Part shown: positions 1 to 28,000 of the stretch, piece after piece | Layout of the letters: every line of letters starts with the position of its first letter | How positions within the stretch are numbered: position 1 is the stretch's first letter | From: a virus | Virus record (IMG/VR): IMGVR_UViG_3300025890_000115 | Location: 1-28,000 of that record | Direction: 5' to 3' (one strand) | Length of the DNA stretch: 28,000 nucleotides | The notes under the pieces: generated by a model | The model's database searches: none | Seen by the model: the letters and a program-made list of their open reading frames with translations, nothing else | Told to the model about the DNA's origin: nothing | Translations under genes and position numbers: made by a program

Positions 1-92
1 CACATAACATGATATGTGCAATTAGAAAGATTGATGATTATTTCGACTCCGTAAAAACGGATGAAGCAATGTACAATCGCAAACTTAAATAG
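1..92 (+). CDS. 3' end of an unidentified phage gene (partial)
   Basis: An open frame enters from the left edge in the frame starting at base 3 and ends at TAG 90-92. The visible tail is about 29 residues, hydrophilic and charged, ending in NRKLK. The stop lies directly before the ribosome binding site of the scaffold gene. In phages with this capsid type the gene before the scaffold is often the portal or a small head protein, but the tail is too short to identify and that is only inference from position. Confidence 0.55.
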   Translation, partial: HNMICAIRKIDDYFDSVKTDEAMYNRKLK

Positions 93-103
93 GAGACAGT
101 ACC

Positions 104-1099
104 TTGGCTAACGAGACTGAAACCCCAATAACTGACATAGATAGTGCTGTAAGTAGCATTATTGAGCCAGTAGAAGAGACAACAGAAGAAGTAATAGAAG
201 AATCTCAGGAAACAGAAGAAATATCTGCTGAGGCTGAAGTTGCTGATGAAGTTGAAGAAGAAGTAACAGAAGAAGCTGAAGAAATTGAAGCTTCGGACTA
301 TGAGGATGACGAAGACCCAATAGAGGATGCCAGTCTTGAAGACCCTGTAGAAACTGAACATTATACTGTTAAAGTTAATGGTCTAGAATCACAGGTAACC
401 TTAGAAGACTTAAAGCAAGGCTATAGTGGACAGAAGTACGTCCAACAAGGTATGCAGGAAGTTGCGGCACAAAAGAAAGAAGCCGAAGCAGTCTACACAG
501 CCTTGAATAACGAAAGACAGCAAATGGCTGAATTATACCAACAGCTCCAAAATGGAGGATTTGCACCTGAGCCAATAAAACCTACGAAAGCAGAATTTGA
601 TGCAGACCCTATCGGGTACATGCAAAAAAATCTTGAGTATGAGGAGCAAAAGGCAAACTACGATAGGCAAATGGCACAACTCGAACAGGCATCACAACAA
701 AATAGTGTTGCCCAACAGAACGCTAAACAAGCTTATCTACAAGAGCAGATGCAAATTTTACAAAAAGAAATCCCTGATTTCGCTGACTCTACAAAAGCCA
801 GTAAATTAAGGGAGCAGTTAGTCAATACAGGGAAATCTCAGTATGGTTACACAACTGAGGAAATTTCTCAAATATCTGACTATCGAGCTATAAAGGTATT
901 ACACGATGCTATGAAGTATCAGGATATTATTTCAGGCAAGTCAAAGGCTAAAGTTAAAACTAAGTCTGCAACACCTGTAGTAAAACCGGGTGCTAAGAAA
1001 ATAGCAACTCCAAATGCAAAAATTCGTTCTCGCCAAAAGGCAAAACTTAGGGAGTCAGGTAGCATCGATGATGCTCTTGGCTTAATTTTAAATAGTTAA
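104..1099 (+). CDS. Probable capsid scaffolding protein
   Basis: A 331-residue protein starting at TTG 104, with AGGAGA at 91-96 at good spacing; no ATG fits better. Residues 1-85 are extremely acidic (runs of Glu with Thr, Val and Asp). Residues about 105-230 are Gln/Glu/Ala-rich and predicted coiled coil. The C-terminus is strongly basic (many Lys and Arg, about 275-320). An acidic start, central coiled coil and basic capsid-binding tail directly before the major capsid gene is the classic layout of a phage scaffold that shapes the procapsid and then leaves. The assignment rests on composition and position, since scaffolds diverge fast. The gene ends 12 bases before the capsid start. Confidence 0.75.
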   Translation: MANETETPITDIDSAVSSIIEPVEETTEEVIEESQETEEISAEAEVADEVEEEVTEEAEEIEASDYEDDEDPIEDASLEDPVETEHYTVKVNGLESQVTLEDLKQGYSGQKYVQQGMQEVAAQKKEAEAVYTALNNERQQMAELYQQLQNGGFAPEPIKPTKAEFDADPIGYMQKNLEYEEQKANYDRQMAQLEQASQQNSVAQQNAKQAYLQEQMQILQKEIPDFADSTKASKLREQLVNTGKSQYGYTTEEISQISDYRAIKVLHDAMKYQDIISGKSKAKVKTKSATPVVKPGAKKIATPNAKIRSRQKAKLRESGSIDDALGLILNS

Positions 1100-1111
1100 T
1101 GGAGAAATATT

Positions 1112-2077
1112 ATGGCACAGCCAAGTAATACTTTCGACAGCTATGACGTAAAAGGTATTCGTGAGGACTTAGAGAACGTTATTTATGACATCTCTCCTGA
1201 AGAAACTCCTTTCTACTCATCGCTTAAAAAAGTTAAAGCAAGTAACACTTACCATGAGTGGCAGACAGATGCACTACGTTCATCAGCCGCCAATGCTCAT
1301 ATTGAAGGTGATGACACTACGGGTGAAGCAAGAGTTGCTACTACTCGTTTAGGTAATTACACACAAATCTTTAAAAACGCTGTTGTTATTCCTGACACAG
1401 ACGAAGGACTTGATAAAGCAGGTCGTGCGGCTGAGATGGCATACCAAGTGTTAAAGATTGCTAAAGAGCAAAAGCTAGACATTGAGAAGGCATTGTTTGA
1501 TAACAACGCTTATGTCGCAGGTAATGCTACTACAGCACGTGAACTAGCAGGTGTTCCTGCATACCTAAAAACTAACGTTGCTAACGTTGGTTCAGGTGGT
1601 GCAGCCCCTACAGGTTCAGTACCGGGTGCAACAGCACGTACAGATGGCACAGCTACTGTCTTTACTCAAGCAGACTTTGATACTGTTATGCAGTCTATTT
1701 GGGAAGCAGGTGGTAAGCCTGATACTGTATATCTAAGTGCGTTCCAAATGAACAAGGCACTAGGATTTACTGGTATGAACAACCAACGCTCTACAATTGG
1801 TGCGGCTGTTGGTGGTACTAATGCTGTTGTAAATGCAGTAGACGTGTATGTTACTCCTTGGGGAACAGTTGATTTTGTTCCGACTCGTGAGAACAGAGGT
1901 CGTGATGTGTTTATTATGCAATCTGATATGTTTGGTGTTGGTGTTCTTAGACCTACTAAGAATACTGAGTTAGCTAAAACTGGTGACTCTACTAAACGTC
2001 AAGTATTAACAGAACTTACGCTTATCTCTAAAAATGAGAAAGCATCAGGTGCTGTTTACGATTGTACTACTTCATAA
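1112..2077 (+). CDS. Major capsid protein, SU10/DUF5309-type
   Basis: A 321-residue protein that forms the shell of the phage head. The N-terminal block has the family pattern recalled for SU10-type capsid proteins: MAQPSNTFDSYD, then REDLENVIYDISPEETPF, then ASNTYHEWQTD at about residues 43-53. The middle is Ala/Gly/Thr-rich, and the C-terminal half carries a second conserved-looking block around residues 205-300. Length fits the family. The start ATG 1112 has GGAGAAAT just upstream. It follows the scaffold and is followed by two tandem hairpins at 2095-2156, which suits a highly expressed gene whose transcript end is controlled. GC content looks clearly higher than in the oxygenase cassette downstream. 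Confidence 0.9.
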   Translation: MAQPSNTFDSYDVKGIREDLENVIYDISPEETPFYSSLKKVKASNTYHEWQTDALRSSAANAHIEGDDTTGEARVATTRLGNYTQIFKNAVVIPDTDEGLDKAGRAAEMAYQVLKIAKEQKLDIEKALFDNNAYVAGNATTARELAGVPAYLKTNVANVGSGGAAPTGSVPGATARTDGTATVFTQADFDTVMQSIWEAGGKPDTVYLSAFQMNKALGFTGMNNQRSTIGAAVGGTNAVVNAVDVYVTPWGTVDFVPTRENRGRDVFIMQSDMFGVGVLRPTKNTELAKTGDSTKRQVLTELTLISKNEKASGAVYDCTTS

Positions 2078-2094
2078 TGAGGTAGAATACGAGT

Positions 2095-2123
2095 TGTGGG
2101 GAGTCCTCCTTAATCTCCCCACA
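2095..2123 (+). terminator. First of two tandem hairpins after the capsid gene
   Basis: Arms TGTGGGGAG (2095-2103) and CTCCCCACA (2115-2123) pair over 9 bp around an 11-base loop (TCCTCCTTAAT). No U-run follows, so it is not a textbook intrinsic terminator. It may be a leaky terminator, an RNase processing site or a 3'-end stabiliser. It sits 18 bases after the capsid stop codon and has a near-duplicate 4 bases downstream. Confidence 0.7.
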
Positions 2124-2127
2124 CTTA

Positions 2128-2156
2128 TGTGGAGAGTCCGAGTTAAGCTCTCCACA
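2128..2156 (+). terminator. Second tandem hairpin after the capsid gene
   Basis: Arms TGTGGAGAG (2128-2136) and CTCTCCACA (2148-2156) pair over 9 bp around an 11-base loop (TCCGAGTTAAG). Compared with the first hairpin, one stem pair changes from G-C to A-T on both sides, a compensatory change, and the loop has the same length and partly the same sequence. Only a short TTT follows. Same possible roles as the first hairpin. Confidence 0.7.
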
Positions 2157-2173
2157 CCTTTAATTGGAAAAAT

Positions 2174-2464
2174 ATGAAAGTAAAAGAACAAGTACAATAC
2201 AATCAAAAAGAAGATAAAATTGAGGTTGCACGTACATTTGATAACGCACCTAGCCTAGACAGAGCAGATGATTTAAGAAAGGCTAAGGTGGGTATGACTG
2301 GTGAAAATCGTCTTGTAGGCTCTATACCTTTACACATCATGGCTCAATGGTGCAAGGATGCAGGAGTTAAATGGGATGATATAGAAGCGAGAAAAGAAGT
2401 TGTTAGAAAAAACATCCTTAGTGGTGAGTTTGACAAATTCCGAGTATGGCAAGGAACTTTTTAG
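2174..2464 (+). CDS. Small conserved-type phage protein after capsid, function unknown
   Basis: A 96-residue soluble, charged protein with no signal peptide or membrane segment. The start ATG 2174 has GGAAAA upstream and lies just after the tandem hairpins. Visible parts are a Lys/Glu-rich N-terminus, DRADDLRKAKVGMTGE at about residues 29-44, and WCKDAGVKWDDIEARKE near residues 59-75. Its place between capsid and fibre genes suggests a virion or head-completion role, but no family is recognised with certainty. Separation from the capsid gene by the hairpins implies a lower expression level than capsid. Confidence 0.7.
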   Translation: MKVKEQVQYNQKEDKIEVARTFDNAPSLDRADDLRKAKVGMTGENRLVGSIPLHIMAQWCKDAGVKWDDIEARKEVVRKNILSGEFDKFRVWQGTF

Positions 2465-2473
2465 GAGATATAA

Positions 2474-3382
2474 ATGGCAGATACAACTACTACTACGTTC
2501 TCTTTGACAAAGCCTGAAGTGGGAGCTTCTGCTGATACTTGGGGAACAAAACTCAACACAAACTTAGATGCACTTGATGACTTGTTAGATGGCACTACAG
2601 CAGTTAAACCTAACCTAACCGCAGGTCAATGGAAAATAGGTGGCACAGCAATTACAACAGATGCAACAGAACTTAACTATGTTGATGGTGTAACAAGTGC
2701 AATACAGACACAACTAAACGCTATAACAGCTAATAATTGGGTTGTGACAGCAAGAATTACAGATGCTAATGTAACAACAGCTAAAATCGCAGATGATGCA
2801 GTTACAAACGCAAAAATAGGTGCTGATGCAATCACAGGTGCAGAACTTGCTGATAACGCTTGTAATAGTGAACACTATACTGATGGCTCTATTGACTTAG
2901 AGCATTTGTCTAGCTCACTAGGTGATTTGTCAACTAAAGGTGTTACTTATATTGGAAGCAATACTACAAACCATAGGTTTAATGGTAATACTGACCAAAG
3001 ATTTACTGTGAATAGTAACGAAGAAATGCGACTTGAAGCTGATGGTGATTTACACGTTGATGGTGACGTTATTGCATTCTCAACTACAATTTCAGATGCA
3101 ACGCTAAAGTATGACATAAATCCTATTGACCACGCTTTAGACAAAGTAGCTCAACTTACAGGTGTTACATACAAATACCTTAAAGATGGCATGGAGTCAG
3201 CAGGTCTATTAGCACAGGATGTTGAAAAAGTTATGCCTTGTGCAGTAACAGAAAGAGAGTTACCACTTCATAAAAACGATGGTAAATCATACAAGACTTT
3301 AAACTACGACAATCTACACGCTTTACTGATTGAGTCTATTAAGGAGCTTACTGCGAAAGTAGAGAAACTGGAGAGTAAATAA
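2474..3382 (+). CDS. Tail fibre/spike with C-terminal S74 chaperone domain
   Basis: A 302-residue receptor-binding-type protein. Residues 1-85 form the common phage fibre start (MADTTTTTFSLTKPEVGA, then a DTWGTKLN block). Residues 90-205 are repetitive beta-rich shaft with TTAKIADDAV/TNAKIGADAI-type repeats. Residues about 205-302 match the S74 intramolecular chaperone domain: SDATLKYDI at 207-215, GLLAQDV at 244-250, LNYDNLHALLIESIKEL at 276-292, and a terminal coiled coil. S74 domains trimerise the fibre and then cut themselves off. Ser207 and Lys212 keep the five-residue spacing of the Ser/Lys pair known in the family, so self-cleavage before Ser207 is expected. AGGAGATATAA precedes ATG 2474. 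Confidence 0.88.
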   Translation: MADTTTTTFSLTKPEVGASADTWGTKLNTNLDALDDLLDGTTAVKPNLTAGQWKIGGTAITTDATELNYVDGVTSAIQTQLNAITANNWVVTARITDANVTTAKIADDAVTNAKIGADAITGAELADNACNSEHYTDGSIDLEHLSSSLGDLSTKGVTYIGSNTTNHRFNGNTDQRFTVNSNEEMRLEADGDLHVDGDVIAFSTTISDATLKYDINPIDHALDKVAQLTGVTYKYLKDGMESAGLLAQDVEKVMPCAVTERELPLHKNDGKSYKTLNYDNLHALLIESIKELTAKVEKLESK

Positions 3383-4281
3383 TGGCATTACAATCATCAG
3401 GACAAATAAAGCTATCCGAAATAGCTACTGAATTTGGTGGTTCAGAACCCCATGCTTTAAGTGAGTATTATGAAGCGGCAAATGGAATACCATCTTCAGG
3501 AGAATTACAATTAGCGGCAGATTTTTATGGAACTGCTAATTATCAAGCTATTGTTGCTTCTGGTGGTACAGTATCTACATCAGGTGACTATAAATTCCAC
3601 ACATTTACATCATCAGGTACGTTTGCAGTATCAACTGCGGCAAGTGGTGCGGCAAGTGGAACAACAGATTATTTAGTTGTTGCAGGTGGTGGAAATGGTG
3701 GTCGAGGTGGAGGAGGTGCAGGTGGAATGCGTACAGGCACAATGACACCTACCGCACAAAACTACACAATTACAGTAGGTGGTGGTGGAGGAAATTCATC
3801 AGGTGTTGGAGTATCTTGCACTAGAGGTGGTGGCTCAGGTCAATCAGGTGGCTCAGGTGGAGGAGGAACAGGAGGCGCAGGTATGTCAGGACAAGGTGGT
3901 GCATCAGGAACATCAGGCGAAGGCAATGGTGGAGGCTCAGGTGGAGAAAACGGACAAAGCGGTGGCGGTGGCGGAAAAGGTGGCGCAGGTCAAAACGCTA
4001 ACGGATGGCAAGGATATGATGGAGGTGATGGAGGTTCTGCTTCAACATGGTCTGTTAATGGCACAGCTTATGCAGGAGGTGGTGGTGGAGGCACAATTCA
4101 TGGCTCGGCTTGGGGTGTCGGAGGTTCATCAGCACATGGAGGAACAGGCGCACAAGGTTGGCAAGCAAGTGGACAATCAGCATCAGCTAATACAGGAGGA
4201 GGAGGTGGTGGAACATGGAATGGTGGCTCAGGAAATGGCGGTTCAGGAATTGTTATATTAAGATATAAATACCAAAACTAG
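3382..4281 (+). CDS. Glycine-rich tail fibre/adhesin
   Basis: A 299-residue protein whose ATG overlaps the stop of the S74 fibre gene (TAATG), so the two are probably translationally coupled. Residues 1-50 (SGQIKLSEIATEFGG, then a YYEAANGIP block) are a virion-attachment-like start common in marine phage fibres. Residues 55-105 look like a beta domain ending DYLVVAGGGNGG. Residues about 100-290 are dominated by Gly runs with Ser, Ala and Thr, and the protein ends in IVILRYKY. Such domains in known phage adhesins can fold as polyglycine-II helices that carry variable host-binding loops. The GGN codons make a long shadow frame at 3779-4261 that is not a gene. Confidence 0.8.
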   Translation: MALQSSGQIKLSEIATEFGGSEPHALSEYYEAANGIPSSGELQLAADFYGTANYQAIVASGGTVSTSGDYKFHTFTSSGTFAVSTAASGAASGTTDYLVVAGGGNGGRGGGGAGGMRTGTMTPTAQNYTITVGGGGGNSSGVGVSCTRGGGSGQSGGSGGGGTGGAGMSGQGGASGTSGEGNGGGSGGENGQSGGGGGKGGAGQNANGWQGYDGGDGGSASTWSVNGTAYAGGGGGGTIHGSAWGVGGSSAHGGTGAQGWQASGQSASANTGGGGGGTWNGGSGNGGSGIVILRYKYQN

Positions 4282-4290
4282 GAGATATAT

Positions 4291-4686
4291 ATGGCACATT
4301 TTGCACAATTAGATGAAAGCAACATTGTTACTGCTGTATATGTCGTTGCAGATGCAGATTGTTTAGATGGTGATGGTAATGAATCAGAAGCTGTTGGTAT
4401 TGCTTTTTGTGAAAGCTTGTTTGGTAGTGGTACATACAAACAGACATCATACAATGGAAACATAAGAAAACAATATGCATGGGTAGGGGATACATACGAC
4501 ACAGCAAAGGATGTATACATAAGACCAAAACCTCATGCATCATGGGTGTTAAATTCAAATAACGATTGGGAAGCACCATTAGCATTGCCTGACAATAATT
4601 TTCCGGGTTATGATTGGGATGAATCAGCATATCAAGCAGATAACAATACAGGTTGGGTAGCAAGAAATTTGACAGTTCCCTCATAA
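4291..4686 (+). CDS. Small phage structural-type protein (MAHF... family)
   Basis: A 131-residue soluble protein with AGGAGATATAT before ATG 4291. It starts MAHFAQLDESNIVTAVYVV and has NGNIRKQYAWVGDTYD at about 55-70, then RPKPHASWVLNSNNDWEAP at about 77-95. The pattern of a short MAHF(A/S)xLD start, NxIRKxYA and a PxPxxSWxLN block recurs in marine phages next to fibre genes; I recall it from that context, where it is usually annotated as hypothetical or structural. A fibre-associated role is inference. The last 18 coding bases contain the -35 element of the promoter that drives the oxygenase cassette. Confidence 0.75.
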   Translation: MAHFAQLDESNIVTAVYVVADADCLDGDGNESEAVGIAFCESLFGSGTYKQTSYNGNIRKQYAWVGDTYDTAKDVYIRPKPHASWVLNSNNDWEAPLALPDNNFPGYDWDESAYQADNNTGWVARNLTVPS

Positions 4687-4697
4687 AAACATAAAAT
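4669..4697 (+). promoter_or_regulatory. Sigma70-type promoter for the oxygenase cassette
   Basis: TTGACA (4669-4674), a 17-base spacer, then TAAAAT (4692-4697). Five of six -10 bases and all -35 bases match the consensus. Predicted transcription start is near 4704, giving a leader of about 20 bases before the TTG start at 4724. The -35 hexamer lies inside the end of the preceding gene. No comparable rightward promoter was found elsewhere in the late region, so the cassette can be expressed on its own. Confidence 0.75.
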
Positions 4698-4723
4698 AGT
4701 CTATACAACTTAGGGAGGAAAGT

Positions 4724-5320
4724 TTGATAGAAACACTTTTTGGTAAAACCATATACTCTAATAAATTAGACGTAGATACATCAAAAATAATATCTACGTC
4801 AACTTTATTTAGAAAATCAAATAATATTTATCGTGCAAAAACTGACGAACAGAATTTGCATGTCTTAAACAATAAAAAACTTTGTGATTTAAAAGATATT
4901 ATTGTCAATGAGTTGTACAAATATTTACATGGAATATTAAATTACACTAACGAATTTTACATAACAACTTCATGGTTTACAGAAGTTGAACCAAACGAAG
5001 AAAGCCAGTTTCACAATCATACTAATAGTTTTGTAAGTGGTGTTTTATATTTACAAACAACTGATAAATGTGGTGACATAATATTTCGTAACTTTTCAAA
5101 TGAAAGATTTGATTTAGAAGCAACAAATTACAACATTTTAAACAGTAGAGCGTGGTCGTATAAGCCTGAAAATGGCTTAATTTTAATTTTTCCTAGTGAG
5201 CTATATCACAAAGTAGAAAAAAATAAATCAAAGGAAAAAAGACATTCTCTTGCTTTTAATGTAATACCAAAAGGAACAATTGGTTTTAGTGATGGTGATA
5301 GCCACATGATAATTAAATGA
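4724..5320 (+). CDS. Putative 2OG-Fe(II) oxygenase, TIGR02466-like (1 of 5)
   Basis: A 198-residue soluble protein. The start is TTG 4724 behind a strong GGGAGGAAAG. The second half has the layout of the TIGR02466 family of putative 2-oxoglutarate/Fe(II) oxygenases: HNH at 97-99 followed by SGVLYLQT (105-112), CGDIIFRNF (116-124), FPSELYHKV (156-164) and RHSLAFN (173-179). Expected metal ligands are among His97/His99 and His162, with Arg173 as the likely 2OG carboxylate binder. Such enzymes hydroxylate a substrate using O2 and 2OG; the substrate is unknown here. It is the first gene after the cassette promoter and overlaps the next gene by ATGA. Very AT-rich compared with the fibre genes. Confidence 0.78.
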   Translation: MIETLFGKTIYSNKLDVDTSKIISTSTLFRKSNNIYRAKTDEQNLHVLNNKKLCDLKDIIVNELYKYLHGILNYTNEFYITTSWFTEVEPNEESQFHNHTNSFVSGVLYLQTTDKCGDIIFRNFSNERFDLEATNYNILNSRAWSYKPENGLILIFPSELYHKVEKNKSKEKRHSLAFNVIPKGTIGFSDGDSHMIIK

Positions 5321-5853
5321 AATATCCAAAACATATAGAAGTAATTGATGACTTTTTATCAAACGAAGAATTTACAGATTTGATAAACATTGTAAATGAT
5401 GACTTTGCTTGGTATAGAGGGTACACAATTGATGAGAATTCAGACAATGAATTTACACCAATAAAAAAATACACACCAAAAGAAAAAAGCAAACAATTTA
5501 GACATATTTTTATACATCATGAACATGGCGAAAATAGTCCGTATGTGTCAGTAATTTATCCTATATTGTTTAAATTAAAAGCAAAAAACGTTTTGAAAGT
5601 TAAAATGAATTTGACTACAAATACTAATAAAGCAGTTATAGGTGGATGGCATAGAGATTACGATTTAGACAGTAATGCAAAAATAGCAATTTTGTATGTT
5701 AATGACAACAATGGATTTACCTTATTAGAAGATGGAACAAAAATAAAAAGTAAAGCAAATAGACTTGTTAAATTTAACAATAAAATTATGCACACATGCG
5801 TATCACAAACAGATGTTGCTGATAGATTAGTTTTAAACATGGGTTACATATAA
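5317..5853 (+). CDS. Putative 2OG-Fe(II) oxygenase, HxD...H...R type (2 of 5)
   Basis: A 178-residue soluble protein starting in the ATGA overlap with the previous oxygenase. The catalytic set is complete: HRD at 112-114 (GGWHRDYD), His159 in KIMHTC and Arg170 in ADRLVLNMGY. The core IAILYVNDNNGFTLLEDG (123-140) and the strand before His159 fit a double-stranded beta-helix of the prolyl-4-hydroxylase-like 2OG-Fe(II) superfamily. The N-terminus (IEVIDDFLSNEEFTDL) is the usual helix that precedes such folds. The substrate is unknown. It is of a different subfamily from genes 1 and 3 of the cassette, which argues against simple tandem duplication. Confidence 0.8.
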   Translation: MKYPKHIEVIDDFLSNEEFTDLINIVNDDFAWYRGYTIDENSDNEFTPIKKYTPKEKSKQFRHIFIHHEHGENSPYVSVIYPILFKLKAKNVLKVKMNLTTNTNKAVIGGWHRDYDLDSNAKIAILYVNDNNGFTLLEDGTKIKSKANRLVKFNNKIMHTCVSQTDVADRLVLNMGYI

Positions 5854-5861
5854 GGAGAAAA

Positions 5862-6443
5862 ATGATACAGGTACAAAATATATTTCAAATACCAGTTTAT
5901 AGTGTGTTTATAAATACTATAAATTTAGAAGAATTAAAAAATTACTGTTTTAAACAACAAAAACAAGATAGTGGAAGAATAATTAGCAATCGTGGTGGTT
6001 ATCAATCTAACGATGTAAATTTAAAAAACAAAGTTTTGAAACCTTTAATCAAAGAAATTGAACAACATTCGCTAAATTTTGCTAGACCTATTGTCAATGA
6101 AGAACCACAAAAAATTAGCAATTTGTGGATAAACATTAATAGTCAGAACAATACTAACATTGCACACAATCATCCTGATGCTGACATTTCAGGAGTTTTT
6201 TATATTAATACTCCAAAAGATTGTGGCAACATTGTATTTAAACATCCTGCTTTTGATTTATTGTCGTACTACAATACAAATCAGAAAATATCTAATTGGA
6301 CAACATATAATTCGTCTGAATGGGAATTAGAAGCTAATGAAGGTATTATGTATTTGTTTCCATCTTGGTTAAATCATTACGTGTTGCCAAACAATAATAA
6401 AAAAGAAGAAAGAATTTCAATGTCATTTAATACTAAATGTTAA
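5862..6443 (+). CDS. Putative 2OG-Fe(II) oxygenase, TIGR02466 (3 of 5)
   Basis: A 193-residue protein with AAGGAGAAAA before ATG 5862. This is the clearest TIGR02466 member of the set: PVYSVFIN at 11-18, GGYQSND at 45-51, NLWININ (87-93), HNHPDADISGVFYINTP (102-118), GNIVFKHP (122-129), FPSWLNHYV (166-174) and ERISMSFN (183-190). Likely metal ligands are within His102/His104 plus His172; Arg184 probably binds 2OG. It is related to gene 1 of the cassette but well diverged. It overlaps the next gene by 7 bases. Role and substrate are unknown; neighbouring tail fibre proteins or host surface molecules are possibilities only. Confidence 0.85.
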   Translation: MIQVQNIFQIPVYSVFINTINLEELKNYCFKQQKQDSGRIISNRGGYQSNDVNLKNKVLKPLIKEIEQHSLNFARPIVNEEPQKISNLWININSQNNTNIAHNHPDADISGVFYINTPKDCGNIVFKHPAFDLLSYYNTNQKISNWTTYNSSEWELEANEGIMYLFPSWLNHYVLPNNNKKEERISMSFNTKC

Positions 6444-7051
6444 ATAAAAACAAAATATCTAATTTAATACCACATTTTGGTTCAACAACAAAAAATATGT
6501 TTAGTTGGAAACAATTAGAAACGCTTATTAATTTAAGACCATTTATAACAGATGACAGATTTGTTATTGTTGACGTTCCTTATGCTAATTTGAAATATAA
6601 ATGGAACAATCCTTGGTGGGCAACAGAAACTAATGGATGGATGCCGACACAAATAGCTGATGCATTAAGTAAAACATCAGCTTACATAATGGATTGTAGT
6701 AAAGCAAACAAAAAAATTAATGCGTTTTGTCATAAATTAGAAACAATGTTTAAAAAAAATGTTGATTGCCATATTTATTTTTCTATAAACAAAAATTTAC
6801 CAAACTTTAATAAACATAAAGACGTGTCACACAATTTAATTATTGTCACAGATGGACAAATTAATTGCAAAATATGGACAGAAAAAGGCATGATTGAAAA
6901 AAACCTTTCTAATGGTGATTACGCTTTTATACCAGTTGATGTTTATCATCAAATTGACCCTATAACAAATAAAAGAATTAGTTTAAGTTTTGCTATTACG
7001 TTAAAAGATAGTGAGCATTATGAAGATAGAAATTGGATTGCATTTACATAA
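6437..7051 (+). CDS. Putative cupin/JmjC-like Fe(II) oxygenase (4 of 5)
   Basis: A 204-residue protein whose ATG lies inside the end of the previous gene. The motif-bearing half has HKD at 127-129, HNLIIVTDGQINCKIW (132-147), NGDYAFIPVDVYHQI (159-173) and KRISLSFAI (179-187). The HxD...H pair (His127, Asp129, His171) plus Arg180 fits a cupin-type Fe(II)/2OG site, closer to Cupin_4/JmjC-like enzymes than to TIGR02466. The N-terminal 110 residues have no motif I recognise, apart from an aromatic WNNPWWATETNGW stretch at 56-68 that could form a substrate pocket. It is coupled to the next gene by TAATG. Confidence 0.72.
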   Translation: MLNKNKISNLIPHFGSTTKNMFSWKQLETLINLRPFITDDRFVIVDVPYANLKYKWNNPWWATETNGWMPTQIADALSKTSAYIMDCSKANKKINAFCHKLETMFKKNVDCHIYFSINKNLPNFNKHKDVSHNLIIVTDGQINCKIWTEKGMIEKNLSNGDYAFIPVDVYHQIDPITNKRISLSFAITLKDSEHYEDRNWIAFT

Positions 7052-7590
7052 TGATTTATATAATAGACAATTTTTTAGATAAAAAATCATTTAATTTAAT
7101 TAATCAAGAAATAAAACAAATGGATTTTTTTGATAAAGACAATGACGTAAACATTGCAAATGATGCTGTTTATCCCGGTGTCAGAACAGAAGATTGGTCA
7201 ATAAAATATCCATTAATTGATAATTATGTTATAAGATTATTAGAAAGAAGTGGCTCTCCATTTACTCAAGGAAGTTGGGTACAAAACCAGTATGCATATT
7301 TAAAATTAGCCAAAGATGAAAAAAACGAATATAAACATACTGACCCATATGATTGGGCATATTTAATATATATGTCAAAAACAAATTTAAATTCAGGAAC
7401 AAAATTTTTTGCAACGCTTGATGAAGAAAAAAAATTAAAACCATTAGAAGGTGAAATTGCTTCAGCTTCTTTTGTACAAAATAGATTAGTAATGTTCAAT
7501 AGTAATATAGTGCATCGTAGTTGGGGTGATTATGGTACTAATTTTGCAAATGGTAGACTTACTATTAATGGGTTTTGTATGAGAAGGTAA
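7051..7590 (+). CDS. Putative 2OG-Fe(II) oxygenase (5 of 5)
   Basis: A 179-residue protein. A longer frame begins at 7033, but ATG 7051 is preferred: it overlaps the previous stop as TAATG and starts the typical MIYIIDNFLDKKSF helix. Catalytic residues are all present: HTD at 96-98 (YKHTDPYDWAYLIYM), His155 in NIVHRSW and Arg169 in NGRLTINGF. The SGTKFF loop (115-120) and LVMFNSNIVH strand (146-155) match the prolyl-hydroxylase-like 2OG-Fe(II) fold. It is the last gene of the cassette; the next gene, three bases on, encodes a secreted protein. No terminator separates them, so cassette transcripts probably continue. Confidence 0.8.
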   Translation: MIYIIDNFLDKKSFNLINQEIKQMDFFDKDNDVNIANDAVYPGVRTEDWSIKYPLIDNYVIRLLERSGSPFTQGSWVQNQYAYLKLAKDEKNEYKHTDPYDWAYLIYMSKTNLNSGTKFFATLDEEKKLKPLEGEIASASFVQNRLVMFNSNIVHRSWGDYGTNFANGRLTINGFCMRR

Positions 7591-7592
7591 TT

Positions 7593-8168
7593 ATGAACAG
7601 AAAAATTAACAACACAATAGCATTTGGCATAGTTGCCTGTTTTTGGATAGTTTTTGTGTTTCCTGTACTTGCAGTAGACGAAAGCTCAATAACGCAAAAC
7701 ACGACATCTACTGTGACTACGACAGGAACTAACGAAACGACAGTTAAATCACCTCCACCAAGTGCCATATCTCCAAACGTAGGTGGTAATAACTCAGACC
7801 TTTGTACAATTTCATCTAGTGGTGCAATGGGTACACAGATATTTTCATTAAGCCTTGGTGCTACATATACTGAGGAAAATTGCTTGAGACTAAAAAACGC
7901 TAAAACTTTGTATGATTTTGGTATGAAAGTTGCGGCAGTTTCATTATTATGCGCTGACCCTTCCGGCGAAATTCACAGAGCGATGGCTATGGCGGGAACT
8001 CCCTGCCCCTATATGGGCAAAATAGGTGCGGAAGCAACAGCCGCATGGGAAGTACATACAGAAGACATACCTGTACCTACACGCGAACATGAAAAATCTG
8101 CACAGGAGAAAAGAGATGATGCAATCAAGATTATGGGTGCTATCGCTTCTGCTTTTTTGTTCTTCTAG
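7593..8168 (+). CDS. Secreted protein, function unknown (exported block 1)
   Basis: A 191-residue protein. ATG 7593 with GAAGG just upstream is preferred over an upstream TTG at 7575. Residues 1-28 are a Sec signal peptide (NRK, then a long hydrophobic core ending FPVLA). After a Thr/Ser-rich linker (30-60) comes a Cys-containing globular part: DLCTISSSGAMGTQIFSLS (about 63-81), NCLRLKNAKTLYDFGMKVAA (about 91-110), SLLCADP and TPCPYMG. I recall this GAMGTQIF/LRLKNAKTLYDxGMK pattern from uncultured marine phages, without a function. The four Cys residues suggest periplasmic disulfides. Its last 53 bases overlap the signal peptide of the next gene. Confidence 0.75.
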   Translation: MNRKINNTIAFGIVACFWIVFVFPVLAVDESSITQNTTSTVTTTGTNETTVKSPPPSAISPNVGGNNSDLCTISSSGAMGTQIFSLSLGATYTEENCLRLKNAKTLYDFGMKVAAVSLLCADPSGEIHRAMAMAGTPCPYMGKIGAEATAAWEVHTEDIPVPTREHEKSAQEKRDDAIKIMGAIASAFLFF

Positions 8169-8979
8169 CATACAAGCCTACAGCTTTGGATACACACCTA
8201 ATGTAGCTATAAGTGGCTTAGAGTGGACAATGACTCCAACTTATCTCGGTGCTGATGGTATTGGTGGCATGGATGTATCAGGTGTCACTTACAGATACAC
8301 ACCTATAAAAAACAAAGAAGATGATTACGTTGTTACACTTGAAAACGATAAAGTAGGTGGTGGTTATGTGTTTCAGGATGTACAGAACTGGTCACAGCGT
8401 GAAGGTGGTATTGAAGTAAGAAGAACTATAGCTTTGCCTTATACACCTCTAGCACTTTTTGGTAATGGTAGACTTAAAGAAGAAGGTACAGGTAGTATAG
8501 AAAATGCTGATGTAAGATACATCTACAGATTTGACCCTTGTTTTGACCCACAAAGTGACCCAAATTGTCCGGGATATAAAAAACCTGAGCCACCACCTTT
8601 GCCTGACATACCTGATTATGATGCTTTGCAAGATGAGTCAGTAGCTATTGCACAAGCTGAAACAGACAGAAAATTGTTAGATGATGAACAAGCTGAAAAA
8701 GAAGAAGAGGAAGAAGAGGATGAAGAATCTTTAGAATTTATGTTAGCTGATGTTGAAAATGCGTTGACTATAGCTAATGAAATAGCACAGTCAGTCATAT
8801 TACAACAATTAAACAATGTAACTAATTTAACAAACTACTATGTGTCTACGATACCTGACAATTATTACCCTGATGTTGTAACTTTACAAGGTGGTACGAT
8901 AGTGGATAATAGGAGAGCATTAAGGAGCTTATCGCAAGATGCGAGAATGAACGAAATGATAGAGGAGCAATACAAATGA
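8116..8979 (+). CDS. Secreted acidic-linker protein, function unknown (exported block 2)
   Basis: A 287-residue protein. The open frame extends up to 8026, but ATG 8116 is chosen because AGGAG at 8104-8108 precedes it and a clear signal peptide begins there (SRLWVLSLLLFCSSSIQA, cut before YSFGY). The mature part has a beta-rich domain (about 22-140), with GADGIGGMDVSGVTYRYTP near 46-64, and a Cys pair in FDPCFDPQSDPNCPGY (about 140-155). A proline-rich stretch, a run of Glu near 200-210 and a helical C-terminal half (about 215-287) follow. Exported, perhaps anchored or assembled in the host envelope. The first 53 bases overlap the previous gene, and the end overlaps the next gene as ATGA. Confidence 0.75.
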   Translation: MMQSRLWVLSLLLFCSSSIQAYSFGYTPNVAISGLEWTMTPTYLGADGIGGMDVSGVTYRYTPIKNKEDDYVVTLENDKVGGGYVFQDVQNWSQREGGIEVRRTIALPYTPLALFGNGRLKEEGTGSIENADVRYIYRFDPCFDPQSDPNCPGYKKPEPPPLPDIPDYDALQDESVAIAQAETDRKLLDDEQAEKEEEEEEDEESLEFMLADVENALTIANEIAQSVILQQLNNVTNLTNYYVSTIPDNYYPDVVTLQGGTIVDNRRALRSLSQDARMNEMIEEQYK

Positions 8980-9467
8980 AAAAACTATTAATCGCACTTA
9001 GCTTCATCCTTAGTGCAACACCAATTATAGCGGCAGATATTGATGGAACTGTGGAAAGCAGATGTACAGTAGCTACAACAACAGATGGTAAATATGGCAA
9101 CCCAAATGCTTATACGCTAACTACAGACCCTGCCAGTAATGGACAAGTACCTGTAATTCGCTTTGATACTACACTTGCTGATGCTTATTACGCACAAGTA
9201 ACATACCCAACTAGCTTTAGCTCAAGTCCATCATTGTCTGACAATGTAACGTGGACTGGTGCTGTGTCTGTAAAAGCTACAGGTGCAGATGGCATGAGCG
9301 GCTATCAAGCGGCATCAACTACAACTGGTGCAATGCGTTCTTACCCATTGAGCGTAGCAGGTAGTGTTTGGCTACAATCAACGTCAGTAGCTGTATATGG
9401 TGGTAACAGAGCGTTTCCGGGTGGTGCATATAAAGCAGTTGTATTAGCTGAATGCGTAGCTCAATAG
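8976..9467 (+). CDS. Secreted fimbrial/coat-like protein (exported block 3)
   Basis: A 163-residue protein starting in an ATGA overlap. Signal peptide residues 1-19 (KKLLIALSFILSATPIIA). The mature protein is Thr/Ser/Gly/Ala-rich and beta-type, with one Cys near each end (SRCTV and AECVAQ), and features such as DGKYGNPNAYTLTTDP and VIRFDTTLADAYYAQ. Cys-framed, signal-carrying beta proteins of this size resemble fimbrial or spore-coat-U subunits, but I cannot confirm the family. It sits just before a gene with a periplasmic-chaperone-like look, which supports a subunit/chaperone pair as a hypothesis. Overlaps the next gene by 16 bases. Confidence 0.7.
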   Translation: MKKLLIALSFILSATPIIAADIDGTVESRCTVATTTDGKYGNPNAYTLTTDPASNGQVPVIRFDTTLADAYYAQVTYPTSFSSSPSLSDNVTWTGAVSVKATGADGMSGYQAASTTTGAMRSYPLSVAGSVWLQSTSVAVYGGNRAFPGGAYKAVVLAECVAQ

Positions 9468-9826
9468 CATTATGTTTGTTACTGTTTAATTACGCAGTAC
9501 ATAGTCATGAGCAAACACCTACTTATCCTACTTGGAAAACGAGTGGTATAAGTGAAGTAAAAAAAACACAAATCAGGTTGTGGAATTCTAGACCTGATAT
9601 AGAGTATTATGAAATAGGAGTATTCGATGGGGATTGGCAACCAATACCCTTTGTGACAGCTTATAAGATTCTCCCTGTCGAATACTTGCAAGAAGTTAAA
9701 ATTGATATATACATTAGGGAAAGTAACATAACAGAAGCTAGATATGTCTGTTCTTTATCTAAATTAAGGAGTAACGATGAGAGTCAAACTTTGTTAGCTA
9801 CTAGGATATGTTCAAAATTCAAATAA
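9452..9826 (+). CDS. Secreted protein, possibly pilus-chaperone-like (exported block 4)
   Basis: A 124-residue protein with a signal peptide (RSSIALCLLLFNYAVHS, cut before HEQ). The mature part is one small beta domain with NSRPDIEYYEIGVFDGDWQP (about 45-64), an alternating strand ILPVEYLQEVKIDIYI (about 73-88) and ARYVCSLSK (about 96-104). The look recalls the N-terminal Ig domain of PapD-type chaperones or antibiotic-free marine phage homologues annotated that way, but a full chaperone has two domains and about 230 residues, so this would be a reduced form. The start ATG 9452 is inside the previous gene, and its end overlaps the next gene. Function is therefore tentative. Confidence 0.65.
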   Translation: MRSSIALCLLLFNYAVHSHEQTPTYPTWKTSGISEVKKTQIRLWNSRPDIEYYEIGVFDGDWQPIPFVTAYKILPVEYLQEVKIDIYIRESNITEARYVCSLSKLRSNDESQTLLATRICSKFK

Positions 9827-10239
9827 AATGTTTGCTATTGCTTATGCTTAGTACACAAGTTATAGCTAACAGTAGCACATCCTTAAACCTACAATTGCCA
9901 AGTGGTGGTTCATCTTTTGGTACAGACAGTATTAAAGCAGGTGACCTAGACTGTAGCAATAGCATTGGCGGTTCAACAGTATTCGATGTCGGAATGACAG
10001 GCATTGTAAACAACGCTGTGACACCAATCATTGGCAAAGAAGACCCAAACAACCCTGAAGCAAAACAAATAGGTGTTTACGCAAGAATTGTTATACCTCT
10101 TGATGCACCAAGAGAGCGCATCAACTGTAACACGCTTTATCAACTTGAGCTACAAAGACGTAGGTTAGAAGTAGAAAAGTTGCGACAAGAAATAGAACTG
10201 TTAAAATCTATGCAATTAGGAGACGGATTTGACAACTGA
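9808..10239 (+). CDS. Secreted coiled-coil protein, function unknown (exported block 5)
   Basis: A 143-residue protein with a clean signal peptide (residues 1-20, KIQIKCLLLLMLSTQVIA). The mature N-terminal part is Ser/Gly-rich with GDLDCSNSIGGSTVFDVGM (about 46-64). The middle has QIGVYARIVIPLDAPRERINC (about 87-107, two separate halves of a strand and loop). Residues about 110-137 are a Leu/Glu/Arg coiled coil. Two cysteines (about 50 and 106) could form a disulfide in the periplasm. The gene overlaps both neighbours. It is the last member of the exported block; the following gene encodes a membrane protein with its own coiled coil, which could be a partner. Confidence 0.7.
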   Translation: MFKIQIKCLLLLMLSTQVIANSSTSLNLQLPSGGSSFGTDSIKAGDLDCSNSIGGSTVFDVGMTGIVNNAVTPIIGKEDPNNPEAKQIGVYARIVIPLDAPRERINCNTLYQLELQRRRLEVEKLRQEIELLKSMQLGDGFDN

Positions 10240-10699
10240 TTTAGGTGACAAGGTAGCAGAAATTGAAGGCTTAGTCGATAAAAGACTAAAGATAGGAAGT
10301 CTGAGGTTTACATATACACAGCTAGTAGGTGCATTTGCTCTCCTTTCAACGATTATTGGTTCACTTTATGGAGGGTTCTTAATGTATCAAAAAGTTGAAG
10401 GAATCGCAAATTTGGACTTAGATGCTATTGCAGGACAAATGGCTAAGACATCAGCAGATGTACTAAGAGTTGAAACAGTAGCTAAAGAAATTAAGGTAGA
10501 GCTAAAAGAAGACCTTGCTAGATTACGCACAGCACAATATAATCTAGAAAATAGGTTAGACACTAAATTACAATCTGTTGATGTGCGGATTACAACAATG
10601 GATAACAAGCTTGATAAATTTGATATACAGATGGACGATATGGAAGAAAAACTAATGAAGCGTATACAGCAGTCATTAGACAACCCACTTAGTAACTGA
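10229..10699 (+). CDS. Single-span membrane coiled-coil protein
   Basis: A 156-residue protein starting at TTG 10229, with TTAGGAGA at 10216-10223 upstream. Residues about 27-50 (YTQLVGAFALLSTIIGSLYGG) form one membrane segment. Residues about 60-150 are a long charged coiled coil (VETVAKEIKVELKEDLARL and similar heptads). The order, a membrane anchor near the N-terminus followed by a coiled-coil rod, resembles i-spanins such as Rz, and the position just before the holin would fit lysis. No family motif was seen, and a structural or envelope role is equally possible. It overlaps the secreted coiled-coil gene by 11 bases. Confidence 0.65.
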   Translation: MTTDLGDKVAEIEGLVDKRLKIGSLRFTYTQLVGAFALLSTIIGSLYGGFLMYQKVEGIANLDLDAIAGQMAKTSADVLRVETVAKEIKVELKEDLARLRTAQYNLENRLDTKLQSVDVRITTMDNKLDKFDIQMDDMEEKLMKRIQQSLDNPLSN

Positions 10700-10715
10700 T
10701 AACATAGGAGATACC

Positions 10716-10757
10716 ATGAAAAAAGGTAAAGGTAAAAAACCACCATATAAAAAATGA
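10716..10757 (+). CDS. 13-residue basic micro-peptide
   Basis: ATG 10716 follows a strong AGGAGATACC and encodes MKKGKGKKPPYKK, then TGA inside an ATGA overlap with the next gene. The ribosome site, the clean in-frame stop and the four-base coupling argue that it is translated, either as a functional Lys-rich peptide or as a leader that sets the translation of the membrane protein behind it. Its charge would let it bind nucleic acid or membranes, but no function is known. Confidence 0.55.
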   Translation: MKKGKGKKPPYKK

Positions 10758-10942
10758 CAGCTAAACAACAAGCACAATTAGACAGACACGAAAAACAAAT
10801 TGAAGATTTGTATAAGGATGTCAGAGAAATCAAAAATCTAAATTTAAAATTTATGTCTATGGGCAAAGGTTTGATATTGGCATTTGTTGTAATGACAACT
10901 GTTGACATTGGATTAGGTGATTTCTTAATGAAACTTATATGA
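10754..10942 (+). CDS. Small membrane protein, holin-region
   Basis: A 62-residue protein. Residues 1-35 are hydrophilic and helical (LDRHEKQIEDLYKDVREIK). Residues about 39-58 (KGLILAFVVMTTVDIGLGDF) form one membrane span. Its start is the ATG of an ATGA overlap with the micro-peptide gene, and its stop overlaps the holin start the same way. Size, topology and place beside the holin suggest a lysis accessory or antiholin, but the sequence itself does not prove it. Confidence 0.65.
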   Translation: MTAKQQAQLDRHEKQIEDLYKDVREIKNLNLKFMSMGKGLILAFVVMTTVDIGLGDFLMKLI

Positions 10943-11373
10943 TAGGTTTTCTTACAAACATAGCACCAATAGCACTTGGCTTTGTTGCTAAATTGTTTGC
11001 TCTAAAACAACATGCCGCACAAGAGCAACAGAAACTCATGATGCAAGGTTTGCAAGCTCGTAATGATTCTATTAATCAGGCAAGAGACAGAGCAGACAAA
11101 GAGAGTCCAATGGCGGCTCTCAATCGTAGAGTAATAATTTTTGTAATATTAGCATTAATAATATTTACACAAGTTGCACCACCACTAATGAACATTGAAA
11201 CAGTTGTGCCTCATATAGTTGAAGGAATATCCGTTTTGGGTTTCCAACTTACAAGAGATACAATTGAATATGTAACTGTACAAGCAGGTGCAGTATTAAA
11301 GCTAGAAGAAGTTTTCTCATGGGCAACTATGATTATAGAATTCTACTTCGGAGCGCAATTAGCTAAGAAATAA
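10939..11373 (+). CDS. Probable holin, GTA_holin_3TM-like
   Basis: A 144-residue protein with three hydrophobic segments: about 1-20 (IGFLTNIAPIALGFVAKLF), about 64-84 (RVIIFVILALIIFTQVAPPL) and about 124-141 (FSWATMIIEFYFGAQLAKK). Segment 1 is followed by a charged amphipathic linker with NQARDRADKESPMAALNRR. The end IIEFYFGAQ closely recalls the C-terminal helix of the three-span holins grouped with gene-transfer-agent holins (PF11351). Such proteins make holes in the inner membrane at the end of infection. It is coupled to the membrane protein before it and followed by the DUF1353 gene. No recognisable endolysin follows. Confidence 0.72.
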   Translation: MIGFLTNIAPIALGFVAKLFALKQHAAQEQQKLMMQGLQARNDSINQARDRADKESPMAALNRRVIIFVILALIIFTQVAPPLMNIETVVPHIVEGISVLGFQLTRDTIEYVTVQAGAVLKLEEVFSWATMIIEFYFGAQLAKK

Positions 11374-11382
11374 GGAGAAACT

Positions 11383-11877
11383 ATGGCTATAAAAATAGAG
11401 TACCAAGATATGCCACACATGAAACCTGTGCCAATGGAAACAAAAAGCAAAGGTTTGTTTGGTGGTATTTGGTTGTGGATAGCAACAACAAGAAAGTGGG
11501 AAATAGTTAAAGACTGGAAGTTTGCAATAACGCATGAAGGCAATACGCATCCAACGTACTATAAGATACCTAAAGGATTCGTTTTTGATGGTGCTAGTGT
11601 ACCCAAATTTGCACGTTCTTGGCTAAGTCCTATGGGAGTCCTTCTTTCAGGAGGATTAGTCCACGATTGGATATATAAGTACGAGTCATTAAACTTAGGT
11701 GGCAAGAAAGGACACACAGCTAAGATGACACAAAAAGAAGCTGATGCATTGTTTAGAGACATATGCATTGACGTTAATGGATTTAAAGTAATTAATTACC
11801 TAGCTTATTATGCGTTGAGGCTCGGTGGGTTCATGGCTTGGAATGGTCACAGGAAGAGAAACTTAAAACCTGAATAA
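11383..11877 (+). CDS. DUF1353 family protein
   Basis: A 164-residue protein with AAGGAGAAACT before ATG 11383. Family landmarks: IPKGFVFDGASVPKF (62-76), SGGLVHDWIYKY (89-100), TQKEADALFRDIC (116-128) and a C-terminal helix ending in GGFMAWNGHRKR. These match DUF1353 (PF07087), common in phages and prophages, often near lysis or tail genes; its biochemistry is not established. The conserved His and Asp residues (VHDW, EAD) suggest an enzyme site, and a cell-wall-related role is a reasonable guess given the holin next door. It is the last rightward gene before the convergent leftward region. Confidence 0.8.
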   Translation: MAIKIEYQDMPHMKPVPMETKSKGLFGGIWLWIATTRKWEIVKDWKFAITHEGNTHPTYYKIPKGFVFDGASVPKFARSWLSPMGVLLSGGLVHDWIYKYESLNLGGKKGHTAKMTQKEADALFRDICIDVNGFKVINYLAYYALRLGGFMAWNGHRKRNLKPE

Positions 11878-11901
11878 AAAAAAGGGAGGCTAGTGCCTCC
11901 C
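11873..11901 (-). terminator. Intrinsic terminator of the leftward region
   Basis: Read leftward, a 7-bp stem GGGAGGC/GCCTCCC (11884-11890 with 11895-11901) has a four-base loop and is followed by a run of nine U. It lies 20 bases after the stop of the last leftward gene. Read rightward it has no U-run, though the hairpin may still slow the convergent late transcript ending at 11877. It shares the GGGAGG arm with terminators at 17538 and 18846. Confidence 0.85.
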
Positions 11902-11920
11902 CTTGGTTAATTAAACAAAA

Positions 11921-12331
11921 TTATTTGTTAAGGTATTTTCTTACAATCAATTCTGCACCTCGTACCTCAAGCCATGCATTCTCTGCACAATGAGGTCGTT
12001 TTCTAGGATACTTTTTAAAAGCCATTAAGTGTCCGATAGCATGGTTTAAATCTTGCCATCCTTTATTAGGATTAATAGTAAAGTATTTTTGATTATAGCT
12101 TTTGTGTTTTATCCAACTTTCTCTATTACCGGATACCTCAAGAAACTCATAGGGAAACTTCTCCCCCATAACTTCTTTCCATATCTCCCTAACAAATCTT
12201 TTGGCTAATGGATAAGGTGATGGATTCTTACCATCACTCTTTTTACCAACTGATGCATTGCCAGTTGAGTCTTTCCATATCTTGTAGACTTTGCCATAAA
12301 CCTCATAAGCTTCTTTACTTATCTTGCTCAT
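11921..12331 (-). CDS. Unknown early protein with His-rich motif
   Basis: A 136-residue basic protein. ATG 12331 overlaps the previous stop as ATGA. The C-terminal part has LNHAIGHLMAFKKYP (about 94-108), then RPHCAENAWLEVRGAEL (about 111-127). The HxxxH...H...E spacing looks like a possible metal site, but this is not an HEXXH metalloprotease and I do not recognise the family. The N-terminal half is Lys-rich with a KRFVREIWKEVMGE helix. It is the last gene before the leftward terminator and is co-transcribed with the 12328-12606 gene from the promoter at 12660-12688. Confidence 0.7.
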   Translation of the reverse strand: MSKISKEAYEVYGKVYKIWKDSTGNASVGKKSDGKNPSPYPLAKRFVREIWKEVMGEKFPYEFLEVSGNRESWIKHKSYNQKYFTINPNKGWQDLNHAIGHLMAFKKYPRKRPHCAENAWLEVRGAELIVRKYLNK

Positions 12332-12606
12332 GAGTTACCCCACAATGCTGACTGGATATTCTTTGGTGCATTTGATTTTCTGCCATACCAAATCTTAGCC
12401 ATTGACTGCATGTGCCTAAACAACTTTCTGTCAAGCTTAGGTACATAATCAAAACGTTGTGCTTCGTTGTTAATAACTTTCTCAACTTGGACTGGGTATT
12501 CCATAAAGATAACATGAGTCCACTTGCGACCTTCATTAACTACGAGAGCCATGCGATGTTGCTGTCGACCATTTTTTCGCATAAAGTGTGTGTTAACTGC
12601 TTTCAA
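12328..12606 (-). CDS. Unknown small basic protein
   Basis: A 92-residue protein starting at TTG 12606, six bases after AGGAG; the first in-frame ATG is eight codons later and lacks a ribosome site. Rich in Arg, Lys, Asn and aromatic residues, with THVIFMEYPVQVEKVINNEA in the middle (about 30-49) and LFRHMQSMAKIWYGRK near 62-77. No motif recognised. It is the first gene behind the fifth leftward promoter and overlaps the last leftward gene by ATGA, so the two form a two-gene unit. Confidence 0.65.
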   Translation of the reverse strand: MKAVNTHFMRKNGRQQHRMALVVNEGRKWTHVIFMEYPVQVEKVINNEAQRFDYVPKLDRKLFRHMQSMAKIWYGRKSNAPKNIQSALWGNS

Positions 12607-12631
12607 TATCTACTCCTATATAGTATTAAAA

Positions 12632-12688
12632 CACGTCATATTATTTCAATGACGAAGTCATTATACCATACTTGATACTAAAAGTCAA
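12632..12688 (-). promoter_or_regulatory. Leftward promoter a with covarying leader hairpin
   Basis: On the minus strand, TTGACT (12688-12683), a 17-base spacer, then TATAAT (12665-12660). An AT-rich TTAATTAA tract precedes it like an UP element. The downstream arms are AATGAC (overlapping the -10), TTC, GTCATT, then ATGAC: the middle arm pairs with either flank. The variable base is G in the outer arms and C in the middle arm. Predicted start is at the G of GTCATT, so the transcript begins with the hairpin. Confidence 0.85.
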
Positions 12689-12715
12689 GTCTAGTTAATT
12701 AAATAAAATTACTAA

Positions 12716-12970
12716 CTATATGTTTTTTAGTGCAAATTTCATCATTTCTGCTTCTTTATCTTTTGCATCCTGCTCTCGTTTTTTTTGTGAGCCTCTAGCT
12801 TTACCACCATTTGATGGACTGTAAGGTTTAAAAACTTTTTTAGGGTCAGAGCTTCTGTTTAATCTATTACGTGAAGCTGACTCTGATACTCCTAAAATTT
12901 TTGCTAATTCACGTGCTGTTATTTTTTGTCCATCATCTAATGTGTAGACAATTGTACGTATTGAACTCAT
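12716..12970 (-). CDS. HTH DNA-binding-type protein
   Basis: An 84-residue protein. An upstream in-frame ATG exists at 13042, but ATG 12970 is chosen because it overlaps the stop of a newly recognised small gene (ATGA). Residues 16-40 (KITARELAKILGVSES, then ASRNRLNRS) look like a winged or MerR/Cro-type helix-turn-helix. The rest is very basic (GGKARGSQKKREQDAKDKEAE), suited to DNA contact. It could be one of the regulators acting on the leftward promoters, but nothing shows the target. Confidence 0.7.
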   Translation of the reverse strand: MSSIRTIVYTLDDGQKITARELAKILGVSESASRNRLNRSSDPKKVFKPYSPSNGGKARGSQKKREQDAKDKEAEMMKFALKNI

Positions 12971-13083
12971 TGTATGTATTGTTCGTACTGAGCAAACCAC
13001 ATTGCAATATACAATGCTGAACCAGTAATAACCCAAATACACATATGTTTAATTACCTTAGCGGCATTAATTAAATCTTTCAT
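12967..13083 (-). CDS. 38-residue membrane micro-protein
   Basis: ATG 13083 sits seven bases behind AAGGAGAAC and inside an ATGA overlap with the preceding gene; the stop TGA (12967-12969) again forms ATGA with the HTH gene. The peptide begins MKDLINAAKVIKHM, has one hydrophobic span (CIWVITGSALYIAMWFA, about 15-31) and ends in a polar YEQYIQ. Perfect couplings at both ends and a strong ribosome site support translation. Single-span micro-proteins of this type often modulate a host membrane protein; the target is unknown. Confidence 0.72.
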   Translation of the reverse strand: MKDLINAAKVIKHMCIWVITGSALYIAMWFAQYEQYIQ

Positions 13084-13274
13084 TTGTTCTCCTTAATTAT
13101 ATTGTTTACTAATGCATTTCGAGTATCAACAAAGACATCCAATCTAGCAGATAATTCTCTTGCTTCATCGTCTCCCTGCAATAGCACACTTAAAATATCC
13201 ATAGCTTTCTCGCCTTTAGTTTCTTTATCAGCAAAAGCCATTAAGTCTTCATCAGTAAATTTATTCTTCTTCAT
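13080..13274 (-). CDS. Small anti-sigma-like helical protein
   Basis: A 64-residue soluble protein with AGGAA upstream of ATG 13274. It runs KNKFTDEDLMAFADKET (2-18), then helices AMDILSVLLQ and DDEARELSARLDVFVDTRNAL. The opening (F/I)TDEDLMAFADxE followed by an aspartate-rich second helix and a third helix is the layout of the N-terminal domain of many anti-sigma factors (zf-HC2-like, RsiW/ChrR type), without their metal Cys/His. A phage protein that sequesters a host sigma factor would fit an early operon. This is a resemblance, not a proof. It is coupled on both sides to membrane micro-proteins. Confidence 0.62.
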   Translation of the reverse strand: MKKNKFTDEDLMAFADKETKGEKAMDILSVLLQGDDEARELSARLDVFVDTRNALVNNIIKENK

Positions 13275-13377
13275 CAGGCATTCCTAGTGACATCAGGAGC
13301 ATGACTAAACCCATACCAATGAATGCTACAATAATTAATAAAATTATTGGTAGAAAAGTTTCATACAATAAGGTCAT
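13261..13377 (-). CDS. 38-residue membrane micro-protein with acidic tail
   Basis: ATG 13377 overlaps the end of the preceding gene by 17 bases, and its end overlaps the next start by 14. The peptide begins MTLLYETF, has one long hydrophobic span (PIILLIIVAFIGMGLVMLL, about 10-28) and ends MPDEEE. The ribosome site is weak (a GTGGAT stretch), so it probably depends on translation of the upstream gene. The dense hydrophobicity and the tight packing between two genes support it as real. Confidence 0.6.
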   Translation of the reverse strand: MTLLYETFLPIILLIIVAFIGMGLVMLLMSLGMPDEEE

Positions 13378-13549
13378 AGATTTCATCCACTATAGTTGAC
13401 ATTTTTTTACGTCTGTCAATTTCATAATTGTATTTACGACAAACTTTTTCTAATGATTCTTTTGTAAAGTTTGCATTCATGTACTCAATGTTTAACGACC
13501 TACTTATGTATGGCTTGTACCTGTCTAACTTACGATTAAATATGCTCAT
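13361..13549 (-). CDS. Unknown small basic protein
   Basis: A 62-residue soluble protein with AAGGAGTAGAT before ATG 13549; that ribosome site overlaps the last codons of the lipoprotein gene. Composition is Lys/Arg/Tyr-rich in the first two thirds (RKLDRYKPYISRSLN, then KVCRKYNYEIDRRKK) and ends in an acidic DEIYDLIV. No motif recognised. Confidence 0.6.
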   Translation of the reverse strand: MSIFNRKLDRYKPYISRSLNIEYMNANFTKESLEKVCRKYNYEIDRRKKMSTIVDEIYDLIV

Positions 13550-13551
13550 AT

Positions 13552-13749
13552 CTACTCCTTAATATCTATTGTTTTATCAGTTAAGAACCCATCACACATC
13601 TTTGGGTATTCGGTTTTACAAATTATCTGTCCTACGTCATCATCAATTATATTTGGTGGTATCAGTAGAGGGTCTTCCTCAGATAGTCTGTCTGTCAATG
13701 CACTACAGCCAGTCAAAGCAAGTGCAAATATTAGTGTTAGTTTTTTCAT
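13552..13749 (-). CDS. Small lipoprotein
   Basis: A 65-residue protein. The frame is open to 13797, but ATG 13749 starts a canonical lipoprotein signal MKKLTLIFALALTGC with lipobox LTGC, so Cys15 would be lipidated. The mature 51 residues are acidic with PLLIPPNIIDDDVGQ and two further Cys residues. Its ATG lies two bases after the SSB stop. Outer-membrane lipoproteins made early by phages often block superinfection; an o-spanin is the alternative, but there is no proline-rich Rz1-like body and no overlapping Rz gene, so exclusion is the better guess. Confidence 0.72.
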   Translation of the reverse strand: MKKLTLIFALALTGCSALTDRLSEEDPLLIPPNIIDDDVGQIICKTEYPKMCDGFLTDKTIDIKE

Positions 13750-13750
13750 A

Positions 13751-14203
13751 TCAAAAAGGGATGTCATCCATGTCGTTCTCAAATCCATCAGAAGCAACAG
13801 GTGTTATTGGTTGCAGAGAAGGCTTAGGTTCTCCTAAATCGCCTATTTCCATTTCTCCCTTAGCCTCGCCTTTAGTATCTAGCAATTGTAAGGCAGAATT
13901 AAAGCCTGAGAGCTTGACCTCTGTTATGTATTTCTTTTGACCATTCTGCTCGTAGCTTCTGTGAGTTAGCTGACCTTCAACGTAAAGTTTTGACCCTTTA
14001 CGAAGCTGTAATTTTTGACAGACATCAGCTAGTACACCAAAAATAACAACTCTGTGATACTCAGCCTTAGACTTTTTTTCACCAGTTTGTTTATCTGTCC
14101 AAGATTCATTAGTTGCTAAATTAAGCAGAGCTATTGTTGTACTTGCATGTTTGTACTCTACATCTTTAGTGAGGTTACCCACCAGTATTACTTTGTTAAC
14201 CAT
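13751..14203 (-). CDS. ssb: Single-stranded DNA-binding protein
   Basis: A 150-residue bacterial-type SSB. The OB-fold runs from about 1 to 108: NKVILVGNLTKDVEY (3-17), LATNESWTDKQTGEKKSKAE (about 29-48), YHRVVIFGVLADVCQKLQLRKGSKL in two segments (about 49-73) and YVEGQLTHRSYE (about 74-85). A flexible linker ends in DMDDIPF (144-150), the acidic tip that recruits partner proteins in this family. It coats ssDNA during phage replication and recombination. AAGGAGAAGTA precedes ATG 14203. Its role fits the annealing-like protein two genes upstream. Confidence 0.95.
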   Translation of the reverse strand: MVNKVILVGNLTKDVEYKHASTTIALLNLATNESWTDKQTGEKKSKAEYHRVVIFGVLADVCQKLQLRKGSKLYVEGQLTHRSYEQNGQKKYITEVKLSGFNSALQLLDTKGEAKGEMEIGDLGEPKPSLQPITPVASDGFENDMDDIPF

Positions 14204-14212
14204 TACTTCTCC

Positions 14213-14395
14213 TTAAAATTTTGGTATAAATTCATCGCCTTTGTACATCAAACTTTTTAAAAAATCTATCTTAGCTTGATGTCTTACAGCATCTATATCT
14301 CTGTCTTCAAACATTGCTTCAAAATATCTGTCCTGTTCTAGCTTCAACTTTGTGCTGACACATTCTAAATAATTATCATTAAAACCAACAATCAT
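14213..14395 (-). CDS. Unknown small acidic protein
   Basis: A 60-residue soluble helical protein with AAGGAGTATTT before ATG 14395. Contains LECVSTKLKLEQDRYFEAM (about 10-28) and DIDAVRHQAKIDFLKSL (about 33-49), which look like two amphipathic helices. No family recognised. It lies between the annealing-like gene and SSB, nine bases before SSB, so a role in DNA metabolism is possible. Confidence 0.6.
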   Translation of the reverse strand: MIVGFNDNYLECVSTKLKLEQDRYFEAMFEDRDIDAVRHQAKIDFLKSLMYKGDEFIPKF

Positions 14396-14496
14396 AAATA
14401 CTCCTTAACAAATTAGGTGACTGCTTAGGGCAGTCAATCCAGTAGCGTTTGTCTTTAACTAACGAGGTATAGGATGCCCCGACATCAGCGTAGGTG

Positions 14497-15147
14497 CTAC
14501 TTAGCCTCTGAGTTCTTTTGTTTTTCAGCAAATTCTACAGCACGTGCTTTATTATCTGCTGTTTTCTGTTCAGATTTAGCTTTTCTATCTGCTGTCATTT
14601 GTTTTTGACGTTCAATCAAAAATTCTTTTTGCTCATCACTAAGAGTAGCATTTACAGCAGAACGTAATGGGTCATTGCCACGCATATCTTTCTGACACTC
14701 AGCAATTTGCTCTTCATTCTCTTCATCTATTGCTAAACGAAACACATGAGAGATATAAGTAGTAGCTACATCTAAAGTTAATTTGTGAATGCCAATTTGT
14801 GACTGTTGAAGTTGTGCATTTTGTATTTCTTCAAAACTCGCCAAACTTCCATCAGGGGAGTAGCCTAAAAATGCAAGACAACGCCCTACAGCAGAAGTCT
14901 CACATGCCTCATAATGAGAAGTGTCATTTATGTTACTTGAACCTTCAAGTTCGTGAGCATGTCCAGTACCCCTAATGAGACCATCAACTACAGCATGAGC
15001 CTTAAAAATTACATGACCTTGCTCATCTTTAACAATTTCTGTAAGTATCTGACCATTCTCATAAGTTTTACAAAATGCTTTTACACGTTCATGAACCATT
15101 GCATAATCAGAACCATGTATGTTTTTTAAGTCTTTAATTTTATCCAT
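14497..15147 (-). CDS. Putative ssDNA-annealing protein (ERF-like)
   Basis: A 216-residue protein starting at ATG 15147, overlapping the previous stop (TAATG), with a GGAGAGCAA ribosome site upstream. The hallmark block is GTGHAHELEG (60-69), then ACETSAVGRCLAFLGY (81-96) and ASFEEIQNA (103-111), matching the ETSAxGRALAxLG core of ERF-type and related phage annealing proteins. The N-terminal third carries the beta strands expected before it (TEIVKDEQGHVIFKAHAVV). The C-terminal 70 residues are a Lys/Gln/Ala-rich helix of unclear role. Such proteins pair complementary ssDNA in replication-linked recombination, usually with SSB, which is encoded two genes downstream. Confidence 0.75.
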   Translation of the reverse strand: MDKIKDLKNIHGSDYAMVHERVKAFCKTYENGQILTEIVKDEQGHVIFKAHAVVDGLIRGTGHAHELEGSSNINDTSHYEACETSAVGRCLAFLGYSPDGSLASFEEIQNAQLQQSQIGIHKLTLDVATTYISHVFRLAIDEENEEQIAECQKDMRGNDPLRSAVNATLSDEQKEFLIERQKQMTADRKAKSEQKTADNKARAVEFAEKQKNSEAK

Positions 15148-15395
15148 TACTTGCTCTCCTTATTCTTCATACCTTTGTAATGGTATCTTGTAACACGTGA
15201 TTCTTCACCGAATCTGTTTTGTACTTTGACTTGATGTTCGTGGTCAAACTGGTGACCTGACTTTGCCATTTGTTCAATTGTTGAGGCTAGTCTAGTAATA
15301 CCATAATGTTGTATAGCCTCAAGTGAAGTTATACTGCCATGTAATCTAACATAAGCTAACACTCGTTCTTTTTGATTGCTTTTTTTAGCACTCAT
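15147..15395 (-). CDS. HTH_39-type DNA-binding protein
   Basis: An 82-residue protein in an ATGA overlap with its upstream neighbour. It follows the HTH_39 pattern: NQKERVLAYVRLHGSITSLEA (about 7-27, in two helices), then IQHYGITRLASTIEQMAKSG (28-47) and a C-terminal strand VTRYHYKGMK. This winged-helix family is frequent in phage replication regions. Probably binds DNA as a regulator or replication accessory; the target is unknown. Confidence 0.75.
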   Translation of the reverse strand: MSAKKSNQKERVLAYVRLHGSITSLEAIQHYGITRLASTIEQMAKSGHQFDHEHQVKVQNRFGEESRVTRYHYKGMKNKESK

Positions 15396-15682
15396 AATTC
15401 TTCTCCTATTTCATTTAAAAATTGTCCAATACGTCTTAGTTGTCTACGACCATTAGTATTAATAAAACCATATTTGGACTTCCCTTTTCTACCATTCAGA
15501 TTTTGCATATCGTCTAAAATTTGCTGAATAGTAGCAAGTCTTTGTTTGGCAGTTACTTGTGCATTGCCATTGTAATCTTCTTCCATAGCAGTCTGTACTT
15601 CACCATCATCGTATTCACCACCTTCGAAGTCATACTCATCTTTAGTAGCGTATGACAATTCAACACCATTAATATCAGCCAT
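15392..15682 (-). CDS. Unknown acidic early protein
   Basis: A 96-residue protein. Residues 10-40 are very acidic (YDFEGGEYDDGEVQTAMEED). The second half is basic and helical (RLATIQQILDDMQNL at about 48-62 and GRRQLRRIGQFLNEIGEEL at 78-96). Its ATG lies directly on the end of the previous gene. DNA-mimic proteins have acidic stretches like this, but the basic C-terminus makes that only a loose thought. No family recognised. Confidence 0.62.
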   Translation of the reverse strand: MADINGVELSYATKDEYDFEGGEYDDGEVQTAMEEDYNGNAQVTAKQRLATIQQILDDMQNLNGRKGKSKYGFINTNGRRQLRRIGQFLNEIGEEL

Positions 15683-15999
15683 TATCTAACCTCCAGTTCA
15701 AAAGATAAACGTTCCTGTAGCATCATCTTGATGTCATCAGTAAAATCATAATCGTAAGCTACACTATTGAATTGGTCTATGTACGTGTAGTATCTTAGTT
15801 CAATTACTCTGTTAATAGCTTCAGCTAGGATTAAAGTATTTTGTACATCTAGTGTTTGGTCTAGGTCGTGTACGATATGCTCAACTTCCATAACAATGTT
15901 GTCAGCTTCAGTCATACATTCGTCACGAGCATTATCAAAATTTGCTTCGTGTTGCGATTGCCATTCGTCACCTGCTCTAAGTTCTTTTGCTGTTTCCAT
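15682..15999 (-). CDS. Unknown acidic helical protein
   Basis: A 105-residue protein. The frame is open up to 16101, but ATG 15999 is chosen: it follows GGAGAGAAGTAAT and the longer form would overlap the zinc-finger gene completely. Residues 1-75 form acidic helices (DECMTEADNIVMEVEHIVHD), then IELRYYTYIDQFNSVAYDYD and LQERLSFELEVR. No motif recognised. Confidence 0.6.
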   Translation of the reverse strand: METAKELRAGDEWQSQHEANFDNARDECMTEADNIVMEVEHIVHDLDQTLDVQNTLILAEAINRVIELRYYTYIDQFNSVAYDYDFTDDIKMMLQERLSFELEVR

Positions 16000-16000
16000 A

Positions 16001-16177
16001 TTACTTCTCTCCAAAAAAGTTTTTCCAACAAGGTGTATTGCACCAATGAATGTCGTGACGTGTAGGTTCTTTACCAAAACCATAACCAGTTCTGTCACCA
16101 CAAACTAAACAGTAGGTTGGTTTTGCATCTTTAACAACAAGCTCAGGCTTGATGATTACGTTTGAATTATTGCTCAT
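16001..16177 (-). CDS. Small zinc-finger protein
   Basis: A 58-residue protein. ATG 16177 with AGGAGCTTAT upstream is chosen over an ATG at 16207, which would lie too close to the promoter. A CLVCGDRTGYGFGK block (23-36) and HWCNTPCWKNFFG (44-56) give C-x2-C ... C-x3-C, a zinc-ribbon arrangement. Likely binds nucleic acid or a protein partner. It is the first gene behind leftward promoter b. Confidence 0.68.
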   Translation of the reverse strand: MSNNSNVIIKPELVVKDAKPTYCLVCGDRTGYGFGKEPTRHDIHWCNTPCWKNFFGEK

Positions 16178-16191
16178 ATAAGCTCCTATTT

Positions 16192-16250
16192 TTGTAATGT
16201 GATTCAATCAATCACGATGTGATTATACAACATCCGATATAAAAAGTCAA
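16192..16250 (-). promoter_or_regulatory. Leftward promoter b with covarying leader hairpin
   Basis: Minus strand: TTGACT (16250-16245), 17-base spacer, TATAAT (16227-16222). Downstream arms are AATCAC (on the -10), ATC, GTGATT, GATTG, AATCAC: both flanking arms are perfectly complementary to the middle one, with C/G as the variable pair. The stop codon of the preceding gene (TGA, 16249-16247) lies within the -35 hexamer. It lacks the TTAATTAA tract of the other members. Confidence 0.85.
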
Positions 16251-16603
16251 GCTAAAAATATAATTTCGTCTACTTGATTACGCAGACAATACTCGTACAA
16301 CGATTTAGAAATGACTTCGTTGTACCATAAGATACGAAGTGTTGCATCGTCTACGTCATTCCGTACAATCCAATCCTTACCACCTACACCACTAGAAGTT
16401 ACATCAATACGTCCATCTGTAGAAGCTAACCTTCTTATATCTGTATCAATTGACCTGCTAGACTTTAATGACACTCTAGTGTACTTAGCCTTGACCCAAG
16501 TAGAAAAAATTTCAATCTCCTCTGAGCCAGTAAATGTGTCAGGCTGTACATCGTCTGCAAGTGACACGTTAAACTCACCATCTTGTAATGCTTTAACTGT
16601 CAT
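16247..16603 (-). CDS. Unknown early protein
   Basis: A 118-residue protein. Two adjacent ATGs (16606, 16603) follow AGGAG; 16603 has the better spacing, while upstream extension to 16681 would overlap the previous gene deeply. Contains SLADDVQPDTFTGSEEIEIF (about 13-32), a beta-rich middle with RVSLKSSRSIDTDIRRL and an acidic VDEIIFLA end. No family recognised. The stop codon lies inside the -35 box of the next promoter, so read-through from this unit and new starts overlap. Confidence 0.62.
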   Translation of the reverse strand: MTVKALQDGEFNVSLADDVQPDTFTGSEEIEIFSTWVKAKYTRVSLKSSRSIDTDIRRLASTDGRIDVTSSGVGGKDWIVRNDVDDATLRILWYNEVISKSLYEYCLRNQVDEIIFLA

Positions 16604-16826
16604 CATCGTCTCCTGTATTTCTAACCAAAGAAATGCTTGAAATGTAACAACCAGTTCGGTCTTGTATCCATTGTTTAGCATCTTGTACGTGCCATCTTGG
16701 GGCAGTTATGATTACTGGGTCAGCTCGAAATGAGCTATCTTTTCCATTTCTACCAAACCAAACCATCCATTGCATTCCGTTCCACATAGTCATTTTGTTA
16801 TCGTCATCTGTATCTGTATTACTCAT
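16593..16826 (-). CDS. Unknown small protein with aromatic core
   Basis: A 77-residue protein with AGGAGATATT before ATG 16826. It starts with an acidic tail (TDTDDDN), has NGMQWMVWFGRNGKDSSF (about 16-33), then PRWHVQDAKQWIQDRTGCYI (about 43-62) and ends GDDDDS. The Trp-rich middle and helix resemble small phage host-takeover proteins in general shape only. Overlaps the next gene by 11 bases. Confidence 0.62.
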   Translation of the reverse strand: MSNTDTDDDNKMTMWNGMQWMVWFGRNGKDSSFRADPVIITAPRWHVQDAKQWIQDRTGCYISSISLVRNTGDDDDS

Positions 16827-16834
16827 AATATCTC

Positions 16835-17185
16835 CTATTTGTTAAAATTTATTGCGAACTTTTTAGCGTGTCTTAGAGCATTTTGAAAACACTCCATTTG
16901 CTCCAAGCCATTTACATCACCTATATCACCACCACTTGACCTGCTAAAGTTAACACCTCTGTCAGATACCTCAACTGTTATTATTGAACTACCCCAGTAA
17001 CCTTTAGGTTGGTATTTAGCTTGGGAAACTGTATAACTCCAATCATCAGGGTTATCAGATTTCATGTTGTCATAATCCATAGCTTCATATGTAGAGTAAG
17101 TTACTTTAAAGCCTTGGTCATGGTCTGCTTGAGTCCAATCGCTGTAAGATTTTTTTACTAAGTTGTTATACTTTTCAGTATTCAT
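16835..17185 (-). CDS. Unknown early protein
   Basis: A 116-residue soluble protein with AGGAGAATAT before ATG 17185. Features: SYSDWTQADHDQGFKVTYS (about 13-31), YQPKGYWGSSIITVEVSDRG (about 58-77), then LEQMECFQNALRHAKKFA (about 94-111) as a C-terminal helix. Looks like a compact alpha/beta domain. No family recognised. Confidence 0.62.
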   Translation of the reverse strand: MNTEKYNNLVKKSYSDWTQADHDQGFKVTYSTYEAMDYDNMKSDNPDDWSYTVSQAKYQPKGYWGSSIITVEVSDRGVNFSRSSGGDIGDVNGLEQMECFQNALRHAKKFAINFNK

Positions 17186-17209
17186 ATATTCTCCTATAAG
17201 TTAAATTAT

Positions 17210-17437
17210 TTATCTCATGCCCAAAAATTGCCATCTACGCATTCTTATTACGTCACCTTTAATTCCAACGGATTCTGCAATAGTACATATGTTTGTAAGA
17301 GTAATCCTACGTGCATCTAGTTGGTCAAAGACTAAACCATAAGCATCAAATTTCTCAAGCTTACCATCAACAAATTTTTGTAAAGTCTCACGAACATAAA
17401 TAATAGTTCTAAGTTGTTTAGCAGTAATTTTTTTCAT
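17210..17437 (-). CDS. Unknown basic early protein
   Basis: A 75-residue protein with AGGAGATGCA before ATG 17437. Basic N-terminal helix (KKITAKQLRTIIYVRETLQKF) and a possible HTH-like second half (ITLTNICTIAESVGIKGDVI, then RMRRWQF). Small, basic and helical, so nucleic-acid binding is possible. It is the first gene behind leftward promoter c. Confidence 0.62.
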   Translation of the reverse strand: MKKITAKQLRTIIYVRETLQKFVDGKLEKFDAYGLVFDQLDARRITLTNICTIAESVGIKGDVIRMRRWQFLGMR

Positions 17438-17451
17438 TGCATCTCCTATAA

Positions 17452-17508
17452 GTTAAAATTTCATCTCAATAACAAGGTTATTATACCACCTTTGAGACAG
17501 AATGTCAA
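17452..17508 (-). promoter_or_regulatory. Leftward promoter c with covarying leader hairpin
   Basis: Minus strand: consensus TTGACA (17508-17503), 17-base spacer, consensus TATAAT (17485-17480), preceded by a TATTTAATTAAATA tract. Downstream arms are AATAAC (on the -10), CTT, GTTATT, GAGATG, and a longer third arm ending TTAAC that pairs over GTTA/TAAC. The variable pair is A/T. Predicted start is at the G of GTTATT. Confidence 0.88.
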
Positions 17509-17529
17509 GCTTTATTTAATTAAATAGAT

Positions 17530-17556
17530 AAAAAAAAGGGAGGCTATTAACCTCCC
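17530..17556 (-). terminator. Leftward intrinsic terminator upstream of promoter c
   Basis: Read leftward, the stem GGGAGG/CCTCCC (17538-17543 with 17551-17556) has a seven-base loop and is followed by a run of seven or more U. It ends the unit carrying the DUF932 gene (stop at 17564) just before promoter c, keeping the two units separate. Confidence 0.85.
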
Positions 17557-17563
17557 AGTTTAG

Positions 17564-18406
17564 TTAAGCGGCTTGTGCCATAGATTCTAGCAAAGGAATG
17601 ACTTTTCTTACCTTAGCCTCACGATTGTATATCGTAGCAACTTTGTTAGCTTCATTCTTAAATTTAGCGTGGCTAGACCAGTCAGTTAATGTGTTAAACA
17701 ATGCCCAAACAGTTGTGCCTAATTCAGCTTTGTATTTAAGAAATGTCTCTTCAAGTAAAACCTGTAGCCTGTCACTCTTACCTGCTACTTTTTCAAATAC
17801 TGCTGTAGCTTGTGCATTAGTTACCCCTGCTTTAGCAAACTGTTGCCATAGCTTAACGTTAGCTTCGTAAACCTCAAGAGCTGTCTCAAGCTTCTCGATA
17901 GCAACGTCTGTATCTAGGCTTTTAGTGTGTTTAGCACTATATGAAGAGAAAGCATCAACTACAACCTGTCCGTTCATACAAGCTAGTCTAACAGCTCCCA
18001 ACATAGACATAAACTTCCAAGTGCCATCACATGAATTAAGAACCATGATTTGTAGCTGTACAAAGTCACCAACATCAACTGCCATTTCGTGTGCAGGAAA
18101 CGTGTAGACAACTTTAGTCTTAGCACCATTATGTGAATACTCAATCTTTTTAGTCATGCCAGTCTTGTCTAAACTTGATGCCATAATTACATCGTGGAAC
18201 TGTGGCATGATGTCAGAGTCTTGCACTACATTGTAGTTCTTGCCTACAACTGCTATTGGGTCACCATCTTTATTAACAATAGCTTTATGTGTTTCTAAAC
18301 GCTTAGGCATTTCATCGTCTAAATAAACAGCAGGTCTAGTGTATAAACTCTGCTCATAAACAGTTTGATATTCGTTAGTGTCAGTTACGATTGTTAAATT
18401 TTCCAT
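17564..18406 (-). CDS. DUF932 phage/plasmid-like protein
   Basis: A 280-residue protein with ATAGGAGATAAC before ATG 18406. Matches DUF932 (PF06067, TIGR03299-type): VVGKNYNVVQDSD (about 53-65), a strand-rich block with VVYTFPAHEMAVDVGDF (99-115), VLNSCDGTWKF (122-132) and VRLACMNGQVV (139-149). Residues 165-280 are a long helical C-terminus. The family is common in phages, plasmids and conjugative elements; its function is not settled, though links to anti-restriction or DNA protection have been suggested. Its neighbours are small early genes, including an ArdC-N-like protein, which fits a defence-evasion group. Ends at the intrinsic terminator. Confidence 0.85.
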   Translation of the reverse strand: MENLTIVTDTNEYQTVYEQSLYTRPAVYLDDEMPKRLETHKAIVNKDGDPIAVVGKNYNVVQDSDIMPQFHDVIMASSLDKTGMTKKIEYSHNGAKTKVVYTFPAHEMAVDVGDFVQLQIMVLNSCDGTWKFMSMLGAVRLACMNGQVVVDAFSSYSAKHTKSLDTDVAIEKLETALEVYEANVKLWQQFAKAGVTNAQATAVFEKVAGKSDRLQVLLEETFLKYKAELGTTVWALFNTLTDWSSHAKFKNEANKVATIYNREAKVRKVIPLLESMAQAA

Positions 18407-18421
18407 GTTATCTCCTATTAG

Positions 18422-18730
18422 TTAAAGTATTTGACCAGTTGCAAGGTCAAGTGTAAATTCTGCTCTATCAAAAAATTTAGCTATTTCGATAGAATCGCTG
18501 TCACCTTCGTTAAAGTTTGGGTGACTGTCATCAAGAAACTTAAACCAAACCTCAGCGTTAAAGTGTTCGCTTGGCTCAGAGATGCCTTGAATAAGTACAG
18601 GGTGTTTGCTAGTTACGTTCTTTGATTCTATTTGCTTAACAACACCTAGTGAATCCCATTGCTCAGAAGTCATGCACGTTACGTAATTAACTGTAGCATT
18701 TTTACCAATGTAAGAATCTAAATTTGCCAT
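18422..18730 (-). CDS. Unknown acidic early protein
   Basis: A 102-residue protein with AGGAGATATAC before ATG 18730. Acidic and beta-rich (NATVNYVTCMTSEQWDSLG, about 11-29; AEVWFKFLDDSHPNFNEG, about 59-76; FDRAEFTLDLATGQIL, about 87-102). First gene behind promoter d, sixteen bases before the DUF932 gene, so the two are probably co-expressed. No family recognised. Confidence 0.65.
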   Translation of the reverse strand: MANLDSYIGKNATVNYVTCMTSEQWDSLGVVKQIESKNVTSKHPVLIQGISEPSEHFNAEVWFKFLDDSHPNFNEGDSDSIEIAKFFDRAEFTLDLATGQIL

Positions 18731-18750
18731 GTATATCTCCTAAAAGTTAA

Positions 18751-18807
18751 AAGGTGTAACCATTTCGATTACAGGGTAATTATACAACATTTGATATGAT
18801 TTGTCAA
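18751..18807 (-). promoter_or_regulatory. Leftward promoter d with covarying leader hairpin
   Basis: Minus strand: consensus TTGACA (18807-18802), 17-base spacer, consensus TATAAT (18784-18779), preceded by TATTTAATTAAATA. Downstream arms are AATTAC (on the -10), CCT, GTAATC, GAAAT, GGTTAC: the middle arm pairs with the third over six positions (one G-U). It has one mismatch with the first arm. The variable pair is T/A. Confidence 0.88.
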
Positions 18808-18837
18808 GTCTATTTAATTAAATAAAAATAGCAGACA

Positions 18838-18864
18838 AAAAAAAAGGGAGGCTGTTAACCTCCC
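18838..18864 (-). terminator. Leftward intrinsic terminator upstream of promoter d
   Basis: Read leftward, GGGAGG/CCTCCC (18846-18851 with 18859-18864) has a seven-base loop, followed by a run of about nine U. It ends the unit of the ArdC-N-like gene (stop at 18874) before promoter d. Near-copy of the terminator at 17538. Confidence 0.85.
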
Positions 18865-18873
18865 CTGTTAAAG

Positions 18874-19173
18874 TTATCTACGAATTATCTCAAATTCTCC
18901 ACAATTCTTACGAACAACTGCTCGTAATTGTGTTAATTCAAAAACGCTGAAGTATTTTGGAACTTTTTTCTCTTTACCTTCTTTGTCTTTTTTAGTAACT
19001 ATTGTCATTAATCTTGCAACAGCTTTTGCACCTTTAAGTTCTTTGCCTGATAAATTCCAAGCTTTACGAACTTGGTTAAAAGTTGCAAACTGGTCACCTT
19101 CATTAAAACCTGCCTCCATAAGAGTAGTTATGTTGCAACCAGTATATTCATCGTTAGTAATAAAGTTAATCAT
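18874..19173 (-). CDS. ArdC-N-like anti-restriction-type protein (short)
   Basis: A 99-residue protein with AGGAGATACAA before ATG 19173. Resembles the N-terminal ssDNA-binding domain of ArdC (PF08401): YTGCN (10-14), FATFNQVRKAWN (29-40), ELKGAKAVARLMTI (45-58), then a Lys-rich loop and KYFSVFELTQL (73-83). In full ArdC a metalloprotease domain follows; here it is absent, as is common for stand-alone phage copies. ArdC-type proteins protect incoming DNA against restriction enzymes. Early expression from promoter e would fit. The family match is by motif order and needs a profile check. Confidence 0.65.
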   Translation of the reverse strand: MINFITNDEYTGCNITTLMEAGFNEGDQFATFNQVRKAWNLSGKELKGAKAVARLMTIVTKKDKEGKEKKVPKYFSVFELTQLRAVVRKNCGEFEIIRR

Positions 19174-19200
19174 TTGTATCTCCTATGTGTTAAAAGTGTA

Positions 19201-19216
19201 GGGAGGTTGCCCTCCC
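19201..19216 (-). terminator. Degenerate GGGAGG hairpin in a gene gap
   Basis: GGGAGG (19201-19206), loop TTGC, CCTCCC (19211-19216) forms a hairpin of the terminator family, but leftward it is followed only by a weak ACTTTTAAC. It lies in the short gap between the first two leftward genes. It may attenuate transcription so that the second gene gets less message than the first. Confidence 0.55.
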
Positions 19217-19226
19217 CTGTTAAAAA

Positions 19227-19424
19227 TTAGTCTGCGAATGATAAGCAAGTTTCTCTAAATGCTACGTCAAAGCCTTGTTTTCTTAAAGATTTTTCTGCTT
19301 TGTAAGCTTCACCAATATCTGTATATACACCAAATATTTGTCTTTCGTCATTCTGTACTATACTAACTGCCCACATCATGACTGCTTTGTTGTTTGCTGT
19401 TACTTCTAAATTTTGCTTTTTCAT
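19227..19424 (-). CDS. Unknown first leftward early protein
   Basis: A 65-residue protein with ATAGGAGCTAGA before ATG 19424. Basic N-terminus, then AVMMWAVSIVQNDERQIFGVY (about 14-34, as two strands) and EAYKAEKSLRKQGFDVAF (about 39-56, a helix), an alpha/beta layout. As the gene closest to promoter e it is probably the earliest product made. No family recognised. Confidence 0.68.
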   Translation of the reverse strand: MKKQNLEVTANNKAVMMWAVSIVQNDERQIFGVYTDIGEAYKAEKSLRKQGFDVAFRETCLSFAD

Positions 19425-19446
19425 TCTAGCTCCTATGGGTTAAAGT

Positions 19447-19501
19447 GTGTAATTCATCTCAATTACGGTGTAATTATACAACATTTGAGTGCATTTGTCA
19501 A
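19447..19501 (-). promoter_or_regulatory. Leftward promoter e with covarying leader hairpin
   Basis: Minus strand: consensus TTGACA (19501-19496), 17-base spacer, consensus TATAAT (19478-19473), preceded by TATTTAATTAAATA as an UP-like tract. Downstream arms are AATTAC (on the -10), ACC, GTAATT (19466-19461), GAGATG, AATTAC (19454-19449): all three mutually complementary, with T/A as the variable pair. Predicted start is G19466, so the RNA opens with the GTAATT/AATTAC hairpin. The leader to ATG 19424 is about 42 bases. Confidence 0.9.
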
Positions 19502-19602
19502 GCTTTATTTAATTAAATAGAATAAATAATTACAATAAGTTGCAATAAAAATACAAGACGTGTATCATTCGAGTTCTTGGTTTAGAGTTTTCAGATGCTT
19601 AG

Positions 19603-19670
19603 AAAACACAAAACCCCTAGAGTTAAGGCTCTAGAGGTCTTGCTAAACTGGCAGTTGCCCCTGCTGTTTG
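19603..19670 (-). ncRNA. Candidate small RNA with two hairpins
   Basis: A leftward promoter (19704-19677) points into about 68 bases without a gene. The RNA would fold as a 5' hairpin: AAAC/GUUU outer stem, a small internal loop, GCAG/CUGC inner stem and loop GGGCAA. It is followed by AGCAAGA and a terminator hairpin CCTCTAGAG/CTCTAGGGG (19637-19629 with 19622-19614, loop CCTTAA), then UUUUGUGUUUU. One pair of the terminator stem is G-U in leftward RNA but would be an A-C mismatch in rightward RNA, which supports the leftward direction. Target unknown. Confidence 0.6.
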
Positions 19671-19676
19671 AGGATT

Positions 19677-19704
19677 ATTATACCATCTTATAACGAATTG
19701 GCAA
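19677..19704 (-). promoter_or_regulatory. Leftward promoter of the candidate small RNA
   Basis: Minus strand: TTGCCA (19704-19699), 16-base spacer, consensus TATAAT (19682-19677). It differs from the five gene promoters by having no complementary arms after the -10 and no TTAATTAA tract. Confidence 0.65.
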
Positions 19705-20140
19705 CTTTCAGGATACGAAAGGTGATATGTCTAGCCAATTGGTTGCACTCACACCTTTAAAAAAAAGAGATTTAGCTATGTATTTCAAGAGGCTGTTGAT
19801 TGATGTTGGATTTATAAACACGCTTATATTGGTAACCACCTTGGGCAGTAAGTTTAATCCAATGCAGAGTGCAGAAGGCTAAGTACCTATTACAAGGTAG
19901 CGATGACTCTGACCTGATTAGTTGTAATGGTTTCAGGCATACGGATAAATACTGCGAAGGACTGTATACCGATGTGAATCTCTAACTGCTTTGACTAGTG
20001 GTTAGGGATTTCTTTGCTCCGAAACTCTCAGCTCAGGAACTGAACCCGATGTTTAAAAAGCTCTTAAAAAAAGGGATTTATCCCTTAGCTTTACATAAGT
20101 AAGTCTCCGAAGGAGAAGTAAGTACAAGAAAAAAAACGTA
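19705..20140. other. Control region without a convincing gene
   Basis: About 435 bases with several inverted repeats: AAAGGTG (19718-19724) with CACCTTT (19752-19758) around CCAATTGG; TACCT/AGGTA near 19885-19900; CCTGA/TCAGG around 19910-19936; TCTCTAAC/GTTAGGGA (19979-20009 region); and a UUCG-type hairpin TCTCC/GGAGA at 20104-20116. Only short frames exist, such as a 34-codon one at 19778-19882 with a poor ribosome site. It lies between divergent early and late units, so it could hold a long leader or non-coding RNA, operators or a replication origin. I cannot decide between these. Confidence 0.45.
20066..20086 (-). terminator. Possible leftward terminator
   Basis: Read leftward, AAGGGA/TCCCTT (20071-20076 with 20081-20086, loop of four) is followed by a seven-U run. 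Together with the UUCG-type hairpin at 20104-20116 it would end a short leftward RNA, but no clear leftward promoter was found to its right. Confidence 0.45.
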
Positions 20141-20146
20141 AACAAC

Positions 20147-20174
20147 TTGCAATACATATCTTGTTTGATATAAT
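20147..20174 (+). promoter_or_regulatory. Rightward promoter for the HTH/recombination/packaging unit
   Basis: TTGCAA (20147-20152), 16-base spacer, consensus TATAAT (20169-20174). Predicted start near 20181, giving a leader of about 22 bases before ATG 20203. It is the only good rightward promoter in the region before the nuclease and terminase genes. Confidence 0.72.
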
Positions 20175-20202
20175 TAAGTCTAAGTTAACTATTAATATAA
20201 CT

Positions 20203-20448
20203 ATGAGCGATAAAGGAATAATCTATTATAAATCTATACCTGCTGAGATTAAGAAGCTAAAACTAACCCAAAAACAATGTGCAGATATGATGGGAGTTAG
20301 CCTTTCAGGTTTAACGCACAGAATCAAAGCTGACAAGCCACAGTTTCATTTAGCAATTTATGGATTAGCAACGTATATGGGTCAGAACGATGGTAATTTA
20401 AAAGCTAATATTACTGAAGTCAACAATGGTAAATTTGTTATAAGCTAA
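20203..20448 (+). CDS. Small HTH (Cro-like) regulator
   Basis: An 81-residue protein. The open frame begins upstream at TTG 20161, but that lies in the promoter; ATG 20203 is the first start behind the predicted transcript start. No Shine-Dalgarno is visible, so initiation may rely on the short leader. LKLTQKQCADMMGVSLSGLTHRI (about 19-41, in two helices) is a helix-turn-helix of the Cro/CI type. Likely regulates the divergent promoters on its left or its own unit. Its stop overlaps the next start (TAATG). Confidence 0.75.
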   Translation: MSDKGIIYYKSIPAEIKKLKLTQKQCADMMGVSLSGLTHRIKADKPQFHLAIYGLATYMGQNDGNLKANITEVNNGKFVIS

Positions 20449-20606
20449 TGTCTAATGAAGATGTAGCTGAGACGATTTATAAGCTCATGAGTTTGCTCAG
20501 TAAAATTGAAGACCAAAAATTAAAGTCTGATATTGAAGACCAAATTATAGCATTGTGTGACCAGTTAAAATTTAGCATGGTTATGGACAAAGCTAAAAGT
20601 AAATGA
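20448..20606 (+). CDS. 52-residue helical protein
   Basis: ATG 20448 overlaps the HTH stop (TAATG), and its TGA overlaps the next gene as ATGA. The protein is acidic and helical: SNEDVAETIYKLMSLLSK (2-19), then DQKLKSDIEDQIIALCDQLK (22-41) with heptad-like leucines. Couplings on both sides support it. It could form a complex with the HTH protein or the nuclease, but nothing shows that directly. Confidence 0.7.
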   Translation: MSNEDVAETIYKLMSLLSKIEDQKLKSDIEDQIIALCDQLKFSMVMDKAKSK

Positions 20607-20950
20607 AGAGCGAAGAGCATGAAGTACAAAAAGCTATATGCAATTATTTAGATATTAGACGTGTTTGTTATTTTGCTGTTCCGAATGGTGGTAAACGTAA
20701 TAAAATTGAGGCAAAAAAATTTAGAGCAGAAGGTGTAAAGAGTGGAGTGCCTGACATTTGTTTTGTGTGGGAAGGCATGAGTTATTTTTTGGAAGTTAAA
20801 AAACCTAAAACATTGACACCTAAAGGCAGACTTAGTAAAAATCAAAAAGAATTTATCGCTAAGTTAAAAGATAATGGTGCTGAAGTTGCTGTAGTATATT
20901 CAGTAGCAGATGTAATAGAAGCATTTATTGATTGGGGTATAGGGCATTGA
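20603..20950 (+). CDS. VRR-NUC domain nuclease
   Basis: A 115-residue nuclease of the VRR-NUC family (PF08774, PD-(D/E)XK fold). Motifs: SEEHEVQKAICNYL (3-16) with the first acidic residue, VPNGGKR (26-32), GVKSGVPDICF (44-54) with catalytic Asp51, FLEVKKP (62-68) with Glu64 and Lys66, and LSKNQKEFI (77-85). Stand-alone phage copies probably cut branched or Holliday-type DNA during recombination and before packaging. It sits in a block with three further DNA-processing genes. Confidence 0.88.
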   Translation: MKSEEHEVQKAICNYLDIRRVCYFAVPNGGKRNKIEAKKFRAEGVKSGVPDICFVWEGMSYFLEVKKPKTLTPKGRLSKNQKEFIAKLKDNGAEVAVVYSVADVIEAFIDWGIGH

Positions 20951-21261
20951 AACAGAACGCAATAACTAAGTCAGCACGTGGCAAAGCATGTACCTTAAAA
21001 CTTGATGGGTGTTTAGGTAATGAGACAGTAGTCTTTTGTCATAAAAATGGTGCAGGAACTGGCACTAAAATGACAGATGATTTAGGTAGAGACATAGGTT
21101 TTTATGGATGTGCTAATTGTCACCAAATATATGATTCGTTAGTGCATGAGTATTACAAGCCACATTTTATTGAAGAGATGGCAGAGTTTGCTATTACTAG
21201 AACTAAGCGACAGTTAGTTAAAGCAGGTATAGTTGGTGAAGAGTACACTTTACGTGAGTAA
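20947..21261 (+). CDS. DUF1364 HNH-like nuclease
   Basis: A 104-residue protein. TTG 20947 in a TTGA overlap is chosen as start, matching the coupled layout of its neighbours. Pattern AITKSARGKACTLKLDGC (5-22), VVFCHKNGAGTGTKMTDD (28-45), GFYGCANCHQIYD (51-63) fits DUF1364, a zinc-binding HNH-like phage family related to Ref-type recombination nucleases. Cys15, His32, Cys55, Cys58 and His59 are the likely metal and active-site residues. Would act on DNA in recombination, alongside VRR-NUC and NinB. Confidence 0.82.
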   Translation: MKQNAITKSARGKACTLKLDGCLGNETVVFCHKNGAGTGTKMTDDLGRDIGFYGCANCHQIYDSLVHEYYKPHFIEEMAEFAITRTKRQLVKAGIVGEEYTLRE

Positions 21262-21691
21262 GTTTGAAGAAGATTTAGAAGTAGGACATAACGCAGAGCA
21301 AAAAGTTTTAAAGCTATTACAGACCCAATATCCTAGTGCTAGAATTCTTGATGGATATTGTAAGGAGATGGATATATTTGTTCCTGAGACTGTTAAAGGT
21401 TATGAAGTCAAACAAGATTTTAAAAGTGAGCAAACAGGCAACATTGTAGTAGAAGTAGCAATGTATGATAAGCCTTCAGGGTTGATGACAAGTAAAGCTT
21501 ATGCATGGGTTTTTGTTACACCAAACCGGTACGCTTTTATAGAACGAGATAGAATTAAGGACTGCATTATTGAAAACAATTTACAATACAAAACGTTTGT
21601 GGGTAATGGTGATACAGAAGCTAAAAATGCTTACTTAATTAAGAAAGAACTACTGTTTAATTATGCATATAAAATTTTAAATTATGACTGA
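21254..21691 (+). CDS. Putative PD-(D/E)XK endonuclease
   Basis: A 145-residue protein. GTG 21254 is the likely start (an upstream TTG at 21233 would overlap the previous gene more). GHNAEQKVLKLL (11-22) offers the first acidic residue, MDIFVPETVKGYEVKQDF (39-56) has the Asp40 ... Glu51-x-Lys53 signature, and a SEQTGNIVVEVAM strand follows. This is the classic core of the PD-(D/E)XK nuclease fold. Similar small nucleases occur in phage recombination loci. The exact subfamily is uncertain. Confidence 0.75.
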   Translation: MSKFEEDLEVGHNAEQKVLKLLQTQYPSARILDGYCKEMDIFVPETVKGYEVKQDFKSEQTGNIVVEVAMYDKPSGLMTSKAYAWVFVTPNRYAFIERDRIKDCIIENNLQYKTFVGNGDTEAKNAYLIKKELLFNYAYKILNYD

Positions 21692-22127
21692 GGCACTAAG
21701 GAGATTATTTATTGTGAGTGAATCGTTAAGTAGAATACTCAAAAGAGACAAACCTAAAGCAGATATTGTAGAGAACATGACACGCAGTTTTTTTAAGGGT
21801 AGTGATACAGATGAAGCAGTCATAACTATAAAGCCAAACACAATGACACGAAGTCAGGCTCAAAACAGATTGTATTGGATGATAATAGAACAGATACGTA
21901 AAGAGACTTACAATACTAAAGATGCTATTCATGACCATTGCCGAGAAGAATTTTTAGAGATACAAACAGAGACAGTTTGCAATAAAGAAAGAACTGTCTT
22001 AAAATCTACAACAGAACTAAATACTAAAGAGATGGGTGAGTATATAGATGATGTAATTGTCTTTGCTGAAACTGACTTGGGTATTAAGCTACAACTACCT
22101 GATGATTGGAGAGAGTTAATTAGCTAG
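21684..22127 (+). CDS. NinB-like recombination protein
   Basis: A 147-residue protein overlapping the previous gene by 8 bases. It resembles NinB/Orf (PF05772): TRSQAQNRLYWMIIEQI (55-71) matches the RSxxQNRLxW block, followed by AIHDHCREEFLEIQ (81-94), STTELNTKEMGEYIDDVIVFA (108-128, in two parts) and LGIKLQLPDDW (131-141). NinB binds ssDNA and SSB and assists recombination mediators in lambda-like phages. With SSB and the annealing-like protein on the other strand it completes a recombination toolkit. Its TAG is part of the outer stem of the following three-way junction. Confidence 0.8.
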   Translation: MTEALRRLFIVSESLSRILKRDKPKADIVENMTRSFFKGSDTDEAVITIKPNTMTRSQAQNRLYWMIIEQIRKETYNTKDAIHDHCREEFLEIQTETVCNKERTVLKSTTELNTKEMGEYIDDVIVFAETDLGIKLQLPDDWRELIS

Positions 22128-22203
22128 GACATTTATACATTAGTAGATGCTACATTTAGTGCTTCCAACCATTTGTGGTGTCCATCGTGGAAAGAGTGTC
22201 CTA
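22125..22203 (+). other. Three-way-junction element before the terminase genes
   Basis: Outer stem TAGGACA (22125-22131) with TGTCCTA (22197-22203), 7 bp; helix 2 GTAG/CTAC (22143-22146 with 22150-22153); helix 3 TTCCA/TGGAA (22163-22167 with 22188-22192) enclosing ACCA/TGGT (22068-type positions 22168-22171 with 22176-22179, loop TTTG). It fills the gap between NinB and the next gene. It may be a packaging recognition site, a regulatory RNA or a tRNA remnant; the tRNA arms are not complete. Confidence 0.5.
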
Positions 22204-22220
22204 ACTAATTGAGAATTGAT

Positions 22221-22394
22221 ATGAGAAGAAAACCGAAAAACAAAAATGGCTTGTGGGATAACATACATAAAAAACGCAAAAGAATTAAAGCAGGTAGTGG
22301 TGAACGCATGAGACGTAAAGGTGAGAAAGGCAGACCTACTGCAATGAACTTTAAGAAAGCGGCACAGACTGTTAAAGATATGGGTATAAATTAA
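22221..22394 (+). CDS. Small basic conserved-type phage protein
   Basis: A 57-residue protein. ATG 22221 is preferred over TTG 22209. It reads KPKNKNGLWDNIHKKRKRI (4-22), KAGSGERMRRKGEKGRPTA (23-41), FKKAAQTV. The GLWxxIxxKRxRIKAGSGExMRxxGxKGxPT pattern recurs in many tailed phages near terminase or structural genes, function unknown. Strongly basic, so it may bind DNA, perhaps in packaging. Overlaps the small terminase start (TAATG). Confidence 0.75.
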   Translation: MRRKPKNKNGLWDNIHKKRKRIKAGSGERMRRKGEKGRPTAMNFKKAAQTVKDMGIN

Positions 22395-22771
22395 TGGCTA
22401 GACCAACTAAATGGAATAAAGAGATAGAAGAGAAAGCTCTTGCTTACATAGATGACTATCAAATGTATGGTGATATGATTCCAAGTATTGAGGGAATGGC
22501 AGAGCATTTAGGTCTTCACAGAGACACTTTATATGATTGGGCAAAGCAAAAAGATAAAGGGTTTTCCGACATATTAGGCAGATGTATGCAAGTTCAAGCT
22601 AAAACTCTTGTAAACAATGGTCTTAACAACACATTCAATTCAGCAATAACTAAGCTTGTTTTAGGTAAGCATGGATACCACGATAAGATGGAGCAAGACA
22701 TAACATCTAGTGATGAATCTATGAAGCCAACAGTCATACAATTAGTTAGTAAGCATGAGTCAAGTAGCTGA
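22394..22771 (+). CDS. Terminase small subunit
   Basis: A 125-residue DNA-recognition subunit of the packaging motor. It starts with ARPTKWNKEIEEKALAYIDD and has a helix-turn-helix at about 30-52 (SIEGMAEHLGLHRDTLYDWAK), then a helical oligomerisation region (about 55-90) with a KLVLGKHGYHDK segment that is common in this family. The C-terminus overlaps the large subunit gene by 17 bases. Order and size agree with phage small terminases that bind the pac/cos site; the three-way junction 190 bases upstream is a candidate site. Confidence 0.85.
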   Translation: MARPTKWNKEIEEKALAYIDDYQMYGDMIPSIEGMAEHLGLHRDTLYDWAKQKDKGFSDILGRCMQVQAKTLVNNGLNNTFNSAITKLVLGKHGYHDKMEQDITSSDESMKPTVIQLVSKHESSS

Positions 22772-24056
22772 AGTCCAATTACCTGATAAATTAATACCAG
22801 TCTTTGAAGGCACAGCTAGGATTCGTGGAGCTTATGGAGGTCGCGGGAGTGGTAAGACAAGAAGCTTTGCATTAATGACAGCAGTCTTTGGTTATCGTTG
22901 GGGCATGTCAGGTGTCAGAGGAACAATATTGTGTGGTCGTGAGTTTATGAACTCTTTAGGTGAGTCATCAATGGCTGAGATTAAGTCTGCCATTCTTAGT
23001 GTTGATTGGTTAGCTGATTATTATGAGATAGGTGAGAAGTTTATTAGGTCAAAGGATGGCAATATAACTTACACTTTTGCAGGACTAAGACGTTCATTAG
23101 ATAGTATCAAGTCACAGTCTCGCATCCTTATAGCTTGGGTAGATGAGGCTGAGTCAGTTAGTGGCAGAGCATGGGATTTGTTGATGCCTACAGTACGTGA
23201 AGAAGATAAGAGCATTGGCTTTAACTCTGAGGTATGGATAACATGGAATCCTGAGTCAAAGTATAGTGCAACACATGAAAGGTTTAGGGATAGCTTTCCT
23301 TCAGACTCTAAAATTGTTAGTATGCAATGGCAAGATAACCCATGGTTTCCAACAGTTCTCGATGAGCAAAGGCTTGAAGATAAAGAGAAACGTCCTGAGT
23401 CATACGAACACATTTGGGAAGGAGGCTTTTTAATATTTTCAGAGGGTGCATATTATTCTGCTGAATTACGCAGAGCCAAAGATGAAGATAGAATTACAAA
23501 GGTTAGATATGACAGAGCCAAAGGTGTAGTTACAAGTTGGGATTTAGGTATAGGTGACAGCACATCAATAGTCTTTGCACAATTCATAGGAGCTGAGATA
23601 CATATTATTGATTATTATGAAGGCTCAGGTGTAGGACTAGAGCATTACGTTAAGGTGTTGCAAGATAAAGGTTATGTTTATGAACAACACGTATTACCAC
23701 ATGATGTTAGAGTTAGGGAATTAGGCACAGGTAAAAGTAGAATGGAGATGCTTGAAGACTTAGGCATTAACAACATTGAGATAGCACCATCATTGTTGAT
23801 TGATGATGGCATACAACAAGTCAGAACAATGCTAGACAAATGCTATTTCGATGAGGTATCATGTGAGAAACTTATCGATTCCTTACAGGCTTACAGCAGA
23901 GAGTGGGATGATAATGGTAAGACTTGGAGGATGAGACCGAGACACGATTGGAGTTCACATGGTGCGGATGCCACACGCTATATGGCAATAGGCTACAAGC
24001 CTTTTAATGAGAACTGGGATAAACCATTAAGGAGAAACTTGCAAGGAGTAGTATGA
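22755..24056 (+). CDS. Terminase large subunit
   Basis: A 433-residue packaging ATPase and nuclease. Walker A GGRGSGKT at 28-35, Walker B ILIAWVDEAE at 124-133 (Asp130, Glu131), coupling motif WITWNPESK at 161-169. The nuclease domain begins near 255: SWDLGIGDST (261-270, Asp263), an acidic LPHDV (Asp317) and HGADATRY (402-409, Asp405). All ATPase and RNase-H-like nuclease residues are present and the length is normal. It docks on the portal, pumps DNA into the procapsid and cuts the concatemer. Its stop overlaps the next gene as ATGA. Confidence 0.95.
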   Translation: MSQVAEVQLPDKLIPVFEGTARIRGAYGGRGSGKTRSFALMTAVFGYRWGMSGVRGTILCGREFMNSLGESSMAEIKSAILSVDWLADYYEIGEKFIRSKDGNITYTFAGLRRSLDSIKSQSRILIAWVDEAESVSGRAWDLLMPTVREEDKSIGFNSEVWITWNPESKYSATHERFRDSFPSDSKIVSMQWQDNPWFPTVLDEQRLEDKEKRPESYEHIWEGGFLIFSEGAYYSAELRRAKDEDRITKVRYDRAKGVVTSWDLGIGDSTSIVFAQFIGAEIHIIDYYEGSGVGLEHYVKVLQDKGYVYEQHVLPHDVRVRELGTGKSRMEMLEDLGINNIEIAPSLLIDDGIQQVRTMLDKCYFDEVSCEKLIDSLQAYSREWDDNGKTWRMRPRHDWSSHGADATRYMAIGYKPFNENWDKPLRRNLQGVV

Positions 24057-26962
24057 GTTTGCTACAAGAGCCTGATAAAAAACCTGTGCAATTAAACAGC
24101 CTTATGTCAAACATTGCTGAAGGTGCAAGTGACTTTGTTGGTGATACGCTTGGTGGTATATGGTCATTTATGAGTGACCCATCACAAGAAAAAGTAAAAC
24201 AAGCAAACATAGATGAAGAAGCTATAAAGTTAGAGCGTTTGACTCCTGATAAGTATGGCAATACTCCACAAGCATGGATGTATGCAGAACGTTCAGATAA
24301 CCCAAACAAATTTAAAAGATTCTTTGAAAACATTGACTACAATGCAGGTCGTTTTTATCGAGAAGGTTCTCGTATGTTTAGAGTTCCTGAAGAAACAATA
24401 GAGCCTGTAGGTAATTTAATAGCAGGTGGTGTACTTAATTTATCAGGTGGTTTAATAAGTGAAGACATTGGTACTGAACAACGAGCTACAGCCAATGCAT
24501 TTGCAGATACACTAAAAAATACATTTTCAAGTTGGGATAATTTAACAGATGCGATAGCCAATAATCCATTAGATTTTATGGCTCTTGCATTAGGTGGTGG
24601 ATACAATGCAAAAAAACTTGCTGATTTAGCAAACAATCCTGCTGTTAAAGAATCATTTAGAAACACATTGCAATCATTGCCTGACCCTGCTGACTTATTA
24701 GCTAACAACAAAATGACAAGTCAGTTTATACCTGACCCTAGACAATTCTTAATGATGTGGCATGGCTCACCTAGAAACTTTACTGAATTAGATAACAAGT
24801 TTATGTTAACAGGTGAAGGTAACAATGTTAAAGGTGCAGGGTTTTACATGGGGGGTAGAGCATCAACATCAAAACAATACTTTGGTGAAATAGACAAATA
24901 CAATCAAACGTATGACACTACAGACTTTGATTTATTTCAAGATGAAGTTGTTGCTAGAAAACGTGAAGCAGACTTTGGTGACAACAAAAGCGAAATAGTT
25001 TCTCATATGTGGAAAGAAGTCAGAGACGATACAGCTACACCAAGTGAAGTGAGTTGGTTGTTAGATAAATACAAAGACCATCCTGATTTGCCAAAACTTA
25101 AAGAAGCTATTAAAGAGTATAAAGAATTGTGGTCAGACCAACCATTTAGTTTAATGAAGTTTGATGTGAAAGACGAATACGTGTCTACGTTTCTTAATGA
25201 TGCTAAAGCAGTATATGACCAACCTGAAGCTGTTAAAAATTTAATACGACAAGAAAATGGTGCTTATATGGATTTAGTAGAAGCATATAAAAAGAACTCA
25301 GGTAACAAGATTGAGCAAGACAAAATTGTAGCTGAAATAAACGCATTAGGAGATTTTCCACATCCTGAAAATGGTATTGATTTATATGATTTCTTTGTTG
25401 ATAGACGTGCTGAACAATTCCCTTCTGCTGACATGAGTACACATAATTTAGAAGTTTCTAAATATTTACATGACAATGGTGTTATGGGAAGACGTTGGGC
25501 AGATGACCTAAGCACTAAATACCCTGATTTGTATGACAGCGAAAACTATCTAATATTCGATGCTAAAACAGCAGAAATGTTTGAAAGAAACGAAGTACCA
25601 GTTATACCAAACCCAATGATAGCTCAACATAATTTAACAGAAAAAGCATTAGAAAAACATTTAGAAAATACTGGTATACCTATGCCATCAATTGGAATAT
25701 CAAAAGTAGATACACCTTTACGTGGTTATGGAGAAATAGGTTTATTAGCATCACCTGAAATGATTACACCAAGTAGAGACACAAAAGTTTATCCTACAGA
25801 TATGTATTCAGGTCGTGCGCCATATGACCAGTTAAATTACGTAGACCCACAAGGTGTGCTTGACAAGATTGACCCTGATATATTAAGATTTGTTAGTAGC
25901 ACTAAACCTTTGCCAAATCCTGATGAATTATATACAGGTGGTGGTATAGCACAAGCTAAAGGTATGACAAATCGAGAATACATTAATGATAAAGCTAGAC
26001 GTAACTTTGAACTTAAAGAAAACCATACTGGCATATTAGAAAGAAACTTCAAAGAAATAGATGAAATGATTGAAAGAGGGTTTGACCCTTATCAATTTGA
26101 TACTTTAGCACAAGCAAGGTCAGAGATAGACAGCATTCTTAGAAATAATAATGAGCCTAGATTATCAAGATTTTCAAGTGATATGACTTCAGATGAATTA
26201 TTAGGTGAGTCTATAAGAGTAATGCACAATCCGAAAGGTTATAGGTCAGATACTACAGGTGAAATATTGCCTGATGTTCCTTATTCTGCTGAACTTGCTT
26301 TAAAAGAAATGCGTAAGAAAAAAGCACAAAACGTTGGAGCAGAAAATCATGTAAGTGCTAACAAAACATATGCTTTAGCAACACAACCATTCAAAAATTT
26401 AGATGAAATAAAACAGCAACGTGGCATTTTAGAAAGTGATGGGTTTTCTGAAAACGCATTGCCTGATGATGATTGGTATGCTTTACTTGACTCTGTACAT
26501 GATGAATTAAATGATTTAAAACCCTTTAAACAAAACAAATATAGAGTAGCTTTTATTGACGAAGTTTTAGCTAACAATGGCATAACTAAAGAATTAATAG
26601 ATGATATGGCTTATATGCCTGATGAAGCTAAGAAAGCTGAGGAGATAGTATTTAAGTTAAGAAATAGGACAGACATATCAGAAGAACCAACATCAGGTTT
26701 ATTAGCAACAGAATACTTTGAGGCAAAGCCAAACAAAATAATAGACATAGCTGAATTTAAAGGTGCAATTATTCCTGAAGATACAAAACCAAAAATTATA
26801 GAATTGCTCAAACAAAAAGGCATTAAAAAAATATTAAGTTACGGAAGTGAAGCTGAACGTTTAAAATTATTTAAAGAGTTTCCTGAGTTACAGTTTATTG
26901 GATTAGCTATGCCAATGAGTTTGTTGTCAGGTGAGGAAGAACAAAGAACAGGATTATTATAA
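24053..26962 (+). CDS. Large polyvalent-type protein with ADP-ribosyltransferase-like domain
   Basis: A 969-residue protein coupled to terminase by ATGA. Residues 1-215 are a helical lead with a Gly-rich hydrophobic stretch (GNLIAGGVLNLSGGLI, about 120-135). Residues about 232-300 resemble ADP-ribosyltransferases of phage polyvalent proteins: MMWHGSPRNF (234-243, His237), ELD, TGEGNNVKGAGFYMG (253-267, Tyr265) and SKQYFGEID (273-281). From about 522 on there is a second conserved-looking module: LTEKALEKHL, PMPSIGISK (about 543), GYGEIGLL, and later EAKPNKIIDIAEFKGAIIP (about 886-904). It ends with a hydrophobic LAMPMSLLSG. Large size and location among head genes suggest a protein packed in the capsid and injected, where it could modify host targets. 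Enzyme activity is inferred only. Confidence 0.7.
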   Translation: MSLLQEPDKKPVQLNSLMSNIAEGASDFVGDTLGGIWSFMSDPSQEKVKQANIDEEAIKLERLTPDKYGNTPQAWMYAERSDNPNKFKRFFENIDYNAGRFYREGSRMFRVPEETIEPVGNLIAGGVLNLSGGLISEDIGTEQRATANAFADTLKNTFSSWDNLTDAIANNPLDFMALALGGGYNAKKLADLANNPAVKESFRNTLQSLPDPADLLANNKMTSQFIPDPRQFLMMWHGSPRNFTELDNKFMLTGEGNNVKGAGFYMGGRASTSKQYFGEIDKYNQTYDTTDFDLFQDEVVARKREADFGDNKSEIVSHMWKEVRDDTATPSEVSWLLDKYKDHPDLPKLKEAIKEYKELWSDQPFSLMKFDVKDEYVSTFLNDAKAVYDQPEAVKNLIRQENGAYMDLVEAYKKNSGNKIEQDKIVAEINALGDFPHPENGIDLYDFFVDRRAEQFPSADMSTHNLEVSKYLHDNGVMGRRWADDLSTKYPDLYDSENYLIFDAKTAEMFERNEVPVIPNPMIAQHNLTEKALEKHLENTGIPMPSIGISKVDTPLRGYGEIGLLASPEMITPSRDTKVYPTDMYSGRAPYDQLNYVDPQGVLDKIDPDILRFVSSTKPLPNPDELYTGGGIAQAKGMTNREYINDKARRNFELKENHTGILERNFKEIDEMIERGFDPYQFDTLAQARSEIDSILRNNNEPRLSRFSSDMTSDELLGESIRVMHNPKGYRSDTTGEILPDVPYSAELALKEMRKKKAQNVGAENHVSANKTYALATQPFKNLDEIKQQRGILESDGFSENALPDDDWYALLDSVHDELNDLKPFKQNKYRVAFIDEVLANNGITKELIDDMAYMPDEAKKAEEIVFKLRNRTDISEEPTSGLLATEYFEAKPNKIIDIAEFKGAIIPEDTKPKIIELLKQKGIKKILSYGSEAERLKLFKEFPELQFIGLAMPMSLLSGEEEQRTGLL

Positions 26963-26969
26963 AAAAAAA

Positions 26970-26978
26970 TGATATACT
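26970..26978 (+). promoter_or_regulatory. Possible extended -10 promoter
   Basis: TG-A-TATACT (26970-26978) is an extended -10 shape behind an A-run in the only sizeable gap of this gene block, about 28 bases before ATG 27006. No -35 match was found, so this is weak. Confidence 0.35.
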
Positions 26979-27005
26979 TACGCTTAATTAAACAGAGGAC
27001 ATCTT

Positions 27006-27548
27006 ATGAATGAATATGAATTAGCCTTAAAAGAATACATGGACAGACTTAAAGGTGGCTTTCAAGGAGCTATGACTGGTGTTATGGATGGTCTTGGTGG
27101 TGGAACTCCTCTCGCAGGTAAAATACAAGAAAACAATTTCTTGAAAAGCGTGATGGGTGGTGAAACAGCTACTAATCCTATGACAACTACAGATAATTTA
27201 GACCCTGTTAACATGCGCTCAATGGTAAGAACAAACAATGCTAGTGGCACAAACCCATTAATGTTTGCAGGAGCAGAAGCAGTTGGTGGAGGACTAAACG
27301 CAATGGCACAACCTGTTGTTAACAGTTTAGGTTTTCCTGATAGTAGAGGTTTTGATACACCTGCTGAGGCAAATGCGTATACAATGGATGCTACAGAAGC
27401 ATTAGTGAATAGCATGACTGATGACGAACACAATGTATACATGCAATTAGATGATTTTCAAAGACCTGCGTTTCTTGAAGCGTTAAGACAAAACAAAATA
27501 CCATCATACGAAGCAGAAAACTTCGATAGATTAATGAGACCTTACTAA
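27006..27548 (+). CDS. Unknown virion-type protein
   Basis: A 180-residue soluble protein with AGAGGACATCTT before ATG 27006. Gly/Met/Asn-rich N-terminal two thirds (LKGGFQGAMTGVMDGLGGGTP, about 15-35, in two parts) and a helical end with MTDDEHNVYMQLDDFQRPAFL (about 137-157, in two parts). No family recognised. Position between the large polyvalent-type protein and the adaptor suggests a head or injected protein. Coupled to the adaptor by TAATG. Confidence 0.65.
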   Translation: MNEYELALKEYMDRLKGGFQGAMTGVMDGLGGGTPLAGKIQENNFLKSVMGGETATNPMTTTDNLDPVNMRSMVRTNNASGTNPLMFAGAEAVGGGLNAMAQPVVNSLGFPDSRGFDTPAEANAYTMDATEALVNSMTDDEHNVYMQLDDFQRPAFLEALRQNKIPSYEAENFDRLMRPY

Positions 27549-28000
27549 TGGCTTTATCTAATTACACAGGACTAAAAGCTTCTATAGCTGACTTTTTAAA
27601 CAGAGATGACCTTACAGCAGTCATACCTGACTTTATTACTTTAGCTGAAGCACAAATAAACAGAGACATTAGACACTTTAAAATGGAAGCAAGGTCTAGT
27701 GGTCAACAATCTAGTGGTGATGAGTACATGCAAGTACCTTCAGACTGGATAGAAACAATAAGATTACATCTTACAGGCTCAGGCACTACAGTTGTTAACC
27801 TAGTCTCTAGAGATGCAATGGCGGACAAAAGAGCCGCTAACGAGAATGCCACAGGCACACCTCGTATGTACACACACGCAGATGGACAATTTCAATTGTA
27901 CCCAACTCCGTCAGTAGACACAGATTTTGAGTTGCTTTACTATCAGAAAGTACCATCCCTTAGTAGTAACTCAGATAACTGGCTTTTGCTAGAAGCACCT
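27548..28000 (+). CDS. SU10-type adaptor/head-completion protein (partial)
   Basis: 151 residues are visible before the window ends. It starts ALSNYTGLKASIADFLNRDD, continues with FITLAEAQINRDIRHFKME (about 36-54), VPSDWIETIRLHL (about 71-83), then PRMYTHADGQFQLYPTPS and FELLYYQKVPSLS. This order, a helical start and a beta part with xLYPxPxxxxxxELLYYxKxPxLS, is that of the SU10-type adaptor family, which joins portal and tail in short-tailed phages. It agrees with the SU10-type capsid protein at 1112. Portal or tail genes should follow beyond the window. Confidence 0.82.
   Translation, partial: MALSNYTGLKASIADFLNRDDLTAVIPDFITLAEAQINRDIRHFKMEARSSGQQSSGDEYMQVPSDWIETIRLHLTGSGTTVVNLVSRDAMADKRAANENATGTPRMYTHADGQFQLYPTPSVDTDFELLYYQKVPSLSSNSDNWLLLEAP

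Follow-up and report, generated by a model that had tools for sequence, protein, structure and literature searches.

The transcript of phage T7 gene 10 starts with a hairpin, which is followed by a UUAACUUUA-type enhancer and a strong AAGGAG. The promoters of the phage N4 virion RNA polymerase are DNA hairpins, formed by a short inverted repeat with a 3-base loop. The enhancer of T7 gene 10 was described as an A/U-rich 9-nt element located before the Shine-Dalgarno sequence (PMC8748333). E. coli messages with a hairpin at the 5' end are stabilised and their end conversion by RppH is impeded (review PMC3997798; PMC7509114); examples of such 5'-terminal stem-loops are those of ompA and papA (Emory, Bouvet, Bricker and Belasco, cited in PMC3997798). 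Repeated elements placed before phage genes are represented by the SAS/ESAS of cluster K mycobacteriophages, where ESAS consists of 17-bp imperfect repeats beside the start-associated sequence (PMC3203893).

The window analysed here, 28,000 nucleotides in length, comes from a 28-kb virus record and represents part of the genome of a tailed phage. It carries genes for the major head protein (1112-2077), a single-strand binding protein (13751-14203) and the terminase large subunit (22755-24056). Its leftward genes are organised in short units, each preceded by its own promoter; judging from the consensus host-type promoters and the gene content, these units are probably early. The unit of promoter P4 contains a duf932 gene (17564..18406, minus strand) and is closed by an intrinsic terminator at 17538..17556 (minus strand), just upstream of P3, while the terminator of the P5 unit (18844..18866, minus strand) lies just upstream of P4. 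HTH proteins are encoded near the five leftward promoters. A search of bacterial genomes with the DUF932 protein, intended to point to the host, gave no match.

Re-reading of the minus strand bore out the five promoters of the initial annotation, all with TTGAC(A/T), a 17-base spacer and TATAAT: P1 (TTGACT, 12660..12688), P2 (TTGACT, 16222..16250), P3 (TTGACA, 17480..17508), P4 (TTGACA, 18779..18807) and P5 (TTGACA, 19473..19501). An UP-like TTTAATTAACTA is located directly upstream of P1 and the TTTAATTAAATA element upstream of P3, P4 and P5, P2 being devoid of the latter. The only other perfect or near-perfect sigma-70 site in the region is at 19704-19677. Each promoter is accompanied by three short arms, all on the minus strand. 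In P1, arms 1 and 2 read AATGAC-TTC-GTCATT, with arm 1 (12657..12662) overlapping the -10 in the untranscribed part, arm 2 (12648..12653) opening with the predicted +1, the G at 12653, and arm 3 being ATGAC (12635..12639). P2 has AATCAC-ATC-GTGATT (16219..16224 and 16210..16215, predicted +1 at 16215) and AATCAC as arm 3 (16199..16204); P3 has AATAAC-CTT-GTTATT (17477..17482 and 17468..17473, predicted +1 at 17473) and a vestigial arm 3, TAAC (17452..17455). In P4, AATTAC-CCT-GTAATC (18776..18781 and 18767..18772, predicted +1 at 18772) is complementary at 5/6 positions, and arm 3, GGTTAC (18756..18761), pairs with the C of GTAATC, while arm 1 does not. P5 has AATTAC-ACC-GTAATT (19470..19475 and 19461..19466, predicted +1 at 19466) and AATTAC as arm 3 (19449..19454). 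As had been claimed, the variable pair N/N' is G/C, C/G, A/T, T/A and T/A from P1 to P5, and four of the five arm 1/2 pairs are perfect. Chance does not account for the bare motif TATAATNACNNNGTNATTGAR: allowing up to 3 mismatches, it occurs in the window at P1-P5 and at one coding site, whereas shuffled sequence gives 1.5 matches on average and none of 100 shuffles reaches 6.

Arms 2 and 3 are predicted to form a stem of 5–6 bp in P1, P2, P4 and P5, of modest stability (about -4 to -6 kcal/mol), and folding predicted the +1 base to be paired with a probability of 0.65 in P1, 1.0 in P2, 0.99 in P4 and 0.99 in P5. In P3 this value is 0.12; only GTTA and TAAC could pair, across a 14-nt loop, and since this TAAC belongs to the TTTTAAC motif common to most leaders and the stem is not predicted to form, the earlier statement that arms 2 and 3 pair in all five copies was generous. 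Complementarity of N/N' in five of five copies would arise by chance at 0.25^5, about 0.001, if the copies were independent, which they are not. A single genome with five copies does not suffice to infer selection; what decides the matter is the evidence from relatives. A comparison of the window with Rfam yielded no match above the curated score. The hairpin is typically followed by a translation module, TTTAACCCATAGGAG...ATG, at 19422..19444 in the P5 leader; P4 and P3 have modules of this type, starting at 18751 and 17457, and P1 has a variant starting at 12630, all on the minus strand. The arrangement TTTAAC-NN-ATAGGAG-ATG is thus present in the P3, P4 and P5 leaders and, as a variant, in P1, and P2 has TAGGAG without TTTAAC.

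Relatives were gathered along two routes: with the promoter without the arm letters, which gave 32 stretches, about two thirds of this phage group, and with the DUF932 protein, a query independent of the promoter and its letters, which gave 43 loci of 66–100% identity. Promoters were recognised by the -35, the -10, the upstream AT motifs and the TAGGAG ribosome site only. The DUF932 route resulted in 66 distinct leaders from the window and its relatives, of which 50 were left after trimming; these leaders are related and their cassettes may move between slots, so that the number of independent events behind them is much lower than 50. We took the seventh base downstream of the -10 as +1 and folded 35 nt from this point. 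As controls we used 101 unrelated phage sigma-70 promoters of the TTGAC-18-TATAAT type. An earlier profile of stem starts, which barred extension into untranscribed DNA, understated the stems at +1 and was replaced. Counts of N/N' over all viral contigs by the bare motif were likewise set aside, being unusable as a test of selection because they are dominated by T/A repeats and by unrelated phage families in which A/A or G/G is fixed.

Of the 50 leaders, 84% have a first RNA base that is predicted to be paired (P>=0.8), vs 3% of the 101 control promoters. Moving the start 1 nt earlier lowered the share among the leaders to 22%, and 1 nt later to 6%; position -1 is always C/T and +1 always G/A, as at ordinary start sites. 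When leaders were grouped by arm 2 into 13 classes, +1 was paired at P>=0.84 in ten of them, while shuffles gave 0.01-0.37, and the mean z was about -1.4. In the alignment of arms 2 and 3, double changes occur at all six stem pairs. There, 90.8% of the cells are paired, compared with 70.2% after shuffling and at most 59% when the arms are slid, and the covariation score is 0.650 vs 0.252 (none of 500 shuffles as high), figures that are inflated because arm 3 was chosen by best pairing. Swapping arm 2 between leaders served as the control for this: arms paired with their own partner at 5.37 of 6 positions and with foreign ones at 4.39, the highest value of 500 trials being 4.68. The wobbles comprise 17 G-U vs 4 A-C, both scored alike, and this excess of G-U indicates that the stem belongs to the sense-strand RNA.

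The stems themselves differ greatly. Besides GTAAT, GTCAT and GTGAT, the arm-2 classes include ATGTTTGAGACAAACAT, ATGTTCGATAGGAACAT, ATGTTCGAGATACGGACAT, AATCCCGAAATGATTTGGGGTT, GTCAACGATATTTTATTGAC, GTCGATGATATTTATTGAC and GTTACCGATTGAGTAAC, and elsewhere in these phages there are promoters with unlike stems (ATGTTTGAGACAAACAT, AATCCC...GGGGTT, GTCGAT...ATTGAC) which likewise begin at +1. Among the leaders of the METAKELR gene, GTGATTGATTGAATCAC has given way to GTTACCGATTGAGTAAC, so that GTGATT...AATCAC becomes GTTACC...GTAAC through two compensatory double changes. Seven different leaders occur before the duf932 gene, each with a stem at +1, and leader cassettes stand before different genes. 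We found no tRNA in the leader L256. The initial annotation had predicted a hairpin at the middle arm as the beginning of each mRNA, and had named drift of the arms without compensation in relatives as evidence to the contrary; folding of the window and relatives agrees with the former, and the latter was not seen, save in a minority of leaders. Arms 2 and 3 are thus well supported as a 5'-terminal mRNA hairpin that begins on the predicted transcription start. As in 5'-terminal stabilising stem-loops, the predicted 5' end is paired with almost no free bases, and it is the pairing and not the sequence that is conserved.

The minority comprises the AACAACAAC leaders (L276, L283, L285 and L148), which have a 16-nt spacer and no convincing stem at +1, and two GTCATT leaders (L271 and L272) that have lost arm 3. 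Together with P3, they indicate that the stem is not essential for every unit, and the hairpin appears to be favoured rather than obligatory. In the stretches examined from distant DUF932/terminase relatives (CRP-212, HMO-2011, MJing1 and KLEP18-1), we observed few promoter-like sites and no hairpin at +1.

As for arm 1, it lies upstream of the predicted start, overlapping the -10, and so cannot belong to the mRNA. It is complementary to arm 2 in one promoter class only (NAC-NNN-GTN), completely or at 5/6 positions in most members. The annotation had taken a base pair that changes identity but keeps pairing as a sign of selection for structure; across relatives, the pairing of arms 2 and 3 is conserved, and in arm 1 the covariation is almost wholly restricted to the single base N. 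Its idea of three arms as one structure was not supported, arm 1 being untranscribed and broken in two comparable relatives where arms 2 and 3 remain paired. Arm 1 is probably a separate DNA feature over the -10, possibly an operator or a leftover of the common origin of the class, and the palindrome is weakly supported as the second component of a three-arm element. We regard a switch using all three arms as unlikely. Least probable, along with the absence of any selection considered below, is the proposal that the arms act jointly, the DNA palindrome and the RNA hairpin sharing the middle arm and N labelling the unit, so that a regulator, or nascent RNA paired to the exposed non-template strand, would couple promoter opening to transcript fate.

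An operator, which in the view of the annotation might tell the units apart, is possible, yet nothing requires one. A phage repressor binding AATNAC-NNN-GTN'ATT (about -9 to +6) would block the -10 and the start and shut the early promoters, the hairpin being a by-product or a second function. The dyad, with a 3-bp centre over the -10/+1 region, has typical operator geometry, within the window the motif hardly occurs outside these promoters, HTH genes are nearby, and four of the five N/N' combinations in the class (T/A, G/C, C/G and A/T) are complementary (p~0.016 at 1/4 each if independent). Yet, one repressor alone could do without an N that takes all four bases, and the covariation is concentrated in that one pair. 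The fifth combination, T/C, is broken in L276/L283 with the hairpin of arms 2 and 3 recorded as intact, these two leaders being also among those listed above without a convincing stem at +1, and the GTTACC leaders (L267/L274/L279) have lost arm 1 with arms 2 and 3 still paired. The palindrome is therefore not kept at all co-regulated promoters and relatives; in the records G002 and G010 no promoter has the exact motif, though hairpins at +1 are present there. The three HTH genes compared occur in records with and without the palindrome, including G002 and G010, and the protein encoded at 20161 in the window is closer to those of G002/G010 (73-79%) than to those of palindrome-rich relatives, among them G003, G005 and G011 (56-64%). 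All in all, we consider this explanation rather unlikely.

Somewhat less probable still is that the hairpin serves as the binding site of a phage protein, or affects RNA polymerase at promoter escape or in antitermination, instead of acting mainly against decay. Phages do use leader hairpins as autoregulatory operators, as in T4 gene 43 (PMC3014915), and the loop side after GTNATT is often GAGA/GAAA. However, stem and loop letters are wholly unlike between classes while +1 is fixed, which is the opposite of a sequence-specific protein site, and units with their own promoters and terminators have little need for antitermination. The arms might also have been inherited with a duplicated promoter cassette, their matches arising from template switching in short inverted repeats. 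Leaders are indeed clearly homologous within classes, cassettes stand before different genes, and the evidence on arms 1 and 2 comes down to few events. This account is nevertheless very improbable, as stems as unlike as ATGTTT, AATCCC, GTCGAT and GTTACC all start at the same nucleotide, G-U outnumbers A-C, and so few of the control promoters are paired at +1.

We therefore favour, as reasonably probable, the explanation that near-perfect sigma-70 early promoters produce mRNAs whose hairpin at +1 guards them against decay, with pairing and position under selection and arm 1 separate. A host sigma-70 promoter would drive each leftward early unit, and the transcript would open at its first nucleotide with a stem of 5–6 bp and a small loop, a structure that is longer in some relatives. 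Behind it would come an unstructured module for ribosome binding, in most cases TTTAAC-NN-ATAGGAG. Such a paired 5' end is expected to be a poor substrate for 5'-end conversion and RNase E tethering, with which decay begins, and hence the hairpin most likely gives early mRNA a longer life, host RNase E and RppH being its presumable opponents. By folding on itself, the hairpin would also keep the 5' end off the ribosome site. If selection acts only on pairing and on the +1 position, the letters of the stem may drift and be freely replaced. In the simplest account, the net outcome would be a strong, protected and well-translated early message.

If so, message protection is apparently built into almost every early promoter of this phage group, which would offer a natural, many-times-repeated experiment on the requirements of a working 5' hairpin and a source of compact promoter-leader cassettes testable in laboratory strains. 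It also turns out that covariation read from five paralogous copies in one genome had merged two distinct features. In the open-licence papers searched, we found no report of hairpins at +1 as a phage-wide early promoter design.

Arms 1 and 2 resemble the N4 promoters in being a short inverted repeat whose loop has 3 bases; unlike in N4, this repeat is part of a consensus sigma-70 promoter, and sister promoters lack it. N4-like DNA-hairpin promoters were set aside on these grounds. As in SAS/ESAS, repeated cis elements with inverted repeats precede many phage genes (PMC3203893), but here the stems are of 6 bp, registered to the promoter start and unlike in letters. The layout of hairpin, TTTAACTTATAGGAG and ATG resembles that of T7 gene 10, with a TTAAC-type enhancer and a strong Shine-Dalgarno after the 5' hairpin, although no homology is claimed. 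T7 relies on its own single-subunit polymerase and conserved promoters, in contrast to the host-type sigma-70 promoters found here; a search for that polymerase (PF00940) gave no match in seven relatives, and none in control genomes either. A further likeness is to ompA and papA, where the stem is also located at the 5' end or a few bases from it, depends little on its sequence and has a strong ribosome site behind it (PMC3997798). Those are single host genes, whereas the design predicted here is repeated over a phage early region, with unlike stems set to one nucleotide. The element is of a known kind, most likely a 5' stabilising hairpin, used here as a genome-wide promoter design in uncultured marine phages.

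The leader layout of the leftward promoters is not confined to the promoters themselves, but is repeated within operons. In the window, an intercistronic GGGGAGG-N-CCTCCC(C) hairpin lacking a T-run is located at 19185-19216 (minus strand) and is followed by the CTTTTAACACATAGGAG module, as found in promoter leaders. The same hairpin and module occur at many operon-internal gene starts in related phages (e.g., loci L283, L285, and L267). Both there and in the window, the arrangement perhaps protects processed 5' ends. In the related locus L256, the DUF932 leader carries around 180 bases resembling tRNA (7060-7245) between the hairpin predicted at the mRNA 5' end and the ribosome site; ARAGORN did not find a tRNA in this stretch.

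We found that a TTTAATTAAATA palindrome (window 17509-19521, minus strand) adjoins the -35 of P3, P4, and P5 on the upstream side. It is likewise positioned immediately 5' of the -35 in relatives of these promoters and, in several of them, is retained even though the -35 hexamer is degenerate; possibly, it represents an UP element.

The minus strand at 19595-19704 likely encodes a small non-coding RNA, composed of a promoter (TTGCCA-16-TATAAT, 19704-19677), a transcript with strong predicted structure (z -3.3), and a terminator (19643-19608). The promoter and leader of this candidate are kept in at least 10 relatives. Comparison with Rfam gave no match.

TATAAT-NAC-NNN-GTAATCAA promoters from different phages (L006, L022, L041, L068, L087, and L105) provide a useful comparison set without covariation: their N varies among T, A and G and is uncompensated. 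In turn, one promoter type found in L276, L283, L284, L285, L286, and L148 shares the TTTAATTAAATAAAGC upstream element with the hairpin-bearing promoters, but possesses a 16-nt spacer and an unstructured AACAACAACATAACTTTAAC leader; it constitutes a natural control devoid of the hairpin.

What the first reader, a model, noticed from the sequence alone, without database searches (positions are those of the whole stretch)
24053..26962. 969-residue protein with ADP-ribosyltransferase-like module, probably injected
The MWHGSPxNF...LD...GEG....GAGFYMG...Y pattern near residues 235-281 is the look of ADP-ribosyltransferases found in large phage polyvalent proteins. A second module (PSIGISK ... GEIGLL ... 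EAKPxxxIDIxEFKGAIIP) is also typical of such proteins. It lies directly behind terminase, within head genes, so it may travel in the capsid and modify host proteins on entry, as T4 Alt does.
Basis: partly seen in the sequence, partly recalled or inferred. Interest (0 to 1): 0.66.

Follow-up and report, generated by a model that had tools for sequence, protein, structure and literature searches.

The report
Phage protein with ADP-ribosyltransferase-like module
A phage carries, right behind its DNA-packaging gene, a 969-residue protein that joins an ADP-ribosyltransferase-like enzyme module to a second predicted enzyme module; it probably rides in the particle and acts on the host at entry, a known kind of phage weapon, here with modules that close relatives swap or drop.

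Summary
In detail: 24053-26962 (+) is a 969-codon ORF with an RBS, overlapping the TerL stop. The ART-like module is real but larger than seen: residues ~234-511, with a helical insert. A profile of 37 phage ARTs scores it 53 bits (best of 1000 shuffles 8.8). Its AlphaFold model resembles ARTs (best Z 10.3, a cyanophage A4 ejection protein; then ParT, diphtheria toxin, tankyrase). H237 and Y265 are kept in 43 of 44 rows. It is below Pfam PF18760's cut-off. The second module is PF18814 ('PBECR5', predicted RNase; 43.9 bits, cut-off 25), but its model resembles DarT/Tpt1/CteC ARTs (Z 7.0-5.3; next unrelated row 4.0), so the nuclease label is open. Synteny TerL-slot-adaptor-head genes is conserved; of 15 records, 7 have the ART and 8 lack it, and one ART+/ART- pair shares the C-terminal module at 95%. 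Delivery into the host is likely from context and precedent, but untested. A new member of the known 'polyvalent protein' kind, with informative module swapping.

The parts
24053..26962 (+). 969-aa polyvalent protein (P0001)
   Evidence: ORF; relatives 60-66% identical
24043..24048 (+). ribosome-binding site AAGGAG; the ATG overlaps the TerL stop
   Evidence: sequence
24053..24667 (+). N-terminal module, residues 1-205, function unknown (perhaps virion targeting, inferred)
   Evidence: conserved among ART+ relatives (47-93% pairwise identity); weak match, residues 144-202, to the N-terminal part of ART- relatives (hhalign 28.6 against 17.6 for the best of 20 shuffles)
24752..25585 (+). ART-like module, residues 234-511
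   Evidence: profile, predicted fold
24761..24763 (+). His237 codon, strand 1
   Evidence: 43 of 44 rows
24845..24847 (+). Tyr265 codon, strand 2
   Evidence: 43 of 44 rows
24905..25432 (+). mostly helical insert in the ART module, about residues 285-460 (holds one long strand, about 365-373)
   Evidence: model secondary structure
25544..25561 (+). Asn498 to Asp503, strand 5: candidates for the third active-site residue
   Evidence: N498 38 of 44 and D503 39 of 44, three rows gapped
25616..26887 (+). PF18814 module, residues 522-945: N-terminal core 522-587 and C-terminal core 886-945 around a helical insert
   Evidence: 43.9 bits over 522-587; conservation to the C-terminus in 21 relatives; model
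22755..24056 (+). terminase large subunit (context)
   Evidence: Terminase_3 70.8 bits
22394..22771 (+). terminase small subunit (context)
   Evidence: GP3_package 71.1 bits
27006..27548 (+). 180-aa gene without family match (context)
27548..28000 (+). adaptor-like virion structural protein, cut by the window end (context)
   Evidence: phrog_2941, 184.6 bits, read from L001

Best explanation
The gene encodes a phage 'polyvalent' effector. It lies among the late head genes (shown), is probably loaded into the capsid and delivered with the DNA (inferred), and brings two enzyme modules behind an N-terminal module of unknown function. The middle module is a large H-Y type ADP-ribosyltransferase-like domain (homology and predicted fold shown, activity inferred) that would take NAD+ and put ADP-ribose on a host protein or nucleic acid early in infection. 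The C-terminal module is PF18814, an RNase by its curators' name but ART-like by predicted fold. Modules can be joined anew at the module border in related phages (shown for one pair), as expected of effectors in an arms race.
For: Profile of independent phage ARTs; rows 1-32 of the fold comparison are ART-type structures, the first being a protein of the cyanophage A4 pre-ejectosome; H237 and Y265 kept in 43 of 44; PF18814 over its cut-off and in 8 of 8 contigs; conserved TerL-slot-adaptor synteny; module swap between L010 and L079; a cultured phage with a 69% identical capsid protein has another weakly ART-like protein in the same slot. Precedent for packaged ARTs and for ARTs beside terminase and head genes: PMC5512222, PMC9503650 (passages).
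Against: No virion, activity or infection data. PF18760 itself does not match. Foldseek finds no significant PDB match for either model. The PARP Glu position appears to be Asn498. L077 lacks the Tyr and may be inactive. Eight of 15 slot records do without the ART, so it is not essential to the phage group.
Confidence: 0.62

Rival explanations
1. The ART-like module is a degenerate, non-catalytic domain that binds NAD+ or a partner, or is a structural part of the ejection apparatus.
For: Asn498 at the apparent Glu position; Tyr lost in L077; an ART-like domain sits in an ejection-apparatus protein of A-4L.
Against: H237, Y265 and the glycine motifs are almost invariant over 44 divergent rows, which suggests a kept active site; mono-ARTs without the Glu are known (recalled).
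Confidence: 0.2
2. The protein is made late but not packaged: an ART that acts in the infected cell during assembly or against rival phages.
For: Only the gene context speaks for packaging; T4 has such non-injected ARTs, ModA and ModB (PMC5512222 section 9).
Against: Position directly between terminase and adaptor in 11 contigs where both flanks are seen or partly seen; A-4L precedent inside a pre-ejectosome entry.
Confidence: 0.18
3. The PF18814 module is, as its name says, a BECR-fold RNase, so the protein is ART plus RNase.
For: Curated family; a His and a C-terminal Thr/Ser as named in PMC5512222 section 19 are present as H526 (21 of 21) and T886 (20 of 21). Z of 7 lies in the range the tool calls common; Foldseek is not significant; no sequence link to DarT (0 of 12 records) or to the ART group or KptA.
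Against: All seven entries with Z above 5 are ART-superfamily structures of three groups (DarT, Tpt1, CteC) and the next unrelated row is Z 4.0; H526 lies in a strand, not a helix, in a model of pLDDT 83.6; E890 is 21 of 21.
Confidence: 0.45

Closest known systems
Phage polyvalent proteins with ART and PBECR domains (PMC5512222)
   Same: Several enzyme modules in one late phage protein beside packaging and head genes; H-Y type ART; PF18814 match
   Different: The ART is a long form below the PF18760 cut-off; no metallopeptidase or other module was found by Pfam
Anabaena phage A-4L A4L_27 (PDB 9k3a chain B, pre-ejectosome)
   Same: Best fold match of the ART model, Z 10.3 over 167 residues, in a virion entry; HGT...GSGTYF motif
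   Different: 1717 aa, no sequence similarity by the ART profile (1.4 bits), no PF18814 found by Pfam
Octadecabacter Antarctic DB virus 2 gp6
   Same: Same slot before the adaptor in a cultured phage with 69% identical capsid protein; weak ART-PolyVal match, 20.7 bits, cut-off 31.2
   Different: 493 aa, no meaningful BLASTP match to P0001, another ART branch (-0.5 bits with the long-form profile); two small genes between TerL and gp6
Roseobacter phages CRP-901 and CRP-902 'nuclease'
   Same: PF18814 module, 24-26% identity
   Different: Only about 515 aa, no ART module in the CRP-902 protein by Pfam
T4 Alt
   Same: A phage ART carried in the capsid (PMC5512222)
   Different: R-S-E active site, a different ART clade (PMC5512222 section 9); carriage of P0001 untested

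Membership tests
ART-PolyVal (Pfam PF18760) | score over Pfam's gathering cut-off | tested here: not met
   No match in the window; of five long-form relatives scanned four match at 23.7-30 bits and one not at all, cut-off 31.2
H-Y-D ARTs of polyvalent proteins (PMC5512222 section 9) | His in strand 1 | tested here: met
   H237 in model strand 18-25, 43 of 44 rows
H-Y-D ARTs of polyvalent proteins (PMC5512222 section 9) | Tyr in strand 2 | tested here: met
   Y265 in model strand 50-53, 43 of 44 rows
H-Y-D ARTs of polyvalent proteins (PMC5512222 section 9) | Asp in strand 5 | tested here: inconclusive
   D503 39 of 44 rows, but just behind model strand 283-287, in which N498 lies
ART superfamily | ART core fold | tested here: met
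   Predicted model only: rows 1-32 of VIA-align are ART-type, Z 10.3-6.2; Foldseek alone not significant in the PDB
ART superfamily | NAD+-dependent ADP-ribose transfer | not testable with these tools
   needs an assay
PBECR5 (Pfam PF18814) | score over Pfam's gathering cut-off | tested here: met
   43.9 bits, cut-off 25; the match covers positions 16-83 of 239
PBECR (BECR-fold RNase) | BECR fold | tested here: inconclusive
   The model's best matches are ART structures, Z 7.0-5.3; a family that is not listed is not excluded
[quoted passage not shown]
   H526 21 of 21 and T886 20 of 21, but H526 lies in a strand of the model, before the helix
DarT (PF14487) | profile match | tested here: not met
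   0 of 12 records at E<=10; resemblance is by predicted fold only
Phage polyvalent proteins | two or more effector-type domains in one protein | tested here: met
   ART-like module and PF18814
Phage polyvalent proteins | encoded with packaging or virion genes | tested here: met
Phage polyvalent proteins | carried in the virion and delivered | not testable with these tools
   needs virion proteomics
T4 Alt/VIP2 clade | R-S-E active site | tested here: not met
   H-Y type motifs instead

The most novel reading that the evidence does not exclude
PF18814 ('PBECR5 nuclease') is misfiled: it is a second, DarT/Tpt1-like ADP-ribosyltransferase with H526, R588 and E890 as likely site residues. This protein would then be a double ART, delivered from a terminase-adjacent slot whose enzyme modules are exchanged between phages, and many phage proteins now labelled nuclease would be NAD+ enzymes.
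Probability: 0.4. Interest if true: 0.65.

Novelty: new member of a known kind. Interest (0 to 1): 0.5.

Why it matters
It adds another phage lineage to those that seem to bring ADP-ribosyltransferases into the cell, and it offers a natural series (same slot with and without the ART, one near-identical C-terminal module on different N-terminal parts) from which the role of each module could be tested. If the fold reading of the C-terminal module is right, a Pfam family of phage 'nucleases' needs a new functional label. The match to the A4 ejection protein suggests that an ART-like domain has already been seen inside a virion by cryo-EM.

Tried and rejected
PF18760 against the window: no match. 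Sequence searches of the PDB: P0001 none; the ART profile and the PF18814 profile only chance helical matches. Host: two scans of genome contigs found no relative and there is no tRNA gene; the host is not determined, and a marine Rhodobacteraceae host is only a guess from the 69% capsid match. That L077's ART (23% identical while its flanking modules are about 50%) was acquired separately was not borne out: the five slot ARTs form one side of a branch (support 88/94, long-branch warning). A sequence link between PF18814 and ARTs was sought and not found: hhalign of the core to the ART profile 21.85 against 21.57 for the best of 30 shuffles, to E. coli KptA nothing. The match reported is only the residues shared by the two alignments and was discarded. 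KptA relatives in viral contigs: none found. In the PF18814 fold list no BECR structure appears; this is not used as evidence. NCBIfam gave P0001 only a match far below its cut-off. The paper library holds no text with PBECR5 or PF18814, and 'cyanophage A4' had no occurrence in the 20 papers listed of 63, so whether the A4 domain has been named an ART in print could not be checked.

Rows dropped: of 42 ART loci I left out L021, L032 and L054 (near-copies) and L055 (partial), and the script dropped L056 (four stops), which leaves 37; A5 uses 27 of these 37 plus three slot proteins. L081 (open 5' end) is in no count of ART presence. Refetched copies of contigs already counted (L007, L013 and L069; L014 and L070; L015 and L078) are not counted twice, though L078 stands in the printout. 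L008 and L009 are near-copies in this gene, and the window and L001 are the same virus; all four are counted as records.
Full report
What is there. The window is a 28,000-base virus record. ORF 24053-26962 (+) has 969 codons, an AAGGAG site and an ATG that overlaps the TerL stop. Upstream lie TerS (GP3_package, 71.1 bits) and TerL (Terminase_3, 70.8 bits). Downstream, partly read from contig L001, which is identical to the window over 5694 bases, lie a 180-aa gene without family match, an adaptor-like structural protein (phrog_2941), a head protein (phrog_240) and further structural proteins (phrog_6005, phrog_3287). The window's other end holds a scaffold protein and an SU10-type major capsid protein.

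ART module. Pfam's ART-PolyVal model does not match the window. The protein's ART stretch weakly found Tunturi_5 gp273 (E 0.09) and LS06-2018-MD07 (E 0.9) in the phage collection. The Tunturi_5 domain, used as query, gave 42 viral loci. A profile of 37 of them, without Tunturi_5, LS06 and P0001, scores P0001 53.1 bits, with the match over residues 235-506; the best of 1000 shuffles gets 8.8; hhalign gives probability 98.3 over 221 columns. With Tunturi_5 and LS06 included the score is 60.2 and the best of 118 other window ORFs gets 2.8. Tunturi_5 gp273 is a clear PF18760 protein (145 bits, three stretches); of five other members scanned four match PF18760 at 23.7-30 bits, under the cut-off of 31.2, and one does not match. 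So the module belongs to a long-form group linked to ART-PolyVal but under its cut-off.

Structure. An AlphaFold2 model of residues 215-530 on 30 sequences has mean pLDDT 73.4, with 91 residues at 90 or more. Foldseek finds nothing at E<=1e-3 in the PDB. VIA-align on 264 of Foldseek's best chains puts ART-type structures in rows 1-32: 9k3a_B (Z 10.3), ParT (9.6), diphtheria toxin (8.4), tankyrase 2 (8.3), a RES toxin (8.1), MbcT (7.7), PARP2 (6.4), NatT (6.3) and an anti-CRISPR protein, 6kyf (6.2; that this and some other entries are ARTs is recalled). Unrelated helical rows start at 5.1. Several Z values lie near the level that the tool calls common; the consistency of the rows is the argument. 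Among predicted viral structures 27 match at E<=1e-3, 7 of them named ART-PolyVal-like or PolyVal ART, though with TM-scores on the query of 0.30-0.48 and mostly large rmsd.

Active site. In an alignment of 44 ARTs H237 and Y265 are kept in 43, G254, G256 and G263 in 44, N498 in 38 and D503 in 39 (three rows gapped there). From the ends of the tankyrase alignments, if ungapped there, N498 falls on the position of the catalytic Glu of PARPs (inference; the Glu number is recalled). PMC5512222 (section 9 read) gives His, Tyr and an Asp in strand 5 for these ARTs; D503 is the candidate. Which residue acts is open. L077 has Asn for Y265 and may be dead.

C-terminal module. PF18814 matches at 43.9 bits (cut-off 25) and is over the cut-off in 8 of 8 contigs tested; 21 of 21 members of alignment A9 match it. 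In A9, H526, P545, S546, G560, I562, P573, D583, Y585, R588, E764, Y888, F889, E890, K892 and P908 are invariant and T886 is kept in 20 of 21. The model has pLDDT 83.6 and no significant Foldseek match. VIA-align ranks DarT1 (Z 7.0, 140 residues), DarT of Thermosipho (6.9), yeast Tpt1 (6.6, 2.3 A over 91 residues) and CteC (6.2, and three more entries down to 5.3) first, then unrelated rows from 4.0 down, with further Tpt1 entries at 3.5-3.4. The ranges span both ends of the model. The start of the Tpt1 alignments would put H526 within a few residues of the HGT histidine of Tpt1 (inference from ranges and from the KptA comparison). No sequence method supports the link. PMC5512222 section 19 (read) predicts RNase activity for PBECR families; in the parts that I read no separate evidence for this one family is given.

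The slot and its modules. Fifteen records hold this gene: the window, L001, L008, L009, L010, L077 and L088 with the ART, and L071-L076, L079 and L080 without. Leaving out the window, TerL is seen directly upstream in 13 of 14 and the adaptor downstream in 11 of 14; in the others the fetched stretch ends too early. L010 (with ART) and L079 (without) share the C-terminal module at 95% protein identity (442 residues) and 96% DNA identity over 1341 bases that begin at the module border, while their N-terminal parts share 27%. P0001 and L010 share 70% (N-terminal), 79% (ART) and 45% (C-terminal). So recombination has joined modules at the border between ART and PF18814. The N-terminal parts of the two kinds may be related (weak). 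The slot ARTs form one group in a tree with long-branch warnings, compatible with one gain and later losses.

Delivery. Octadecabacter Antarctic DB virus 2 is collinear in the structural block (capsid 69%, adaptor 49.5%, phrog_3287 protein 58.5%) and has before the adaptor a 493-aa protein with a weak ART-PolyVal match. A search of its paper's text (PMC9239159, passages) finds no 'mass spectrometry'. The best fold match, 9k3a chain B, is Anabaena phage A-4L A4L_27, in an entry titled pre-ejectosome; the matched stretch holds LYHGT...GSGTYF and Pfam sees no ART there. PMC9503650 (passages) argues that ARTs next to terminase and head genes are packaged and puts about 44% of the phage ARTs recovered in contexts that suggest packaging. 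Carriage of P0001 is therefore likely and unproven.

Verdict. The protein is a new member of a known kind. What goes beyond the known is the module swapping in a terminase-adjacent slot and the possibility that PF18814 is itself ART-like.

Noticed in passing
L103 20116-25269 (-), residues about 1424 on (Anabaena phage A-4L A4L_27, PDB 9k3a_B): A protein solved in a phage pre-ejectosome has a stretch (LYHGT...GSGTYF) that is the best fold match of the ART model; Pfam and the ART profile do not see it.
   Followed up: partly
window 25586-26923 and relatives (alignment A9): The PF18814 'nuclease' model resembles DarT, Tpt1 and CteC ARTs rather than showing a clear nuclease match.
   Followed up: partly
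L104 2752-4233 (Octadecabacter Antarctic DB virus 2 gp6): The protein in the same slot of a cultured sea-ice phage is annotated hypothetical and has a weak ART-PolyVal match.
   Followed up: partly
L077 2486-5416: A slot relative keeps the ART module but with Asn for the Tyr and Met for the Glu of the GEG motif, perhaps a dead copy.
   Followed up: no
L011 5583-10052 (Tunturi_5 gp273): 1489-aa jumbo-phage protein behind a minor head protein, annotated MutT/NUDIX hydrolase, with three ART-PolyVal stretches, GNAT and NUDIX domains.
   Followed up: no
L012 1906-11265 (Rhodobacteraceae phage LS06-2018-MD07): A protein of over 3000 residues next to an internal virion protein, annotated methyltransferase, holds a long-form ART (111.9 bits).
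   Followed up: no
window 27006-27548 and the same place in L074, L075, L077: The small gene between the slot and the adaptor varies in length between relatives and may itself be an exchanged gene.
   Followed up: no
window 17564-18406 (-): A DUF932 protein (71.8 bits) in the minus-strand gene block.
   Followed up: no
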